A stretch of DNA of 64,000 nt. Source: Methylobacter tundripaludum SV96 (lineage in GTDB: Bacteria; Pseudomonadota; Gammaproteobacteria; Methylococcales; Methylomonadaceae). Below the pieces are notes generated by a model that saw only the letters and a program-made list of their open reading frames with translations, made no database searches and was not told where the DNA came from. The DNA lies in contig NZ_JH109152.1 in the NCBI RefSeq assembly GCF_000190755.2, positions 372,001 through 436,000 of the forward strand. Reading direction: 5' to 3'. Shown here in pieces: positions 1-64,000 of this stretch (positions are counted from its first letter, which is position 1; each line of letters starts with the position of its first letter). Made by a program: the position numbers and the translations under genes.

Positions 1-1672
1 GCATGCGGCCTTGCTTGCTGGCGCCAAGGACTTTATCTGGTCGCTATTCAATGAACCCATAGAGGGGCGTCAACGCCCCTTTATGGGCACTATCGTCGGA
101 CATTTCATATCGCTCATTCCTTTACTTCGTTGGATGGTGACTCGTAACATTAGGCACTTTCGTGATCTCCGAGGAAAAGCTATCGAATATGTCTCAGTGG
201 CACGGATTAGCGAAAAAACCGGTAAGCCGGTTGCCACAGGCTGGCATGCAAGGCGTTTGATGACACTGGAAGACATCTATCTTCAGCGTGAAAAGCTGGC
301 TGACGCACTTGATGAGCATCCATGGCCGGACGAATCCGCATCAGCCCTGGCAGGTGAGACCTTCAAGGGTCGCTCCACGAAAACACCTCGAATTCCCGAA
401 CAAACTGTTCGCCATCTGGCGAGAATCGCCGTGGACTACGTGGATCAGCAGGCAACTCGGCTGCTTGATGCCAGAGACACCATAGCGCATGAGGTGAATG
501 GCGCCAGCGGTTACCTCGCAACGAATATCCGCATTCCCCTAGCGCGGGATTTAGGGTTCGACGGCTCTCGAGACTTTAGCAACGAACTGGCTTTGCTGCG
601 CGATGCCTGCTACATCGTGATAGCCATGTTTTCCGGCATCAGAGACTCAGAAACCCTTTCCCTTAATCATAGCTGCATTAGCCATTCCACAACGGATGAC
701 GGTATCGACCTGACGTGGCTGCACGGCACCATCTACAAGACAGGCCAGAGAGCCCACAAATGGCTGGTTCCTCCTGTCGTTGAAGCTGCTGTCCGCGTCA
801 TGGAACGTTACAGGCTGCCATTTGCATCCGAAATTGAGCGGCAGATTGCGGAGTTTGAACGACGAGTTGCCATGACCATCCCACATTCCCACGCTCACAA
901 GATGTTGGTGAAGTGTCTTCAAATCGCTCGGCGCGACAGAAACAGCCTTTTTCTAGGCACCACTCCTCACAGAGGACACACCACAAACGTGGTCAGTGGC
1001 GCTCTAATCAATCGCAGGCTCAAGCACTTTTGCGAACACTTTGGAATTCTTGGTGAGAACGGGAAGCCATGGTTGCTATGTACTCATCAGTTTCGTCGAA
1101 CCTATGCCTACTTTGTGGCATCCGCCGAACTGGGCGATTTGCATTATCTGCGTGAGCACTTCGGGCATTGGTCTATCGACATGACTCTCCTTTATGCGGA
1201 CGGCGCAACAGATGAATTCAACACCGATAGTGACCTACTGCTAGAAATTCTACGTTCCAAAGCTGAAAAGCAGGAAGACGTATTCAGGAATTATCTGCTG
1301 ACTGATTTACCTCTTGCGAATGGCGATATCATGCTGTCAGACCTGCGGCGCACTATTAAGACAGCAAGAAATAAAGACGAACTGATCAAGCAGGTCTCCG
1401 ATGGCGTCACCCTTAACGGAACCGGTCATAGCTGGTGCATCGGCAATGCCAAGGGAACCGGATGCGGCGGCCTCTGCGTATTCGAGGCTGATATGTGTGT
1501 AGATTGTTCCTACGGAATGATAGGCCCTGAGCATCTATCGGTTTGGAAGGAGATCTCTAGGCAGCAACAAGAAGCGCTGGCGATGCCAGACATGGGTATC
1601 TCAGGGAAAGCCCGTTCCGAGCGAATCCTCGCTAAAGCCAATAATGTAATTGCCAAGTTGGAGGCAACATGA
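1..1672 (+). CDS. Tyrosine recombinase of a transposon-type integrase module (5' end outside window)
   Basis: The frame is open to the left edge, so the protein is N-terminally incomplete; the first start-like codon is TTG at 11. The catalytic landmarks of tyrosine recombinases are visible in the C-terminal half: Arg in FSGIRDSE, the H-x-x-R box HQFRR, and HFGHWS followed by the candidate nucleophile Tyr in LLYADG. A Cys-rich stretch follows (CIGNAKGTGCGGLC and ADMCVDC). The length (over 550 residues), the Cys-rich tail and the 4-bp overlap with a small helper gene (ATGA) resemble Tn554-like or recombinase-in-trio modules, in which two or three recombinases and a small DNA-binding protein move together. 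Partner recombinases would lie to the left of the window. The family-level call is firm; the exact module type is inferred. It is not IntI-like, so it does not explain the cassette sites further right. Confidence 0.8.
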   Translation, partial: HAALLAGAKDFIWSLFNEPIEGRQRPFMGTIVGHFISLIPLLRWMVTRNIRHFRDLRGKAIEYVSVARISEKTGKPVATGWHARRLMTLEDIYLQREKLADALDEHPWPDESASALAGETFKGRSTKTPRIPEQTVRHLARIAVDYVDQQATRLLDARDTIAHEVNGASGYLATNIRIPLARDLGFDGSRDFSNELALLRDACYIVIAMFSGIRDSETLSLNHSCISHSTTDDGIDLTWLHGTIYKTGQRAHKWLVPPVVEAAVRVMERYRLPFASEIERQIAEFERRVAMTIPHSHAHKMLVKCLQIARRDRNSLFLGTTPHRGHTTNVVSGALINRRLKHFCEHFGILGENGKPWLLCTHQFRRTYAYFVASAELGDLHYLREHFGHWSIDMTLLYADGATDEFNTDSDLLLEILRSKAEKQEDVFRNYLLTDLPLANGDIMLSDLRRTIKTARNKDELIKQVSDGVTLNGTGHSWCIGNAKGTGCGGLCVFEADMCVDCSYGMIGPEHLSVWKEISRQQQEALAMPDMGISGKARSERILAKANNVIAKLEAT

Positions 1673-2145
1673 CTCATAATGCTGGCAATGCAGATGCCCT
1701 TAGGTCGCACAAAGCAGAGTCGCTAAAGAAGACCCGTCATGAGCTTGAATTGGCAGTGCGCCGCATCATCAATGAGAATCCCAAGCGTGTTAAGAAAGGA
1801 ACTTCCCTGTCACCCGCCAGCGTTGCCAAGGAAGCCGACGTGGAGCGATCCACACTCTATCGCTACCACGAGCCGGTACTAACTGAGATACGCCGGATGA
1901 ACGATGCGACTCCACAGAAGAAGCTTCGCGAGAAACATTCAGAGTTGGCCGACGCGAACGTTAAAGCGAAAGAATACAGGATAATGCTGGAAGAAGAGCA
2001 GGCGAATCTAGCTCAGATGGCTCGGCAGAATTATGCGTTAAACCTACGCATAAAAGAAATGGAAGGCATGTTACGAGACCGCGATTTGTTGATCGCTGAA
2101 TTACAGAGAGGCAATCTAAAAGTGATTCCTGTAGGCAAGAAGTAG
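1669..2145 (+). CDS. Small helper protein of the recombinase module (TnpC/DUF6262-like)
   Basis: 158 residues, starting at an ATG that overlaps the stop of the recombinase (ATGA), so translation is probably coupled. The N-terminal half looks like a DNA-binding helix-turn-helix (SPASVAKEADVERSTLYRYH). The C-terminal half is a long charged helix rich in Glu, Lys and Leu, predicted coiled coil. This is the architecture of the third gene of Tn554-like modules, which assists the recombinases. The role is inferred from position and architecture, not from a recognised catalytic motif. Confidence 0.6.
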   Translation: MTHNAGNADALRSHKAESLKKTRHELELAVRRIINENPKRVKKGTSLSPASVAKEADVERSTLYRYHEPVLTEIRRMNDATPQKKLREKHSELADANVKAKEYRIMLEEEQANLAQMARQNYALNLRIKEMEGMLRDRDLLIAELQRGNLKVIPVGKK

Positions 2146-2146
2146 A

Positions 2147-2173
2147 ACAACAGGGGCGTTCAGCCCCTGTTGT
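2147..2173. terminator. Bidirectional hairpin terminator between convergent recombinase genes
   Basis: A perfect 11-bp stem (ACAACAGGGGC / GCCCCTGTTGT) with a 5-nt loop lies exactly between the stop of the helper gene (2145) and the stop of the minus-strand integrase (2175). It has no strong T-run, so the call rests on symmetry and placement. Confidence 0.6.
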
Positions 2174-2174
2174 A

Positions 2175-3320
2175 TCACTCGCAGTTGGCGAGCGGGTCTA
2201 GTCTCAGTATTTTCGATTCATCGAGGGTTTCGAGGTAGTTGTCCGGCGGAGGAATGGTTTTTCCTTGTCGCATCATGGTGAGAATCTTGCGCAGCAGCGC
2301 ATCCTGCGCGCTCTGTACCGCAGAATTAATGCATGGACCGATGACATGAAGCTGATCAAAATCCGGGAACGTCACTTTTATGCCAGCATCATCTTTGTCG
2401 ATATATGCCGGATAGGGAACAAGGTGACTCAGCACTGCCGCCTTCCCTTTGTTTGTTCCTGCATCAAGTTTATGAACAAGACGCTGAGTGCGCAAGTGCG
2501 TGTACCGCTTCAGCATAGCAAGGCTCTTGTGCCCGCTGATAGCGGCAACTTCCATGAGGTCGAACACGCCACGCTCTACCAAGCGCGAAATCGCTTCATG
2601 CCGTAAGTCATGAAAATGAAGATCGTTAATGAGTAGATTTCTGATCATGCTTCTCCAGCTACTCTTCAGCCCGTTGCTGGTGTAGCTGAATACTCTCCCT
2701 GATGACTTTACGCCCTGACCAGTAAGAATGTCCCTGGCTGCCATCGTCAATGGTACATCTCGCTTCGACCCGCTTTTCGTATCAGAAAGGTGTGCGATTC
2801 TTGCTTTCAGGTTGATATGCTCCCAGCGCAGGGAAAGGATTTCTCCCTGACGCATGGCGGTTTCCAAGGCGAGCTGGAAAATAGCCAGCATCGCTTTTGT
2901 TCCTTGCTTGTTGCAGTATCGTAGAATCATACGTTCTTCCCGAGCCGTGAGCCGCCGGTCACGACCGGGCGACAGCTTGGGCTTGCGGATGTTCGCCACG
3001 GGGTTGTCGTCACAGATACCCCATTCAATCTTCCCGATGCGAAACATGTCCGATAGCAGGGCGAGATCGAGGCGCACCGTGGCCGATGCGAGACGATTCC
3101 CAGTTCTTGGATTTATCTCGGAGAGTCGCTGATCACGAAAACTGGCAACGTCAACAGACGTGATTGATCGAACGGGCAAATCGGCTATTGGGTAACGGCA
3201 ATAAAGGGCGATGCGGTACTTTTCCTGAGTATGCCCCTTCTTGTAGATGCTAACGCGATCCTGGTACATAATTAGGGCGTCGCGCAGTGTGATAATTTTG
3301 TTTGTATTATTTGTATTCAT
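2175..3320 (-). CDS. Tyrosine site-specific integrase with C-terminal HicB-like domain
   Basis: 381 residues. The first ~280 form a standard phage-type integrase: Arg box ALETAMRQGEILSLRW, HDLRHEAISR box, and ISGHKSLAMLKRYTHL with the nucleophile Tyr. The remaining ~85 residues are unusual for an integrase: YPAYIDKDDAGIKVTFPDFD, then a Ser/Ala-rich helix (NSAVQSAQDALLRKILTMM) and GKTIPPPDNY. This follows the pattern of the HicB antitoxin partial-RNase-H fold (YPv.iekd..gy.vsFPDlpg, then A..A...l...l..G..iP.P). HicB domains bind HicA toxins or DNA; here it may serve as a regulatory or accessory module. No hicA-like gene is adjacent. It converges on the recombinase module to the left, so the two probably mark the meeting point of two mobile elements. 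The integrase call is firm, the HicB-like call is from pattern only. Confidence 0.85.
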   Translation of the reverse strand: MNTNNTNKIITLRDALIMYQDRVSIYKKGHTQEKYRIALYCRYPIADLPVRSITSVDVASFRDQRLSEINPRTGNRLASATVRLDLALLSDMFRIGKIEWGICDDNPVANIRKPKLSPGRDRRLTAREERMILRYCNKQGTKAMLAIFQLALETAMRQGEILSLRWEHINLKARIAHLSDTKSGSKRDVPLTMAARDILTGQGVKSSGRVFSYTSNGLKSSWRSMIRNLLINDLHFHDLRHEAISRLVERGVFDLMEVAAISGHKSLAMLKRYTHLRTQRLVHKLDAGTNKGKAAVLSHLVPYPAYIDKDDAGIKVTFPDFDQLHVIGPCINSAVQSAQDALLRKILTMMRQGKTIPPPDNYLETLDESKILRLDPLANCE

Positions 3321-3900
3321 AAGTATATTGAAAATGCCTAAAATGTAACAGTTTGCATTTGAAAACGGTCATGCTCGCATTTAACGCAATTTCCGGCTCG
3401 AATTAATTGCTGCAAATGAAAGAGCGGCTTGTTCCGGTTGCCTTCACTCACCATACATGCAGGCAATCGGCCGAGGCTGTTGACAATCAGCGTCCGTTTT
3501 TACCAGTAAACAGGGTCATGATTGACCATGTAAAATTATTATCACTTTGTCTTTTAATTGCAAAATGGTTTTCAATTTTTGAAACTATTAAGCGCCGTTT
3601 TTCCAGCCATGAAAAACAAGCGTACGCATTAAAAACAATAAGATAGTGATTAACAGCTGGCAAACTTTGACGCTCTTTTCCAAATGACTGGTTTTGGAGG
3701 TATTGACAGGCTGGTATCGACCCAACTGCGGCATTCGAGAAAGAACGAACTCGACCCTTAGCTGTCTTAAGGTGATGTGCTTTAATGACCGCTGTTTGGT
3801 CTATTGCGGTAATTCGCTTTTACCTGATACCGGACTGTTTTCAAAATTGCATCCGCTATATTCGCACCACCAACTAAAAGATCAATGAGAAAAAATTCTA
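3321..3900. other. 580-bp intergenic stretch without a convincing gene
   Basis: AT-rich DNA between the divergent integrase and the large nuclease-like gene. The short open frames here (3407-3646, 3694-3888) have no recognisable domain. The second is a translation of the dispersed repeat listed separately at 3712-3757. The stretch should contain the promoters for both flanking genes, but I cannot pick out a convincing -35/-10 pair. Confidence 0.5.
3712..3757 (+). repeat. Dispersed island repeat, copy A
   Basis: Core ACTGCGGCATTCG followed about 13 nt later by AACTCGACCC. The same core with small changes recurs at 7820-7872, 11271-11320 and 13187-13230, each time just upstream of a different gene module of the island. 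This copy is the most diverged in its middle part. Confidence 0.7.
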
Positions 3901-6900
3901 ATGTCACATGATGATGCGAATATCGACTGGAAAACACTTAAGTTATTTTTTGATGAGCAAACGCGATGGGCTTCACTATCTGTAACTATCCAGGAGATTG
4001 CAGACGATAACAAATCGCTTGTTCGCGATCTATCCGTCTACGACCCTAGCATTACCATCCCTCTTCTAGCAGGCCTTCTGACGCTCCCAGAATACCAATC
4101 GCAATGTATCCGGCTTGAGACACTGGTTACATTGGCCGTGATTTTCTGTAAAGGTCGAAAGAAACCGAAGATTGATAATGCAGTGCGCTGGTTTTTCCAA
4201 ATTGGAAGATCCCGATGCGCAGTGGGTGAAGACCCGGCGGAAGACGTCTTTGTATCACTCGTAACTGACCGCAACGGAAACTATCGTCTCATTGAAGGCG
4301 TCTGGGAAGCAGCTGGCTTCTACACGCAACGTGTTTTGGAAGTTGTTTCAACAATGCCTGATGCTGGAGAATTCAGGCGGATCAAAAAAAGCTTCCTCGC
4401 ACTTCTCATGATTTCTGAAATGGTTTGTCAAAAAGCTGAATTACACCGGTATACACTTGGATCGGATGAGCGGCACTCGGCACTTTCTCTTCGCAAACTT
4501 CCAGGACGGAATGCTCTAATCTCACGGGTTACTATCTCATTTGAGGAACTGAATGAGAGAGGAATCACTAAAGCCGATATTACACCATTCCTTTTTGATC
4601 ATCATATGCAAGATAGCCTAGTCGAACAGCAAATTGGCTGTAGCGACTTGGATCGCCACCCACTAATTCTCCGTTCAGAGACACATATCTCTGTCGCCTT
4701 GCCCTCAGCACTGTCTGTCGCGGCTAGGGACTTTGCAATAACGCACATTATTGAAGGTGGTCTGGTTGATGGTTTCAACAGTGTTCTTGCAAAGAATTAC
4801 ACTGCACTACTCTCAAATACTCCGATACTCGGCGGTCCAACGCACGCGCCCGTTTTCTGGAAAGAATTGAAACCGCATCGCTTATCGACATTCACATTTG
4901 AGGTTGATCGAGGTTATTTCATTTCCTACCACTTGTTTCTGGCTTCTGTGGAAACGCATGCTGATGGCGGTTTTAAGACTGCGTATGAAGATAAAGGCGC
5001 ACTGACAGATGCGTTGCAGGAATCAATCAGTTGCGCGATAGATCAATTTTCTCAACGCCCCGAATTTAAGGAAGGCTTGATAGTCTTGGTCGGCTGCGGT
5101 TGGGGAAAAGGTTATGTTACACAAGAAATCGAGGTGAATCATCCCAAATGGCGTTTCGAAAGCATGTCCGCAGCCGACCTCGTTCGCCTGAGTTGGCTTG
5201 GTGATATGAATCCTAGCTATTTCTGGCGTATTCAAGATGGACTTAAGGCTGTGACGAAGAGTGGAGTGCGTATTGTCAACCCGAACGGCATACTGAACCT
5301 TATCGGCTGGGTGCGTAGCAATGACGGACACTTCGTGCCGCACGCCCAGCTCTTAGACGAGGAGGTTTCGCCCGAGCAGCCTTTGATGCTCAATCTTCCT
5401 ATTAACCTTCTTCGAGGGGTGCGAGCTGAGGCCGATCTTGGCTATGATCGCCATTGCGCAGTCGATAATACCGGTGTCTGGCACGATGTTCAGCATTTAG
5501 GACCTAACCCATTTTTTACCAGCGAGAGTGCTCGCCGTCTTTATGCATCAATGGATGACGCGCTGCATGGGATGCTCACGTCTGTTTATGAAGGTAAGTT
5601 CCAGCTATGGCTTTCACTTGAAACGCCGAATATCTCCGATAGAGAAATAGCCTTCCGGTTATGGGAGATGGCAAACGAATGGTTGCATCGCATCGGCAGC
5701 AAGCTCGATAGATACGCTGGGCATCAGACAAAGACAACAAATATAAAAGTGCATGTAGAGTTTCAAGATATTGATCCGCCTAAGGAGCCTGGACAAAAAC
5801 CCAAGGCCGATGACCTTAGTCAGTTCTGCATTGTTAACGAGCACGATGAGCCGAACGCCATTAAGGCTGTCTTCAAAGCCGGTTTTTTAAACGGTTTTGG
5901 CATTGCAGAGAATGTCGCAGAGCGACTATTTGTCCTCAATGTTTCGCGTGCCTTCTTGCACCTTCTAAACGCGACAGATATTGAAGGAGAAGCCGAAGAG
6001 ATTACAAGGAATGTCGTTCAAAATCAGGAAGCCCGTAGTTTCCATGTTATCCATGCTCACCACTTTATTGACTATGTGCATGATACGCTAACGGAAAAGC
6101 TTGTTTTCATAGACGAGATTGACGACGCTGCGGCGAAAATTGGTCTGGGTTGGCGTGTCTGTGATCGAGTGCAGGGCAACAAAATTGAAGGACGAGAAGC
6201 CTGTACCAACTTTCTCGAAAAGGTTGTCGATGCTTTGATAGCGGATATCTGCGAAATACTTGTTTCCTTCGAGCGTATTTCGACACTAAATCGGCTAGTA
6301 GCCAACAGTGAAAAAGCCAGCGTGGAAGCAGATCAGTGGAAGCGAACATCAGCGGCAATAATCGGGCTACATGGCCAAGTTGATACCACTATTCAGAGAT
6401 ACGTGAAAGAGACATCGAAGTTTGCCGGCGCTGGCATTGCGAGCCGCGTATTGATTGAGATGGCCGTGTGCGTATGCCCTCTCAACAATGGAACACAGCT
6501 ATCGGACATCGAATTGAGCAAATTGATTGCGCGGGCTTCCTTGCTTGTTCGCATCGGAGGCCTCTCTGATGCGATCCACTACAACGCGCTACCACCTGAA
6601 CTTACAATTTCCTCTCTTGGCGATGTATTGTTCCGGGATGATTTTGGGGATCTGGTTGTTCAGCCAATGTTGTCGCGCGTGCTAGGTGAGAAATTCATCG
6701 CCAACGCCCCTTTGCAAAAAAAGAATTACGATGAACCGGTGTTTACTTCTACAAGTAAAGGCCAAATCGACGAGGAATTCTGGTGCGTATGGAAAGGCGA
6801 GATGGGCTTTGACTTGGATGAGGCCCGCAACATAATTGATTCCTTAGAGAACAAAGGCGTCACCGATCATTCCGCAATCTATAGTATTTCCCAAAGCGAA

Positions 6901-7698
6901 TATTTCTCTTTGGTTTGCTCAGACCAAGTTTCAGGAGATGTTGCCGCAAAGTTCCTTGAGCAATTTTCGCTTAAAACTCGTCACCGCTGGGATAAACCAT
7001 CGAAAGGCTTTGTGATGAAGGACATCTATCCGTGGCGGTTCGGCAGAAGATTGTCATTTGTAACTCGTCCGATTCTGAAAGTAGACGGAAGCGATGATCC
7101 CCTATTGCTTATTGCCCCTGCTGCACTTCGAAAGGGTTTTGCTTATGTCGTTGATGGAACTCATAGTGGCCGCTTTGACCAGTCCTTTTTTCAGTCCGAC
7201 GAAATGAAAAACTCTTGGTGGGGTAAAGCAAGCGAAGGTCATAGCTTCAATGCAGAGGTTGCGCAACGTTTATTGGATGCTGGTTGGCAGATTTGGGAAA
7301 ATATTGAAATTCCAGAAATCCTCAATCAAAGGGCAGAACAGGACTTCGGAGATGTCGATGTCCTTGCCTGGAGGACGGATCGACAAGACGTTTTGGTAAT
7401 TGAATGTAAAGATCTGTCGTTGGCTCGAAACTATTCAGAGATTGCGGCGTTGCTTTCCAGTTTTCAAGGTACAGATGTTGATGGAAAGCCTGATAGTTTA
7501 AAAAAACACCTGATCCGCGTTTCTATTCTTGAACGAAATATTGAAAGACTTCAACGATTCACAGGCATTCACGAACCAAATATCATTTCGTGCCTTGTTT
7601 GTAGTGGAGTGGTGCCGATGCAGTACTCAAAAATTGAAACTTTATCTAAGACGCATGTTGGCTCGGTCGACGATCTCCTTGTACTCTATAGTTGTTAA
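3901..7698 (+). CDS. Large protein of unknown function with C-terminal PD-(D/E)XK nuclease-like domain
   Basis: 1265 residues starting at ATG 3901; an upstream ATG at 3885 is in another frame and stops after a few codons. Most of the length is unfamiliar to me, with no membrane segments or P-loop. Near the C-terminus there is a restriction-endonuclease-like signature: an upstream helix (FNAEVAQRLLDAGW), FGDVDVLAW with Asp about residues 1151-1153, then VLVIECKD with Glu 1168 and Lys 1170, the D-x15-ExK spacing of PD-(D/E)XK nucleases. Such domains occur in restriction, repair and anti-phage proteins. It stands alone as one module between dispersed repeats in a defence-rich island, which suggests defence, but no family name can be given from sequence alone. 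Confidence 0.65.
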   Translation: MSHDDANIDWKTLKLFFDEQTRWASLSVTIQEIADDNKSLVRDLSVYDPSITIPLLAGLLTLPEYQSQCIRLETLVTLAVIFCKGRKKPKIDNAVRWFFQIGRSRCAVGEDPAEDVFVSLVTDRNGNYRLIEGVWEAAGFYTQRVLEVVSTMPDAGEFRRIKKSFLALLMISEMVCQKAELHRYTLGSDERHSALSLRKLPGRNALISRVTISFEELNERGITKADITPFLFDHHMQDSLVEQQIGCSDLDRHPLILRSETHISVALPSALSVAARDFAITHIIEGGLVDGFNSVLAKNYTALLSNTPILGGPTHAPVFWKELKPHRLSTFTFEVDRGYFISYHLFLASVETHADGGFKTAYEDKGALTDALQESISCAIDQFSQRPEFKEGLIVLVGCGWGKGYVTQEIEVNHPKWRFESMSAADLVRLSWLGDMNPSYFWRIQDGLKAVTKSGVRIVNPNGILNLIGWVRSNDGHFVPHAQLLDEEVSPEQPLMLNLPINLLRGVRAEADLGYDRHCAVDNTGVWHDVQHLGPNPFFTSESARRLYASMDDALHGMLTSVYEGKFQLWLSLETPNISDREIAFRLWEMANEWLHRIGSKLDRYAGHQTKTTNIKVHVEFQDIDPPKEPGQKPKADDLSQFCIVNEHDEPNAIKAVFKAGFLNGFGIAENVAERLFVLNVSRAFLHLLNATDIEGEAEEITRNVVQNQEARSFHVIHAHHFIDYVHDTLTEKLVFIDEIDDAAAKIGLGWRVCDRVQGNKIEGREACTNFLEKVVDALIADICEILVSFERISTLNRLVANSEKASVEADQWKRTSAAIIGLHGQVDTTIQRYVKETSKFAGAGIASRVLIEMAVCVCPLNNGTQLSDIELSKLIARASLLVRIGGLSDAIHYNALPPELTISSLGDVLFRDDFGDLVVQPMLSRVLGEKFIANAPLQKKNYDEPVFTSTSKGQIDEEFWCVWKGEMGFDLDEARNIIDSLENKGVTDHSAIYSISQSEYFSLVCSDQVSGDVAAKFLEQFSLKTRHRWDKPSKGFVMKDIYPWRFGRRLSFVTRPILKVDGSDDPLLLIAPAALRKGFAYVVDGTHSGRFDQSFFQSDEMKNSWWGKASEGHSFNAEVAQRLLDAGWQIWENIEIPEILNQRAEQDFGDVDVLAWRTDRQDVLVIECKDLSLARNYSEIAALLSSFQGTDVDGKPDSLKKHLIRVSILERNIERLQRFTGIHEPNIISCLVCSGVVPMQYSKIETLSKTHVGSVDDLLVLYSC

Positions 7699-7819
7699 TC
7701 TGTGGATGATATTAAACTGCTGTGGCTTCGAATCATTGAAAATGAGGTTATACAAGTTTACTTATATGACTGCTTTAGGGAAGGTGCGGACGCAAGTGCC
7801 TTGGTTAACGGCGGACCGT

Positions 7820-7872
7820 TTTTGGCCGATTGCCGCTATTCACGACAGGCAGGACTCGACCCAAAGCGGACA
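7820..7872 (+). repeat. Dispersed island repeat, copy B
   Basis: GGCCGATTGCCGCTATTCAC, then GACAGGCAGGACTCGACCCA: the same element as copies C and D with substitutions in its first half. It lies in the 334-bp gap between the large nuclease-like gene and the two-gene TPR unit. The rest of that gap (7699-8032) holds no gene I can support; the open frame 7529-7879 is partly this repeat in translation. Confidence 0.75.
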
Positions 7873-8032
7873 TAGGTAAATTCAAGTGCTAACACTGAAA
7901 TAGGTGCAAAGCGGCCGTACAATTTCGGCTGTTGTTGGGTAGCAAGACCTGACTCTGGATGTTTGGTTGCTTGCTTGTTAACGTGAGGTGTATGAAAATA
8001 GCCCAACGGGTTTACATTCAAAATAGTCAACA

Positions 8033-9004
8033 ATGAACTTAGACAATTTGTTTAATCTTTCCGAGTATATGAACAACCGATTGGCGGGTACAGCTATAGA
8101 TTCAGAAGAACGCGCCCACATCGAAAATTTCATGCTTGATGAACGTCCGCCGCAAAAAGGCATTGATTTATATTCAAAGCGATTAAAGAGCAATTCCATA
8201 ACAAGCTTAGATAATTGGATTGATAGGCATAGAAACTTCACCGCTGAAGAAATCAATTTAGGTATAACGGAAGCAGAGCAACCGTGGACTTTTCGCGCTG
8301 ACAATGACACTAATCGTTTACGCAATATTGAACCGAATCTTTATTTGATTCGCGTTGAAGATGTTAACTGGCTTTGTGACTCTATCGGCATCTCTAGTTC
8401 CGATTTAAAAATGCACATTGAAGCATTTAAAACAGGTGACGCGAAAGCGTGCGATTTTCTCAATGGTGTAGTCAAAGGTTGGAATGCTACACGCGATAAA
8501 CGTCCGGTGTTTGCCACTACCGAATTAGAAGTGGACGACATTATTAGCGATAGTTCAGCCGATTGGGCGGAACAATTGCGTGACCGTTTGGGGCTGGGGC
8601 ATTATTCGCCGCTTGCTGGTCATCCGAATGAAATTGTCTTAATGCGCTACACTGTACAGGAAGTTTTAGATAGTTTGGCTGGTGAAGGCTATCCTGCTAT
8701 TCCTACTGTCTTAGACAGCAATATGAGTCCTTACTTTTTCCCCAGTCCGATTCCAAAGCATAATAACCCCTATTATGGACATACGGTGAATCTTGCATAC
8801 ACTGAGGATGACAATGATTACAGCATGGGTGCGGAACTGTTGCATCCGCGTATTGATTACAAGCCCGAACATTTTTTCAAAATGGGCGTGATTGCCCGTC
8901 CGTTTAAAATGCTTTTAGAACGCGCTCGGCAGTTTCATTTGCCTTGGCTGCAAGTACATAGTCAACGCGATGATTTTGGCGCACATCTTTGGGATGATAA
9001 ATGA
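8033..9004 (+). CDS. Conserved-looking protein of unknown function, first gene of a two-gene unit
   Basis: 323 residues, soluble, no signal peptide or membrane segment. I recognise no domain. The N-terminal half is acidic and helical; the C-terminal half has aromatic and His-rich segments (NPYYGHTVNLAY, HPRIDYKPEHFF, FHLPWLQVHSQRDD). Its stop overlaps the start of the TPR gene (TGATG at 9001-9005), so the two are translationally coupled and probably act together. The pair is AT-richer than the operons further right, consistent with acquisition. Start ATG 8033 is the first in frame; no strong Shine-Dalgarno is seen. Confidence 0.6.
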   Translation: MNLDNLFNLSEYMNNRLAGTAIDSEERAHIENFMLDERPPQKGIDLYSKRLKSNSITSLDNWIDRHRNFTAEEINLGITEAEQPWTFRADNDTNRLRNIEPNLYLIRVEDVNWLCDSIGISSSDLKMHIEAFKTGDAKACDFLNGVVKGWNATRDKRPVFATTELEVDDIISDSSADWAEQLRDRLGLGHYSPLAGHPNEIVLMRYTVQEVLDSLAGEGYPAIPTVLDSNMSPYFFPSPIPKHNNPYYGHTVNLAYTEDDNDYSMGAELLHPRIDYKPEHFFKMGVIARPFKMLLERARQFHLPWLQVHSQRDDFGAHLWDDK

Positions 9005-11079
9005 TGAATACCACAGTAAGTGCAGGCGTACAACGTTGGCAACAACGCTTTAAAGAAGACGCGCTGATTGCTTTAGATGCTGCTTTAGTCGGACGCATGA
9101 GCTTGGGGCAATACGACCGCGCTCGTCCGGCCGAAGCCTTGGTGCAAATGCTGTTGCCAACCGATCTTCCGCTTGCCGATACCGCTATGCAAACTTGGCT
9201 GAAACAGCATTTGTCCAAGCCAATGCCCGACGATTTAAGCCCTAAACGTTATGCCGACGCCTTAGTCGAAGCCTTCCGCACCATTCATTTATTGCCGCTG
9301 CCCAACACGAGCAACTGGTGCATGGAACGCCCTGCGGAATTACGCGCTTGGTTGCGGAATTTTACCTTAGACAGCAGCCGCGACCCCGAAGCCGCTTTGC
9401 TGGTCATGTTAGCGCACGGGCAAAACGACCGGCGTTTGTTGTTCACTTGGATGGATGTGATTCGTCGTGGTCGCCCTGTTGAACACGTTCGCCATGCCTT
9501 ATTAGGTTTACGCAAAATGCCCGCCGATGATAACGGCGTGGTAGAACGCGGTTTGCCCAAAGCTTTATTGCGCGGTTTGTTGGATTATGGCGAAACTTTA
9601 GTAAAAGCAGGCGATAAAAAAGGCAAGCCGTGGCTGGAAGAAGTGGATTTTCTTGCCGCTGTTTATCCGATGAGTCCAGAAAAATGGGGAAGGTGTTTTC
9701 GTGACGTTTTGCAAGCACGGGATGTGTCGAAAGATGTGCATAACTGGCTGGATAGTCGTTTTCGTGTCACTGTCAATAAGCAAGACAAAACACCCGCAAA
9801 AGGTTTTATTGAACCGCCTCATGGAAAAAATGATTTAGAACCTTTATTGCTCAGAATGCAAAAAGATTTTGCAGGCACGCGCTCGGCTTTAATCGCTTTG
9901 TTTGATAAACACCGCCGTTATGCTCAAGACAGCGGCGATAGTTATTATTTAGTGCGTAGTTTTTGCAGTGCAGGTGAAAAATTATTAAAACACGACCCGC
10001 AGTGGGCGCGGGAATTAGCCCACGAAGCAGTTCGCTGGGAACCAAGCAATCATCACAGTTGGTCGTTATTAGCCCGTGCATTAGAAGCCGAAGGCGATTG
10101 GCGGCGTGCTGAAGCGGTGTATTGGAATGCACGGCGACGCTTTCCGCATGATGTTCAACGTCATAATCAATTAGGTCACGCTTTGCTGTTACACGGTCAA
10201 GAAGAATTAGGTGAAACTGTATTTCGTCAAGCGACTCAGTTATTTCCAAATGACCCTTTTGCTTGGTCTGAATTAGGACATAGTTTGCGCGTCACAGGAC
10301 GTTATGAATCAGCAGTAGCCGTGTATAAAGAAGCGCAACAAATGGGCTTTAATCGTAACCCTATTATTGCCAATGCTTTAACAGATACCTTGCTTGATTT
10401 GAATGATGTAGTGAGGGCAGAAACTGCTTTGCAATGGGCAGAACAAATCATGCCTGATGATGACAGAAACCAACGAATGTTGTCACAAATTCAACGGCGG
10501 TTTAGCCAAGCAAAAAACGGTACGCCCATGCCGTCTAAAAAATTACTTCCACCGAAAGAAACAATAAGCGGCAATCTTCGCGACTTAGCCGACATTACCG
10601 GTACGGATTTAAGCCATGCCGTACCGCTTGGCAAAGCTCGTTTATTGCGTTGGCAAGGCGCGGACGGTTTAGCCAAAGCGCGGACGGAATTAAACGCATT
10701 GCATGACGGCAGTGCTAAATTGATTGAAGAAGGTTTAATAGTCAGTGCAGAACAAGGCTGGCAAGCCGCGTTTGAGTATTTTGATAATTGTTGGGAAAAC
10801 TATGCAGGCGACGGTGCATTGCGGGTACACCGCTTACGCGCACAACATCGCGCAGGTGAAACCGTAGACTGGTCACGAGAAAGAACTCAATATCCCGATT
10901 TATTGCCTGTGATTTATACCGAAGAAAATAACCGTCCACCGAATTATCAGTTTCATTTACCTGAATCTGAATTAAGCGAAGAACAAAAACAGCAATTGTG
11001 GTTTAGTGGTTTAGTAGATAACGAATCTTTGCGCGATTGGGTTGAAGAAGATTTTTTAACTGCCAGACAAGTGGCATAA
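9001..11079 (+). CDS. Tetratricopeptide-repeat protein, second gene of a two-gene unit
   Basis: 692 residues. Several TPR-type helix pairs are readable between about residues 330 and 500: PSNHHSWSLLARALEAEGDW, then RRFPHDVQRHNQLGHALLLH, then NDPFAWSELGHSLRVTGRY, spaced near 34 residues. The first ~300 residues contain no motif I can name, and the end is acidic. TPR arrays are protein-binding scaffolds, so a partner, most likely the 323-residue product encoded just upstream, is expected. The unit is bounded by dispersed repeats B and C and sits between the PD-(D/E)XK protein and the integron-like cassettes. An anti-phage or stress role is an inference from location only. Confidence 0.65.
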   Translation: MMNTTVSAGVQRWQQRFKEDALIALDAALVGRMSLGQYDRARPAEALVQMLLPTDLPLADTAMQTWLKQHLSKPMPDDLSPKRYADALVEAFRTIHLLPLPNTSNWCMERPAELRAWLRNFTLDSSRDPEAALLVMLAHGQNDRRLLFTWMDVIRRGRPVEHVRHALLGLRKMPADDNGVVERGLPKALLRGLLDYGETLVKAGDKKGKPWLEEVDFLAAVYPMSPEKWGRCFRDVLQARDVSKDVHNWLDSRFRVTVNKQDKTPAKGFIEPPHGKNDLEPLLLRMQKDFAGTRSALIALFDKHRRYAQDSGDSYYLVRSFCSAGEKLLKHDPQWARELAHEAVRWEPSNHHSWSLLARALEAEGDWRRAEAVYWNARRRFPHDVQRHNQLGHALLLHGQEELGETVFRQATQLFPNDPFAWSELGHSLRVTGRYESAVAVYKEAQQMGFNRNPIIANALTDTLLDLNDVVRAETALQWAEQIMPDDDRNQRMLSQIQRRFSQAKNGTPMPSKKLLPPKETISGNLRDLADITGTDLSHAVPLGKARLLRWQGADGLAKARTELNALHDGSAKLIEEGLIVSAEQGWQAAFEYFDNCWENYAGDGALRVHRLRAQHRAGETVDWSRERTQYPDLLPVIYTEENNRPPNYQFHLPESELSEEQKQQLWFSGLVDNESLRDWVEEDFLTARQVA

Positions 11080-11270
11080 CTCAGTTTGCCATCAAGCTCA
11101 TAAAGCAAATTAAGCCAGATTAAGCCGCCAGCTGTAACTCTTGTTTTACTATCGGGTGCCGGATCATAACAAAGTAGGAGCCAGATCTTGCAATCAAGCA
11201 TCTACTGTTAAACTGACAGACAGGTATCTATCTAATTGCTGTCACTGGTGGTAGAAGCACGGTCGTCCGC

Positions 11271-11320
11271 AATTGGCCGAACTGCGGCATTCGTGACAGG
11301 CCGGACTCGACCCAAATCGG
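11271..11320 (+). repeat. Dispersed island repeat, copy C
   Basis: TGGCCGAACTGCGGCATTCG, then TGACAGGCCGGACTCGACCC. Copies C and D are the best matched pair. The repeat lies in the 455-bp stretch 11080-11534, which otherwise holds no gene I can support. It precedes the cassette 5' boundary at 11477-11509. Confidence 0.8.
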
Positions 11321-11476
11321 CCTTTTACTGTAAATATCTGATTGGCGGGTTAGTGCTGCATAACTGACTGTCGTCAAGATAAAAAGAAACTGTATATCAT
11401 CCGATACGGAAAGCTATATAGTTTGCATTCTGAGGAAATTTGCAAAGTTTATTGCTTAGAGTGTGTCGATCAGTAT

Positions 11477-11509
11477 GATATACAGGAACTATATAATTGT
11501 TTGTTAGGC
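11477..11509 (+). other. Integron-type 5' boundary (attI-like), copy 1
   Basis: GATATACAG, CTATATAATT and TTGTTAGGC in order, ending in the core site GTTAGGC (11503-11509), which fits GTTRRRY. A near copy with the same three blocks lies at 13433-13464, also ending in a GTTRRRY core just before a gene. TATAAT inside it could also serve as a -10 box. The reverse complement of this core, GCCTAAC, is found at the far end of the first cassette (11763), as expected for a circularisable gene cassette. Confidence 0.55.
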
Positions 11510-11534
11510 TTTTAAAAACTCAGGAGATTGAAAT

Positions 11535-11747
11535 ATGGCAACAATGACAGATTGCACTCTAAACGGTGCGGTAGTTGATATAGATGCTGCAATTGATATG
11601 AAAGATACGGCTGATTCAACCCCAGATTTCCGCTGCAATGAATGTAATCAACCAGTTCGTCCTCATCGTTCAGGAGGTCATGTCTCAGCTCATTTTGAAC
11701 ATCTTGAGCGCAACCCTAATTGTTCACAAAGCCATGTTGCAAGCTAA
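11535..11747 (+). CDS. Small CxxC zinc-ribbon-like cassette protein
   Basis: 70 residues with Shine-Dalgarno AGGAGA seven bases before ATG. After an acidic N-terminal third, the protein shows FRCNECNQPVRPHRSGGH, then AHFEHLERNPNC and a final SH, so a likely zinc site made of C-x2-C, with His and Cys further on. Function unknown. It sits between a GTTAGGC core (11503) and the matching R'' box GCCTAAC (11763) and so fills one integron-type cassette. Small proteins of this look are frequent cassette cargo. Confidence 0.65.
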   Translation: MATMTDCTLNGAVVDIDAAIDMKDTADSTPDFRCNECNQPVRPHRSGGHVSAHFEHLERNPNCSQSHVAS

Positions 11748-11762
11748 GTTTATCCATTGTTA

Positions 11763-11794
11763 GCCTAACCCTGCGGCCAAGCGGGACGCTAGAC
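11763..11794 (+). other. attC remnant of cassette 1 (central part deleted)
   Basis: Starts with R'' GCCTAAC, continues with CCTGCGGCCAAGCGGGACG, the usual left arm of an attC, and then jumps to GCTAGAC, a one-base variant of a GTTRRRY core. At 32 bp it is shorter than a functional attC (57 bp or more), so the right arm appears to be lost and cassettes 1 and 2 are fused. Confidence 0.6.
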
Positions 11795-11815
11795 ATTTCA
11801 AACCAAGGAGTCGAA

Positions 11816-12418
11816 ATGGCACTTTCATTAGGCAATCTTCTCGAAAACTTAGATCGCCGCATTGATTGCGATACTTTGGACGAGTTTCGAGATCACCTAG
11901 AAACATCAATAAGGCGTAGAGAAAAATCTCTCGAAAGTGAGTATTCATCTCTCACCGTTGAGAAATTTGAAGACCCCCGCGATATTAATGGCTACAGAAT
12001 GCATCTCGAAGACCAGATGTACTTTGCAGGCGAGGTAAGAAATCTTGGCAATGAGTTATGTATAGTTGCGCTATACAAGCAAATCGAGTTGCACACGAAA
12101 CGTGTTGCGAAAAGAACATTCCCAACACTCAATGAACGAGAGCTATTCAACATCGTCTCTTTGAATGCGGCCCTTCCATTTGATATCGAAGTACTTCCTC
12201 AATTCACAGCACTTGACGAGCTACGTTTGATCAACAATGCGATCAAGCACGAGGGGCTCGTTTCACCAGATTTAGCAAAGAAATTTCCAGCTTGGATAGC
12301 GGGGGAGGAATTAAAGGGTCTGGATAAGTGCTATGAGCGACTACTGCCTCTCGTGCAGGATTACTTAAAAGCGTTTGTGTCTATAGCATATGCCAATTCA
12401 ACAAAGTTCAAGATCTAA
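11816..12418 (+). CDS. Cassette protein of unknown function, HEPN-like motif
   Basis: The start is ATG 11816, preceded by AAGGAG at 11805; a longer frame from 11720 would run through the attC remnant and is rejected. 200 residues, helical and charged. The region DELRLINNAIKHEG resembles the R-N-x-x-x-H type active site seen in HEPN ribonucleases and their relatives, but the Arg and His spacing is not exact. The stop lies inside the R'' box of the following attC, typical of tightly packed cassettes. No membrane segments. Function unknown. Confidence 0.6.
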   Translation: MALSLGNLLENLDRRIDCDTLDEFRDHLETSIRRREKSLESEYSSLTVEKFEDPRDINGYRMHLEDQMYFAGEVRNLGNELCIVALYKQIELHTKRVAKRTFPTLNERELFNIVSLNAALPFDIEVLPQFTALDELRLINNAIKHEGLVSPDLAKKFPAWIAGEELKGLDKCYERLLPLVQDYLKAFVSIAYANSTKFKI

Positions 12419-12481
12419 TCTTACGGTCAAGACGGACTGCGCGAATAAGACCTCGCGCAGCCCCTTACCTCAACGTTATGC
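12413..12481 (+). other. attC site of cassette 2
   Basis: 69 bp. R'' is the degenerate ATCTAAT overlapping the stop codon. A perfect inner stem CTGCGCG / CGCGCAG follows, and the site ends with the core GTTATGC (12475-12481). The reverse complement GCATAAC recurs at the end of the next cassette (13047), the expected relation for integron cassettes. Confidence 0.7.
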
Positions 12482-12497
12482 GTAAAAGGAAGGCCGC

Positions 12498-13052
12498 GTG
12501 ACTAATACGGAAACTAGCATGAGGGAAATGAGGCACATCGTTACTCTATTCTCCAAGAGCAGTGATTTTGACGAGCAGTGGATATTGTTCAAAGCTTATT
12601 TAAATACAGCGCATTCCCTTTCCGATAACGACAGCGTGGCGAAAGTGAACTTCCAGCAAAACGAATTAATGAACTTCGCATTGGTACTTCGCAACATATT
12701 GCATCACCAACCAGCGAAATGGCACTTCGGCAAACATGATGTGCAACCAACATCGATGTCATTTAATTTTTCTCAAAATGCGGGGGTAAATTTCTCCGCA
12801 GAACTGTCGCTTGTGATCCAGAAAAATACGCTGGAGGGGCAGGAACTTCAGAAAATTTTGGGTGACAATTCAAAAAAACAACTCGCGGTTCTTCGTGCAT
12901 CGCTGGAAAAAGTTAACAGACATGTAATTATTGTCTTGAGTCTAATGCAACAGGTTCAAGAGTATGTCGAGCAATACTGCAAAAACCAAGGCCAATACAC
13001 AGAACGCTATGACAACGAACCCCATGGGTACACACTCATACAAAACGCATAA
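12498..13052 (+). CDS. Cassette protein of unknown function with HEPN-like RNxxxH motif
   Basis: 184 residues from a GTG start with a good Shine-Dalgarno (AAGGAAGG, 12487-12494). It contains NFALVLRNILHHQPAKWHFG, an R-N-x-x-H-H arrangement like the R-x4-6-H signature of HEPN ribonucleases, in an otherwise helical protein. No signal peptide or membrane segment. The stop codon lies within the R'' box GCATAAC of its attC. The cassette as a whole runs from the core at 12475 to the core at 13129. A toxin or RNA-targeting activity is possible but unproven. Confidence 0.6.
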   Translation: MTNTETSMREMRHIVTLFSKSSDFDEQWILFKAYLNTAHSLSDNDSVAKVNFQQNELMNFALVLRNILHHQPAKWHFGKHDVQPTSMSFNFSQNAGVNFSAELSLVIQKNTLEGQELQKILGDNSKKQLAVLRASLEKVNRHVIIVLSLMQQVQEYVEQYCKNQGQYTERYDNEPHGYTLIQNA

Positions 13053-13135
13053 CGTGGCGCTCAACCGGAGCGCCGTTATAATGCGTTTTGTTTTTTCAGT
13101 TTTCCGGGCCGCACCCGGTTAGCGCTACGTTAAGC
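13047..13135 (+). other. attC site of cassette 3
   Basis: 89 bp and the clearest attC in the window: R'' GCATAAC, left arm GTGGCGCTCAACCGG, right arm CCGGTTAGCGCTAC, and core GTTAAGC (13129-13135). The two arms pair with an unpaired extra base and a mismatch, the asymmetry by which integron integrases choose the strand. Confidence 0.85.
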
Positions 13136-13146
13136 GAGCAATTTGT

Positions 13147-13230
13147 GACCCATAGCAGCCGTTCGAAAATGTACTATGAATGGCAGAAGATGGCCGAACT
13201 GCGGCATTCGCGACAGGCAGGACTCGACCC
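13147..13230 (+). repeat. Dispersed island repeat, copy D
   Basis: TGGCCGAACTGCGGCATTCG then CGACAGGCAGGACTCGACCC (13191-13230), nearly identical to copy C. An extra upstream block GACCCATAGCAGCCGTTCG belongs to the same element and has a partial match at about 31480. It lies in the 435-bp stretch 13053-13488, which otherwise carries an attC, an attI-like boundary and no gene. Confidence 0.8.
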
Positions 13231-13432
13231 GTTGCAGTCTTTCACTCGAATTTTTTGGATGACAATAATTAGCAGCATAGCGGTCAGTTGCTGAGTTGCT
13301 TGACCAAGTCAGTCGCAAAAATAGGTATTGAAGTTATCCAGACCTGTTTATCGTGAAAATTACGTATGTTATCCCGCCTAGAACTACAACGCTTTCAGAA
13401 AAATTGTTTTGATGCTGTGTTCTAGTGTGTAA

Positions 13433-13464
13433 GATATGCAGATCTATATAATTAATTGTTAAAT
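13433..13464 (+). other. Integron-type 5' boundary (attI-like), copy 2
   Basis: GATATGCAG, CTATATAATT, TTGTTAAAT: the same three blocks as at 11477-11509, ending in the core GTTAAAT (13458-13464, fits GTTRRRY). The reverse complement ATTTAAC lies at 14057, directly behind the gene that follows, so 13459 to about 14125 has the outline of one cassette. Confidence 0.55.
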
Positions 13465-13488
13465 TGCACAGGCTAATACCGAGGATAC

Positions 13489-14046
13489 ATGGACGCACTT
13501 ACGTTTATTTCTGAATTAATAAAAGCGGTAGCTTGGCCGGTTACCGCTATAGCCTTGGTTGTACTTCTTCGAAAACCTATTGTTGAACTCATTCCTTTAT
13601 TGAGGCGGCTAAAGTATAAAGAACTTGAGCTAGAGTTTGCTCAAGAGGTTTCAGAGTTAAAAGCAGAAGTTGAAGCAATAGCGAAAGAAAAAGGAGAGGA
13701 AGCCCCATCTATTGCTTCCACCTCATCGAACCTGCTTAATCTAGTCGCCTTTTCAACTCGTGCAGCAATATTGGAGGCATGGCTGGAAGTAGAGACGGCC
13801 GCAGTGACAGTTGCAAGTTCATTCTGGGGGCAGTCACCAAATGATACTTTTAGAAATATGCCTAAACTTGGTGAATATCTGTTGCAATGCAAAGTAATAG
13901 ATGAAAAGCAACTAGCGGTATTTAACAAGTTACGTCAATTAAGAAATAAGGCTGCACATGCGCAAGATCTCGATCTTAGTGAAAATGATGCAAGATCATA
14001 TGTGCAGCTTGCATCAGATCTTGCGAAACACATTAGAGAGGCATAG
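13489..14046 (+). CDS. Membrane-anchored cassette protein with HEPN/DUF4145-like C-terminus
   Basis: 185 residues. An N-terminal hydrophobic segment (about residues 12-30, AVAWPVTAIALVVLL) anchors the protein. A Glu/Lys-rich coiled coil follows (about 45-68). The C-terminal domain contains VFNKLRQLRNKAAHAQ, the R-N-K-x-A-H motif typical of DUF4145/HEPN-type domains. Proteins of this build are common accessory-gene cargo with no settled function; nuclease activity at a membrane is one possibility. It has a GAGG Shine-Dalgarno six bases before ATG and lies between matched cassette ends GTTAAAT and ATTTAAC. Confidence 0.65.
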   Translation: MDALTFISELIKAVAWPVTAIALVVLLRKPIVELIPLLRRLKYKELELEFAQEVSELKAEVEAIAKEKGEEAPSIASTSSNLLNLVAFSTRAAILEAWLEVETAAVTVASSFWGQSPNDTFRNMPKLGEYLLQCKVIDEKQLAVFNKLRQLRNKAAHAQDLDLSENDARSYVQLASDLAKHIREA

Positions 14047-14056
14047 TGCAGGTGCA

Positions 14057-14125
14057 ATTTAACAAACAGCTTCAGCGGATCGATTTACATTGGGCTCCCA
14101 TTGCCCGCTGATCTGAGCGTCAGTA
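14057..14125 (+). other. Degenerate attC site of cassette 4
   Basis: R'' ATTTAAC (14057-14063) is the exact reverse complement of the core at 13458. Arms TTCAGCGG and CCGCTGATCTGA can pair. The expected terminal GTTRRRY is mutated (GCGTCAGTA), so the site is probably no longer a good substrate. The CBASS genes follow 18 bp later. Confidence 0.6.
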
Positions 14126-14142
14126 TTTTAATAGGATAATCA

Positions 14143-15021
14143 ATGAGCTTAGAAGATAAATTGTCCGGATGGACAGGCCCTTCGAGTAACATGGAGCAGG
14201 ACAAGCAGGATAGAACCGAGCGGATGATTCGCCAAGCAATAAATTCACACGAACCATTCAATAATTGCTTGTTAAAGGTTTATGCAAAAGGATCTTACGC
14301 TAACAATACTAATGTGCGTTCTGATAGCGATGTGGATATAGCCGTAGAATGCACAGAAGTTCTTTATTGGGAAGAGTCTGAAAAAGGTAGTCATACATCA
14401 GGGAGGAAGCCATATGAAGGAATTTGGACGCCGGCGAAGCTGAGAGCCGAGCTTCTTTCTGCAATGGAAACAAAATTTCCCGGGCAAGTAGATTCGTCTG
14501 GTTCCACTGCAATACAGATAAACTCTAACTCAGCGCGCGTAGATGCTGATGTGGTTCCAAGTTTTAGCTTTCGGTATTACATGAAGTATGGATCGAGAGA
14601 TGGAACCAAAATTTTTAAGACCGATGGCAGCAGCATCGTTAATTATCCTGCCCAACAGTTGGATAACGGAATAGCCCAGAACAATAGAACTGGTTATGCC
14701 TATAAAAAAGGAACCCGGCTGTTAAAGCGCATTGAAAATGCGATGGCAGAAGATGGAACATTCCGTGAATTACCATCTTTTTTTATGGAGTGTTTAGCCT
14801 ATAACTGTCCAGACAATGTATTTGCTCATCCAACATGGACCGAATGTCTACGAGCTATGCTTTTACATATTTGGAATAACCTTCAAGGTGATGAACCTAC
14901 CACTGGACGTTGGTTGGAGGTGAATGAATGCTTTTTCCTGTTTCACTCAAATCAAAAATGGACTCGCGAGGATGGGCGCGAGTTTGCTAAAGCGGCCTGG
15001 AACTACTGTGGATTCAAATAA
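14143..15021 (+). CDS. CBASS CD-NTase (cGAS/DncV-like nucleotidyltransferase)
   Basis: 292 residues. The nucleotidyltransferase active site is complete: GSY at about residues 50-52, then SDSDVDIAV with the metal ligands Asp 63 and Asp 65, and RVDADVVPS with the third acidic ligand (Asp 134 or 136). These enzymes make cyclic di- or trinucleotides on phage infection and thereby activate a partner effector. The neighbour overlaps by one base and is a Cap15-like membrane protein, so this is a minimal two-gene (type I) CBASS. No cap2/cap3 or HORMA/TRIP13 genes are present. The clade (CdnB, CdnE or other) cannot be assigned by eye. The gene lies between two degenerate attC-like sites. Confidence 0.88.
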   Translation: MSLEDKLSGWTGPSSNMEQDKQDRTERMIRQAINSHEPFNNCLLKVYAKGSYANNTNVRSDSDVDIAVECTEVLYWEESEKGSHTSGRKPYEGIWTPAKLRAELLSAMETKFPGQVDSSGSTAIQINSNSARVDADVVPSFSFRYYMKYGSRDGTKIFKTDGSSIVNYPAQQLDNGIAQNNRTGYAYKKGTRLLKRIENAMAEDGTFRELPSFFMECLAYNCPDNVFAHPTWTECLRAMLLHIWNNLQGDEPTTGRWLEVNECFFLFHSNQKWTREDGREFAKAAWNYCGFK

Positions 15022-15683
15022 TGCGTAACGTGACAGTTAAAAACTCGCTATATCTGCTGGTCGGAATTTCAGCAGTCGCTTGGTTTTCGCTCGCTTACTT
15101 TGGCGGGCTAGATTTGTCAAAGATAAACGACTTCTTTGGGCTTGTTCCCAAAGTGGTGAGTATTGATCTTTTGATAGTGGCAGCGTTCGTTAAATGGGGA
15201 TGGAAAATAAAGATATTTAGAGGATGGCTTGTTCCTTTTCCAAATTTGAACGGAAGCTGGGTGGGTTTTATATATTCAGATTGGAAAAATCCAAAGACAG
15301 GCGAAAAGCCACCTCCGATACCCGTAATGCTGACTGTGAACCAGTCCTTCTTCCACGTTAGTTGCATGATGCGTACAAGTGAAATGGAAAGCGCTTCATT
15401 TTCTGAGGGATTCCTTATAGACCCTGATCGACAGATTAAAAACTTAGCATATTCCTATACTAGCAAGCCTAGACTAAGTTTAAACGAACGGAGTATTCCC
15501 CATGATGGAACGGCAGTATTCCAGATCATCGAGAGACCAAAACAAAAGCTAAGAGGTAGGTATTGGACGGAAAGATTAACAAAAGGGGAAATTGTTCTCC
15601 AGTATCACTCAAAAGAGCTGCTTGAAGAGCTTCCAGAAGATTTGGGTGAGCATCCCGTGACTGAAAATGAAAATCGACGCTAA
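15021..15683 (+). CDS. cap15: Cap15-like CBASS effector (two membrane helices plus beta-barrel)
   Basis: 220 residues. Two hydrophobic segments (about 8-27 and 41-60) precede a beta-rich domain that begins at LNGSWVGFIYSDWKNP and shows VMLTVNQSFFHVSCMMRTSE, LAYSYTS, GTAVFQI and LRGRYWTERLTKGEIVLQY. This is the build of Cap15, where the barrel binds the cyclic nucleotide and the helices oligomerise to break the inner membrane and abort infection. The ATG overlaps the CD-NTase stop (TAATG), so the genes are coupled. Length and order match known CD-NTase-Cap15 pairs. Confidence is high for family, lower for the exact ligand. Confidence 0.82.
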   Translation: MRNVTVKNSLYLLVGISAVAWFSLAYFGGLDLSKINDFFGLVPKVVSIDLLIVAAFVKWGWKIKIFRGWLVPFPNLNGSWVGFIYSDWKNPKTGEKPPPIPVMLTVNQSFFHVSCMMRTSEMESASFSEGFLIDPDRQIKNLAYSYTSKPRLSLNERSIPHDGTAVFQIIERPKQKLRGRYWTERLTKGEIVLQYHSKELLEELPEDLGEHPVTENENRR

Positions 15684-15745
15684 CACGGTGCTGCTGTCGG
15701 TAAATTTGGAACGCTACGTTTCAAATTTACCGCAGAGCGCGGCGG
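15678..15745 (+). other. attC-like element behind the CBASS genes
   Basis: GCTAAC followed by a strong imperfect hairpin, CTGTCGGTAAATTTG pairing with CAAATTTACCGCAGAG. The outline is that of an attC, but no GTTRRRY core follows, so it is at best decayed. The rest of 15684-16036 contains no gene I can support, only a fragment resembling the first half of the dispersed island repeat near 15790. Confidence 0.45.
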
Positions 15746-16036
15746 AAAAGAGTATAAACCGGCCATTCAGAAATCAACAACGAAGGTCGCAAATTGGCCG
15801 TTTCCAGTCGGTCATTCAACTGGTGGCAGCATGAAATTAATATTTAGCTGCGGCAAAATCAAAGATCATCATTGATCAGCAAAAGTGGACAAAGCTGGTC
15901 GAGGCACTTGAAAATTGCAAACCTCAATGCCCCACGAAGAACTCTTTAAGCAACGCTATTTTTGTTGCTTTCTATCAGTGCTACCATTCCATAAGGAATC
16001 TTTGTGTGGGCAACAGTTCTATAGGTTACATAAGAT

Positions 16037-16237
16037 ATGATGGAAGTCGGGCTTCGTCGGATTGCCGGTGACGCCGGTTATTCAGGTAGCTTTGTTGAGC
16101 ATTATCTCTTGCCCGTCATCTATCCTGCCGGACTTACGAGAGACATTCAATTTGGGCTGGCGGGTTTGGTAATACTCATCAACGTTGCGATATATGGCCA
16201 GCTTGTTTATCGATGGCAGGTTTCCCGATCAAAATAG
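16037..16237 (+). pseudogene. 3' remnant of a DUF2784 membrane protein gene
   Basis: 66 residues that match only the end of DUF2784 proteins: AGDAGYSGSFVEHYLLPVIY, PAGLTR, then a final hydrophobic helix (GLAGLVILINVAIYGQLVY). The usual N-terminal half with further membrane segments is missing and is not present upstream in another frame. This marks the likely right end of the accessory island, with the gene's front part replaced by island DNA. It may still be translated from ATG 16037, but function is doubtful. Confidence 0.65.
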
Positions 16238-16302
16238 TCGGAGAAGCAAGTAACAACACGTAAGGCAGGCTGCGGATTCCCTGATTTTTTCAGACTTTAT
16301 TG

Positions 16303-17847
16303 TTAAAAATCCATCTTACTTGTGGATTTCAACAGATGTTCGGCCAATTGTTTACCGGCCTCGATCAAGGGGTGAATGACAAAAGTAGCTCCCAATCGAT
16401 AAAGTTCACTTTCCTCATCGTTATGAAAACAAACGGTACCGATACTGCCGGCGAATTGGAGGTTTTTCAGTTGCTTGATCGACGATGATCTTGCTTCGAA
16501 TTCCGGCATCGTAAGGATAATCCCTTTGATTTTTTCCAAGGGCAGTGTCTCCCATAGCGCAGAGTCTTCGGCATCACCGTAAATCACCCTTCGCCCGTCG
16601 GCAAGCAAGTTTTTTAGATTGATTGGGTCGGCATCCAAGCCCAGCACACGCATATCCTGCTGCTTAAAAGCGAGATATGCCGACATACCGGTGCGTCCCA
16701 TTCCCACTACCAGCCATTCCGCTCCCCCGATGCTGCTGGGTAGTCTGTCCAGATGTTCGACCTTACGTTCAAAACGAACTAATCCCGGTTCCAGAAAGGA
16801 AAAGATACGGTGCGAAAACCGATTTAATGGCGCCGCAATAGCCAAGGAAAGCGCAACCGCCAGACCGATGACAGCTTCCCAAGCGGGGGGAAGTAGTTCC
16901 GCCTTGACGACGACACTCGAGGTGATCAATGCAAACTCACTATAGGTCATCAACGCCAGTGCGGAAACAAAAGCCGTGCGTGCGCGTAACCCGACCAGCA
17001 AAAATAACGCAAAGAAAAGTATGCCTTGCAACGGCAATAGAGATAGCAGCTGAAACACCTGTATAACTTCGTCATAACCCGGCAAATCGGCCAAGCCGAT
17101 TTGAAGGAAAAATGCGGCTAAAAAGGTTTCTTTTAACCCCCATAGTTTTTTAGAAAGATCGTCTATGTCGGGGTGTCCAGCCAGCATAACGCCCATCAGC
17201 AATGCGCCAATATCGCTGGAAATACCGACCTTTTGCGCCAATACGCCGCCTGCCAATGCCAGTACTATGCCCAATAACAATTTCAATTCATCGTCGCGGC
17301 TGGCGCTAAGCAACCGATATGCCAACGGGCGAAGCAAAGGCAGCAGCAACAGACAAAGCGCCCAAGGCGACGGTTGTTTATTATTGGCGACAGCCAGCAG
17401 GCCGATGGCAACAATATCCTGCAAAATTAATATACTTAGCACATCCCGGCCGTATAAAGTGGAAAGCTCGCCGCTATCTTCCAACACTTTAATCGCGAGA
17501 ACTGTACTGGAAAAAGCCAAGCTCACGCCTATCACTAAGCCGCCGGTAATCTGCCCATTAAAGCCAAAGTAGACCAGCGCAGAAACCAGGGTGACGACAA
17601 GCAAGTGCAAGGTGCCGACACTAAGCACTTCGCGTCGCAACAGCGAAGAAAGCTTCAATTTCAGGCCGACCGTAAACAATAGCAATTCAATGCCGATATC
17701 CGCTAAATGACTGAGCGTATCGTTGGACTCAACGCCGGAAAAATTTAAAACATATCCCGCCATCAGGTAGCCTACCAAGGGGGGTAAATGTAATCGGCTG
17801 GTTACCAAGCCTGCCAGATAAGCAGCACCAACCCAAATTAATTCCAT
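16303..17847 (-). CDS. CPA2-family cation:proton antiporter with TrkA-N (RCK) domain
   Basis: 514 residues. The first ~360 form about 12 membrane segments of the KefB/YbaL type (MELIWVGAAYLAGLVTSRLH, LPPLVGYLMAGY, GIELLLFTVGLKL, and FSSTVLAIKVLED with the conserved TVxAIK pattern). The last ~130 form a Rossmann nucleotide-binding domain (EWLVVGMGRTGMSAYLAFK, LGLDADPINL, ILTMPEFEARSS), the TrkA-N fold that regulates such carriers. It probably exchanges K+ or Na+ for H+ across the inner membrane; which cation is not deducible. First gene on the chromosomal side of the island, transcribed towards it. Confidence 0.88.
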   Translation of the reverse strand: MELIWVGAAYLAGLVTSRLHLPPLVGYLMAGYVLNFSGVESNDTLSHLADIGIELLLFTVGLKLKLSSLLRREVLSVGTLHLLVVTLVSALVYFGFNGQITGGLVIGVSLAFSSTVLAIKVLEDSGELSTLYGRDVLSILILQDIVAIGLLAVANNKQPSPWALCLLLLPLLRPLAYRLLSASRDDELKLLLGIVLALAGGVLAQKVGISSDIGALLMGVMLAGHPDIDDLSKKLWGLKETFLAAFFLQIGLADLPGYDEVIQVFQLLSLLPLQGILFFALFLLVGLRARTAFVSALALMTYSEFALITSSVVVKAELLPPAWEAVIGLAVALSLAIAAPLNRFSHRIFSFLEPGLVRFERKVEHLDRLPSSIGGAEWLVVGMGRTGMSAYLAFKQQDMRVLGLDADPINLKNLLADGRRVIYGDAEDSALWETLPLEKIKGIILTMPEFEARSSSIKQLKNLQFAGSIGTVCFHNDEESELYRLGATFVIHPLIEAGKQLAEHLLKSTSKMDF

Positions 17848-18021
17848 AATTAAATCCTGTTTCTATAGTCCAATTGACAGCTATGATAGCGCAGGTTCCG
17901 TTTAAAATCAGGATGTCCCGGCAAATAACTTAATGTAATTTGGAGAGAGATGTACGGCAGGAATGCCCCGGATGCCGCACAATGTTTTATCTGGGGCCGG
18001 GTACTTGATTCTTCGACTTAG

Positions 18022-18036
18022 TAACTGATGTTACGC
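18022..18036 (+). repeat. 15-bp repeat TAACTGATGTTACGC, inverted copy at 19893-19907
   Basis: An exact 15-bp inverted pair encloses the IS1182 element and the adjoining repeat block. The spacing is too large for a hairpin of functional size. It may be the pair of ends of an older element into which the IS inserted. Confidence 0.45.
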
Positions 18037-18079
18037 AGTTATTCGAATTTTGACCGCTTTAACATTAATGAGTCGCTAG

Positions 18080-19636
18080 GAGACTGTCGGATTTAGCAGT
18101 GCAAAAAGTGTTAAAATAACCCTATCGAAACACCAAATCAAAAAACAAAAATGGCTACCCAATTCATCCTGATTGATCGCGATACCCCCTACATTCTGCC
18201 CCCGTGTGTTCAGGATTATTTGCCTGAAGATCATATGGCCCGTTTTGTTGTCGAGATTGTCGATCAACTGGATTTACGGACGCTATCAGCCGTCTATGCG
18301 GGCAAAGGAAAGCGCCCCTATCATCCGGCGATGCTGTTGGCGTTGCTGTTCTACGGTTACGCGACCGGCGTATTTTCCAGTCGCAAACTGGAGAAAGCCA
18401 CTCATGACTCGATGGCCTTTAAATACATCTGCGCCAACGAAAACCCAGATCACGACACCATCAACAGCTTTCGCAAGCGCTTTGGCAAAGAGATCGAAAG
18501 CCTATTTGTCGAGATATTGGTACTTGCACAAACCTTGGGGCTGCTTAAGCTGGGTACGGTGAGCCTGGACGGCACCAAGATTAAAGCCAATGCCAGCAAG
18601 CATAAAGCCTTGAGCTGGGATTACGCCAATCAACTGGAAGCCCAGTTCAAACAGGAAGTTGAAACCTTGATGAAACTGGCTGAAGCCGCCGACAATTCCC
18701 CGCTTCCAGAAGACATGGATGTACCCAAGGAACTCAAACGCCGCCAAGACCGTTTAGCAGTGATTGCCAAAGCCAAACAGGAAATCCAGGCCCGTGCCAA
18801 GGCGCGTTACGCGCAAGAAAAGGCCGAGTATGACGAAAAGCAGGCTAAGCGTGAACAACACCTGAGTGAAACCGGCAAGAAAATGGGCGGCAAAGCCCCC
18901 CAAGCGCCTACCGATGCGCCTCAAGGTAAAGATCAAGTCAGCCTGACCGATGAAGAGTCCCGCATCATGCCGACCCCTAATGGTTTTGAACAAGCCTATA
19001 ACGCCCAAGCCAGTGTTGATATTGCCACCCACCTGATCGTTGCTCATCACATCACCCAACACACCAACGACAAACAAGAAATCGAACCGGCCTTAGCCAA
19101 ACTGGAACAGCTCCCGGAATGCTTGGGGAGTGTTGACAACCTGTTGGCCGACACCGGCTACTTCAGCCAAGCCAATGTAAAGGCGTGTGCTGATGCAAAG
19201 ATAAAACCGTACATCGCCCAAAAGCGGCAAAGCCATAACCAAGCCCTTGACGCCCGGTTTCAGCATCAGCCGGAAATAGGCGAAAGCACCTTACCGCCGG
19301 TTGAGGCCATGACCCATCGCTTAACAACCAAAGCGGGCAAAGCACTCTACGGCAAGCGAAAATCTACTGTCGAAACCGTGTTTGGCATCATTAAACACGT
19401 CCAGGGATTCAGGCAATTCCAGCTTCGAGGCCTGGAATCCGTCCAAAGTGAATGGAATTTAGTCTGTATAGGCTGGAATTTAAAAAGAATGCATGTATTA
19501 AGAGGGTGAGAGAGGAAAAAGAGCATTGAGCTGCCCATAAAACAGAACTATGGGCATTAAAAATCCCAATAAACCACTTTTTTAAATTTTAATCGTGATT
19601 AAGTGGGGAGGCTCGCTCTATTAATCCGACAGCCTC
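18080..19636 (+). mobile_element. IS1182-family insertion sequence, complete
   Basis: Imperfect 14-bp ends GAGACTGTCGGATT (18080) and the complement of AATCCGACAGCCTC (to 19636) enclose one transposase gene. The palindromic tetramer CTAG occurs directly outside both ends (18076-18079 and 19637-19640) and is the likely target duplication. Total 1557 bp. Both ends and the gene are intact, so the copy may be active. Confidence 0.85.
18151..19509 (+). CDS. IS1182-family transposase
   Basis: 452 residues, full length and uninterrupted. The N-terminal part reads DTPYILPPCVQDYLPEDHMA and MLLALLFYGYATGVFSSRKL, the DUF772-type domain of this family, followed by DHDTINSFRKRFG. The catalytic DDE-type core includes SLDGTKIKANASKHKAL, then ADTGYFSQANVKACADA, and the C-terminal YGKRKSTVETVFGIIKHVQG. 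A Gln/Lys-rich coiled spacer lies between (about residues 165-260). It moves the element by cut-and-paste. Confidence 0.9.
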   Translation: MATQFILIDRDTPYILPPCVQDYLPEDHMARFVVEIVDQLDLRTLSAVYAGKGKRPYHPAMLLALLFYGYATGVFSSRKLEKATHDSMAFKYICANENPDHDTINSFRKRFGKEIESLFVEILVLAQTLGLLKLGTVSLDGTKIKANASKHKALSWDYANQLEAQFKQEVETLMKLAEAADNSPLPEDMDVPKELKRRQDRLAVIAKAKQEIQARAKARYAQEKAEYDEKQAKREQHLSETGKKMGGKAPQAPTDAPQGKDQVSLTDEESRIMPTPNGFEQAYNAQASVDIATHLIVAHHITQHTNDKQEIEPALAKLEQLPECLGSVDNLLADTGYFSQANVKACADAKIKPYIAQKRQSHNQALDARFQHQPEIGESTLPPVEAMTHRLTTKAGKALYGKRKSTVETVFGIIKHVQGFRQFQLRGLESVQSEWNLVCIGWNLKRMHVLRG

Positions 19637-19640
19637 CTAG

Positions 19641-19910
19641 CGCGACACTTGATTGAATCGGGTTGTCGCACCCGAAGGCGAGTTACTTTCTTTTGCTTCG
19701 CCAAAAGAAAGTAACCAAAGAAAAGGCGACCCGGTTACCGCTTACTTCCTGCGCTCCTCGCTTTTATCGAGGGTCAGCAGAAGGGGCTCCTGCCCCTCTG
19801 CTGACGCGCGGCATCCCTGCCGCGCCCCTAACGGGCTGTTCTCGATAAAAGCTCCGGTGCTCGGCGCGGCAAACGGGAGAAACACTATCCATGCGTAACA
19901 TCAGTTAATA
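19641..19910 (+). repeat. Dispersed intergenic repeat with hairpin
   Basis: Contains a perfect 13-bp hairpin TTACTTTCTTTTG / CAAAAGAAAGTAA with a 6-nt loop (19683-19714), then GC-rich inverted motifs (AGAAGGGGCTCCTGCCCCT). Two overlapping open frames here (19653-19898 and 19663-19848) are translations of the repeat, not genes. The gap 19510-20022 holds nothing else beyond the inverted 15-mer at 19893. Confidence 0.65.
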
Positions 19911-20022
19911 AAAATACTCCCCTATGGATGCGTATTTAGTCGTATCGTGCGCATAAAGCTTGTAAGTAATCAGGAACGCTTTTACACTGAAAACTTGAAG
20001 TTGAGGCGACAAAGGGGATCAT

Positions 20023-20643
20023 ATGGTTAATAAGATAATCCACGATGCTCTCATGATTTGGGTAACCATTGAACCGATTGGGACTGTTGTGCTTTTTTCA
20101 GCGCTTACTTACAGACTTTCGCCAACAGAGCGTAGAAAAACTGCAACAATGGCGATTGCTTATTCGGCTATCATCTTGCTCGGCGCAATTCTTGTTGGGC
20201 AAATCATTCTCACTGCCATGGGCATTCAACTTATTTCGTTGCAAATTGCCGGCGGTATCATTTTGTTTCTTTTTGGCCTCCAGATGATTTTCGGCCGAAT
20301 GGTAACCGCTTTCAGTCAGCCTGAGGCTGGACATGATATTGCGGTGTTTCCGCTAGCGATACCTTCCATTGTGGGGCCGGAATCTATTATGGTGGTGATT
20401 TTACTCACTGACAATTACCTCCACTCCGTCGCCACGCAGGCGATAACTGCGGGTGTAATGCTCGGCGTCCTGGCAGTCACTTACGTGTTAATGCTTCTCG
20501 CAGAGCATCTTCTGCGTATCATCGGGAAAAACGGCGCTGCGATACTGGAGCGTATTATGGGAATAATCCTCGCCACACTGTCAGTAGATTTAATCATAGA
20601 TGCGTTTGCCGGCATTTTTCAATGGATTATTCCAAAGCCATAA
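20023..20643 (+). CDS. MarC-family (UPF0056) inner-membrane protein
   Basis: 206 residues with six hydrophobic segments. MIWVTIEPIGTVVLFSALT, the RRKTATMAIAYS loop and AGGIILFLFGLQMI are typical of MarC/UPF0056, as is LAIPSIVGPESIMVVILLT in the second repeat. The family is a set of integral membrane proteins with no proven transport substrate; the early link to multiple antibiotic resistance has not held. Start ATG 20023 is preceded by AAAGGGG. It stands alone between repeat blocks. Confidence 0.88.
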   Translation: MVNKIIHDALMIWVTIEPIGTVVLFSALTYRLSPTERRKTATMAIAYSAIILLGAILVGQIILTAMGIQLISLQIAGGIILFLFGLQMIFGRMVTAFSQPEAGHDIAVFPLAIPSIVGPESIMVVILLTDNYLHSVATQAITAGVMLGVLAVTYVLMLLAEHLLRIIGKNGAAILERIMGIILATLSVDLIIDAFAGIFQWIIPKP

Positions 20644-20682
20644 CTGTATGCGGGTGAAGCATAGGAGCAACCGGGGAGTCGC

Positions 20683-20913
20683 TATTTTTGCGAAAGCTTT
20701 TATGGGCATCCTTGCCCAACAAGCGGCAAAAGCTACGCGACCGCTAATGCCTTCGGCTGCCCCAGCCATCCTGCTTCATTCGTTGGATACCCAGCAAGGG
20801 GTATCCAACATCATTCTCGCAATGACTCGACGCGATGTCGGAAAGCCTGCATTTTCACTACGCAAAAAGCACTTCGTGAAAACACATGCGCTATCGCTTC
20901 TGGGGACTACTCG
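20683..20913 (+). repeat. Long dispersed repeat, copy 1 (copy 2 at 47281-47513)
   Basis: About 230 bp closely matched with 47281-47513 in the same orientation, sharing CGCTATTTTTGCGAAAGC, GGATACCCAGCAAGGGGTAT and ACACATGCGCTATCGCTTCT. No coding potential is supported; the open frame 20600-20956 is a translation of it. It fills most of the 345-bp gap 20644-20988. Confidence 0.75.
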
Positions 20914-20988
20914 ACTCCTGTCTCGCAGCGGAGGAGGTAAGTCAGAGCGGATCTAATTTCTATCTTAATTTAAGTGGAGGATATGACA

Positions 20989-21447
20989 ATGTCTATTGGT
21001 GAATTTTGCAATCGCGAAGTAGTGTTCGCGACCAGAGAAATGAGTCTACCGGAAGCGGCGCAATTGATGCGCGAATACCATGTCGGCGATCTGGTGGTCG
21101 TCGATGAGATTGACGGTAAGCGGATGCCGGTCGGTATTGTTACGGATCGCGATATGGTTATCGAGGTTATCGCTAAATCCCTGGATATCGATGAGTTTAG
21201 CGTGGGAGACATCATGGGGCCGCAACTTGTCAGTGTGCAGGAAAAAGACGGTGTATTTGAAACGATTCGATTGATGCGCACCAAAGGCGTCCGCCGCATC
21301 CCCGTGGTTAATCAGGAAGGAGGGCTTGTAGGCATGATGTCCGCAGACGATATTCTGGATCTTCTGGCCGAGGAGATGACCGAATTAGCGAAGGTCGCTC
21401 CGCGCGAACGGGAGCGAGAGGCTAAAACAAAAAGCTTATTAACGTAG
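20989..21447 (+). CDS. CBS-domain pair protein
   Basis: 152 residues from ATG 20989, which has GGAGG (20976-20980) eight bases upstream; the earlier GTG at 20974 overlaps that ribosome site and ATG 20983 is too close to it. Two CBS repeats fill the protein: CNREVVFATREMSLPEAAQL to GIVTDRDMVIEVI, then DIMGPQLVSVQEKDG to GLVGMMSADDILDLLAEEM. Stand-alone CBS pairs bind adenine nucleotides and report energy state to partners. The C-terminus is short and charged. Partner unknown, no operon neighbour. Confidence 0.88.
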   Translation: MSIGEFCNREVVFATREMSLPEAAQLMREYHVGDLVVVDEIDGKRMPVGIVTDRDMVIEVIAKSLDIDEFSVGDIMGPQLVSVQEKDGVFETIRLMRTKGVRRIPVVNQEGGLVGMMSADDILDLLAEEMTELAKVAPREREREAKTKSLLT

Positions 21448-21557
21448 GGCGATTATTGCTCATCTTTATGCATAAATGCCTGCAGGTCTCCGGTAAGGAT
21501 ACAAGGGCCGTCTTCGCTCAATTTCCGTTGTTGCCTAAAGACGGCTTTGTTGCAATG

Positions 21558-21601
21558 GGAGTGCAAGCTTTGCTTGCGCTTGCAGGCGAAGCCTGCACTC
21601 C
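21558..21601 (+). repeat. REP-like palindrome
   Basis: GGAGTGCAAGCTTTGCTTGC, then GCAGGCGAAGCCTGCACTCC: an inverted repeat also found almost unchanged at 61394-61437, and in part at 58510-58550. The gap 21448-21786 carries this palindrome and a terminator, and no gene I trust. Confidence 0.65.
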
Positions 21602-21699
21602 AGCTATCAGAGCAACCACTTGGACAGCCTTTGCGCGGCTACCCGCAGAAGATGTGTGTAACGATGAGCACTGGAGTGTAGAGTAATGAAAGTGTGGCT

Positions 21700-21734
21700 A
21701 AAAAAAACCTTCATCGCTTATCAACGATGAAGGT
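21700..21734 (-). terminator. Rho-independent terminator on the minus strand
   Basis: Read on the minus strand: stem ACCTTCATCG, loop, CGATGAAGGT, followed by a run of seven T. It sits 50 bp behind the stop of the 97-residue gene and can end both that transcript and read-through from the N-ATPase operon. Confidence 0.85.
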
Positions 21735-21786
21735 CAACCCCTGTAAATAGCTATGTTTTGATTGTATCAACTACAGGTATCAATAT

Positions 21787-22080
21787 TCAGCTTCCAATAT
21801 TTTTTGAGTTGGCCTTAATTCCGTAAATTGAATAAACAACGATGATGATTAAATACACGCTAAGCGCGGTGATAAATTCACTGGGTTTCTCGGCTGAAGC
21901 TTGAGGAATCGTATGGCTGTTAACGATATGGGCAGCTAAAGGAGCGACCGGTGAATTTTCCTGATTCAGCGCTATTTTGTCCGGTGTAGTCATCTTCGGT
22001 TCTTCCTGAACTTCAACAGCGAAAACATTAAACGACAGGGTTAATACGGCCAGGTAAGTTAAGATGCTTTTCATGTTCAT
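21787..22080 (-). CDS. Small secreted/membrane protein of unknown function behind the N-ATPase operon
   Basis: 97 residues. MKSILTYLAVLTLSFNVFA looks like a signal peptide with cleavage near AFA/VEV. A polar middle follows, then a C-terminal hydrophobic helix (ITALSVYLIIIVVYSIYGI). The mature protein would thus be a single-pass inner-membrane protein with a short periplasmic domain. It lies 175 bp downstream of atpG on the same strand and before a strong terminator, so it could be a distal operon member or have its own promoter. I do not recognise the family. Confidence 0.55.
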   Translation of the reverse strand: MNMKSILTYLAVLTLSFNVFAVEVQEEPKMTTPDKIALNQENSPVAPLAAHIVNSHTIPQASAEKPSEFITALSVYLIIIVVYSIYGIKANSKNIGS

Positions 22081-22255
22081 TGTTGCACGCTCGTGAAAAA
22101 TAAAGTTGACTGAAAAAAGATAGCGATACGAAACTATTATCAGTTTATTTCACTATGAAGACAACGTTTTTTTATGGGCGTTTATGTCTAATGGGATGAG
22201 GATGAGTTTTATCCATCCAAGTTGATATTGATGCGCTCGCTGCATTCAGCGCATC

Positions 22256-23077
22256 TTACAAATTCTCCGCATTTAGCAGAATGACTTCAATCTCTTCGGT
22301 AATTTCTTCCTGGCGATAAATCTGGGATTTTCTTTGCAGCTTTACGGTTTCATCATCCAGATGATTCACCGCGCCTTCCAGATGTTGCAGCCGGCTGTGA
22401 TTTTCGGCCATCAGCGAGATATAAAAAATTTCATGCAGCACGGCAAATAAGTAATGATCGAGCAAGTCTGCAAAAAACTCGCCGGGTGCCAGATTGAGTA
22501 CCGGCGGGTTGCCATAATGAAAGGTTCTCTCATTTGGCTGATTAAACGGCGGAAACACCTGTCGCTGGCTGATCTGATTGGATGCGTTATCGTGATAAAC
22601 AACGGTCAGCTGTAATGTAGCGGTAGATTTGCCGTGCAATGCGCTGATGGTGTCAATCAGGCGGTTAATGATCGTAGGCACTTCTTCGGCGACATTAGCG
22701 CCTTCGAGCGTCGCGACGACTTCGGTGGCAATGTCCTCCTGCCGGTTACAAAGTCGGCTGCCGATCGCAATAACGCCGGTATACGCTTTAGCGGCGACGG
22801 CATTAATCAGGCTTTCGTTAAAATCGCCGCAAAAACCGCGTTCTGCGCCCAGCAAAATACAGAGTTGCGCGGCGTTATTATCAGCCGCCAGGCCTGGATA
22901 AAAATCCAGAAAATCCAGCGCCGCGCGTTCGATATTAGCCACGGCTTGCCCTTGCATGGTTTTAAAACGCAGCAGTTTGTGGATTTCGATGAAAGCCAGG
23001 TTTTTCATCGAATTTAAAATGCTGCGTATCTCTTTTAACTGGGTGATATGCAGTTGCAGTTCGCGGCTTAAGCTCAT
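22256..23077 (-). CDS. atpG: N-ATPase gamma subunit
   Basis: 273 residues. The long N-terminal helix ([20 protein letters not shown]) and the C-terminal helix that together form the rotor stalk are recognisable, as is [19 protein letters not shown], equivalent to the conserved GLCG.lN segment of F1 gamma. Last gene of the minus-strand operon atpD-C-Q-B-E-F-A-G, overlapping atpA by four bases. In the complex it couples c-ring rotation to the catalytic alpha/beta hexamer. Divergence from housekeeping AtpG is normal for N-ATPases. Confidence 0.85.
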
Positions 23078-24636
23078 GACGGTGGTGCCGGGTTGACGTT
23101 AATCCATTCGCCGAGCGCTTGCCGCCACTGCTCCTGGCTGCTTTCCAGCGTCAGTGTCGCGGCTTTAATACCCTGCTCAATGCGAACCAGAATCTCGGCA
23201 ATGTCTTCAGGATCTGTCTGGTTAAACAGCCCTGCATTAAACGCGGTCAGCCAGGCCAGTTGAAAAAGGTTGCTGTGCGGAACCAGTCGATCCTGTTTCA
23301 AGATTTCCCGCAGCAGCCGACCCCGTTTGATTCGCGCTTCCATTGACGCTTCCAGACGCTGGCCGAAACGGGTGAAGGCTTCCAGTTCCAGAAATTGCAG
23401 GTAATCCAGTTTCATTTGCCCCGCTTGATCGCGGATGCTGATGTCCTGGGCATTGCCGCCTATCCGCGATACCGATCGGGTGATGTCGATGGCCGGACGA
23501 AATCCCGACACGAACAGGTCGTTATCCAGATAGATTTGCCCGTCGGTAATGGAGATTAGGTTGGTCGGAATGTAGGCGGCAATTTCGCCCTGTTTGGTTT
23601 CGATGATCGGCAAGGCGGTCATGCTGCCGCCGCCGTTTTCGGCATTCAAGCAGGTCGAGCGTTCCAGCAGGCGCGAATGGACAAAGAAAATGTCGCCCGG
23701 ATAGGCTTCGCGGCCCGGCGGCCTTCGCAGCAACAAAGACAGTTCCCGATAGGTTCGGGCATGGGTAGACAAGTCATCGTAAATGATCAGCGTATCCCGG
23801 CCCTGCGCCATCCAGTATTCGGCCAGCGCACAACCCGCAAACGGGGCGATATATTGCAAGCCGGGCAGGGCGCTGGCTTCGGCAACCACGCACACCGTGT
23901 AGTCCAGCGCGCCGTGTTGCTTCAATGTTTCCAGGGTGCTGACCACGGCAGAGCGCTTCTGACCGATCAGCACGTAGATGCACAACACATTTTTGCCTTT
24001 TTGATTAATAACGGTGTCGATGGCAATTGAAGTCCTGCCCAGACCTTCATCGCCGACGATCAATTGCCGTTGTCCTTTGCCGATCGGAATCAGGGTGTCG
24101 ATGATTTTTATGCCGGTGTACAGCGGCTTATGGACAAAATCACGGGCGATAATCGCGGGCGAACCTTTTTCCATGTTTTCGCGCCCTGCATGGGGTGGTG
24201 AAGCGAGTCCGTCCAGCGGCGTTCCCAGCGGATCGATAACCCGGCCCAAAAATGCGTTGCCGACCGGTATGCTGAGCGAGTGTTTGGACAGATGAACCGT
24301 GGTGCCTGCAGTCAGGGCTTCGGTTTCATACAGTAAAATCGCGCCGATTCGGTCCCGGTTAAGGTCGAAGACCATGCCCCGGCTGCCGTCGGCAAAAACC
24401 AGGATGTCCTCGATAGCCGCGGACGGCAAGCCTTTGATCCAGCTGATGCCGTCGCCGATGGAAACCACCGTGCCTTGTTCGATAATACGCAGCCCCGGCA
24501 GATAGTTAGCCAGCCACTCGGCCTGTTTGTCCAGTAAGCTGTCCATCGGCGCCGGAGCGGCATCGGCTGCGTTCTCACGCTGGAGCGTGGGAACGATGAG
24601 CGCTGCATCATTCCGGTTCATTGGCAATCTCGGCAA
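23074..24636 (-). CDS. atpA: N-ATPase alpha subunit
   Basis: 520 residues from ATG 24636. The core is canonical: [20 protein letters not shown], Walker [45 protein letters not shown]. The Walker A has Arg where many enzymes have Lys (GLGRT). The alpha subunit carries the non-catalytic nucleotide site. The first 30 residues are odd: codons 14-21 read through a REP palindrome (24571-24594). A second in-frame start at MDSLLDKQ (24546) lies directly after it and would give a conventional N-terminus; the 24636 start overlaps atpF by 29 bp. Which is used is open. Confidence 0.9.
24571..24594. repeat. REP palindrome inside the atpA reading frame
   Basis: GTTCTCACGCTGG then AGCGTGGGAAC, the same REP type as those flanking the RAYT gene at 45.3-45.9 kb. 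It is read in frame as VPTLQREN if atpA starts at 24636. Confidence 0.75.
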
Positions 24637-25357
24637 AACCGGTCAGTTCGTGTTGCAGGTTGGCGTTTAGCACCCAAGCGCCGATGTCCATGCGCAGACC
24701 GGCGATCAGCGCTTTATCCTGATGATATTGAAAATTGATTTGACTGTTGATTAACGCATCCAGCTTTTGTTCCAGTTGTTGGCGCATTTCAATGGGTAGC
24801 GGATAGGCGCTGGTTATTTTGACAGGCACCGATTTTTTAGTGCCGAACATGGTCAGGCATAGCTTGCAGGCTTCCGGCAAGGTTGTTAGGTTGTCTATCA
24901 GCAGGGTAAATAAGCGGGCTTCCAGCTCACAACCGGCGGACTGCTGCAACAGCATTCCGGCAAATTTGGCGCCGTTTCGCAAGGCCTGTTTTTCCGCTTG
25001 TTGTTGTAACTCGTGTCGCTGTTTCGACAGCACCACGTTGGCTTTTTGCCGCTCTTGCTCAAGATCGGCATTCAGCTTGTCCAGGTGGGCTTTTCTTTCG
25101 GCTTCGAGTTGCCGGTGCAGGGCGGCGATAGCGGCCTGTTTTTCTTGCTCCCATAGCTTTTGCCGATTTTCATAACGGCTGCATTGTTGTTCCGCCTGCT
25201 GTTGCAGGTTTTTTGCGTCGCTAAGCGATTGATCGATAAACTGCTTACGCTTGGTAATCACTTCCAGCAAGGGCTTGTAAAAAAGTCGCTGCAAAATCCA
25301 GATCAGAATCAGGAAATTGATGATTTCAAGAACAAAGGTGGATAGGTTGAATTCCAT
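24608..25357 (-). CDS. atpF: N-ATPase b-type subunit (alternate AtpF with delta-like tail)
   Basis: 249 residues, longer than a plain b subunit (about 156). One N-terminal membrane helix ([19 protein letters not shown]) is followed by a long charged coiled coil rich in Gln, Glu and Ala (about 35-125). The C-terminal ~110 residues end like a delta/OSCP domain ([20 protein letters not shown]). N-ATPase operons have no separate atpH, and this b-delta hybrid forms the peripheral stalk. ATG 25357 is the natural start. Confidence 0.85.
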
Positions 25358-25400
25358 ATGCTTTATTGCCGGTTTAGGTGTTGACTCAGCAGTTGAAAAA

Positions 25401-25493
25401 ATGGAACGCAGATGACGCTGATAATTATGATATATAGGATTTTTATCGAATTATCCGCGTTTATCATATTGATCTGCGTCATCTGCGTTCCAT
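25401..25493. repeat. Palindromic element between atpE and atpF (1)
   Basis: ATGGAACGCAGATGACGC and its complement at the far end form a long perfect stem extended by GAT/ATC pairs over 93 bp. It could fold in mRNA between the c- and b-subunit genes. With the second element it fills the 333-bp gap 25358-25690; no gene is seen there. Confidence 0.75.
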
Positions 25494-25533
25494 TGTGTTT
25501 TGTGGCTGAGTAGTTACAGTGTGTCTCGGCAAC

Positions 25534-25637
25534 TTGCTCCTGCGTTGCTCTATCTCCTGCATAATCCACATGGATGTGGTGAATGCAGATATTGCACGAC
25601 TGTATGGATACAGGAGGTAGAGTAATGCAGGAGCAAT
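25534..25637. repeat. Palindromic element between atpE and atpF (2)
   Basis: TTGCTCCTGCGTTGCTCTAT near the left end pairs with the complement of GGTAGAGTAATGCAGGAGCA at the right end; a smaller palindrome (CCACATGGATGTGG) lies between. A different family from element 1, inserted next to it. Confidence 0.65.
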
Positions 25638-25690
25638 TACCGAGGAGCAAATATCTGTCCATGCAGCCTTCGTGGTGAATTCTTTTCGAA

Positions 25691-25957
25691 TCATTTAAGA
25701 ACGTATTCAAGCAACGGGTTTCGAAACAGCACAATCAAAATAATAACCAGGCAATAGATAGCCAGTGATTCGATCATCGCCAGGCCTATAAACAAGGTGC
25801 GCATAATCGACTGTTCCGATTCCGGTTGCCGCGATAAGGCTTCCAATGCGCTGCCGATGGCCTTGCCCATGGCCAGGGCCGGGAGCATCACTCCCAGCGC
25901 GATGCCGATAATAGCAGCGACGCTGGAGCCAAGGACGATTAAGGCAATGTCAGACAT
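25691..25957 (-). CDS. atpE: N-ATPase c subunit (rotor ring)
   Basis: 88 residues, two membrane helices joined by the conserved polar loop SRQPE. The second helix carries AMIESLAIYCLVI with the ion-binding Glu followed by Ser and, four residues on, Tyr, as in Na+-type c subunits. In the first helix, aligned by the RQP loop, LPALAMGKA has Met where Na+ rings such as that of Ilyobacter carry Gln and many N-ATPases carry Glu. So the sodium site is only partly conserved and ion specificity is uncertain. It is followed 3 bp after the stop of atpB. Confidence 0.9.
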   Translation of the reverse strand: MSDIALIVLGSSVAAIIGIALGVMLPALAMGKAIGSALEALSRQPESEQSIMRTLFIGLAMIESLAIYCLVIILIVLFRNPLLEYVLK

Positions 25958-25960
25958 AAG

Positions 25961-26626
25961 TTACTCCGGTGGATTAAGTTGTTGGGATTGTATGGCTCCG
26001 GCCACATAGATCAGCGCCAGCATGCCGAAGATATAGGCCTGTACCAGCGCTTCAATGATATGCAGCATTAAAATCGGAATCGGCGCGAGAAATCCTGCCA
26101 CCAGCAATATTAGCACTGCCGCCATTTCCAGGCTCATCATGTTGCCGAATAAACGGATAGCCAGCGCCAGTGTGCGGGTAAATTCGCTGATAATGTGAAA
26201 AGGCAGCAAAATCGGACTGGGGCTCAGGTAGTGGCGCAGATAGTTTTTCAAGCCTTGGGTTTTTATGCCAAACCAATGCACTGATAAGAACACCAGTATC
26301 GCCAGTGCCGAAGTCACTGAAAGATCACGGGTCGGCGAATGCAAACCCGGTATTAAACCGACCAGATTGGCAATGATCAGAAACAGCCAAAGGGACGCAA
26401 TAAAAGGCATGATTTGTCGCCCGTGTTCCGGTGCGACGGCGGCAATGGCCTCGTCGATAGCCACCACAATGCCTTCAACTGTGGTCTGCAACTTACCGGG
26501 CAGCATGTCCAGATGTCGGGTTGAAAGCCAGGCTATTACGGTAATGACCAGCATGATTCCCCACGTGGTGATGATCGAGGTACCTATATCAACCGGGCCG
26601 AGAGCAAAAGTAAATTCGTTTTCCAT
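25961..26626 (-). CDS. atpB: N-ATPase a subunit
   Basis: 221 residues with five or six membrane helices. LALAIRLFGNMMSLEMAAVL contains the essential Arg that faces the c-ring, and ALVQAYIFGMLALIYVAGA is the conserved final helix. It forms the two half-channels of the ion path. It lies 8 bp after atpQ, the place where atpR stands in the usual N-ATPase order (D-C-Q-R-B-E-F-A-G). Confidence 0.92.
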   Translation of the reverse strand: MENEFTFALGPVDIGTSIITTWGIMLVITVIAWLSTRHLDMLPGKLQTTVEGIVVAIDEAIAAVAPEHGRQIMPFIASLWLFLIIANLVGLIPGLHSPTRDLSVTSALAILVFLSVHWFGIKTQGLKNYLRHYLSPSPILLPFHIISEFTRTLALAIRLFGNMMSLEMAAVLILLVAGFLAPIPILMLHIIEALVQAYIFGMLALIYVAGAIQSQQLNPPE

Positions 26627-26634
26627 AATCCAAC

Positions 26635-26895
26635 CTAATCTTTAATCAAAAAATACACATTAAAAATCCCAATCACCAACCCGGCAAACAATAAACTGAG
26701 TGTCCAATGCGTCGAATATCCCTCCACCCTATCGTCCAACCAGTGTCCTAAATAAACGCCGCCGATAATAGGCAATATCATGACCAGGCCCAGTGTGCCG
26801 ATTGATGGCAGATTCGGTCGAGGTTCATGTCCCGCTTTTTTGATGCGTTTGACTTGGCGCTCAACCTTGTTTTTGAGTTGTTGTCGATTATTCAT
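26635..26895 (-). CDS. atpQ: N-ATPase AtpQ (AtpI-like) small membrane protein
   Basis: 86 residues. A basic N-terminal stretch (KNKVERQVKRIKKAGHEPR) precedes two membrane helices (LGLVMILPIIGGVYLGHWLD and TLSLLFAGLVIGIFNVYFLI), the AtpI/AtpQ hairpin. Such proteins help assemble the c-ring. The start overlaps the end of atpC by four bases. Confidence 0.82.
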   Translation of the reverse strand: MNNRQQLKNKVERQVKRIKKAGHEPRPNLPSIGTLGLVMILPIIGGVYLGHWLDDRVEGYSTHWTLSLLFAGLVIGIFNVYFLIKD

Positions 26896-27302
26896 GACTG
26901 CCAGCTGGTTTTACGTTTAAGCATTAACATGCGTTTTAACATGGCCTGTTCCATTCGGTGCAGACTTTCTCGGGTTGCATGCAGATTTTCTTCCTCGGCT
27001 ATCAACTGCTGTTCCAATAAGGCACTGATCCGTTCGAAGTCGGTGTCGATCAGGAAATGCCGGGTGCTGATCGTCAATTCATTGTTGTTGAAGTAGGCAA
27101 CCGCTCCCGGCAGCGCCAGATATTGCCAATCTTCTGTGGCCAGACGAAAACGCGCCAGACCGAAAACCAGCGTAGTCATAAACCGCGCATGATGGGCTTG
27201 GATGCCGAAGCTGCCTGAAGCGTCCTCGCCGACAAAAGAGGTGACACCTGCGATGCGTTGTTCGTGGCTGGCATCGAACAGGTTCAGTACGAATTGGTTC
27301 AT
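26892..27302 (-). CDS. atpC: N-ATPase epsilon subunit
   Basis: 136 residues from ATG 27302 (MNQFVLNLFDASHEQ). A longer frame up to 27350 would add residues encoded by a palindromic repeat and is rejected. The beta-sandwich domain (GSFGIQAHHARFMTTL, ...AYFNNNELTISTRHFLIDTD) and the C-terminal helical pair rich in Glu, Met and Lys are typical. It regulates ATP hydrolysis and joins gamma to the c-ring. 165 bp separate it from atpD, filled by a palindrome. Confidence 0.85.
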   Translation of the reverse strand: MNQFVLNLFDASHEQRIAGVTSFVGEDASGSFGIQAHHARFMTTLVFGLARFRLATEDWQYLALPGAVAYFNNNELTISTRHFLIDTDFERISALLEQQLIAEEENLHATRESLHRMEQAMLKRMLMLKRKTSWQS

Positions 27303-27319
27303 CCAGGAAAAACCATTTT

Positions 27320-27449
27320 GTCCACGAAAAGCACGAAATACACTAAACAAATCATTATGTTGTGCTGCATCAGCGATTCAACCTTTGTGTAACAACCTGC
27401 GGCATAGCGTTTTTTGAACATTTTCGTGCTTTTCGTGTCTTTCGTGGAC
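27320..27449. repeat. Palindromic element between atpD and atpC
   Basis: GTCCACGAAAAGCACGAAA at the left pairs with TTTCGTGTCTTTCGTGGAC at the right over 130 bp. It lies between two genes of one operon and would form a large hairpin in the message. Confidence 0.75.
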
Positions 27450-27467
27450 GATTCGCTGTTTTTAGGT

Positions 27468-28904
<1,437 letters not shown>

Positions 28905-28917
28905 TTAGTAGTCTACT

Positions 28918-29430
28918 TTTACCACGAAGACATGAGCGACTACAAGAATGAAGGATGTAGATCCACGCAGGAGCAGTGTGCGGGTTGTGCTGGTTCCCAA
29001 TCTCCAGATTGGGAACCAGGATGCGAAGCTCCAGCTTCGCGAGACGGGAAGCTGGAGCTTGGGAACTAGCGAAGTGTCTGCGAGATACCCTCGTTCCCAC
29101 GCGCCGCGTGGGAATGCAGTGCCGGACGCGCTGCGTCCCGTATACGGCGTAGCGCGCCTTGACCGCATTCCCACGCAGTGCGCTCGCGTTATACACAAGT
29201 ATCTAAGTAACGCGTCATACCCGCCGGGAAGCGGGTATCCAGTGCCATGGATGGCGAGCTGTATACGTCCATGTAGCCTGGATCCCGGCACAAATCCGTC
29301 TGGAACGGATTTGCATTAACCCAAAGGGTGTCAGGCAGGATAGCCTGATATGAATCCCTGCCGGGATGACGTGCTTTTCAATACTTATGTATAACGACGA
29401 GAGTTTGAGCTTGGGAACTAGAGAATCTTC
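28918..29430. repeat. Block of REP and palindromic repeats upstream of the N-ATPase operon
   Basis: The 562-bp gap 28878-29439 is a mosaic. It includes GGTTCCCAATCTCCAGATTG palindromes with the GAAGCTGGAGCTTGGGAAC variant near 29000-29070, a CGTTCCCACGCG-type REP near 29090, and a palindromic unit 29213-29371 whose ends read CGTCATACCCGCC and CCGGGATGACG. Several overlapping open frames here are repeat translations. No gene is supported. Confidence 0.7.
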
Positions 29431-29439
29431 AAGAAGTTA

Positions 29440-31389
29440 TTACCGACTTTTCGTAGGCATGATGACACGGGAACAGGCGGCGCTTAATTCCAGATAAACA
29501 TCTTCAGGCCTTGTTTCGTAACGCCTTGAGAAATGGAATGGCACCAGTTGTTTGACATCTGCGGCGCTTGCAATCTCGCCGCAGGCCCGCGCCGTCAGAT
29601 GGCCGGTTCTTTGTGCCTGATCGATGTCGTCTTCCAGAAAAGAAGCTTCGCAAAAAAAGAAGTCGGCCTTGTGCGCCAACGCGGTCAGGGCGGCGCGGTT
29701 GGGTGCCGTATCGGCCAGATCGGTCGCATAGACCAGATTTTCGCCGGGCGTGACGGTAAGGAGGAGGGCGCCCAGTCCTCCCGCCTCCCGGCTGCTGTTA
29801 TCGGGCAGCCGGATCATCGCTGCGGTATCGCCTGCGCCGATGACCCGTTTCAGTTCATTCAGCCAGGGCCCGGCATCTAAGCCCAAGGTTTTGAGAGCGT
29901 TATTATCGACGTTGAATTTGGCCTTGCTCTCAAAGGCATAGGCCTGCACCGGCGTGTGGTGATCCAGCGTGACCGTGCGGACGGTGAACTGCGGATCGTC
30001 CACGATCAATCCTTCGGCAAATTGAATTTCGGGGAGATCGACGCAATCCCCGCAGCCCGTCTGAATATGAGCCCGTTGCAGCCGGTTGCCGTGGATTTCG
30101 GCGATTTCGAAACGCGGCCCCGTATCTCCGATGCGATCCCAAAGGACGCCGTCGATCATGCCTTTAATATGGCCGATCAAACCCGGCGGGCCGAAAATCC
30201 GGCAGCTTGGAAAATCGCCGACCCGGGAGCGCAGCAGCCACAAGAAGCCGCCGATATGATCGATATGGGCATGGCTGATGAAAACGTCGCTGACTTGATG
30301 GGCGATGCGGGTGGACAATCTGCCCGAATCGCCCAGGTCGAACAGCAGGCTGCGTTGCTGCTGGTGCAGGCGCAGATGCAGCAGCGGGTCGCCGAACACG
30401 CCGTTGACCATCGTCGCGTACATGCCGCGCAATTTGACCGCAGGCCTGGGCCCGCCGCTGTAATCCGTCGCCGGGTAGGGCATCGCGTCGGGCGGCGGCA
30501 AAAATTGCAGGTTGCCGGATGCAAACGGCGCGGCGCTGACCAGCAGGCCGTTTTTGTCGCAACGGGCATCGCGCACCAGCAATGTCCGGGTCGTTGCCGC
30601 AGCCGTAGGCAGCCGGATATGAAGTTTACCGTCTTGCAGCGTGATGATCTCGCCGATGCTGACGGTTCGCTCGGTATCGATAAAGGCGCATTGGCGGCCG
30701 GTCCAGGCATCCGGCACATCGATGGGCGGCGGCGAGCCGATCACGCGAAGATCGGCAAGGTCGAGCGTTATCTCGTCGGCGACGGCGAGGTAAGTCCGCC
30801 ATTGCCCGGTTCTTTTGTGCGCCCTGGTCTTTTGGCTGGGACGGCAGGCCTCAGGATGGGCATGCACCGGCAGGATGCGGACGCCCAACGACAACAGTTC
30901 GTTCATTAACGGCAGCGGTTTCGACTGGCGATTCAGCAGCAATACGGTATCGATTTCCAGCAGTTCGACCATGCCGGTCAGCAATTCCGAACCCGCAATG
31001 CCCCGGACCACGCCGGGGGCGTCGATCAGCATCAAGCCCAGGGGAGCCTTTTGCATTAACCGGCTGACAGCCGATAGCAGCGGCAGGCGAAAACGGCCTG
31101 CATCCAGCGTGCAAAGCGCTTCAAATGCCGACACTTGCCAGCCGGACTCCCGCCACTGTCCCAGCGATACGGTGCCGGGCAAACCGAAGCCGGGCGATCC
31201 GGGATCGGCGGCGATGCAGAAGCAGCTTAGGCCTCTTTCGGAAAATATCCGCGCGAGTTCGGCAGTCAGCGTGGATTTGCCGATACCGGTCTCGCCAAAC
31301 AGTAAAATCCTTTGCCCGCCGCTCAGCAGTTGCTCGGCGAGGCTTGAAGGGCAGTAGGGCAATAACGGGAGTGGCGCTGGATGAGGCAT
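29440..31389 (-). CDS. Clp1/Grc3-type polynucleotide kinase fused to RNase Z-type metallo-beta-lactamase
   Basis: 649 residues from ATG 31389. The first half is a P-loop kinase: Walker A GETGIGKST at residues 32-40, then IAADPGSPGFGLPGTVSLG, which is the Clp1/Grc3/Nol9 signature, and LMLIDAPGVVRG as Walker B. The second half is an RNase Z: SHAHIDHIGG with HxHxDH at residues 373-378, TLDHHTPVQAYAFE, YATDLADT, CEASFLEDD, GHLTARACGEIA and PFHFSRRYET, so all metal ligands and the terminal HFSxRY motif are present. Family members phosphorylate 5'-OH RNA ends and cut RNA 3' ends respectively; having both in one chain suggests an RNA cut-and-mark or repair enzyme. The 61 extra codons up to 31572 run through repeats and are rejected. 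Confidence 0.85.
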   Translation of the reverse strand: MPHPAPLPLLPYCPSSLAEQLLSGGQRILLFGETGIGKSTLTAELARIFSERGLSCFCIAADPGSPGFGLPGTVSLGQWRESGWQVSAFEALCTLDAGRFRLPLLSAVSRLMQKAPLGLMLIDAPGVVRGIAGSELLTGMVELLEIDTVLLLNRQSKPLPLMNELLSLGVRILPVHAHPEACRPSQKTRAHKRTGQWRTYLAVADEITLDLADLRVIGSPPPIDVPDAWTGRQCAFIDTERTVSIGEIITLQDGKLHIRLPTAAATTRTLLVRDARCDKNGLLVSAAPFASGNLQFLPPPDAMPYPATDYSGGPRPAVKLRGMYATMVNGVFGDPLLHLRLHQQQRSLLFDLGDSGRLSTRIAHQVSDVFISHAHIDHIGGFLWLLRSRVGDFPSCRIFGPPGLIGHIKGMIDGVLWDRIGDTGPRFEIAEIHGNRLQRAHIQTGCGDCVDLPEIQFAEGLIVDDPQFTVRTVTLDHHTPVQAYAFESKAKFNVDNNALKTLGLDAGPWLNELKRVIGAGDTAAMIRLPDNSSREAGGLGALLLTVTPGENLVYATDLADTAPNRAALTALAHKADFFFCEASFLEDDIDQAQRTGHLTARACGEIASAADVKQLVPFHFSRRYETRPEDVYLELSAACSRVIMPTKSR

Positions 31390-31607
31390 GGCGGCTACCT
31401 GTGCTGGATAGTTTGTTACTATCGCAGAAAACCATAGCTGGTGGCAATTATGACAATAGAGATTGCTCACAGGCTCAACCCGACCCATAGCAGTCAGACG
31501 TGACTGATGACCGGCTAGTATTTTCAGGCATTGTTGGCGCCCTTCGAAGTTTAGTTCCCGCAGAACATCCAAAGGGATAGCTAGCCGGTCGTGCTAGTTG
31601 TCACGTT

Positions 31608-34343
31608 TCATTTAAGGTTGTATCGAAGCTCGCGCTTTCGGAAGGCTTCGTCGCCACCTTCTAGAATCCGACGAACCGCATGGTTAGTTATGGATGACTC
31701 CAGGCTCCCTGAAGTGTATTTCAGCACTCCATGGATATTCTCGGCCACCACTATCTGCTCTGCGTCTGCGTTGACAACTAGGTTCGCATTGTGTGTGACG
31801 AGTATGACCTGCCGAAATTGTTTAATCCCACGAAAAATATCGACTAGTTCCTCAATAATGAATTCGTTATCAAGATCATCTTCCGGTTGATCAAAAATCA
31901 GTGGCTGAGTGAACGTCTGAGTTGCAAGTTTTAGGCAGAGATAAACGGTTCCTTTTTGGCCGACAGACAGGCGTTCTAATGGTCGTCCGCCATATGTAAC
32001 CACCGGTTCGACACGAAGAAATGCTGATCGCTGTGCGACATCATAAAAAAGTTCAGCAAGGTTGCCAGAAACGAATCCTTCCTCCTCGGTCTTATGCAGC
32101 CGATGCTTCATAAACCTCAAGAATGACCACAGGTCATTAATTTTGAACTGCTCTCGGATACGATCCTCTATGGAAAGCTCGTTCGTCGCACGGAATGACC
32201 TCAAATTCAAAACTTCTTTGAGCTTCGCGATAAATATCTGTATGTCAAAAATGATGCGTCCTTCGAGGGAGATTTCACGATCAGCGAGGATTCGCTTCAT
32301 CAAGTCCTTCTGATCCGGCGTCCAATCTGGTTGGCCTTGCTGGATCGTTTTCCATCTGGCATCAATCGTCTTTTTCTGACGATGAAGCTCGTGTGCAATG
32401 AGCCTTGGAATCGTTTTTTGTTTGGCCACAGCAGCGTTGAGTTGCTGTTGGTTCTCCATAATTGTCAAAAGCCTAGCCTTGAGTTTCTCAATGGCGCTTC
32501 TGTAAGCCTCGGCGTTCTGTAGTAGGCCTGAAAGATCCCCAGTATAGACCTGCGCGAAATCGGCGCGGATTCCGGTATTGTCGACTTCGCAGATAGCCAC
32601 ATTCTTAATCGCCTGCTCAACTAGAAGACTAATGCCCTCCAACTGTGCAGTGATATCGAGAGAAGGAATCGCGTTATCAACTAGGCTAGCCTTTTTGTCG
32701 AATTCATCCTTGTATGCCTTAAGTTCTTCATTCAGGAGATAAAGACGACGTACCTTGTCTGCCGCTACTTCCATCTTCGAAATATTTACAGTAAAGCGCT
32801 CCAGCTTCTCTTGGTTTTGTTCAGTTGTTATCGATTCGAGGAGGCTTTGGTACCTGCCGATCTGGAATTCAATGCTTGCTTGATCATGAATCAATTCACC
32901 TTTTTCATCATTCTGTTTGAACCACGCTTTGTGTTTATCAACATTAGACCGGAACTCTCGAATCTTGCTGTCCACATCGCTGTCAAACGATAGACCTTGC
33001 ACCCCCAGCATCTGTTTGATTTCGTCGCCGACAGTTCCGGTCGTAACCTTCGTTTTAACCTCATTCTGTGAGATATAGACGAAGGGAAGCTCTGCACCTT
33101 CTTTTGCATTATGTATAGATGTGCTAACAATATCCTTATTGAAAACTACAGAGAAGTTGCCATTCAGAACATATGGTGTCGTTTTGGATACTGGGCCAAA
33201 TGCCTTTCCTAGATAATCAACCAGAGAACTTTTACCCGTTCCACGCCCACCAATAACACAAACAAGATCACTGTTCAGTGGGAGTCCCGGCAGCGTATCA
33301 AAACGAGGGTTCTCATAATGTGGGTTATCTGGAAATGGCGACATCTCGTGAGTGATCGTAACCGAGCTCACGAATGGCTTTGTGTAGCTTATTCCAGGAT
33401 TTGTCTCCTGCACTCGCACCCGCGCTATAGGTTCAAAAATGATCTGCCGGAGCCCCTCAAAAGTAGGATCTGCTTTAATCCACGTTTTTCTTGTATTGGT
33501 TTCCTTCCTCCAAGTCTTGAATCCTTCGATGGAATGACCGTCACTTCCAGAAACACATGGCTTTGGTCGCCCCCCAATAGAAATTTGAAAGTTTTCGATG
33601 AATTCTTGGTTTGCGGGGGTTTTTCGGCCCGCAAATAGTTCGATGTTCTCTTGCTTCCTCTCTTCGAAAATGTCTCCCAGTCGTAGGAAATAGAGATCTT
33701 CTGCCATTTGAGCTTTCCAGTCGATGCTTTCTGCGCCACCGAAGCAATCATAAGGAATCATCACCAACCGCTTGTCTGCCGGAATCATTTCCAACGCTCT
33801 AACAAAAGACTCTTTTGTTATCTCTGCTGTTTGAGCACCGATCTGAAATAGCTTTTCTGGATCATTTTTGTAGCCTTCAACCGCACCATGTCGCTTCGCC
33901 TTGGCAGGATCGAGTTCAAGTGCAAATTTTTGTAACGCTTCGTCTGAAAGTGGACGATCGACAAGCCGGACTTTCAATTCACCTTTAAAGTCTTGCAACT
34001 CTTGAATAGTGAGGGTGTCGGACAGGATGACATGAATGTTCAATCTGTGATTCGTAGCTGATTCGATCCTCAACTCGATACCGGGAAACACCGTTTTTTG
34101 AATGTGCTCTCCAGCATCATGAGCAGCGCGAAGTGCTAGATAACCGTCAAATGTCCAATAATCATTGATCGCATAAACAGAGACATAGCTCTCGTTTATA
34201 TTTTTTATAACCTGTTTGATTGCATTAGACTTCTCCACGGAAGTCATTCCTGCGAATCCCCCTCGCTTGAAGTTGTAAGAAGCTGGTGTGTGGATGTGAA
34301 GATCCCACAGCCGCCATTCTGATCCTTTGGGGTAAGCGCTCAT
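31608..34343 (-). CDS. TrlF-type PHP-domain / SMC-like ATPase
   Basis: 911 residues. The N-terminal PHP-type domain begins LWDLHIHTPASYNFK with His 16 and His 18, then VYAINDY and CVSGSDGHSIEGF with Asp and His ligands near residue 270. An ABC/SMC-type ATPase is split around a long coiled coil: Walker A GGRGTGKSSLVDYLG near 365, coiled coil about 440-700, signature LERLSVGQKGTVYL, and Walker B LIFDQPEDDLDNE near 815 with the VILVTHNANLVVNADAEQ His loop. Proteins of this build (annotated TrlF) are thought to act on nucleic acids in repair or phage defence. It lies upstream of the kinase-RNase Z gene on the same strand, about 220 bp apart. Confidence 0.85.
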   Translation of the reverse strand: MSAYPKGSEWRLWDLHIHTPASYNFKRGGFAGMTSVEKSNAIKQVIKNINESYVSVYAINDYWTFDGYLALRAAHDAGEHIQKTVFPGIELRIESATNHRLNIHVILSDTLTIQELQDFKGELKVRLVDRPLSDEALQKFALELDPAKAKRHGAVEGYKNDPEKLFQIGAQTAEITKESFVRALEMIPADKRLVMIPYDCFGGAESIDWKAQMAEDLYFLRLGDIFEERKQENIELFAGRKTPANQEFIENFQISIGGRPKPCVSGSDGHSIEGFKTWRKETNTRKTWIKADPTFEGLRQIIFEPIARVRVQETNPGISYTKPFVSSVTITHEMSPFPDNPHYENPRFDTLPGLPLNSDLVCVIGGRGTGKSSLVDYLGKAFGPVSKTTPYVLNGNFSVVFNKDIVSTSIHNAKEGAELPFVYISQNEVKTKVTTGTVGDEIKQMLGVQGLSFDSDVDSKIREFRSNVDKHKAWFKQNDEKGELIHDQASIEFQIGRYQSLLESITTEQNQEKLERFTVNISKMEVAADKVRRLYLLNEELKAYKDEFDKKASLVDNAIPSLDITAQLEGISLLVEQAIKNVAICEVDNTGIRADFAQVYTGDLSGLLQNAEAYRSAIEKLKARLLTIMENQQQLNAAVAKQKTIPRLIAHELHRQKKTIDARWKTIQQGQPDWTPDQKDLMKRILADREISLEGRIIFDIQIFIAKLKEVLNLRSFRATNELSIEDRIREQFKINDLWSFLRFMKHRLHKTEEEGFVSGNLAELFYDVAQRSAFLRVEPVVTYGGRPLERLSVGQKGTVYLCLKLATQTFTQPLIFDQPEDDLDNEFIIEELVDIFRGIKQFRQVILVTHNANLVVNADAEQIVVAENIHGVLKYTSGSLESSITNHAVRRILEGGDEAFRKRELRYNLK

Positions 34344-34499
34344 TCTTGATCTGTCTCGGATGGTTTAATATGTAGATTGGAGTTGATCCTCGATTGCTTA
34401 TGTTGCTATCAGCAGAGCAGAGGCCCCTGAATTTAAAAGTATGAATTCTACAACCACCACGGCAAAAGTGTGAAACCAATTCTGGTTTAATGAATACCT

Positions 34500-34725
34500 A
34501 GAGCCGGACGGGGCATGTTGCCCCGTCCGAAACGTTTTGCAACGGTTAAATGCAGTCGCTTAGCTCGAACATCTCAGAAACGTTAGGGACGGGGTTGCAA
34601 ACCCCGTCCCGCTTGGTTGGGAACCCAGGATGCGAAGCTCCAGCTTCGTGAGACGGGAAGCTGGAGCTTCCGTAACTGAATTCCCAAGCTTGAGCTTGGG
34701 AACTAGCGAAACCTCGATTGTGATT
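34500..34725. repeat. REP block upstream of the TrlF-like gene
   Basis: Contains GGACGGGGCATGTTGCCCCG, then GGGACGGGGTTGC with its partner, and the GAAGCTGGAGCTTCC and CCCAAGCTTGAGCTTGGGAA palindromes. The same families appear at 46.6 kb and 58.6 kb. The gap 34344-34880 holds these and no gene. Confidence 0.75.
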
Positions 34726-34880
34726 TCGAACTCTCAATGCGATGGTCGAGGTTAGTTGAACACTCGATAATCGATGGTTGGGTGACGAATGACTGCTGAA
34801 TGCTCGCTTCCTGAAAACAGGCGGAAGTCGGCTCTTGGCCGGAAACAGCCCTTCGGTACAGACAATCCATCACCCGATAT

Positions 34881-35774
34881 TTAACTGCCGTGGCTAAAGC
34901 CTATCCCTGCTGCATCGCCTTTTACCGCATGTTCCGCATAATATTCACTGCATTCCTTCTCGCGGCCCCGAACCACCCGCTTGCTGGTTGCAGGGCCTCG
35001 GGTTTCGGTGACGACGGTATGCTGGCCCTCGTGGTGACTGTCATCGTAAAAATTAATCACCACCCAGTCTTTGACGCGATCCAGCTGGTGAGCGCGCTCG
35101 GTATTCGAATATAACGCGGTAAAATGCCAACCCTTCCGGCTTGAATGCAAAATGGGCAGCCAGGCTTCGCCGGTCGGGTTGAAGCGTTTCGGCGCTATGG
35201 TCGGCAGCTCTCCGGCTTGCGCTTTTTTGCGATACTGTTCGTCTATTTTCAACAATAATTCGACCGGCGGCTCTGCAATGGTTTGCTGCGCTTCGAAACG
35301 AGGCCTGCGAAAACCCAGGACATGGGCAAGCCAGGTTTGCACCAAAGCGATTTTTTTGGTGCTGAAGCCGGGGACTTTGTTTAAGCGGCCGTTATGCGCC
35401 GCCAGTTCCAGGGCTTCCAGGGTGTCGATATGCAGCGTTTCAATGATCCGGTGCGCCGATCTGGGGCCGATGCCCGGAATCTGTTCGAATAATGCGATGG
35501 GATCATGACCTGACTGCAAGCTTTCCAAGCGGCTCATGCGCCCGGTCATCACGTATTCGTTAATGGACCTGGCAATGCCTTCGCCGATTCCGGGCAGTTC
35601 CAGCAACGCCGAAAAACCCTCGCGGCCCAGTAAATCCTCGACCGCTTCGGTCATGGTTTCGATGGTCTTGGCGGCATTTAGGTAGGCGCTGACCCGGAAA
35701 GGATTGGCTCTTTGTTCATCCAGTAAATCGGCGATTTGGCGTAATTTCGATGCAATTTCTTTATTGGTTACCAT
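34881..35774 (-). CDS. Helix-hairpin-helix protein related to the N-terminus of PolX-type polymerases
   Basis: 297 residues. The N-terminal ~100 match the PolX 8-kDa domain: LRQIADLLDEQRANPFRVSA, LLELPGIGEGIARSINEY, then a second HhH, LFEQIPGIGPRSAHRIIETL, and a third weaker one, LNKVPGFSTKKIALVQTWL. No polymerase active site (GSxxR, DxD) follows; instead there is a ~120-residue tail with HSSRKGWHFTALYSNTERAH and DWVVINFYDDSHHEGQHTVV. It probably binds DNA without replicating it, perhaps in repair. Stand-alone proteins of this build are known but uncharacterised. Confidence 0.8.
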   Translation of the reverse strand: MVTNKEIASKLRQIADLLDEQRANPFRVSAYLNAAKTIETMTEAVEDLLGREGFSALLELPGIGEGIARSINEYVMTGRMSRLESLQSGHDPIALFEQIPGIGPRSAHRIIETLHIDTLEALELAAHNGRLNKVPGFSTKKIALVQTWLAHVLGFRRPRFEAQQTIAEPPVELLLKIDEQYRKKAQAGELPTIAPKRFNPTGEAWLPILHSSRKGWHFTALYSNTERAHQLDRVKDWVVINFYDDSHHEGQHTVVTETRGPATSKRVVRGREKECSEYYAEHAVKGDAAGIGFSHGS

Positions 35775-35813
35775 GATGCACAGGACCTCATGTTGAACGG
35801 GGCAAAAGCATTA

Positions 35814-35890
35814 TTCACCACGCAGGGCACGAAGTTTTCAATATATTGAATCAACTGTTGTTCTTCGTGATCTTCGTGCCTTCGTGGTGA
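35814..35890. repeat. Palindromic element between the HhH and phosphoribosyltransferase genes
   Basis: TTCACCACGCAGGGCACGAAG at the left pairs imperfectly with CTTCGTGCCTTCGTGGTGA at the right. It resembles the element between atpD and atpC in style but has a different sequence. Confidence 0.6.
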
Positions 35891-35920
35891 GTTTTTTAAT
35901 TTTGTTAAAAACACGAGTCT

Positions 35921-36526
35921 CTATTGCTTTAGCAATATCAGCGCATCTTCTATCTGCCTGTCGGTTACATCGATGTCATGCCGCTGCTTGATTTCCCGTT
36001 GCAGCAAGGCAGCGTCGGCATTATCGAACCGCATTTTTGCAAGCATGCTCGACAAATCCTCATTAACCGCCCAGGGATAGATCAGCCATCGCCATTCACT
36101 AACCGATTCGACGTAAAAGTCGGGAATATAGCTGGAAACGGTTTTGAGGTGCATGGCGGCTGTGCGCAATTCGTTCGCCTTGCCGCAGCGCCGGAGATGC
36201 TCGACGCCCACGGTAAAGGTATCGCCGCTATCGCAGACATCGTCCAATAGCAGGACGTTTCGCCCGTTGATGTCGGCATTTAACGGGTACTTAACATAGG
36301 CCTGATGCTGTTTATACACGCCTTGATAATGCTCGATTTTGAAGCCGGTCAGGTCATGGATGCCGAGCATATCCGATAAAAGCCGTCCCGGTATATAACC
36401 GCCTCGCCCTATGGCGACGATGACATCGATCCGGAAATTTTCCTGGCGCAATTGTTGAGCCAGTCGGCGGCATAAACTGTAGACATCTTCCCATGTGATT
36501 AAAGTACAGGGTAATTCTTCATCCAT
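35921..36526 (-). CDS. Phosphoribosyltransferase family protein (HGPRT-like)
   Basis: 201 residues. The PRPP-binding loop is NVLLLDDVCDSGDTFTVGVE (acidic pair and SGDT), and VIVAIGRGGYIPGRLLSD is the PPi loop region. The rest of the fold (FKIEHYQGVYK, VESVSEWRWLIYPW) matches small purine-type PRTases, including archaeal Gpt-like proteins. It probably salvages hypoxanthine, guanine or xanthine, but the base cannot be told from motifs. The C-terminal ~35 residues (LLQREIKQRHDIDVTDRQIE) form an extra helical tail. Monocistronic. Confidence 0.85.
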   Translation of the reverse strand: MDEELPCTLITWEDVYSLCRRLAQQLRQENFRIDVIVAIGRGGYIPGRLLSDMLGIHDLTGFKIEHYQGVYKQHQAYVKYPLNADINGRNVLLLDDVCDSGDTFTVGVEHLRRCGKANELRTAAMHLKTVSSYIPDFYVESVSEWRWLIYPWAVNEDLSSMLAKMRFDNADAALLQREIKQRHDIDVTDRQIEDALILLKQ

Positions 36527-36571
36527 ATCGAAACCTCGGGGTTATCAGTAATGGTCCCCAAATGAAGGGAC

Positions 36572-36828
36572 GTGGAATCCGTTCACGCTTCGACAAGGCT
36601 CTCCTGAGCGTACATAAATATCTATGTAACTTTTTGCACTATAAATACAATGAGTTACAAGTCGATCTAGCTCCCTCTCCTGCTGGAGAGGGTAGGGGTG
36701 AGGAGAATAAAAACAACCATTTATATCCCCCTCATCCCAACCTTCTCCCTCAAGGGAGAAGGGGCTGGCACTTGTGTAGATACCTATGCCTGAGCATAGC
36801 CGAAAGGCTCAGCACGAACGGATTCCAC
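36572..36828. repeat. Compound palindromic element with GTGGAATCCGTTC ends
   Basis: 257 bp. The ends GTGGAATCCGTTC and GAACGGATTCCAC are perfect inverted copies. Inner parts are partly paired (GCTCTCCTGAGC; CCTCTCCTGCTGGAGAGGG; CTTCTCCCTCAAGGGAGAAG). The open frame 36562-36855 is its translation. It fills the 347-bp gap between two genes. Confidence 0.65.
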
Positions 36829-36873
36829 AAGCTCCAACTAATCTTTTTAGGCTAAACGGAACGATTCCGGCCT

Positions 36874-37749
36874 TTATTGCAGAACATTCGCCAACCGGCA
36901 TAACATCAAAAACAGGCCGTTAGTCATTTCTGCAAATGGCTCATAGTCGAGCTTATCCGGCGTATCCTGAGCCGTATGGTAATAGGGATAACGGTAGAAA
37001 GCGGTATCGGTAATCATCAAAGCTTTGTAACCGTGCCGCCAAAACGCCAGCTGATCGCTCAAGGACACTCCCGGCACAATGGCAGGAGCGGCGATGGATT
37101 GCACCGGAAAATCCGTCGCCGAGGAAAACGCTCGAACGCAGTCCCGTAAGGTGTGCCGGGAGCGCAAGTTGGAAACGAAAGCAATAAAATTGCCGGTATC
37201 GGGATAAAAATGCTTCAGAAAAGGCGGATAAGTTTGACTGCCTGGTTGGTCCCGATAATAGCCGACGGTCTCCAGCGAGATCATAAAACGTATCGGATCA
37301 CCGCGTTGCCTGGCGGCTTTGGCATACACCATACTGCCCATGCTCGGCCAGAAGAAAAAAGGCGGCTCTTCGTTCACAAAAGCGACGAAACGCAGGCTGG
37401 TTTCAGGCGCAACATCCTTGAACAGGCGCGAAAGTTCCAGCAACGCTGCAACGCCGCTGCCGTTATCATTAGCGCCCGGACTGCCAAAGACTGAATCGTA
37501 ATGAGCGCCTATCAGGATGACATCGTTGTTACGGCTGTTACCGGGGCGGGTGATTTCAAGATTGGCGCATTCAATACCTTGTGCGGTATAAGTCTGCTTG
37601 CGGACGTCATAGCCTTGCTGCCGCCATTCTCCCGTAATATAAGCCTCAGCAGCATGCAGCGCATCCGGATGAAAAACATTATGCTCGCCGATTTTACCGG
37701 CAAGTTCATAGACATGTGTGCGTAAGCGCTGAATTGAAATTTCGTTCAT
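36874..37749 (-). CDS. M28-family zinc peptidase
   Basis: 291 residues. Zinc ligands and catalytic residues are readable: LIGAHYDSVFGSPGANDNGSG with His and bridging Asp, FVNEEPPFF with the general base Glu pair, and MITDTAFYRYPYYHTAQDTP with the last His. This is the aminopeptidase-type M28 fold. No signal peptide is visible, so it is probably cytoplasmic or anchored by partners. Substrate unknown. Start ATG 37749; stands alone. Confidence 0.87.
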   Translation of the reverse strand: MNEISIQRLRTHVYELAGKIGEHNVFHPDALHAAEAYITGEWRQQGYDVRKQTYTAQGIECANLEITRPGNSRNNDVILIGAHYDSVFGSPGANDNGSGVAALLELSRLFKDVAPETSLRFVAFVNEEPPFFFWPSMGSMVYAKAARQRGDPIRFMISLETVGYYRDQPGSQTYPPFLKHFYPDTGNFIAFVSNLRSRHTLRDCVRAFSSATDFPVQSIAAPAIVPGVSLSDQLAFWRHGYKALMITDTAFYRYPYYHTAQDTPDKLDYEPFAEMTNGLFLMLCRLANVLQ

Positions 37750-37906
37750 GTTTCTGTGCCGACAAAGTTAAAACGAAAGTTGGCAAGAGCTCCGGCGATG
37801 TTCGTATCAAGCCGGGGATTGCACGTGTTACAAAGCAAAATATTGGACAGGGTCCACTTTAAGTCTACAGGTTTAGAATCGGTACATGTCGGTAAATTTT
37901 ACGTAG

Positions 37907-38968
37907 CTAAAGCCAGTTTTTTTTCTTGAAAAACCTGAGCAAAAATACCGACACGCCGATAAATACCGCCCACAACGCCGGGTAGCCCCATCTCCATTTC
38001 AACTCCGGCATGTATTCGAAATTCATGCCGTAGACCCCGGCGATGAAGGTTAATGGAATAAAGATGGACGCAAACACGGTCAGCACTTTCATGGTTTCGT
38101 TCATTTTGTTGCTGACGCTGGATAAATAAATGTCCAGCATGCCGGCGATTAAATCCCGGTAGGATTCCATGGCTTCAGTCACGCGAATGACGTGATCGTA
38201 TATATCGCCGAAGTAGCGCTTGGTTTTCTCATTAAGCAACTGCGATTCGCTACGCTGAATGGAGGCCAGCAATTCCCGCATGGGCGATACGCTTCGGCGC
38301 AAGAAAATCAATTCGCGCTTGATTTTCTGGATGGTGTTCAGGGTTTGCGCCGACGGGTCCGACAGCAATTCATCTTCAACGCTTTCAATCAGTTCATCGA
38401 AGGTATCTTGCAGCGTAAAATACTCATCGACTATGGTATCCATGATGATATAGGTCAGGTAGTCGGTGCCAAGATTCCTGAGATGGCTTTTATCGTTGTT
38501 AAGTCGGCTGAAGATCGGGTCGAATATCGCATCCGGCTTTTCCTTGAAGGTGAAAACGAATTTATCCAGCAGCAATAAACTGACCTGTTCATATTCCACG
38601 TTAAATTCATCAGCCAGGGAAAGTGCTTTGATAACAATATACAAGTAATCATCAAATTCCTCGAATTTCGGACGCTGATGGGTGTTGAGAATATCTTCAA
38701 GTACCAGCGCATGAATATCAAAATGCTGTCCGATCGCGTCAATAATCGACACGTCTTGCAAGCCGTCGATAATCACCCAGGTGATGGTATCGGTGCTTTG
38801 GTAGGGCAGCAGTTCTTCAATATTCTTGATGGTGCGATTGGTTAGCGTTGATTTGTCGTAATCAATGACGGTGATTTTATGCTCGTGTTTATGCACTTCG
38901 CCGACATGCACCAGCGAGCCGGGCGGCAAACCTGATTTTTCGGAAGCGTAACTCAGTGATTCGGACAT
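37907..38968 (-). CDS. corA: CorA-type Mg2+/Co2+ transporter
   Basis: 353 residues. The large cytoplasmic N-terminal domain with long helices ends in two C-terminal membrane helices. The signature VYGMNFEYMPELKWRWGYPA, with the pore-entry GMN, follows the first helix (TVFASIFIPLTFIAG). It forms pentameric Mg2+ channels in the inner membrane gated by intracellular Mg2+. Length and motif are canonical. Start ATG 38968; a Shine-Dalgarno-like AAAGGGA lies upstream. Confidence 0.92.
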   Translation of the reverse strand: MSESLSYASEKSGLPPGSLVHVGEVHKHEHKITVIDYDKSTLTNRTIKNIEELLPYQSTDTITWVIIDGLQDVSIIDAIGQHFDIHALVLEDILNTHQRPKFEEFDDYLYIVIKALSLADEFNVEYEQVSLLLLDKFVFTFKEKPDAIFDPIFSRLNNDKSHLRNLGTDYLTYIIMDTIVDEYFTLQDTFDELIESVEDELLSDPSAQTLNTIQKIKRELIFLRRSVSPMRELLASIQRSESQLLNEKTKRYFGDIYDHVIRVTEAMESYRDLIAGMLDIYLSSVSNKMNETMKVLTVFASIFIPLTFIAGVYGMNFEYMPELKWRWGYPALWAVFIGVSVFLLRFFKKKNWL

Positions 38969-39092
38969 GGTTTATCCCTTTTGATAAATATTTTTATCTG
39001 GTTGCTGTATTCAAGCATAATGGCGCACATTTTACAGGTGCTCCGGCAGTTGTTGGGATCAAAGTATAACTTTAGATTAAGGCTTTACACAG

Positions 39093-39605
39093 ATGATACA
39101 CAAACCGATGTTGGGCTGGCGCGAGTGGGTGGGGCTACCGGAACTTAAGCTGGCGGGGATTAAGGCAAAAATCGATACCGGCGCCCGATCATCGGCGCTG
39201 CATGCGTTTGCTATCGAGCCTTATCGAAAAGACGGGCAACGCTGGGTGATGTTTGCCATTCATCCCTTGCAACAACGTTGCGATGTGTCGATTGAATGTC
39301 ATGCGCCGGTTAAAGACAGGCGGATGGTTACGGATTCCGGGGGACACAAACAGCGTCGGTATGTGATAGAAACGCAGTTGGTTCTGGGGCAATCGGCGAT
39401 AAGGGCCGAAATGACGCTGACCAATCGGGACACGATGCGTTTTCGTATGTTGCTGGGGCGTACTGCGATGGATGCGCGGTTTATCATCGACCCCGGCGCA
39501 TCGTATTTGCAGGGTCGGCCGGATGCGGATGAATACCGGCGATTGCTGGCGCCGGAAAGGAGTATAGTTCCAGGCAGTTTAATAGTCGAAAGGCATTTTG
39601 ATTAA
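39093..39605 (+). CDS. RimB/RimK-associated ATP-dependent zinc protease-like protein
   Basis: 170 residues. LGWREWVGLPELKLAGIKAK, then IDTGARSSALHAF and LGRTAMDARFIIDP are typical of the DUF785 (PF05618) family, a pepsin-like aspartyl protease fold with D-T-G-A-R as its DTG site. Family members trim poly-glutamate tails that RimK adds to ribosomal protein S6. No rimK is adjacent here; instead radA follows after 2 bp, so they are probably co-transcribed. Confidence 0.85.
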   Translation: MIHKPMLGWREWVGLPELKLAGIKAKIDTGARSSALHAFAIEPYRKDGQRWVMFAIHPLQQRCDVSIECHAPVKDRRMVTDSGGHKQRRYVIETQLVLGQSAIRAEMTLTNRDTMRFRMLLGRTAMDARFIIDPGASYLQGRPDADEYRRLLAPERSIVPGSLIVERHFD

Positions 39606-39607
39606 TC

Positions 39608-40978
39608 ATGAGTAAGAAAATAAAAACCGCGTTTGTCTGCGATCAGTGCGGAGCCGATTATCCCCGCTGGGGCGGGCAATGCACCAGTTGCGGCGAATGG
39701 AATACCATCAAGGAAGTCAGGCTGGGCGGGGCGGAGCGTAACAGCCGCTCGGCAGGTTATGCCGGAAGCCGGTCCGAGGTCAAATTACTGTCGGATGTTA
39801 ATCTTTCCCAGGCGGAGAGGATTTTTAGCGGCATTTCCGAATTTGACCGGGTACTGGGCGGCGGCATAGTCTGCGGCAGTGTGGTGCTGATTGGCGGGGC
39901 GCCGGGGGCGGGCAAGAGTACGCTGTTGTTGCAGGCGATTGCCAATATTGCCGCGCGCGGCGTCAGCGTGCTGTATGTGTCCGGTGAGGAGTCGCTGCAA
40001 CAGATTGCCGAACGGGCGCACCGGCTCAAACTGCCTGCGGACAAAATCATGATGCTGGCCGAAACCTCGGTGCAACGCATCTGCGATGTATTGGATGAGG
40101 TTAAACCGCAAATTCTGGTGATCGACTCGATTCAGGTGATGCATACCCAGGATACGGAGTCCGCGCCGGGATCGGTTTCCCAGGTCAGGGAGTCGGCCAG
40201 TTATTTGACCCAATATGCCAAAAAGCATGATGTGTCGATTTTTATGGTGGGGCATGTCACCAAGGATCAATCGCTGGCGGGACCGATGACTTTGAGCCAC
40301 ATTGTCGATACGCAAGTGATGCTGGGGTCCACCGATGACGCCCGGTTCAGGGTGTTAAGGGCGGACAAAAACCGTTTCGGCAGCGTCGGCGAGTTGGGTT
40401 TTTTCGCGATGGACAGCACGGGACTTAAAGAAGTTAAAAATCCCTCGGCGATGTTTTTAAACCGGCCGGACAAACCCTCGTCAGGCAGTGTGGTGACGGT
40501 GCTGTGGGAAGGGACGCGGCCGCTGCTGGTGGAAATCCAGGCGTTGGTGACCGAATGTCAGTACGGCAATCCACGGCGACTGGCGGTGGGCTTCGATCAA
40601 AACCGTCTGGCGATGCTGCTTGCCGTGCTGTCCCGGCACGGCGGCATTTTTACCGCGAACGATGAGATTTACGCCAATGTGGTCGGCGGCATTAAAGTGA
40701 CCGAAACCAGTTCCGATTTAGCCATCGTGGTGGGTGTCGTTTCCAGCCTGAGGGATAAAGTCATTCCGCATGATGTGTTCTTTTTCGGCGAAATCGGCCT
40801 GAGCGGCGAAATCAGGCCGGTCGCCAATGGTCATGCGCGGCTTAACGATGCGGCAAAACACGGTTTCAAGAAGGCCGTTATTCCCAAGGCCAATGTGCCT
40901 AAAAAATCGATTGAGGGTTTGGAGATTCACGGCGTCTCCACGCTGTCCGAGGCGTTGGATATTCTTTCAGAGCTGTAA
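39608..40978 (+). CDS. radA: DNA repair protein RadA (Sms)
   Basis: 456 residues. N-terminal zinc finger C-x2-C-x10-C-x2-C (Cys 11, 14, 25, 28). RecA-like core with Walker A GGAPGAGKSTLLLQ, and LVIDSIQVMHT as Walker B. The RadA-specific motif DKNRFGSVGE follows. The C-terminal Lon-protease-like domain (GLSGEIRPVANGHARLNDA) has no catalytic pair, as usual. RadA drives branch migration in recombination. It is the second gene of a pair with the RimB-like protease. Confidence 0.95.
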   Translation: MSKKIKTAFVCDQCGADYPRWGGQCTSCGEWNTIKEVRLGGAERNSRSAGYAGSRSEVKLLSDVNLSQAERIFSGISEFDRVLGGGIVCGSVVLIGGAPGAGKSTLLLQAIANIAARGVSVLYVSGEESLQQIAERAHRLKLPADKIMMLAETSVQRICDVLDEVKPQILVIDSIQVMHTQDTESAPGSVSQVRESASYLTQYAKKHDVSIFMVGHVTKDQSLAGPMTLSHIVDTQVMLGSTDDARFRVLRADKNRFGSVGELGFFAMDSTGLKEVKNPSAMFLNRPDKPSSGSVVTVLWEGTRPLLVEIQALVTECQYGNPRRLAVGFDQNRLAMLLAVLSRHGGIFTANDEIYANVVGGIKVTETSSDLAIVVGVVSSLRDKVIPHDVFFFGEIGLSGEIRPVANGHARLNDAAKHGFKKAVIPKANVPKKSIEGLEIHGVSTLSEALDILSEL

Positions 40979-41087
40979 GGATATGGCCGGTAATAACTCC
41001 CCGAAACATAAACTCATCATTCCCACGCGCTGTGCTTGTCTTTATACACAACGCTGCCCAAAAGTCGTCATCAGAACGTTGCAAGTT

Positions 41088-41120
41088 AGACCTTCCAGGT
41101 TTTTAAAACCTGGAAGGTCT
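41088..41120. terminator. Perfect 16-bp hairpin behind radA
   Basis: AGACCTTCCAGGTTTT and its exact complement with a one-base centre, 110 bp after the radA stop. It could end transcription in either direction, and is also a repeat type in itself. Confidence 0.65.
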
Positions 41121-41209
41121 CTGCATATAGGCCTGTTTCTCGTCAAACGTCAAGTAAGGGACTATCGGAATGACGACAGCCTCCCTGACCGGGTTACCAC
41201 GCAGGGCGA

Positions 41210-41296
41210 CACTGCCATTAAGTTAAGAATTTTAGTGAGCGCTGGTTCCCAAGCTCCAGCTTGGGAACCAGCGTATTTCTTAACTTAATGGCAGTG
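41210..41296. mobile_element. 87-bp MITE-like element with 11-bp flanking duplication
   Basis: Ends CACTGCCATTAAGTTAAGAA and TTCTTAACTTAATGGCAGTG are perfect 20-bp inverted repeats; the centre GCTGGTTCCCAAGC / GCTTGGGAACCAGC is a REP-type hairpin. The 11-mer ACGCAGGGCGA stands directly outside both ends (41199-41209 and 41297-41307), as a target duplication would. A single end of the same type occurs near 58787-58802. The gap 40979-41586 holds this, a terminator and no gene. Confidence 0.75.
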
Positions 41297-41586
41297 ACGC
41301 AGGGCGAGGGAACTATAAGCGGAAGTTATTATTGATGGAGTCCTGAGATTGTTATCGGCGGTTGCCCGGTTTGTTATTGCGGCGGACGGAAACCGTATTT
41401 TAAAAATGGTTGCATTTGTATGAATTCAAACGGTTAAGAACCGGTACTATTTATCAATGAATTTTAAATTCCTTTGCCTTGCGGCCGGTGGCTTTGGATA
41501 ATAGCTGTTATAAGTTCCTGTTTTCAATTGAAGACAACCCAAATGAGTTAATTAGGCTTTGTGATTTCAAGGCGTGAGATGAGGAT

Positions 41587-43677
41587 ATGCACAAAAAAGA
41601 ATACCAGTTAAGGCCGGGAAATCCTTATCCTTCCGGTTCCAGAGCTAAAACCAAGGGTGTTAATTTTTCCATTTTCAGTCGTTATGCGACGCATGTTGAG
41701 CTGTTGCTGTTTGATGCGGCAGACTGCGATGAACCCTTTCAAACCATAGCGTTAAAGGAAGACGTTAATCGCACTTTTTTTTCATGGCATGTTTATGTGA
41801 CCGGATTGCCGGCCGGTACCTGGTATGCGTGGCGCATGGACGGGCCTAATCATGTCCGTGAAGCGGGATTGCATTTCGATAAGGACAAGCAGCTGATTGA
41901 CCCTTGGGTGCGTGCGGTCAGTCATAAGCGTTGGAGCCGCAAGGCCGCGTGTATGCCGGGCGACAATAAACTGACCGCCATGCGTTGCGTTGTCGTTGAC
42001 GATCGTTATGACTGGGAAGGCGATGTGCCGCTGCGCATTCGTAGCGAAAGAGCCATTGTTTACGAATTGCATGTCGGCGGCTTTACGCGGCATCCCTCTT
42101 CAAAAGTGGCCAATCCGGGCACCTTTGCCGGACTGATTGAAAAAATCCCTTACCTGCAAGCGCTCGGTATTACCCACGTTGAACTATTGCCGGTCATGGC
42201 TTTCGATGAGCAGGATGTTCCCAGGCATACTGACGATTTGGGGCTGAAAAACTACTGGGGCTACAGCACTCACAGTTTTTTCAGCCCGCATCCGGGTTAT
42301 TGCGTCACTCCGGAGCAGGGAACCCATGTCCATGAGTTTCGCGACCTGGTTAAAGCGCTGCATCAGGCAGGCATGGGCGTCATTATGGACGTTGTGTTTA
42401 ACCATACCGCAGAGGCCGGGGCAGACGGTCCGATCATTAATTTCAGGGGCATAGGCGATGATATTTTTTATCATCATGACCAGTTCGACAAGAGCATCCT
42501 TCACGATTACACCGGCTGCGGCAACACCGTAAACGCCAATCATCCGCTGGTGGCCAATTTTATTATCAGCTGTCTGGAGTATTGGGTCAGGGAAATGCAT
42601 GTCGACGGTTTTCGCTTCGATCTGGCCAGCGCGTTGGCGCGAGGGGAGGGCGGCGAAGTGCTGCAAGATCCGCCTTTGCTTTGGGGCATCGAGCTTTCAG
42701 AGCAGCTGGCCAAAACCAAGTTGATTGCCGAGGCTTGGGACGCGGCAGGACTGTATCAGGTCGGCAGTTTTCCCGGTTATCGCTGGGCCGAATGGAACGG
42801 TAGATACCGGGATGTGATCCGGCGTTTTGTGCGCGGCGACAAGGGGCTGGTCAACGAGCTGGCAACCCGTCTTTGCGGCAGTAACGACTTGTATGAGCAC
42901 AAAGGTCGACTGCCGATTAACAGCATCAACTTCGTCACCTGTCACGACGGTTTTACCCTGTACGATTTGTTTAGCTACAACGAAAAACATAACTATGCTA
43001 ACGGTGAATATAATCAGGACGGTTGCAATAATAATTTAAGTTTCAATTGCGGCATTGAGGGACAAACCGAAGATTTAAGCATTCTGGCGTTGCGCAGGAA
43101 ACAGGTGAAAAATGTTTTCGCCATGTTGCTGCTCAGTCATGGCGTCCCCATGTTACTGGCGGGCGACGAGCTATTAAACAGCCAGCACGGCAATAACAAC
43201 TGCTACTGCCAGGATAACGAATTGTCCTGGATAGATTGGAGCATGACCGAGCAAAATGCCGATATGCTGCGTTTTGTCCAACTAATGATAGCGTTACGCA
43301 AACGACACCCATCCATCATGCGGCGGCGTTTTTTGACAGGAAAATCCGTCAATGGTCGGGGTATAGCCGAAATTCAATGGCACGGCACTGAAATCAACAA
43401 GCCGTTATGGGGCGATTATGACGCGAAGGTTTTGGCTTTTACCCTGGCGGGCGTTGAAGACGGCGAACCTGATTTGCATGTTGCAATGAACATGTCGGAC
43501 CAATACGTTCGCATTGAATTGCCGGTTATTGCCGGTCGAGCATGGTGTCTGGCTTTAGACACTTCGCTGAATTCACCGCAGGATATCGTGCTTCCGCAAG
43601 ACCAAAAACCGGTACACGAAGATTTCTATTCGGTAAATAACAGGGCCGTAGTGGTTTTTGAGAATGGATGTAGTTGA
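41587..43677 (+). CDS. glgX: Glycogen debranching enzyme GlgX (GH13 isoamylase type)
   Basis: 696 residues. N-terminal CBM48-type domain (RPGNPYPSGSRAKTKGVNFS), then the GH13 barrel: YWGYSTHSFFSPHPGY, VIMDVVFNHTAEAG, DGFRFDLASAL with nucleophile Asp 345, LIAEAWDAAG with acid Glu 382 and VTCHDGFTLYDL. It cuts alpha-1,6 branches of glycogen after phosphorylase trimming. First gene of the glycogen region. A decayed second copy of its 3' end is found at 54168-54335. Confidence 0.94.
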   Translation: MHKKEYQLRPGNPYPSGSRAKTKGVNFSIFSRYATHVELLLFDAADCDEPFQTIALKEDVNRTFFSWHVYVTGLPAGTWYAWRMDGPNHVREAGLHFDKDKQLIDPWVRAVSHKRWSRKAACMPGDNKLTAMRCVVVDDRYDWEGDVPLRIRSERAIVYELHVGGFTRHPSSKVANPGTFAGLIEKIPYLQALGITHVELLPVMAFDEQDVPRHTDDLGLKNYWGYSTHSFFSPHPGYCVTPEQGTHVHEFRDLVKALHQAGMGVIMDVVFNHTAEAGADGPIINFRGIGDDIFYHHDQFDKSILHDYTGCGNTVNANHPLVANFIISCLEYWVREMHVDGFRFDLASALARGEGGEVLQDPPLLWGIELSEQLAKTKLIAEAWDAAGLYQVGSFPGYRWAEWNGRYRDVIRRFVRGDKGLVNELATRLCGSNDLYEHKGRLPINSINFVTCHDGFTLYDLFSYNEKHNYANGEYNQDGCNNNLSFNCGIEGQTEDLSILALRRKQVKNVFAMLLLSHGVPMLLAGDELLNSQHGNNNCYCQDNELSWIDWSMTEQNADMLRFVQLMIALRKRHPSIMRRRFLTGKSVNGRGIAEIQWHGTEINKPLWGDYDAKVLAFTLAGVEDGEPDLHVAMNMSDQYVRIELPVIAGRAWCLALDTSLNSPQDIVLPQDQKPVHEDFYSVNNRAVVVFENGCS

Positions 43678-43890
43678 TCAATAGCTTGTCGAGTACATCG
43701 TTGGCGCGGTTGCGGCATCAAGGCCTTTGGATCGAGAGATTCATCCTTGCCGTTGTCGGGGGCAAATCAGGGCAGACTGTACTTTGCTCCGCTTCGCAGT
43801 AAAGTGATTTTGCAGGCGATTATCCGACCTGTCAGGCTTTCAGATGGGCTCGTATGTATAACGTAAAGATATTCCGCCAAGAGGGCTGCC

Positions 43891-45264
43891 ATGCCTGAAC
43901 AAACCAATCCTTACGATTCAATTTCTCTTTCTTCTTTGGCTGTTTGGCTGACCACCGCCGATCAAACCTTGTTGTTGCAACGGCAGGCGGATGACCTTCG
44001 CTTTGCCGACAACGCCAATGATTTTCCTGTGATAACCGTGGATGCGGGGCAGAAGTATCAAATCATGGAAGGATTCGGATTTTCCTTGACCGGCGGCAGC
44101 GCCATGCTGATCAGTCGCCTGCCTGCTCCAGACAGAAGCGCATTGTTGAGGGAATTGTTCTTGCCCGGTGGCGACGGCATCGGCGTTAGTTTTCTGCGTC
44201 TGAGTATCGGTGCGTCGGACCTGAGCGAGCGCTGCTTTACCTATAACGACAGGCCGGACGATCAATCGGACCCCGAGCTGGTCCATTTCGACATCGAAGC
44301 CGGGGACCTTGAAGTCGTTCCGCTGTTACGGGAAATCTTGGCTATCAACCCCGAGATCAAGATCATGGCTACAGCATGGTCGGCGCCGACTTGGATGAAG
44401 ACTAACCAAAGTTTCACCGGCGGCAAACTGAGGCCGGATTGCTACGCTGTTTACGCCGCTTACCTGGTCAAATATCTGCAAGCCATGCGGGACAGAGGCA
44501 TTACCGTCCATGCCATCACCCCGCAGAACGAACCCTTGAATCAAAAAAACGAACCCAGCATGATCATGGAAGCGGGCGAGCAGGCCGAGTTCATCAAAAA
44601 TCATCTGGGACCGGCTTTGCAGGCAGCCGGACTGGCCGATGTGGAACTGTTTTGTTGGGACCACAATTGCGATGTCCCGGAGTATCCTTTGGAAGTCTTC
44701 GCCGATGCCGAAGCGCGCCGTTATCTGACCGGTTCGGCCTGGCATCTGTACGGGGGCGATATTTCAGTTCTTTCCGAGGTGCATCAGCTTTACCCGGAAA
44801 TGAAACTTTATTTCACCGAGCAGTGGGTGGGATCAGACGGACAGTTCGGGGGGGATTTGATGTGGCACGTGAAAAATGTGCTGATTGGCTCCATACGCAA
44901 CTGGAGCCGGACAGTGTTCGAATGGAACCTGGCCTCCGACCCGTTTTGCTGTCCCCATACGCCGGGGGGCGAGGCCCGTTGCGTCGGCGCTTTGACCCTA
45001 GGCGAAGAGGTTACCCGCAACGTCGCCTACTATGTGATCGCCCATGCCGCGAAATTCGTCCGCCCCGGTTCGGTGAGAATTTATTCCGATCAACAAGCGT
45101 CCTTGCCCAATGTGGCTTTTGTTACGCCCGAGGGCTACATCGTCCTGATTGTGCTCAATGACGGGGCTGAATCACGATCCTTTACTATCCAATTTCAAGG
45201 GAAAAATGCCGTAGCCACCCTGCCGGCAAGCTCGGTGGCTACGTATGTCTGGCGAGCAGCGTAA
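43891..45264 (+). CDS. Glycoside hydrolase family 30 protein
   Basis: 457 residues. IMEGFGFSLTGGSAMLISRL marks the N-terminus of the GH30 barrel. ITPQNEPLN holds the acid/base Glu, and MKLYFTEQWVGSDG the nucleophile Glu. Family enzymes split beta-linked sugars (glucosylceramide, beta-1,6-glucan, xylan). No signal peptide is evident, so a cytoplasmic beta-glucosidase-like role is likelier than secreted polymer hydrolysis; the substrate is unknown. Located 213 bp behind glgX and before a REP/RAYT unit. Confidence 0.87.
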   Translation: MPEQTNPYDSISLSSLAVWLTTADQTLLLQRQADDLRFADNANDFPVITVDAGQKYQIMEGFGFSLTGGSAMLISRLPAPDRSALLRELFLPGGDGIGVSFLRLSIGASDLSERCFTYNDRPDDQSDPELVHFDIEAGDLEVVPLLREILAINPEIKIMATAWSAPTWMKTNQSFTGGKLRPDCYAVYAAYLVKYLQAMRDRGITVHAITPQNEPLNQKNEPSMIMEAGEQAEFIKNHLGPALQAAGLADVELFCWDHNCDVPEYPLEVFADAEARRYLTGSAWHLYGGDISVLSEVHQLYPEMKLYFTEQWVGSDGQFGGDLMWHVKNVLIGSIRNWSRTVFEWNLASDPFCCPHTPGGEARCVGALTLGEEVTRNVAYYVIAHAAKFVRPGSVRIYSDQQASLPNVAFVTPEGYIVLIVLNDGAESRSFTIQFQGKNAVATLPASSVATYVWRAA

Positions 45265-45276
45265 AAGTTTATATAT

Positions 45277-45330
45277 CGTTCCCACGCTCCAGCGTGGGAA
45301 TGCAGTAAGGGACGTTCCAGCGTCCCGTTC
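45277..45330. repeat. REP pair upstream of RAYT
   Basis: TTCCCACGCTCCAGCGTGGG and the following GGGACGTTCCAGCGTCCC. The same first unit recurs at 45914-45940, behind the RAYT gene, and singly at about 46706 and 24571. Confidence 0.8.
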
Positions 45331-45357
45331 CACTAAACCACAGCCAAAAAAGTCGTC

Positions 45358-45888
45358 ATGGGAAGAAGCCGTTACACAATAACCGAACCCGATAGACCGC
45401 ACTTTATGACCTGTACGGTACTGGAATGGCTACCCGTTTTCACACGCCCTGAGACCGTACAAATCATACTCGATTGCCGGCGTTACCAACGAGAACACGA
45501 AGGTTTGCAGCTCTACGGTTATGTCATCTTAGAAAACCATTTACATTTTATTGCCCAAGCGAAAAACCTGAACAAATGCGTGAGCAGTTTCAAATCATAT
45601 ACTGCGCGGCAGATTATCGACCATTTACAATCACAGCACGCTGAGCGTTTATTGGCACATTTACGTTATTTTAAAACAGCGCATAAAACAGACCGGGAAA
45701 ATCAATTCTGGCAAGAAGGTGTTCATGCTGAACTAGTTTTTAGCGAAGCAATGATGCGGGAGAAATTAGACTATATCCACGCTAATCCTGTGAAGCGCGG
45801 TTATGTAAACTTGCCTGAACATTGGCGCTATTCGAGTGCCAGTAATTATGCGGGTTTGGAGGGATTGATCGATATAGACCCTTGGTGA
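45358..45888 (+). CDS. REP-associated tyrosine transposase (RAYT)
   Basis: 176 residues of the Y1/HUH family. MGRSRYTITEPDRPHFMTCT opens the domain. YVILENHLHFIAQA holds the HUH pair, and the candidate Tyr lies in the helical part (SFKSYTARQIIDH). LDYIHANPVKRGYV is the conserved C-terminal motif. REP palindromes of the same type flank it on both sides (45277-45330, 45914-45940), as expected for the enzyme that processes them. Full length, so probably active or recently so. Confidence 0.9.
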   Translation: MGRSRYTITEPDRPHFMTCTVLEWLPVFTRPETVQIILDCRRYQREHEGLQLYGYVILENHLHFIAQAKNLNKCVSSFKSYTARQIIDHLQSQHAERLLAHLRYFKTAHKTDRENQFWQEGVHAELVFSEAMMREKLDYIHANPVKRGYVNLPEHWRYSSASNYAGLEGLIDIDPW

Positions 45889-45913
45889 AGTCGACGCTGG
45901 AGCGTCTGAGACT

Positions 45914-45940
45914 GCATTCCCACGCTGGAGCGTGGGAATG
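45914..45940. repeat. REP downstream of RAYT
   Basis: TTCCCACGCTGGAGCGTGGG, the inverted-arm variant of the unit at 45277, with a smaller GACGCTGGAGCGTC hairpin just before it (45892-45906). Confidence 0.8.
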
Positions 45941-46019
45941 ATAAAGAGTATGCCGGTTAGCCACCAAGTCCAGCCGATTAGTGCTTTTAACTCGTGTTGA
46001 ACCACGCTTAACAAGCTGA

Positions 46020-46280
46020 TTATTGATAAATGTCTTTGCGGTGACCTATTTTAATAACCTGAATAATCAGGTACTGGTCGGCTATTGAATACACTACGCG
46101 GTAATCGTTTATTCGAATTCGATATGAGTATGCCGATCCGGTCAGCTTTTTACATCCATCCGGCCTTGGGTTTTCGGCTAGCGCCTTGATGCGTTCCGCC
46201 ACTTTCTCGGCTATCGGTCGCGGCAGTTGCGCCAATTCTTTTTTGGCAGTCTGTTTAAACTCAATCCGGTAACGGGTCAT
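46020..46280 (-). CDS. RelE-family toxin
   Basis: 86 residues. RYRIEFKQTAKKELAQLPRP, IKALAENPRPDGCKKLTGSA, YRIRINDYRVVYSIADQ and IIQVIKIGHRKDIYQ match RelE/ParE-type toxins of the mRNA-cutting kind, with the Arg-rich sheet and final His-Arg-Lys-x-x-Y. It overlaps the antitoxin gene by four bases. It would cleave mRNA on the ribosome when freed. Confidence 0.9.
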   Translation of the reverse strand: MTRYRIEFKQTAKKELAQLPRPIAEKVAERIKALAENPRPDGCKKLTGSAYSYRIRINDYRVVYSIADQYLIIQVIKIGHRKDIYQ

Positions 46281-46453
46281 AGATTAAGTTCTTTTAAAAC
46301 GTCCTCAAGCGGAATAGTATCTTCATCTTTACGTTCAGCAATGGTTGCCAGGTCTTCAAGGTCTTCCAACAGCTCCAGATAGTCTGCCATTGGCAAAATG
46401 ACTGACAACTTGTGGCCGTTTGAATCAGTTATGTATTGTGGTTGTGCGCTCAT
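46277..46453 (-). CDS. Antitoxin partner of the RelE toxin
   Basis: 58 residues from ATG 46453 (MSAQPQYITDSNGHKLSVIL). The short beta-strand start followed by LPMADYLELLEDLEDLATIA and an acidic C-terminus fits Phd/YefM-type antitoxins. A longer frame to 46579 runs into repeat DNA and is rejected. Located upstream of, and overlapping, the toxin gene, the usual order. Confidence 0.8.
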   Translation of the reverse strand: MSAQPQYITDSNGHKLSVILPMADYLELLEDLEDLATIAERKDEDTIPLEDVLKELNL

Positions 46454-46589
46454 TGTCTTGGCTCCTGTTTCCTGTCGCTTTGGATTATACCGCTTTGGGC
46501 ATAGATGGACATTAATCTTGTAGGCAGGAAAAAGCTGGTTCGAGCGTCGGCAAGAACTGACGTTTCCTGCAAACATCACCCGGACCTCC

Positions 46590-46730
46590 AGCCGGACGGG
46601 GCATGTTGCCGCGTCCGAAACGTTTTGCGGCGGTTAAATGTGATTGTTTAGCCAGACATTGCAGAACCTCAGGGAGGGGTTGATAGAGATAGACTCTTGG
46701 TGAAGGCAACGCTGGAGCGTGGGAACGATA
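46590..46730. repeat. REP cluster between the two toxin-antitoxin pairs
   Basis: GGACGGGGCATGTTGCCGCG with the tail GTCCGAAACGTTTTGC (same family as 34.5 kb), and AACGCTGGAGCGTGGGAACG near 46707. It fills the gap 46454-46736. Confidence 0.7.
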
Positions 46731-46736
46731 AGAACT

Positions 46737-47036
46737 CTATTTTTGGCTCAGTTTTTTTCTCGCCCATGCCGGATGTCTTCGGCAATCAAGAACGGCGTAA
46801 ACTCGTGCGGTTTGATTTTCAACCCGATAATAAACGGCAAACGGGAATCGTTTTGATAATAAGCGATGATATATCCCGAAACAGACCTGATGAACTCCGG
46901 CGTTAATCATCAATGAGTCAATGTCTGAAAAAAGCGTGTCTACAAAATAACTTCCCAAGCCTTCTGCCTGCTGCTCATAAAACCGGTAACCGTCGATTAA
47001 ATCCCGTTGCGCAGATCGCTGTATTTGGATTTTCAT
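46737..47036 (-). CDS. ParE/RelE-superfamily toxin
   Basis: 99 residues. MKIQIQRSAQRDLIDGYRFY opens the fold, LGSYFVDTLFSDIDSL is the helical pair, and KRFPFAVYYRVENQTARVYA with LDCRRHPAWARKKL closes it, typical of ParE-like proteins. Its start overlaps the end of the antitoxin gene by four bases. Whether it targets gyrase or mRNA cannot be told. Confidence 0.88.
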   Translation of the reverse strand: MKIQIQRSAQRDLIDGYRFYEQQAEGLGSYFVDTLFSDIDSLMINAGVHQVCFGIYHRLLSKRFPFAVYYRVENQTARVYAVLDCRRHPAWARKKLSQK

Positions 47037-47248
47037 GGAAGCTGGTTGCGAATGTCCTTTTTTGCATCATTCCAATCGATAAAGGTATCGGTTCCATCAT
47101 TAAGCATTTCTTCCCTTTGTTGTAATACCTCGGAATGCCAAGCCGGAGAGTTGATATTATCAGCATGAGTACATAAGCTGTCCCAAAGAGATTCCATAAC
47201 TTGGATTTTTTCTGTGACCGACAATTTTTCTATTTGAATGGCTGTCAT
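47033..47248 (-). CDS. Addiction-module antitoxin (TIGR02574-type)
   Basis: 71 residues. IEKLSVTEKIQVMESLWDSL is the hallmark of this antitoxin family, followed by SPAWHSEVLQQREEMLNDGT and a WNDAKKDI tail. Paired with the ParE-like toxin downstream by a 4-bp overlap. A long dispersed repeat begins 30 bp upstream of its start, so the promoter must lie in or next to that repeat. Confidence 0.85.
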   Translation of the reverse strand: MTAIQIEKLSVTEKIQVMESLWDSLCTHADNINSPAWHSEVLQQREEMLNDGTDTFIDWNDAKKDIRNQLP

Positions 47249-47280
47249 GATGATTTCCTAAGTAGAGATAGCGTGAAAGT

Positions 47281-47513
47281 GCCGCTATTTTTGCGAAAGC
47301 TTGTTTTGGGCATCCCAGCCCAAGCAAGCGGCAAAAATTACGCGGCAGCCAATGCCTCCGGCGGCCCCAGCCGTCCTGCTTCATTCGTTGGATACCCAGC
47401 AAGGGGTATCCAACATCATTCTCGCAATGACTCGACGCGATGTCGGAAAGCCTGCATTTTCACTACGCAAAAAGCGCTTCGTGAAAACACATGCGCTATC
47501 GCTTCTGCGGACT
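47281..47513 (+). repeat. Long dispersed repeat, copy 2 (copy 1 at 20683-20913)
   Basis: Shares long exact stretches with copy 1, among them GGATACCCAGCAAGGGGTAT and AATGACTCGACGCGATGTCG. The inner motif TTTGCGAAAGC / GCGGCAAAA can pair. Fills most of the gap 47249-47589. Confidence 0.75.
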
Positions 47514-47589
47514 AAAAATCTTCGCTACGCGGTGCTCCGCTTCCAAGATTTTCAGCGAAGGCAAGCTCAGATGATTGTACTACGATTTC

Positions 47590-47985
47590 CTACCCAGAGT
47601 ACCGTCTACAAAATACAATAATAGACCCGCTCCCTGTCTTTTCGGTTTCAAGGGAGAAATGTTGCCAAAGCCGACATTCACCACGTTTGTAGGGAGTTAA
47701 CGGCATTCCCGACAGCCGCAGTTCGTGCGTAAAGTTGGATTTAATCGCCCGCCAGCGTCCCGAGTAATCGGCATCGCCGTCAGGCAACGTCCATACAGCA
47801 TGCAAGTGATCCGGCAGAATAACAATGGCGTCGATGGTGAAAGGCCGTTCCGCCCGCACCTTGCGAAACGCGTGTCGCAGTAGCCCGACGTGTCGCACCA
47901 GCCCATCGGAACAACGATCCCGCAACAACGTCACCGTAAAGAAATACGTCCCTCCAGCAACCCGGTTCCGCCGATATAACACCAT
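47590..47985 (-). pseudogene. C-terminally truncated RAYT transposase
   Basis: 131 residues. MVLYRRNRVAGGTYFFTVTL and FTIDAIVILPDHLHAVWTLP (HUH motif) are normal for a second RAYT subtype. After ECRLWQHF the sequence leaves the family: the expected W-E-H-x-I-R and HYNPVKHG tail of about 45 residues is absent, and the last ~20 residues are unrelated. A probable inactive remnant, different in subtype from the intact RAYT 2 kb away. Confidence 0.75.
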
Positions 47986-48094
47986 GCCGCACCATCAACA
48001 AGTTTGAAAAATTGCGTAGCCCGTATGTAGCTTGCGGAATACGGGATGATCGTAGCTCCGAAGCCCCGGATTCCGCTACGCTTCATCCAGGCTA

Positions 48095-49935
48095 GTGTGT
48101 CATGAAGAAAGGCGCAAGCCTTTTATGCTGTATTAAAGATGAGAGTAGGCCTCTCGATTTCGGCGACCAGCCGCTGGAATCAAACCACCCTGTGCGGCAT
48201 AGGTTAAAAGCCTTTGTCGTGAGCGACAGGGAAAAAGGCGGTCATTGAGCCGTCAGGTGCGTATTGTGGAGATGAACGCAAGTGAACCCTTGATGAGGTG
48301 TCGAAATGAATACGATGTTGTCAAAACCTGATTCCTAGCCTTAATCAGGGATAAGTTCCGACGTCAACTGGATAACGGGCGGAACGGCGACCGGCATAGA
48401 GAGGGCATGAACACAATACAGGCTTTAATACGGAACATGAGAACCTGTCGTCCTGATGAGAAGGGAGAAGCACAAACGGTAACCCCGTGAGGCGAGAGTA
48501 CCGATGCAGGGCACAGGGACGGATGAGTCCGTAGTAGCGATGAAATTTCTGTAATGGAAAGGGAGCGAAGGGGCTCAATCATTCAGTTGGGTTGATTGAA
48601 ACAACCGGCAACGGGAGGAACTCAGTGAATCGGACAAAACCTTATGCTATACCTAAGCGATTGATTTATGAAGCGTACCAACGCGTCAAAGCCAATAAAG
48701 GCAGTAGCGGGGTAGATGGTCAAAGCCTACAAAGTTTTGATCAAGACCTTAGCCACAACTTGTATAAACTGTGGAACCGGCTGTCGTCGGGCAGCTATTT
48801 TCCACAAGCCGTGAAGCGGGTAGACATCCCGAAAGCAGACGGCGGGATACGGCCTCTAGGTATTCCAACGGTTGCGGACAGGATTGCGCAAATGGCAGTC
48901 AAAATGCAAATAGAAGCCGAACTGGAGCGGCATTTTCATCCGGACTCCTATGGCTACCGGCCGAGCAAATCGGCGCACCAAGCCATAGAGCAAGTCAAAG
49001 AGCGATGCTGGCACCGGGCGTGGGTATTGGACATGGACATCAAAGGATTCTTTGATGCCATCGACCACGACCTGCTGCTTAGAGCAGTAGACAAGCACAT
49101 CAAGGAAGATTGGCACCGGCTGTATATTAAACGATGGCTGGAGGCGCCGGTACAACACCCGGATGGACGTATAGAACAGAGAACCCAGGGAACGCCGCAA
49201 GGCGGCGTTATCAGCCCGCTGTTAGCGAACCTGTTTCTGCACTATGCGTTTGATCAATGGGTGGAAAGACACTGGGAAGGGATACAGTTTGCGCGCTACG
49301 CAGACGATATCATCTGCCATTGCCGGACTGAGCAAGAAGCAGAAACCCTTAAAACGGTTCTCACGGAAAGGTTTGAGCAATGTGGCTTGACGCTACATCC
49401 GGAGAAAACCAAGATTGTCTATTGTAAGAGCTGGAAGAACAAAGCGGACTACACGCAGATCAGCTTTGACTTTCTGGGATTTACGTTTCGTCCCCGATTG
49501 ACAAAATGCAGGGATGGCATCCTATTGGTCTGCTTTCTGCCTGCCATCAGCCAGAAAGCCGCCAAAAGGATACGTTCCGAGATTAACGCATGGCCCTGGC
49601 TAAAATGGACACAAGGCGAGATGAAAGACATCATCGCCTATAGCCAAAGCAAGTTGCGCGGTTGGATGATGTATTACGGAAAATATGGACGTGGCAAACT
49701 TAACCACGTTTTGTTTCATTTTGACAAGAAGCTGAGCCGCTGGGCAAAGCGAAAATACAAGAAGCTTAAAACTATTGCACAAGCGCTGAGGCGATTAAAC
49801 GCTTTTAAGTCAAGAAATCCAAGGGCGTTTGCCCATTGGTAGGCTTAAGGTTGAATGATAAGAGCCGGATGAAGCGAGAGTTTCACGTCCGGTTCTGTGA
49901 GAGCCTCAAGGGGCAGTTCCTTGGGGCTACTCGAC
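48095..49935 (+). mobile_element. Group II intron with reverse transcriptase
   Basis: About 1.84 kb. The 5' end is taken at GTGTG (48095). A ~500-nt structured leader precedes the RT frame, and the 3' end carries a recognisable domain V (GAGCCGGATGAAGCGAGAG, then CACGTCCGGTTCT, 49862-49896) and domain VI ending near CTACTCGAC (49935). The 5' flank is a REP-like repeat (48010-48094). The boundaries are approximate to a few bases. It lies on the plus strand between the truncated RAYT and a membrane protein gene. Confidence 0.85.
48625..49842 (+). CDS. ltrA: Group II intron reverse transcriptase/maturase
   Basis: 405 residues from GTG 48625, which has GGGAGG six bases upstream; the earlier TTG at 48592 lacks one. 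RT motifs are in order: ADGGIRPLGIPTVADRIAQM, HPDSYGYRPSKSAHQAIEQV, VLDMDIKGFFDAIDHDLLL, GTPQGGVISPLLANLFLHYA, the catalytic FARYADDIICHC, and TLHPEKTKIVYC. The maturase X domain follows (LRGWMMYYGKYGRGKLNHVL). No HNH endonuclease domain is seen at the C-terminus. It helps splicing and retrotransposition of its host intron. Confidence 0.93.
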   Translation: MNRTKPYAIPKRLIYEAYQRVKANKGSSGVDGQSLQSFDQDLSHNLYKLWNRLSSGSYFPQAVKRVDIPKADGGIRPLGIPTVADRIAQMAVKMQIEAELERHFHPDSYGYRPSKSAHQAIEQVKERCWHRAWVLDMDIKGFFDAIDHDLLLRAVDKHIKEDWHRLYIKRWLEAPVQHPDGRIEQRTQGTPQGGVISPLLANLFLHYAFDQWVERHWEGIQFARYADDIICHCRTEQEAETLKTVLTERFEQCGLTLHPEKTKIVYCKSWKNKADYTQISFDFLGFTFRPRLTKCRDGILLVCFLPAISQKAAKRIRSEINAWPWLKWTQGEMKDIIAYSQSKLRGWMMYYGKYGRGKLNHVLFHFDKKLSRWAKRKYKKLKTIAQALRRLNAFKSRNPRAFAHW

Positions 49936-50035
49936 CTCGCTTTGAAACACCAAAAAACCTATCAACCACAAATGGGATGACGATTTTCCACTTGTGATTG
50001 ATTTGGAGAGATGGTATCTACTCTCTTACCACGTT

Positions 50036-50638
50036 TTACCGTAGTGAAAACGTACCATGCCATATAAAAGCAATTGCGAAAATAGATAGAAAAAATATAA
50101 TTGGAGCAATCCAGTTTCTAGCTATACGAAAAGGAAGCTCGCCTTCTTTTACTCGTACCCATTCTTTTTTAATTAATGGCCTCGCATATTCAGTAGCAAT
50201 TTGAATTGCTTGCATAGTCTTTGCGCTATCTTCTTTTTCAACAAAAGCCTTATTTTGCTCATCAATAGCTCTCTTCATAAGACGCAAAAGTTCTTCATGC
50301 TCTGGCTCTTCGGGATTGAGTCGAAGTATTATGCGACTATAGACCTCAGCAACTTGATACCTTATATCGCTAATTTTTTGTTTGTCGATTTTAAAAGGTG
50401 ATTTTTCATGGTCTTCACCTAACTTGTGCTGCTCTTCAGTTGCTCTCGCAAATGCCCGACAGCAACCGAAAAAGACAGATAGGTCTTCACGAAGCGCATC
50501 AATCCATGCCTGTCTAAATTCAGATGTTTTTTGCTCTTTGTTGAGAGTTAAATTTACAAAGGACATTGCAGCTGCAATTAGCGAAGCTACTAATGTGGCT
50601 ATCGCTGTTATTGATTGAACTGGGAAGTCAGTAGTCAT
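50036..50638 (-). CDS. Hypothetical membrane protein with helices at both ends
   Basis: 200 residues. One hydrophobic helix near the N-terminus (SITAIATLVASLIAAAMSFV) and one at the end (WIAPIIFFLSIFAIAFIWHG) enclose a ~140-residue charged, helical cytoplasmic domain (QAWIDALREDLSVFFGCCRA, QKISDIRYQVAEVYSRIILR). The layout recalls SLATT-type predicted membrane effectors, but the core sequence does not let me assign it. It is much AT-richer than its neighbours, suggesting recent acquisition. Confidence 0.6.
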   Translation of the reverse strand: MTTDFPVQSITAIATLVASLIAAAMSFVNLTLNKEQKTSEFRQAWIDALREDLSVFFGCCRAFARATEEQHKLGEDHEKSPFKIDKQKISDIRYQVAEVYSRIILRLNPEEPEHEELLRLMKRAIDEQNKAFVEKEDSAKTMQAIQIATEYARPLIKKEWVRVKEGELPFRIARNWIAPIIFFLSIFAIAFIWHGTFSLR

Positions 50639-50732
50639 AAGATATTTCTCTTTAATTAAGGTTGGACAACATCTTTTCGTTGCCCAACATTTTGCGCGTA
50701 TTTATGTCGGGCTTTTTTATAGCGAGGATTCA

Positions 50733-53700
50733 TCACTCAAGCACCACATCCACCCGCCGGAATTGGTTGAGTCGTAGCGCTTCAGCGGTTTGACCCTCCA
50801 GGTGCTGACCTTCCACAGTCTGCATACTGCCGTCCCGCCCATGTAACTGATAGCGGCAGGGCCTAACGGCAGCATCGCCGAAGGTGTCTTGGCGTTCGGG
50901 GTTGATATAAACCAGCAAGGTTGCCCCCAACAAAGCGCAGGCCACACTATGCGCTGGCAATGTTTCTTCAAAATCGAACGGATTAACACATTGCTCATTC
51001 GTTGAGAAAAACGTCTTCGACAGGACGGGGGCGGGTCTGAACAGCAACCTGCCTTCCTCGAACACAAAGGGATTAGCCCCCAAGAAAAGATGAGTCCAAA
51101 GATGCAGGAATTCTACCGTGGAACCGGAAAGACGGGCTACGCAGCCCCGTCCGTGTTGTCGTGGATCGATGGCGAAACCGCTGCTGACCAGGAAGCTGGA
51201 GTTTTCGACCGGGTTGCGTCCGTATTCCATCGGATCGCGAAAAGCCACCAGCAGATGTTCAATTTGGTCATAAAACTCCTCGATTAACCCGGCCCGAACC
51301 ACTTCCAGCACGAATTTGTAATGCATGTGCAGGAAGATGGAACCGTTCTCCAGCCAGCCGTAGTTGAAAACCCCGATCCGTCCCAGTTCCAGCGCATTTT
51401 CCCCGAGTGGTTCATTGACGCGGTACATGCCCAGCTTTTGGTCGAACAGTTCGGAGTTGCGCGCCGCGTCGTATAAGCGCCGGACTTCTTCCGGTTCGGC
51501 GATGCGCAGGGCATGGACGAAGCCTTCCAGAAACAGCGGTATCGGTTTTTGCTTGAAGCGGGTCACAGTCGCCTTGCCGTCCGCGGTTTCCTGATACTGC
51601 TCGGCTTCATAGGAGAAATAGGTGACGATGCCTTCCGGCGTCCGCGCTTTGTTGATGGCCGCATCCAGATAGCTCGAAACCGTCGCCAGGAAGGTTTGCA
51701 CTGCGGCAACAGAGAGAACTTGTTCGGCACCATCAAAGCCCATGAACACCTTTTTCCGATAGGCTTCCTTTTGGGCTCCGCTTTCCTGCCAGAATAGCTC
51801 AGGCGTCAGGATGGGTCGGTTTAACAACACTTCCAATCCGGATATAAAATCCGCCAATTCGGCTGGCAGGGAAAACTCGCCATCGACATCGGCAAGTATT
51901 TTTAAGGTAAAGCCCACCAGGCGCTTGAGCTCAATGGTTTCATTGACCGAAGACCCGAAAATGCCGGGCAGCCCGTTCAAGGCGTCGCACCAGCCTGGGC
52001 GGTCGGCCTCCATTTCTATGCCGACGCCGAACGGGTCCAGCGTGGCCAGTTTGTTGGCGACCAGGGTCAGGATTTTCCCGAGTAGCGTGGTGTAAACAAT
52101 GTCGCCGTGGCCGCCTTGCGAGCGGACTTGGCGGCGGCGACGGGGACGGGAGTTGATCAGGGATTCTTTCTCAGGAGTGCCTTGCACCGCGCCGTATTGG
52201 CGGACGCCGTTGGCCGTGACCACGTATTTTTGAGCGCGCGGGACGACAAAATGGGTGGAATCGAAAAAAGTGTAGGTCTTTTCCTTGAACAAGCCGGGCA
52301 ATCGATCCGGGAAAATGGCCGCATAGCTAATCAGCAAGTCCAGCAAATAAGTCCAGTGATCCGACCAATAGCCTCGGTCGAATTCGGCATCTTCCACTTC
52401 CTGCGCTTGTGCCAGAATTTCCTTGATGATCGGTTCCGGGTTTTCCGCGCCTTGAAGCGCCTGCCATAGTTCCGCGTATTTAAACTCCCGGGACAGCAAT
52501 TGTTCGAGGCCCGCAAACCGGGCGAAATGATGCGCCAAGGTTTGGGGAGCGTCCACGACAAAACGCGAGTTCCGCAACGAACAGGGATTGTAGCCATCCG
52601 TCTGAATCAGGTTGAAGAAATAGCGGATGTTTTTGGCATCCAGCGCAGGATCGAAGAACACGTCCATCCGCCGGTTTTGCAGCACATCGCGGAAATCGCC
52701 ATTACCTTCGGAAAACGGCGTGTCCTGCAACAGAAAGTCGTTGTAATCCCTTTCCAGGTCGCCGTGCTTGCGACCGAACAAATACAATTGCGCGCCGCCC
52801 GGCACCTCCCTAGGAAATCCGCCGCGCAAACCGTTGTCGAGATAACATTGCCGGGCATGGGCATCGAATAGCGGCTTGGCCGTCGCGGTAAATATCCGTT
52901 GGGTGATGTCTTCTATTAAGCGGCGGTTCGTTTCCCGCTTGGCTTCGAAGTAACCTTCTTTATCGGCTTCCGCTATGAATTGTGCAAGCACAGATTGCGA
53001 TTCTGCATGGCCGTAAAATCCATAAAAGACTTGGCTTTGTCCCGGCTGGAGTTCGAAGGTCAACGTCTGGAAAGCCGATGGCGTTTGATTGCCCGCCACC
53101 TGATGATCGAAATCCAGACCATCATTGGCAAAAAATCGTTCCGGCCTGGAAAAATCCCCGGCCAAGCCGAAAATCCTCTCCGCGTCCACGACTACGCGGG
53201 TGCGTCCGCCATTCAAAAAACCGGCGAAGAAATTGCAGGCGATCACCGGCTCCACCTGTGGAGAATCGGTAGGCCATACTTTCAAGCGATAAAAAGGCAA
53301 ATTTTCCTCGACCCCCTCGACCCGCATGAAGGCTTCCGAGGTTCGGCTCATGAACTTCAGTATCCATTGGTTCATGCCAAAGGGCAGCACTTGCGGCAAA
53401 CCGTCGACGATCTCTATCTTTTTAGTTTGCTTGGATGTATTGGTGATTGTGACACGCCGCAGTAAACCGGCCACGGGCGCCTCGGGCAAGGTGAACATAT
53501 CGGCCCGAATGCTAAATCCCAACTGCGGATTGATCTCTTCCACACCGACCTCATGAGGCGTGACGTAAAGGCGTTGCTTGATCTCCGGCCCCGCCCCGCG
53601 CTGGAAAGGTTCATGGGCCAGGATTTGCTCGCCATCGGTAATCTTCAGGAAAGTCCTGAAACCTCGGGATGGCGTGAGTTGATAAGCCTTATCGGCAGGG

Positions 53701-53999
53701 AAAAACTCCAAAAAGGCCCCGTCTTTGTTGCGCACGCCAAAACTGGCAATGGCCTGGCCTCGGTTGACATAAAAAGCCCACGCCGGGCGACCCAGGGCGC
53801 CGGCGATGCCGGGCAAAAAACTGGCGAAAGGGGCAAGGTCGTTGTACTGGTCAATGACGAAGCAGTTATCGTTGTCTAAGGCATAGTAGGTCTGGTTCAC
53901 GGGGTTGCACCATTTGAGTTGAGTATTGAATCGGCGGTTTTGGGCGTAGGGCAATATCTTAGCGTCTATAATATTTAATTGATGTTGTGCGCTGCCCAT
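50733..53999 (-). CDS. Large cellobiose phosphorylase-like (GH94-like) protein
   Basis: 1088 residues. The N-terminal beta-sandwich (CNPVNQTYYALDNDNCFVID, FGVRNKDGAFLEFFP) and QILAHEPFQRGAGPEIKQRL are followed by an (alpha/alpha)6-barrel half with LYLFGRKHGDLERDYNDFLL, FSEGNGDFRDVLQNRRMD and LENGSIFLHMHYKFVLEVVR. This is the overall build of inverting sugar phosphorylases and relatives (GH94 clan), although it is longer than the ~800 residues of cellobiose phosphorylase and the classic GDWNDG motif is replaced. No signal peptide. It probably handles an internal oligo- or polysaccharide; substrate unknown. Confidence 0.7.
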   Translation of the reverse strand: MGSAQHQLNIIDAKILPYAQNRRFNTQLKWCNPVNQTYYALDNDNCFVIDQYNDLAPFASFLPGIAGALGRPAWAFYVNRGQAIASFGVRNKDGAFLEFFPADKAYQLTPSRGFRTFLKITDGEQILAHEPFQRGAGPEIKQRLYVTPHEVGVEEINPQLGFSIRADMFTLPEAPVAGLLRRVTITNTSKQTKKIEIVDGLPQVLPFGMNQWILKFMSRTSEAFMRVEGVEENLPFYRLKVWPTDSPQVEPVIACNFFAGFLNGGRTRVVVDAERIFGLAGDFSRPERFFANDGLDFDHQVAGNQTPSAFQTLTFELQPGQSQVFYGFYGHAESQSVLAQFIAEADKEGYFEAKRETNRRLIEDITQRIFTATAKPLFDAHARQCYLDNGLRGGFPREVPGGAQLYLFGRKHGDLERDYNDFLLQDTPFSEGNGDFRDVLQNRRMDVFFDPALDAKNIRYFFNLIQTDGYNPCSLRNSRFVVDAPQTLAHHFARFAGLEQLLSREFKYAELWQALQGAENPEPIIKEILAQAQEVEDAEFDRGYWSDHWTYLLDLLISYAAIFPDRLPGLFKEKTYTFFDSTHFVVPRAQKYVVTANGVRQYGAVQGTPEKESLINSRPRRRRQVRSQGGHGDIVYTTLLGKILTLVANKLATLDPFGVGIEMEADRPGWCDALNGLPGIFGSSVNETIELKRLVGFTLKILADVDGEFSLPAELADFISGLEVLLNRPILTPELFWQESGAQKEAYRKKVFMGFDGAEQVLSVAAVQTFLATVSSYLDAAINKARTPEGIVTYFSYEAEQYQETADGKATVTRFKQKPIPLFLEGFVHALRIAEPEEVRRLYDAARNSELFDQKLGMYRVNEPLGENALELGRIGVFNYGWLENGSIFLHMHYKFVLEVVRAGLIEEFYDQIEHLLVAFRDPMEYGRNPVENSSFLVSSGFAIDPRQHGRGCVARLSGSTVEFLHLWTHLFLGANPFVFEEGRLLFRPAPVLSKTFFSTNEQCVNPFDFEETLPAHSVACALLGATLLVYINPERQDTFGDAAVRPCRYQLHGRDGSMQTVEGQHLEGQTAEALRLNQFRRVDVVLE

Positions 54000-54167
54000 T
54001 ACAGCCGCGAAAACGATAGATCACAGATCATTGTCTTGTTCCGGTAGAGGCATATTCGCTGTGCCGTGCGTGCCTCGGTTTCTAAGGCGCGCGGCACGCC
54101 CTACACACTGTTAAGGCCATTCAGCAGGTATTTCAGATTGTCAGTAAAATCAGCCAATCGACTATGC

Positions 54168-54335
54168 CTGCCCGATTTGCATATTGCAATGAACATGTCG
54201 GACCGACAAGTGCCGGTCGAGCACGGCGACACTTTGTTGAATTTATAGTGCCTCCGCAAGACCCAAACACTGTACGCGTAAACTGTTATCCGGTAAATAC
54301 CGGACTGTAGCGGTTTTTGACAATGCGAATTGCCG
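54168..54335 (+). pseudogene. Decayed 3' fragment of a second glgX
   Basis: In the first frame it reads PDLHIAMNMSDRQVPVEHGD then a stop; compare PDLHVAMNMSDQYVRIELPV in the intact glgX. Further on, TGCCTCCGCAAGACC and a later GGTAAATACCGGACTGTAGC also parallel the glgX end, with deletions. The rest of 54000-54565 shows no gene. Confidence 0.75.
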
Positions 54336-54568
54336 ATTTGATGTTGTCATTCATCGGGAATTGTTGTTTTGGAGGCAAGCGGATGATGGAGGGCGCGACT
54401 GTGGAAAATGCCGGTATGTTTAGGGTGATTAAATCCGCAGCTAGACCCTGCGGAATTTACTACGTATACTTGGATAGGCTTGCTTTTCAAGGTTATAAGC
54501 CAAGAAAAAGTAAGGCCGGGTGCAGGGAAGAATTTTAGATAAGGTAATCGTAACGTTTAAGGCTGGTG

Positions 54569-55186
54569 ATGACGTTTTTGCATTCAGGGTACAATTCCAA
54601 AATTAATCTATCGGCGAAAGATATGCTTGAAATAAGTCAGGAAATCAGTCGAAATTTTACGCCATGTTTTTCAAGTTGGATGCCGGAGCTTGTTGAAAAA
54701 ATCAGGCTTTCGCCAAAGGAACTGTTGGATATAGGCGAGGAAATCGGCCGGGATTTTGCGCCCAAAGCGTCCTGCAATACTCCCGAAGTCACTCTTTTAC
54801 CCGTCGACCCCGGACATCTCTACGCCTATTGGAATCTTGGCAGCAGCCGGGAAATCACTACGCCCGATAACGAGCGCAAGGACCGGCTCACTTTAAGGAT
54901 TTATTCGCAACCCGATGAACAGAGTGCGGCAGTCGAAACCATATCCTGGTTCGATGTTGCCATTGATAGCCCCAAGACCCAGCAACAAGTATCCTTACCC
55001 AGTCCGGTTGATGACACGGCTTATTCAGCGGCTATTGGCAAATGTTGCGCCGATGACAGCTTTATTGAATTTGCGCACTCGAACATTATTCATGTCCCAC
55101 ATGGAGCGACGGCATGGGGGCAAGACCATCAAAACTCCACCGATTGCCTGAGCAAAAATGCCTCAGGTCAAGGAATCAGCAAATAA
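54569..55186 (+). CDS. DUF4912-domain protein
   Basis: 205 residues from ATG 54569 (a GTG lies one codon before). The N-terminal ~60 residues contain two similar short blocks (LSAKDMLEISQEISRNFTP and LSPKELLDIGEEIGRDFAP), an internal repeat. The DUF4912 domain begins at EVTLLPVDPGHLYAYWNLGS, with SWFDVAIDSPKTQQQVSLPS. The family has a carbohydrate-binding-like beta fold and often stands beside GH57 branching enzymes, as it does here: the GH57 gene starts 5 bp after its stop, so the two are one transcription unit. Confidence 0.8.
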   Translation: MTFLHSGYNSKINLSAKDMLEISQEISRNFTPCFSSWMPELVEKIRLSPKELLDIGEEIGRDFAPKASCNTPEVTLLPVDPGHLYAYWNLGSSREITTPDNERKDRLTLRIYSQPDEQSAAVETISWFDVAIDSPKTQQQVSLPSPVDDTAYSAAIGKCCADDSFIEFAHSNIIHVPHGATAWGQDHQNSTDCLSKNASGQGISK

Positions 55187-55191
55187 GCGTG

Positions 55192-56856
55192 ATGACAAAA
55201 AGCCTACCTCGTTCTAATGACAAGCAAGGATTCCTGAGTATTATTCTCCACGCACATCTTCCTTATGTGCGACACCCTGAGCATGACAGTTTTTTTGAGG
55301 AGAACTGGCTGTTCGAAGCCATGACCGAATGCTATCTGCCGCTGATCGGCGTGCTTGACCGCTTGCACTCAGACAACGTGGACTACCGATTGACGCTGTC
55401 CTTGTCGCCGACGCTGATGACCATGCTGCGCGATGAGTTGTTGCAAACGCGTTACCTGAAATATCTGCATAGTCGGCTGGAACTGGCCGAAAAGGAAATC
55501 ATCAGAACCCGCAAGCAGCCGGAATATCAAAAATTAGCGCGGCTCTATCGTCGTTTTTTTCTGAACGCGTTAAACACTTACCAAGAGCAGTATCAAGGCG
55601 ATTTATTGGCGGCTTTTAAAAAGCACCAGGCCACCGGCAAACTTGAATTGATAACGACTGCCGCGACCCACGGTTTTCTGCCGCTGCTCAATGTCAGCGA
55701 AACCGCAGTCCGCAATCAGGTTAATACCGGTATCGCTACGTTTAAAGCCAATTTCGGCCATGCCCCGAGCGGGTTTTGGCTGCCTGAATGCGGCTATTAT
55801 CCCGGTCTGGAAACCGTGTTGGCGGATGCCGGTATTGAGTATTTCTTTGTCGATACCCACGGCGTTACGGGTGCAAGTCAGCAACCTTGGAATGGCGTTT
55901 ATGCGCCGATCGATTGCGGCAACGGTGTCGCAGCGTTTGCGCGCGATCCCGAATCGTCGCAGCAGGTCTGGAGCGCAAAGGAAGGCTATCCTGGGGATTT
56001 CAACTACCGCGAATACTATAGCGACATCGGTTTCGAGCTGGACGCGGATTATATCGCGCCCTATATTCTCGACCGGAAAACCCGTATCAATACCGGGATA
56101 AAGTATCATCGCGTGACCGGCGACAACGGGGCCAAGGAAATTTATAATCCGAGGAAGGCATTGGCAAAGGCCTATGAGCATGCCCAGGATTTTATCGATA
56201 AACGGCAGCATCAGATTGATCGGCTTGGCGCTACCATGGACAGGCCTCCGCCGATCATAATAGCGCCTTACGATGCCGAACTGTTCGGTCATTGGTGGTT
56301 TGAAGGAACTCACTGGCTGGAATGCGTACTGAGGTTGGCGAGCGAAAACAGCCATGGCGTTCAGTTGGCCGGCTGCGGCGATTATTTAAAACAGCAGCCG
56401 TCGCCCCAGGTCGCTACGCCTGCCGCATCAACCTGGGGCGATCAAGGTTATTCCAGTTACTGGATAAATGAAGCAAATGACTGGATTTACCCCTTGCTCC
56501 ACAAGGCCGAACAGGAGATGGAAAAACTGGCGCGCGATGTGCGGGGATTAGCGCTCACGCCTTTGCAGACGCGGGCTTTGAATCAGGCTGCCAGATCGGT
56601 TTTGCTTGCGCAAGCTTCCGATTGGCCGTTTATCCTGAAATCGGGGACCACTATCGATTATGCGAACAAGCGCGTCACCGATCATCTGGCCCGATTTAAC
56701 TATTTGCACGACAGTATTCGCAAGAACAGGATCAATGAGCGATACCTGACCGCTCTGGAGATCATGGATAACATTTTCCCGGACATCGATTTCCGGGATT
56801 ACAATCCTCCAAGCGCAGGGGTGAGTCCCAAACCCGGCCGGTTCAATGTGCGTTAG
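55192..56856 (+). CDS. GH57 1,4-alpha-glucan branching enzyme
   Basis: 554 residues from ATG 55192. A longer frame from 55114 overlaps the DUF4912 gene in another phase and is rejected. GFLSIILHAHLPYVRHPEHD is the GH57 opening motif; SGFWLPECGYYPG carries the nucleophile Glu 199, and IIAPYDAELFGHWWFEG the acid/base Asp 361. The C-terminal DUF1957 domain (WGDQGYSSYWINEANDWIYP) is typical of the branching subfamily. It forms alpha-1,6 branches in glycogen, parallel to the GH13 GlgB encoded at the right edge. Confidence 0.9.
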   Translation: MTKSLPRSNDKQGFLSIILHAHLPYVRHPEHDSFFEENWLFEAMTECYLPLIGVLDRLHSDNVDYRLTLSLSPTLMTMLRDELLQTRYLKYLHSRLELAEKEIIRTRKQPEYQKLARLYRRFFLNALNTYQEQYQGDLLAAFKKHQATGKLELITTAATHGFLPLLNVSETAVRNQVNTGIATFKANFGHAPSGFWLPECGYYPGLETVLADAGIEYFFVDTHGVTGASQQPWNGVYAPIDCGNGVAAFARDPESSQQVWSAKEGYPGDFNYREYYSDIGFELDADYIAPYILDRKTRINTGIKYHRVTGDNGAKEIYNPRKALAKAYEHAQDFIDKRQHQIDRLGATMDRPPPIIIAPYDAELFGHWWFEGTHWLECVLRLASENSHGVQLAGCGDYLKQQPSPQVATPAASTWGDQGYSSYWINEANDWIYPLLHKAEQEMEKLARDVRGLALTPLQTRALNQAARSVLLAQASDWPFILKSGTTIDYANKRVTDHLARFNYLHDSIRKNRINERYLTALEIMDNIFPDIDFRDYNPPSAGVSPKPGRFNVR

Positions 56857-56913
56857 ATGATTTATCGTTCCTTCTGACCTGTATTTCAGGGCAGCAATCA
56901 CCGGAGACAACGG

Positions 56914-58422
56914 ATGAACAAAATCCAACTGCTGTATGTTGAAAATGTGATTACCCGAAAAAAGGCGGGCGTTCAGCAGACGCTGAGTTTTTTTATGCAG
57001 GTGGAAAGCATCAGTTACGACAAACGGATTGATGTGGTTTGGTCGGGTGAAGACGGCGTCTGGCAAACTTTGCCTGCAAGCTATCACAGCAAGTTGGAAC
57101 ACGATAAGGAGTACTGGCAGGCCCGGATACATTTTCAGCTTACCCCGGATAAATCGCTGCCCGGCAATATCCGCTTCGGATTGTGCTATCAGACTTCTGC
57201 CGCCGAATATTGGGATAACAATCAAGGCTTGAATTATTCCAGTCAGGCCGATTCCGGCATCAAGGTGGCTGGCGATGTTCCGGTTTTGAATATCGACTTT
57301 GCAAGCAAACTGGACGACGGACAAAAAAACGTTCCGATCACGGTAGCGGTGGACCCGTTTAACGATGCCGACAAAGTGACGGTACACTGGACGACGGATA
57401 ACTGGCGGCACGCTCATAAAACCTCTTGTCATTTCAAAAGAAATTACTGGGACAAAGTGGCGCTCAGTAATGCCAGAAACCCCAATCAGTACGGCGTTGC
57501 AATCTGGAAAGGCTGGCTTAGGATCGGCCAGGCGTTCCGCTTGCAATACAGTATCTCCGTCGAACGCAACGGACAGATTTTTTGGGACAATAATTACGGC
57601 AAAAATTACTCGCTTAGCCGCGAACCGCTAAAGGTCTTGATTCTTAATCTGCATTGTTATCAGGAAGATAACCAGGATTATAAATTTTCCCAAATAGCCA
57701 AGGCGATTAACGATCTGAATGTTGATGTTGTTTGTCTTCAGGAAGTGGCAGAACTTTGGAATGACGGGGCAGGGGACTGGGCGTCAAATTCCGCCAAAAT
57801 CATTAATGACCGCCTCGCTACGCCCTATCATATTCACACCGACTGGTCGCATCTGGGTTTCGACAAGTACCGCGAAGGCGTTGCCATTTTAAGCAAATAT
57901 CCGCTGCTCAAACAGGACGCCAAGTATGTGTCGGACAGCCATGATGTCCACAGTATTCACTCCAGAAAAGTGGTCATGGCTCAAATCAAAGTGCCTTACA
58001 TGGGGCGGGTTAATGTTTTTTCGGCGCATTTAAGCTGGTGGGAAGACGGGTTTGCCGGGCAATTCCAACGCTTGTGCGAGTGGGCCGAGGCTAAACAGTC
58101 GGCGCATGTCAACACCACGCTGCTGTGCGGCGATTTCAATATTGCCGCCGGATCAACGGGCTATCATCTGGTGGTCGATGGACACCAATATGATGACCAG
58201 TACTTAGCGGCCAATTCGCAGGGCGTGTTTGAAAAAATCTTCAGGGTTAACGATCCGTACTGGCAAAATTATTTGAGCGACGATTATCGTATCGATTATA
58301 TTTTCTTGAATAAAACCAGCGAGCTGCAAGTTTTTTCAGCGAAGGTTTTGTTTACCGAGCAGGATTATGGAAGGGTTTCCGATCATTGCGGTTATTTTAT
58401 GACTTTTGAGCCTAAGGTTTAA
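56914..58422 (+). CDS. Two CBM21 glycogen-binding domains fused to an EEP-family phosphodiesterase
   Basis: 502 residues. Two CBM21-type domains come first, each ending in its hallmark: EYWDNNQGLNYSS (about residue 105) and IFWDNNYGKNYS (about 227); the second also has KVTVHWTTDNW. CBM21 targets proteins to glycogen or starch. The C-terminal ~270 residues are an endonuclease/exonuclease/phosphatase fold with all active-site parts: LILNLHCY (Asn), LQEVAE (Glu 277), SAHLSW (His 372), LCGDFNIAAG, RIDYIF and SDHCGY. EEP enzymes split phosphodiesters or phosphomonoesters in nucleic acids, inositol phosphates or lipids. No signal peptide. Likely glycogen-bound hydrolase, third gene of the unit with DUF4912 and GH57. 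Confidence 0.85.
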   Translation: MNKIQLLYVENVITRKKAGVQQTLSFFMQVESISYDKRIDVVWSGEDGVWQTLPASYHSKLEHDKEYWQARIHFQLTPDKSLPGNIRFGLCYQTSAAEYWDNNQGLNYSSQADSGIKVAGDVPVLNIDFASKLDDGQKNVPITVAVDPFNDADKVTVHWTTDNWRHAHKTSCHFKRNYWDKVALSNARNPNQYGVAIWKGWLRIGQAFRLQYSISVERNGQIFWDNNYGKNYSLSREPLKVLILNLHCYQEDNQDYKFSQIAKAINDLNVDVVCLQEVAELWNDGAGDWASNSAKIINDRLATPYHIHTDWSHLGFDKYREGVAILSKYPLLKQDAKYVSDSHDVHSIHSRKVVMAQIKVPYMGRVNVFSAHLSWWEDGFAGQFQRLCEWAEAKQSAHVNTTLLCGDFNIAAGSTGYHLVVDGHQYDDQYLAANSQGVFEKIFRVNDPYWQNYLSDDYRIDYIFLNKTSELQVFSAKVLFTEQDYGRVSDHCGYFMTFEPKV

Positions 58423-58460
58423 GGCGAAAGATGCAAGGCATAAGGCGAAAGGCGAAAGGC

Positions 58461-58516
58461 AGGAGTGCAGGAGTGCAGGAGTGCAGGAGTGCAGGAGTGC
58501 AGGAGTGCAGGAGTGC
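58461..58516 (+). repeat. Tandem octamer AGGAGTGC, 7 copies
   Basis: Seven perfect head-to-tail copies, running into a REP palindrome (GCAGGCTTCGCCTGC, then GCAGGCGAAGCCTGC). The octamer equals the edge of that palindrome, so it probably grew by slippage from it. Confidence 0.85.
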
Positions 58517-58624
58517 AGGCTTCGCCTGCTAAAGTAGGCGAAGCCTGCACGCGAGTAGCCGATTGCCTCGTTTTCACGCAGCGTGCTCATCGTTATGCAC
58601 AAGTGTATGCTAGACATCTACGTT

Positions 58625-58802
58625 CTGTGGCCGGACGGGGTTTGCAACCCCGTCCGAAACGTTTGACGGATGAAGATATGGCAGTAGTTATCGAAAACGG
58701 TAGGGACGGGGGTGCAACCCCCGTCCCGCTCTGGGGGATTTTTCCATTCACCCTTCGACAGGCTCAGGGCGAACGGAAAAATCCTTAACTTAATGGCAGT
58801 GA
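58625..58802. repeat. REP block behind the EEP gene
   Basis: GGACGGGGTTTGCAACCCCG with GTCCGAAACGTTTG (family of 34.5 and 46.6 kb), GGGACGGGGGTGC with its partner, CCTTCGACAGGCTCAGGGCG, and one end of the 41.2-kb MITE (CTTAACTTAATGGCAGTGAC). The gap 58423-58870 has no gene. Confidence 0.75.
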
Positions 58803-58870
58803 CTCGCCCGGTGGGAACGATACCAATCCATACTTAACACATCCACGGTCTTTATCATGGAGATAAACCT

Positions 58871-60463
58871 ATGCAGATAGCTGAACACTATGCCTCGCCG
58901 ACTCATGGAAACCTGGGCGGCTCTTTTCAAAGAGTGAACGACTTCAATGACAAATTCTATATCCGCTGGGGAAAAATAGATTTTGATGTGTTTTACGGCG
59001 TTCAGGCTAATGTAAAGGTTATTCTAAAAGTCTACCGCGATGCGGTCTGTGAAACCTATATTGTCGATACCGATGCCTATGATATTCACTGGGATAGGCA
59101 CAAGCGCTGTACGCGGGATTTTTACATACACCCGTTTTCCAGCAACTTCGGCCCGATCAACTGCGTCAAGTTAGCCTTTATCGTGCATCTGGATGAACAC
59201 TCCATTGCCTCCCGGAACGAATATATCTTTATGGACTGGCATCAGCTTCAGGGCGACCATCCGCAGTACCGGAGGATTACCGGCGATTGGGCGACAGGCA
59301 ATAACTATCGAACCTATGAGCTGAATGCCGGCGAATTGCAGAGCGATGTCGATTGGTATAACCATCATTTCGAAGCATTGCAGCTGGTGCCTAAATTCAC
59401 CAAAGGACAGCAGCATCATCCGTATCATCCCAAGCGTTATATTCACGACCTTATCGACAAGGTGATCCGCTGCAAGCACGAGAATCCGGAGCGTTTATGC
59501 ACGATAAAAGTCAGCGTGGATTGCATTGACGACCATGACTTCACTACCCATTTGCTAAGCGCCAGCGATCAGGGTGTTTTGGTTCAGTGCATCGTCGATT
59601 GGCGAAAAATGACCCTGACCAACAGCCAAAACTACGCCCGGTTAAAGCGATCTCGGATTGAGCTGATCGGCGTGTTTTGCAGCCCCAAGCATCACTTGAT
59701 CGAAGTGGAACCGGATATGCACACCAAGTTCATTATTTTTAATGATGAGGACAGCATACTGGGTTCATTCAATATCACCTTCGACCGCTGGTGGGCTAAT
59801 TGGGAATCGGGGATGACTTTTCATTCCAAAGGCATTTGCCGGCTGCTGGATAATATCTTCCAAAGCCAGCGCGGCGGCGTTAATCAAAAATACGGCATCG
59901 ATCCGTTGAGCCATTTCAACCTGCTTTATACCTTCGGTCGGCACGTTATGCTTAACGGCAAGCCTTATCGCCCCCATCACGCCATATTGGCCGAAATTAA
60001 CCGCGCCCGATATTCGATTAAAGTGTCGTTATTTTTGATTGGCGATTTGTTGGGGGATCATCATGACAGCGTGGTCAATGCGCTGATCAATGCCAAGAAC
60101 CGGGGCGTCAACGTGCATATCCTGCTTAACGGGCATCTGGCCAGACAGGGGCGTATCGGTGTAGAACGGCCGATGGCGGAAGAATTGGCCCGCCCATTGC
60201 TGCCGACCGTAGATCGCTTAAAGCATGCCGGTATCGCGGTAGGCTTGGTTTACGGACAAGACGACCATCCGGTGCCGTATTCGCCGATTCATTCCAAGTA
60301 TTGCATTATCGACGACTACATCGTCATTGAAGGCAGTTTCAATTGGTATAACACCTCGGTTTTTTCCCATGATCTGCTGGTTGTGGCCGCCAACTACGAA
60401 GTGGCACAGCCTTATCTGTATGAGTTTGAGCAAATACAGCGATCGTTCAGGGTGTATTATTGA
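58871..60463 (+). CDS. Phospholipase D-family protein with two HKD motifs
   Basis: 530 residues from ATG 58871 with GGAGAT upstream. The N-terminal ~170 residues are beta-rich and unfamiliar (KIDFDVFYGVQANVKVILKV, FYIHPFSSNFG). Two complete HKD motifs follow: HTKFIIFNDEDSILGSFN at about residue 284 and HSKYCIIDDYIVIEGSFNW at about 474, enough for one active site. The superfamily includes phospholipases, nucleases and phosphatidyl transferases. There is no signal peptide or membrane helix, so a cytoplasmic phosphodiesterase acting near the EEP and branching enzymes is the best guess. Substrate unknown. Confidence 0.85.
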   Translation: MQIAEHYASPTHGNLGGSFQRVNDFNDKFYIRWGKIDFDVFYGVQANVKVILKVYRDAVCETYIVDTDAYDIHWDRHKRCTRDFYIHPFSSNFGPINCVKLAFIVHLDEHSIASRNEYIFMDWHQLQGDHPQYRRITGDWATGNNYRTYELNAGELQSDVDWYNHHFEALQLVPKFTKGQQHHPYHPKRYIHDLIDKVIRCKHENPERLCTIKVSVDCIDDHDFTTHLLSASDQGVLVQCIVDWRKMTLTNSQNYARLKRSRIELIGVFCSPKHHLIEVEPDMHTKFIIFNDEDSILGSFNITFDRWWANWESGMTFHSKGICRLLDNIFQSQRGGVNQKYGIDPLSHFNLLYTFGRHVMLNGKPYRPHHAILAEINRARYSIKVSLFLIGDLLGDHHDSVVNALINAKNRGVNVHILLNGHLARQGRIGVERPMAEELARPLLPTVDRLKHAGIAVGLVYGQDDHPVPYSPIHSKYCIIDDYIVIEGSFNWYNTSVFSHDLLVVAANYEVAQPYLYEFEQIQRSFRVYY

Positions 60464-60465
60464 AA

Positions 60466-61260
60466 TTATTCATAAGCTTCAATCTTCAAAAGCTGCTCCA
60501 CGCTGACAATTTTATAGCCATTTTCTTTGGCAAAATTAAGCGTTTGTTTTAATACCTGGATAGTCTTATCCGACGTGTCATGAAACAGGATAATCGCGCC
60601 CGGTTTTATTTGTGTCTGTACGCGCCGGGTTATGACTTGTGCGCTGTCGGACGTTGTATCGAACGAGCGGATGGTCCAGCCGATGATGCTGTAATTCAAA
60701 CTATTTGAGGCTTTTACAAGATTGGGCGTGGTCACTCCATAGGGCGGCCGGAACAGTTTCATGCGTTTGCCGATGACTTTAAAGACGCTCTCTGCGGTCT
60801 GGTTTAGTTCATTCTTGAAGCCTTGCAGGTTCTTAAAATCCACATAAAAAGAATGCGTGTAGCTGTGGTTGCCAATGCTGTGTCCTTCTGCATCGATTTG
60901 TTTCAAAATGCTTTCATTGCCCTGGATGTTTTTTCCGATGACAAAAAAAGTTGCCGGTGCATTGTGCTGCGCTAATGTTGAGAGTACTTGTGGGGTGTAT
61001 TCCCGGTTGGGTCCATCGTCAAACGACAGGGCAATTTCTTTTTCTGAGACATTAGCATGACAATAAGCGTAGGCGAAGAAATTGGATTGAATGATCGCCG
61101 AACCGTAAATGATTAATGCCAGATAAACTGTGCCTGGCAATATCAGCCACCCTAGGCTGATCCCAAAAGATAGGTGTAACAAGCCAACAACGCTGATGGC
61201 AATGATGAAGCTGTTGCGGGTTGATTTAAATGTCATTTGATATGTTTGCTGATCTTGCAA
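60466..61260 (-). CDS. Membrane-anchored polysaccharide deacetylase (NodB/CE4)
   Basis: 264 residues; MTFKSTRN at 61236 is an alternative start. Two hydrophobic helices near the N-terminus (SFIIAISVVGLLHLSFGISL and LILPGTVYLALIIYGSAII) are followed by the NodB domain: IALSFDDGPNREYTPQVL with the catalytic and metal Asp pair, HSIGNHSYTH with two metal His, LFRPPYGVTTP, and IILFHDTSDKTIQVLKQTL with the final His. It removes acetyl groups from cell-wall or exopolysaccharide sugars, probably facing the periplasm. Convergent with the PLD gene, 2 bp apart. Confidence 0.88.
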   Translation of the reverse strand: MQDQQTYQMTFKSTRNSFIIAISVVGLLHLSFGISLGWLILPGTVYLALIIYGSAIIQSNFFAYAYCHANVSEKEIALSFDDGPNREYTPQVLSTLAQHNAPATFFVIGKNIQGNESILKQIDAEGHSIGNHSYTHSFYVDFKNLQGFKNELNQTAESVFKVIGKRMKLFRPPYGVTTPNLVKASNSLNYSIIGWTIRSFDTTSDSAQVITRRVQTQIKPGAIILFHDTSDKTIQVLKQTLNFAKENGYKIVSVEQLLKIEAYE

Positions 61261-61393
61261 GGGAGCGGATCAGGTTAGCGTGGCTTAACGGGACAAACCA
61301 AGGCCGTGGGTTACCGCCTTGGTTTTTTGTGGGTTTATGTTTAGGGATTGAGCATGAAATAATGTGGACGACTCGCACTGTAAGTTTGTGGGC

Positions 61394-61437
61394 GGAGTGC
61401 AAGCTTTGCTTGCGTTTGCAGGCGAAGCCTGCACTCC
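61394..61437. repeat. REP-like palindrome (same as 21558-21601)
   Basis: GGAGTGCAAGCTTTGCTTGC then GCAGGCGAAGCCTGCACTCC, one base different from the copy at 21.6 kb. It lies in the 244-bp gap between the deacetylase and glgA. Confidence 0.7.
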
Positions 61438-61504
61438 GGCTATTGGCAACTCGTTCACGTTATTTCAACAGTTCCTAAGTTGATGGGGCATGGTATGGTT
61501 GCCG

Positions 61505-62938
61505 CTACAGATGACTGTACAAGGTCATGTATTGTTTGGCGCTTTTACTCCATGAGTAGTCTTTTTGCATGCCATTGGTTTGTAGCTGTTTCCAGGTTTT
61601 AGGATGGCTGTACAAGATAAGCGCGCGTTTAATGACTTCCATTAAGGCGCCGGGAGTCGCTTCATTGAAAACAAGGCCCGTTGCGGTGTTGTTTTTCAGC
61701 GAGTCTGGAAGGGTGTCGACAACGGTATCGGCCAAGCCTCCGGTTTTTCTGACGACGGGAATGGTGCCGTAGCGTTGGCTGTAGATCTGGTTTAAGCCGC
61801 AGGGTTCAAAGCGCGATGGCATCAGGAAAATATCCGCGCCCGCTTCAATCAAATGCGCCAGTGTTTCGTCATAACCGATAGTGATCGATATTTTATCGGG
61901 GTGGCTTTCGGCAAAATTATGCAAGCGCTGTTCAAAACCTTTGTTACCGCTGCCGAGCAGTACAAATTGCAGCGGGTGGGTCAGCATCTCGGGGAGGCAT
62001 TCCAAGATCAGGTCGATGCCTTTTTGTTCCACCAAACGACTGATCAGCCCGAATACGGGAATGTTTTTGTCAACGGGCAGGGATAATTGTTCCTGTAGCG
62101 CTGCTTTATTAAGCAGTTTTTTGTGTATCGTAAAGCGATTAAAGGTTTGGCTGATGTTGGTGTCGGTTTCCGGATTCCAGTGGTCGGTGTCGATGCCGTT
62201 GATGATGCCGCTCAGGAAGTCTTTTCGGTGACTTAGCAGGCCTTCCAGACCATAGCCGAACTCGGCGGTTTGAATTTCCTTGGCATAGGTCGGGCTTACG
62301 GTGGTGATGCGGTCGGAATAGATCAGGCCGCCTTTAAGAAATGACAGCATGTCATGGAATTCTATACCGCTTGGATTCCAAAGTTGGCCGGGCAAGTTTA
62401 AAGAAAGATAAGTTGAGCTTGGGAATATGCCCTGATAAGCCATGTTGTGTATGGTGAAAACGACAGCGGGGCGGCTGTATTCCAGCGACAGCAGTGCCGG
62501 TACCAGCCCGCTTTGCCAGTCGTTGCAGTGGACGATGTCGGGTTTCCAATCCAGCCAGCTCCGGTTCATCGCAACTTCTACCGTGACCCGGCAAAACAGG
62601 GCGAAACGTTCAGCGCTGTTCGCCCAGGGCTTGCCGTGTTCATCGACATAGGGGTTGCCGGGAAAATTAAAGAATTCCGGGCAATCAACCAGCCACACGA
62701 TGACGCCGGTACCCGGCAGCCGGGTTTCCAGAATGTTCACAGCATAATTATTGACATAGACGGTGCTTAGGTAGCGAACTTCTTCGGTTGTTTTGATGGC
62801 CTGATAATTGGGCATGATAATGCGCACATCTTCACCCAGCTCCGACAACGCCTTGGGCAAGCTGCCGGAAACATCAGCCAAGCCTCCGGTTTTAATCAGC
62901 GGATGGGCTTCACTGGTGACAAAAAGTATTTTTTTCAT
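61505..62938 (-). CDS. glgA: Glycogen synthase (GT5)
   Basis: 477 residues. The ADP-glucose site KTGGL lies at residues 16-20 (ILFVTSEAHPLIKTGGLADV). VHCNDWQSGLVPALL, VFTIHNMAYQGIFP and TVSPTYAKEI follow, and the C-terminal Rossmann half has ISRLVEQKGIDLI, LLGSGNKGFEQRL and MPSRFEPCGLNQIYSQRYG with the catalytic Glu. It extends alpha-1,4 glucan from ADP-glucose. Downstream of glgB on the same strand, 230 bp apart; no glgC is in the window. Confidence 0.95.
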   Translation of the reverse strand: MKKILFVTSEAHPLIKTGGLADVSGSLPKALSELGEDVRIIMPNYQAIKTTEEVRYLSTVYVNNYAVNILETRLPGTGVIVWLVDCPEFFNFPGNPYVDEHGKPWANSAERFALFCRVTVEVAMNRSWLDWKPDIVHCNDWQSGLVPALLSLEYSRPAVVFTIHNMAYQGIFPSSTYLSLNLPGQLWNPSGIEFHDMLSFLKGGLIYSDRITTVSPTYAKEIQTAEFGYGLEGLLSHRKDFLSGIINGIDTDHWNPETDTNISQTFNRFTIHKKLLNKAALQEQLSLPVDKNIPVFGLISRLVEQKGIDLILECLPEMLTHPLQFVLLGSGNKGFEQRLHNFAESHPDKISITIGYDETLAHLIEAGADIFLMPSRFEPCGLNQIYSQRYGTIPVVRKTGGLADTVVDTLPDSLKNNTATGLVFNEATPGALMEVIKRALILYSHPKTWKQLQTNGMQKDYSWSKSAKQYMTLYSHL

Positions 62939-63016
62939 GTGCCTGGGATGTGGTTTTTATTAAATGGTAACTGCTAACAGATGTTGGGGGTGTCACGGAA
63001 TACGGATGATATTTTC

Positions 63017-63133
63017 AAGGCTAAAGGCTAAAGGCTAAAGGCTAAAGGCTAAAGGCTAAAGGCTAAAGGCTAAAGGCTAAAGGCTAAAGGCTAAAGGCTA
63101 AAGGCTAAAGGCTAAAGGCTAAAGGCTAAAGGC
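63017..63133 (+). repeat. Tandem heptamer AAGGCTA, about 16.7 copies
   Basis: 117 bp of perfect 7-bp repeats between glgB and glgA. A seven-base period shifts frame but is non-coding here. Copy number is likely unstable. The last copy supplies the 5' arm of the hairpin that follows. Confidence 0.95.
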
Positions 63134-63161
63134 AAGCTATTTTTGCCCTTTGCCTTTAGCC
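63124..63161. terminator. Hairpin behind glgB
   Basis: GGCTAAAGGC pairs with GCCTTTAGCC across an 18-nt loop; it ends 8 bp from the glgB stop. It lacks a long T-run on the minus strand, so it may be an attenuator or mRNA-stabilising hairpin rather than a strict terminator. Confidence 0.5.
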
Positions 63162-63168
63162 TAAAATC

Positions 63169-64000
63169 CTATAATTTCAAAATCACGGCACCCAAGGGCG
63201 GTAAATTAAGGCTGATTGAGTGAGGTTGATTCATCCATGCGGTAGGTTCAGACAAGGCGGCGCCGTTGCCGACATTACTGCCGTCGTAGTAGCCGGAGTC
63301 GGAATTGAATATTTCCGTATAAGTGCCTGCCAAGGGTACGCCGATCCGGTATTGCTCACGGGTTACCGGGGTAAAATTGAGCACGACAATCAAGTCTTCA
63401 TGCTCGGTTTTGCGTCGATAACTGATGATGGATTGTTGCACATCATGGCAATCGATCCAGTCAAAACCCTGATGATCGAAATCATGCTGGTATAACGCCG
63501 GGTGTTTTTTATAAAGGTGATTCAGGTCTTTGACCAGCGCTTGCACGCCTTGGTGATGCGGATAGTCGAGTACATACCAATCCAAGGCTTTGTTGAAATT
63601 CCATTCGGTGCCTTGACCGAATTCGCAGCCCATAAACAGCAGCTTTTTGCCGGGATAGGTGTACATCAAGGTGTAAAGCAGTCGAAGGTTGGCGAAGCGC
63701 TGCCATTCATCCCCCGGCATTTTACTGACCAGCGAGCCTTTGCCATGGACCACTTCATCGTGGGAAAAGGGCAGGCAGAAGTTTTCGGTAAAGGCATAGA
63801 GCATACCGAAAGTAAGCTGGTCATGATGATACTTGCGGTGGATCGGCTCCTGGCTCATGTAAGCCAGCGTGTCGTGCATCCAGCCCATATTCCATTTCAT
63901 CGAAAAGCCCAAGCCGCCGGTCCAGGTCGGACGGGTCACTTGCGGCCAGGACGTGGATTCTTCAGCCATCATCACGGTGCCGGGATGCTGTTGATGGGTG
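63169..64000 (-). CDS. glgB: 1,4-alpha-glucan branching enzyme GlgB (GH13), C-terminal part
   Basis: The frame is open to the right edge; about 277 C-terminal residues are present of the usual ~730. [20 protein letters not shown] holds the catalytic Glu region of the family, then [39 protein letters not shown] with the transition-state His-Asp, [17 protein letters not shown], and the C-terminal beta domain ending in [11 protein letters not shown]. It places alpha-1,6 branches; together with glgA downstream it forms a glycogen synthesis unit. It coexists with the GH57 branching enzyme 7 kb away. Confidence 0.95.

Follow-up and report, generated by a model that had tools for sequence, protein, structure and literature searches.

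A fusion of a Clp1-type polynucleotide kinase with RNase Z in Methylobacter and other Pseudomonadota and its association with RtcA and RtcB

Introduction

In the eukaryotic Las1-Grc3 and TSEN/CPSF73-Clp1 complexes an RNA endonuclease is paired with a kinase of the Clp1/Grc3 type; nuclease and kinase are separate subunits, and the ends that Las1 and TSEN pass on to the kinase carry a 5'-OH, in contrast to cleavage by RNase Z, which yields 3'-OH and 5'-phosphate ends. tRNA and other RNA cut by ribotoxins carry 5'-OH and 2',3'-cyclic phosphate ends, and such ends are sealed by RtcB and RtcA, of which RtcA is a 3'-phosphate cyclase and RtcB requires a 5'-OH. To our knowledge Clp1-type RNA kinases are rare in bacteria and are without known biological partners, and no link between an RNase Z and RtcB has been described for bacteria. 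The closest described bacterial and archaeal relatives, Ts-Clp1 and Ph-Clp1 (PF16575), are known 5'-OH RNA kinases (PMC6777427), and the main text of that paper, by Saito et al., mentions neither an RNase Z nor a lactamase-fold partner of Clp1. RNase Z is defined by the metallo-beta-lactamase (MBL) motifs I-V, an arm carrying the GP motif, and the HEAT and HST motifs; the TM-type RNase Z is without the CCA anti-determinant PxKxRN, and RNase Zs without it are thought to be able to process CCA-containing precursors (PMC3161902). Broken tRNAs have been linked with RtcA and RtcB (PMC7790460), and tRNA ligation with operons of archease and rtcB (PMC3973293).

Here we describe a gene of Methylobacter tundripaludum SV96 that, in contrast to the separate subunits of the eukaryotic complexes, places a Clp1-type kinase and a tRNA-end nuclease in a single bacterial chain. 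A preliminary description, made from the sequence alone, had seen the two halves, knew of no bacterial system of such build, and proposed that one chain could both cut RNA and mark or repair its ends.

Results

The fusion gene lies on the minus strand at positions 29,440-31,389 of the window (the whole 64,000-nucleotide stretch of DNA that was analysed), as a single unbroken frame of 649 residues with an ATG start and with the stop codon within these coordinates. A Shine-Dalgarno-like AGGT (31,397-31,400, minus strand) precedes the ATG by 7-8 bases, and the stretch GGTA..GCC-ATG upstream of the start is conserved in other genera; a search upstream of the gene for a sigma-54 (RtcR-type) promoter gave no consistent match. 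The encoded protein is made up of a Clp1-type P-loop kinase domain (residues 1-212; 30,754-31,389), a domain corresponding to the C-terminal domain of bacterial and archaeal Clp1 (residues 213-300; 30,490-30,753), which is assigned by hhalign and is beta-rich in the model, a linker of low pLDDT and variable alignment (about residues 301-319; 30,433-30,489), and an RNase Z domain of the PRK02126 type (residues 320-645; 29,455-30,432), all encoded on the minus strand. The preliminary reading of a kinase half and a complete RNase Z half in one protein is thus upheld by the intact frame and by domain searches in which the Clp1_P and the RNase Z profiles both match. The motifs that it quoted are all present: the Walker A motif GETGIGKST at residues 32-40 (31,270-31,296, minus strand), ADPGSPGFGLPG at residues 61-72, HxHxDH as HAHIDH (MBL motif II) exactly at residues 373-378 (30,256-30,273, minus strand), and both GHLTARACGEIA and HFSRRY in the RNase Z half. 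The G+C content of the gene is 60.6%, that of the window 49.2%; the excess is shared by 13/13 carriers within the order and hints that the gene has spread horizontally.

The N-terminal part is matched by Pfam CLP1_P with 57 bits (E=3e-15; gathering cut-off 26.6), as are 29/29 fusions at E<=1e-3, and the hhalign match to standalone gammaproteobacterial Clp1 extends over residues 2-272 (prob 99, E 4.6e-18). A phmmer search of the PDB matched Caenorhabditis elegans CLP1 weakly, with the Walker motifs aligned gap-free and with K38 and D62 at the positions of the Walker A Lys and the Walker B Asp. The key residues of the domain, Walker A K38/S39, Walker B D62 and lid R189/R193, are well kept: K38, D62, D123, R189, R193, T194 and W197 are invariant in 29/29 fusions, as are D62-P-G and D123-x-P-G, and Walker A GxxxxGK[S/T], which in the fusions reads G32xxGxGK, is kept in all 29 (G32, G37 and K38, with position 39 Ser in 28 and Thr in one). 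The two lid arginines are spaced RxxxR, compared with RxxxxR in the definition of the Clp1 motifs (PMC6777427), and the same columns hold Arg in standalone Clp1. By profile, structure and profile-profile match the N-terminal half is a member of the Clp1/Grc3 family, as the preliminary description had it, and may be active as a kinase. Assignment to an unrelated P-loop family (MeaB, ArsA, SRP GTPases) was considered and rejected, these being weaker in Pfam and fold searches; in a single-sequence PDB search with the N-terminal half SRP54 and ArsA came slightly above Clp1, all scores being weak.

The C-terminal half is matched over residues 323-644 by the RNase Z profiles NF002558/PRK02126 (E=5.6e-78; 262.3 bits, curated cut-off 315) and TIGR02651 (E=1e-30; 106.9 bits, curated cut-off 292.95). 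Since both scores are below the curated NCBIfam cut-offs the RNase Z half is divergent; phmmer against the PDB matched the RNase Z of Bacillus subtilis and of Escherichia coli. MBL motifs I-V are invariant in 29/29 fusions (D351, H373/H375/D377/H378, H477, D557 and H619), and so are Glu581 and His597 of the HEAT and HST motifs, which here read CE[AS]x and HLT. The flexible arm, a predicted tRNA-binding exosite of about 60 residues (around residues 488-548; 29,746-29,928, minus strand), carries GLxPGPWL or, in the present protein, GLDAGPWL, a slight variant of the published GP motif GxPxGP/GxPPGP (PMC3161902), with G507, W509 and L510 in 29/29 fusions and P508 in 28/29. PxKxRN is absent before motif I (residues 320-348), so action on CCA-bearing tRNA would be allowed. 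To judge from sequence and model, this half belongs to the PRK02126 subfamily and is complete as an RNase Z, predicted tRNA-binding arm included; profile matches, invariant motifs and arm together bear out the complete RNase Z half claimed earlier.

An AlphaFold model built from 55 locus-derived sequences has a mean pLDDT of 91 and a pTM of 0.64 and was used instead of an earlier model from 13 sequences (pLDDT 74). The pLDDT is lowest about residues 290-310, and with this pTM the relative placing of the two halves is uncertain. With Foldseek against the PDB the top matches of the P-loop half are only Clp1/Grc3 proteins (8hmy_E, 4oi0, 4ohy, 2npi, 7y18, 8puw), with E 1e-14 to 7e-14 for Clp1 8hmy/4oi0 and target TM 0.54-0.57 for the Clp1 structures. 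For the C-terminal half the matches are the tRNA(Thr) complexes of B. subtilis RNase Z (2fk6, E 2.4e-19; 4gcw, E 6.9e-19; target TM 0.77).

Among the genomes sampled, 29 have a full-length fusion with the same domain order; they span 16 families and are mostly Gammaproteobacteria. The order Methylococcales has the fusion in 13 of 301 genomes (12 in family f1, over five genera, and one in f5), the class gave 13 further full-length copies in 12 other families (369 genomes) plus two copies cut by contig ends, and a sample of the phylum (398 genomes) gave three further fusions, of which two come from a family that does not belong to the class. Two loci that appear standalone (L125 and L126) are in fact fusion fragments ending at contig ends. 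Close copies, 85-95% identical, are in Methylobacter metagenome-assembled genomes (MAGs), and one pattern scan of genome contigs gave only Methylobacter copies because its patterns derived from one sequence. When the RNase Z halves are placed in a maximum-likelihood tree, all fusions fall in one clade (100/100) on a stem of 1.33 changes/site, separate from standalone PRK02126; the two "standalone" rows inside the clade are contig-end fragments. The fusion thus arose once and has been kept patchily across Pseudomonadota. Viral contigs (in one pattern scan), phages and plasmids gave matches to the RNase Z half only and no fusion.

In pairs of the Methylomonadaceae type the kinase domain has a dN/dS of 0.21-0.37 and the short middle domain one of 0.18-0.57, compared with 0.13-0.26 in the RNase Z half; purifying selection acts on the kinase half and on the RNase Z half alike. 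Three Methylobacter relatives carry truncated fusions (L103:7200-8200, L104:380-1300, L105:1-600), each separately shortened. Two of these (genomes G010 and G014) retain only about 215-223 kinase residues, with different end points, the kinase domain being intact (dN/dS about 0.3) and the RNase Z half gone, and in the third (G022) 24 codons remain beside a transposase-like frame. The gene is therefore useful yet dispensable. A dispersed repeat containing CCCAATCTGGAGATTGGGAACC lies downstream of the fusion gene at 28,807-29,319 of the window, and a repeat like this one is found at the truncation point in G010 (L103 around 7200-7480).

A conserved operon partner was sought, and the neighbours vary between genera; only rtcA recurs beside the fusion in different families. 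The upstream neighbour in the window (31,608-34,343, minus strand) codes for a PHP/AAA-like ATPase of the TrlF family (NF045780, 462 bits against a cut-off of 350) that also resembles, less strongly, the anti-phage protein Ppl; as it is absent beside other fusion copies it is placed outside the system of the fusion. On the other side the fusion is adjoined by an N-ATPase-type (second F1Fo) ATPase operon (22,256-28,877, minus strand), a neighbourhood kept in several Methylobacter relatives. Further upstream a protein of 297 residues (34,881-35,774, minus strand) corresponds to the N-terminal helix-hairpin-helix part of a PolX-type DNA polymerase, without the polymerase and PHP domains, and is conserved beside the fusion in Methylobacter.

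RtcA, surveyed as PF01137 over the 301 genomes of Methylococcales, occurs in 53: in 10/13 fusion genomes, in 15/18 genomes with a standalone PRK02126 and in 28/270 with neither (Fisher p=1.7e-16), the comparison of fusion with neither giving p=1.3e-7. The association persists when genomes are collapsed to genera as a rough correction for kinship (8/9 versus 8/41, p=2e-4) and within the genus Methylobacter (4/5 versus 3/18, p=0.017). RtcA is absent from the carriers G008, G159 and G163 and from 11 of 18 carriers tested outside the order. A long archease-type RtcB (>550 bits) was found, among carriers within the order, in 12/13 with the fusion and 18/18 with a standalone RNase Z, compared with 8 of 49 non-carriers, which were hand-chosen and include RtcA-positive genomes; the exception among the fusion carriers (G003) is a MAG that is 89% complete. 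rtcA adjoins the fusion in two genomes, 35 bp upstream on the same strand in G347 and divergently in G040, and in G354 about 9 kb separate it from an rtcA-archease-rtcB group. No more than these three fusions have rtcA within about 10 kb; RtcA is known in 17 fusion carriers, and if the genes were placed uniformly, three cases within 10 kb would arise with a probability of about 1e-4. M. tundripaludum SV96 itself has archease-RtcB and RtcA, at other places than the fusion.

A recurrent cluster in family f6 has, on one strand, a standalone RNase Z followed by a calcineurin-like phosphoesterase, archease and RtcB (L225:5047-9458 and its equivalents L224 and L226-L230); tblastn placed the RNase Z, the archease and RtcB in seven loci, the RNase Z being 2-5 kb from RtcB. 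This cluster belongs to the standalone RNase Z, which is separated by a long branch (1.33 changes/site) from the fusion clade. Standalone Clp1-type kinases of 283-292 residues (L106-L110; CLP1_P 114-122 bits) were found in genus g20 of the same family, mostly in genomes that also have a standalone RNase Z, i.e., the same two enzymes unfused.

Discussion

The fusion would represent nuclease-kinase RNA processing by a divergent member of both parent families. With bacterial and archaeal Clp1 it shares the P-loop kinase fold, Walker A, the catalytic Asp and two arginines in the lid region, followed by a C-terminal domain, and it differs in carrying an RNase Z, in the altered clasp Trp and Walker-B Gln, and in an extra LDAxRFRLP block. 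With the PRK02126 (NF002558) RNase Z / RNase BN it shares MBL motifs I-V, the GP-motif arm, and the Glu and the His at the places of HEAT and HST, and it differs in forming a long-branch clade of its own, in scoring 262 bits against a cut-off of 315, in the absence of PxKxRN, and in the N-terminal kinase module. The RtcA-RtcB and archease-RtcB repair operons act on RNA ends, as the fusion is predicted to do, and co-occurrence with the fusion and a common neighbourhood in some genomes tie them to it; on the other hand no kinase-RNase Z member of such operons is described in the papers searched, and the 5' kinase of the fusion would oppose RtcB, which requires a 5'-OH.

As RNase Z leaves a 5'-phosphate, its own products need no 5' kinase, and the preliminary proposal that one chain cuts RNA and marks its own ends fits poorly with products that have 3'-OH and 5'-phosphate ends. 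The link to RtcA and RtcB means that the genomic evidence points instead to RNA broken elsewhere. It is about an even call that the fusion is a bifunctional RNA-end enzyme that would serve RNA repair or quality control beside RtcA and archease-dependent RtcB, and not bulk tRNA 3' maturation. A more specific form of this reading, which we offer tentatively and consider somewhat improbable in itself, is that of a single-origin nuclease-kinase that would handle broken tRNA, or other RNA, at both ends and, together with RtcA and RtcB-archease, would provide a branch in which phosphorylation at the 5' end and cutting at the 3' end divert cleaved tRNA from sealing by RtcB to decay or to another route of ligation.

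What is observed extends to family, fold, conservation and co-occurrence, and it is from these that we infer a mechanism. Judged by its family, the first module would phosphorylate 5'-OH RNA ends in an ATP-dependent manner, and the second would bind the T-arm and acceptor of tRNA or its fragments and cut at the 3' end. The simplest joint substrate would be an RNA cut by other nucleases that has a 5'-OH and retains the acceptor and T-arm, i.e., a 3' tRNA half or a nicked tRNA. The fusion may take the 3' half bearing the acceptor stem; phosphorylation of its 5'-OH would put this half out of the reach of RtcB, and the 5'-phosphate would leave it open to RNase E-type decay, which depends on such an end, or to 5'-phosphate or alternative ligation, while the RNase Z site could trim or cut off the 3' end of the fragment. 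The combined order of these events on a broken tRNA is conjecture.

The most serious alternative, in our view unlikely, is ordinary tRNA 3'-end maturation, where the RNase Z half would cut precursors after the encoded CCA or trim extra 3' residues and the Clp1-like half would be an NTP-dependent RNA-binding or regulatory module. The active site and the arm of the RNase Z are complete, and in the fusion carriers it is the only RNase Z: searches with TIGR02651 gave no other RNase Z-grade gene in these genomes, the remaining matches having 64 bits or less. For M. tundripaludum SV96 (assembly of 4.85 Mb in 3 contigs) the search for a separate rnz, for which the preliminary description had called, gave only a protein of 299 residues (L002/L003, 47 bits), rejected as a second rnz since it is a generic MBL protein. 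CCA is encoded in 44/44 tRNA genes found in this genome, which suits an enzyme that, like the RNase Zs thought to process CCA-containing precursors, is without PxKxRN (PMC3161902). However, the Methylobacter genomes tested that are without the fusion have no RNase Z-grade gene and at most a generic MBL protein, and three relatives have lost the whole fusion or the RNase Z part of it, so maturation is unlikely to depend on it; the invariant kinase motifs and the association with RtcA and RtcB also speak against this alternative. With CCA encoded in all tRNA genes found and with relatives lacking RNase Z, routine 3' maturation after the discriminator base is unlikely to be the essential work of the fusion.

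The chief weakness of reading the N-terminal half as an RNA kinase is that two Clp1 motifs are altered in sequence. In the Walker B motif [D/E]hhQ, as defined for Clp1 (PMC6777427), the Asp (D62) is present in 29/29 fusions and the Gln is replaced, mostly by Ser but also by Asn, Leu or Thr, with P-G in between, and the clasp [T/S/L]xGW reads [A/G/T/S]PG[V/L/M], with the Gly invariant and the Trp absent in all fusions; standalone gammaproteobacterial Clp1 is likewise without the clasp Trp (TSGL). In addition the block LDA[G/A]RFRLP at residues 95-103 is nearly invariant in the fusions and missing from canonical Clp1. These changes, and the deAMPylase activity reported for RNase Z (PMC12663964), would suit a protein in which the P-loop half no longer phosphorylates RNA, serving as an ATP/GTP sensor or as a kinase of another substrate, and in which the MBL half has a substrate other than tRNA, e.g., in protein deAMPylation. 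We regard such a role as distinctly improbable, as Walker A, the catalytic Asp and the lid Arg are all invariant, the best fold matches are RNA kinases and not GTPases, the RNase Z arm is retained, and the context is one of RNA repair. That two adjacent genes were joined by an error of sequencing or assembly has a negligible probability and is rejected, as the 29 full-length copies come from separate assemblies, match both families, have a conserved linker length and invariant catalytic residues, form one clade (100/100) and are under purifying selection.

Both enzymes are known, whereas the fusion, its single origin, its spread and its association with RtcA and RtcB were not found described in the open-licence literature searched; within that scope the earlier impression that no bacterial system of this build had been described holds. 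The fusion is a bacterial single-chain counterpart of the eukaryotic nuclease-kinase machines Las1-Grc3 and TSEN-CLP1; its Clp1-type kinase is joined to a tRNA-end nuclease by a covalent bond and to RtcA and RtcB by a statistical association. If it is active, three matters would become testable, namely the purpose of bacterial 5'-OH RNA kinases, the reason why CCA-encoding gammaproteobacteria keep any RNase Z, and the choice of the cell between sealing and discarding a broken tRNA.
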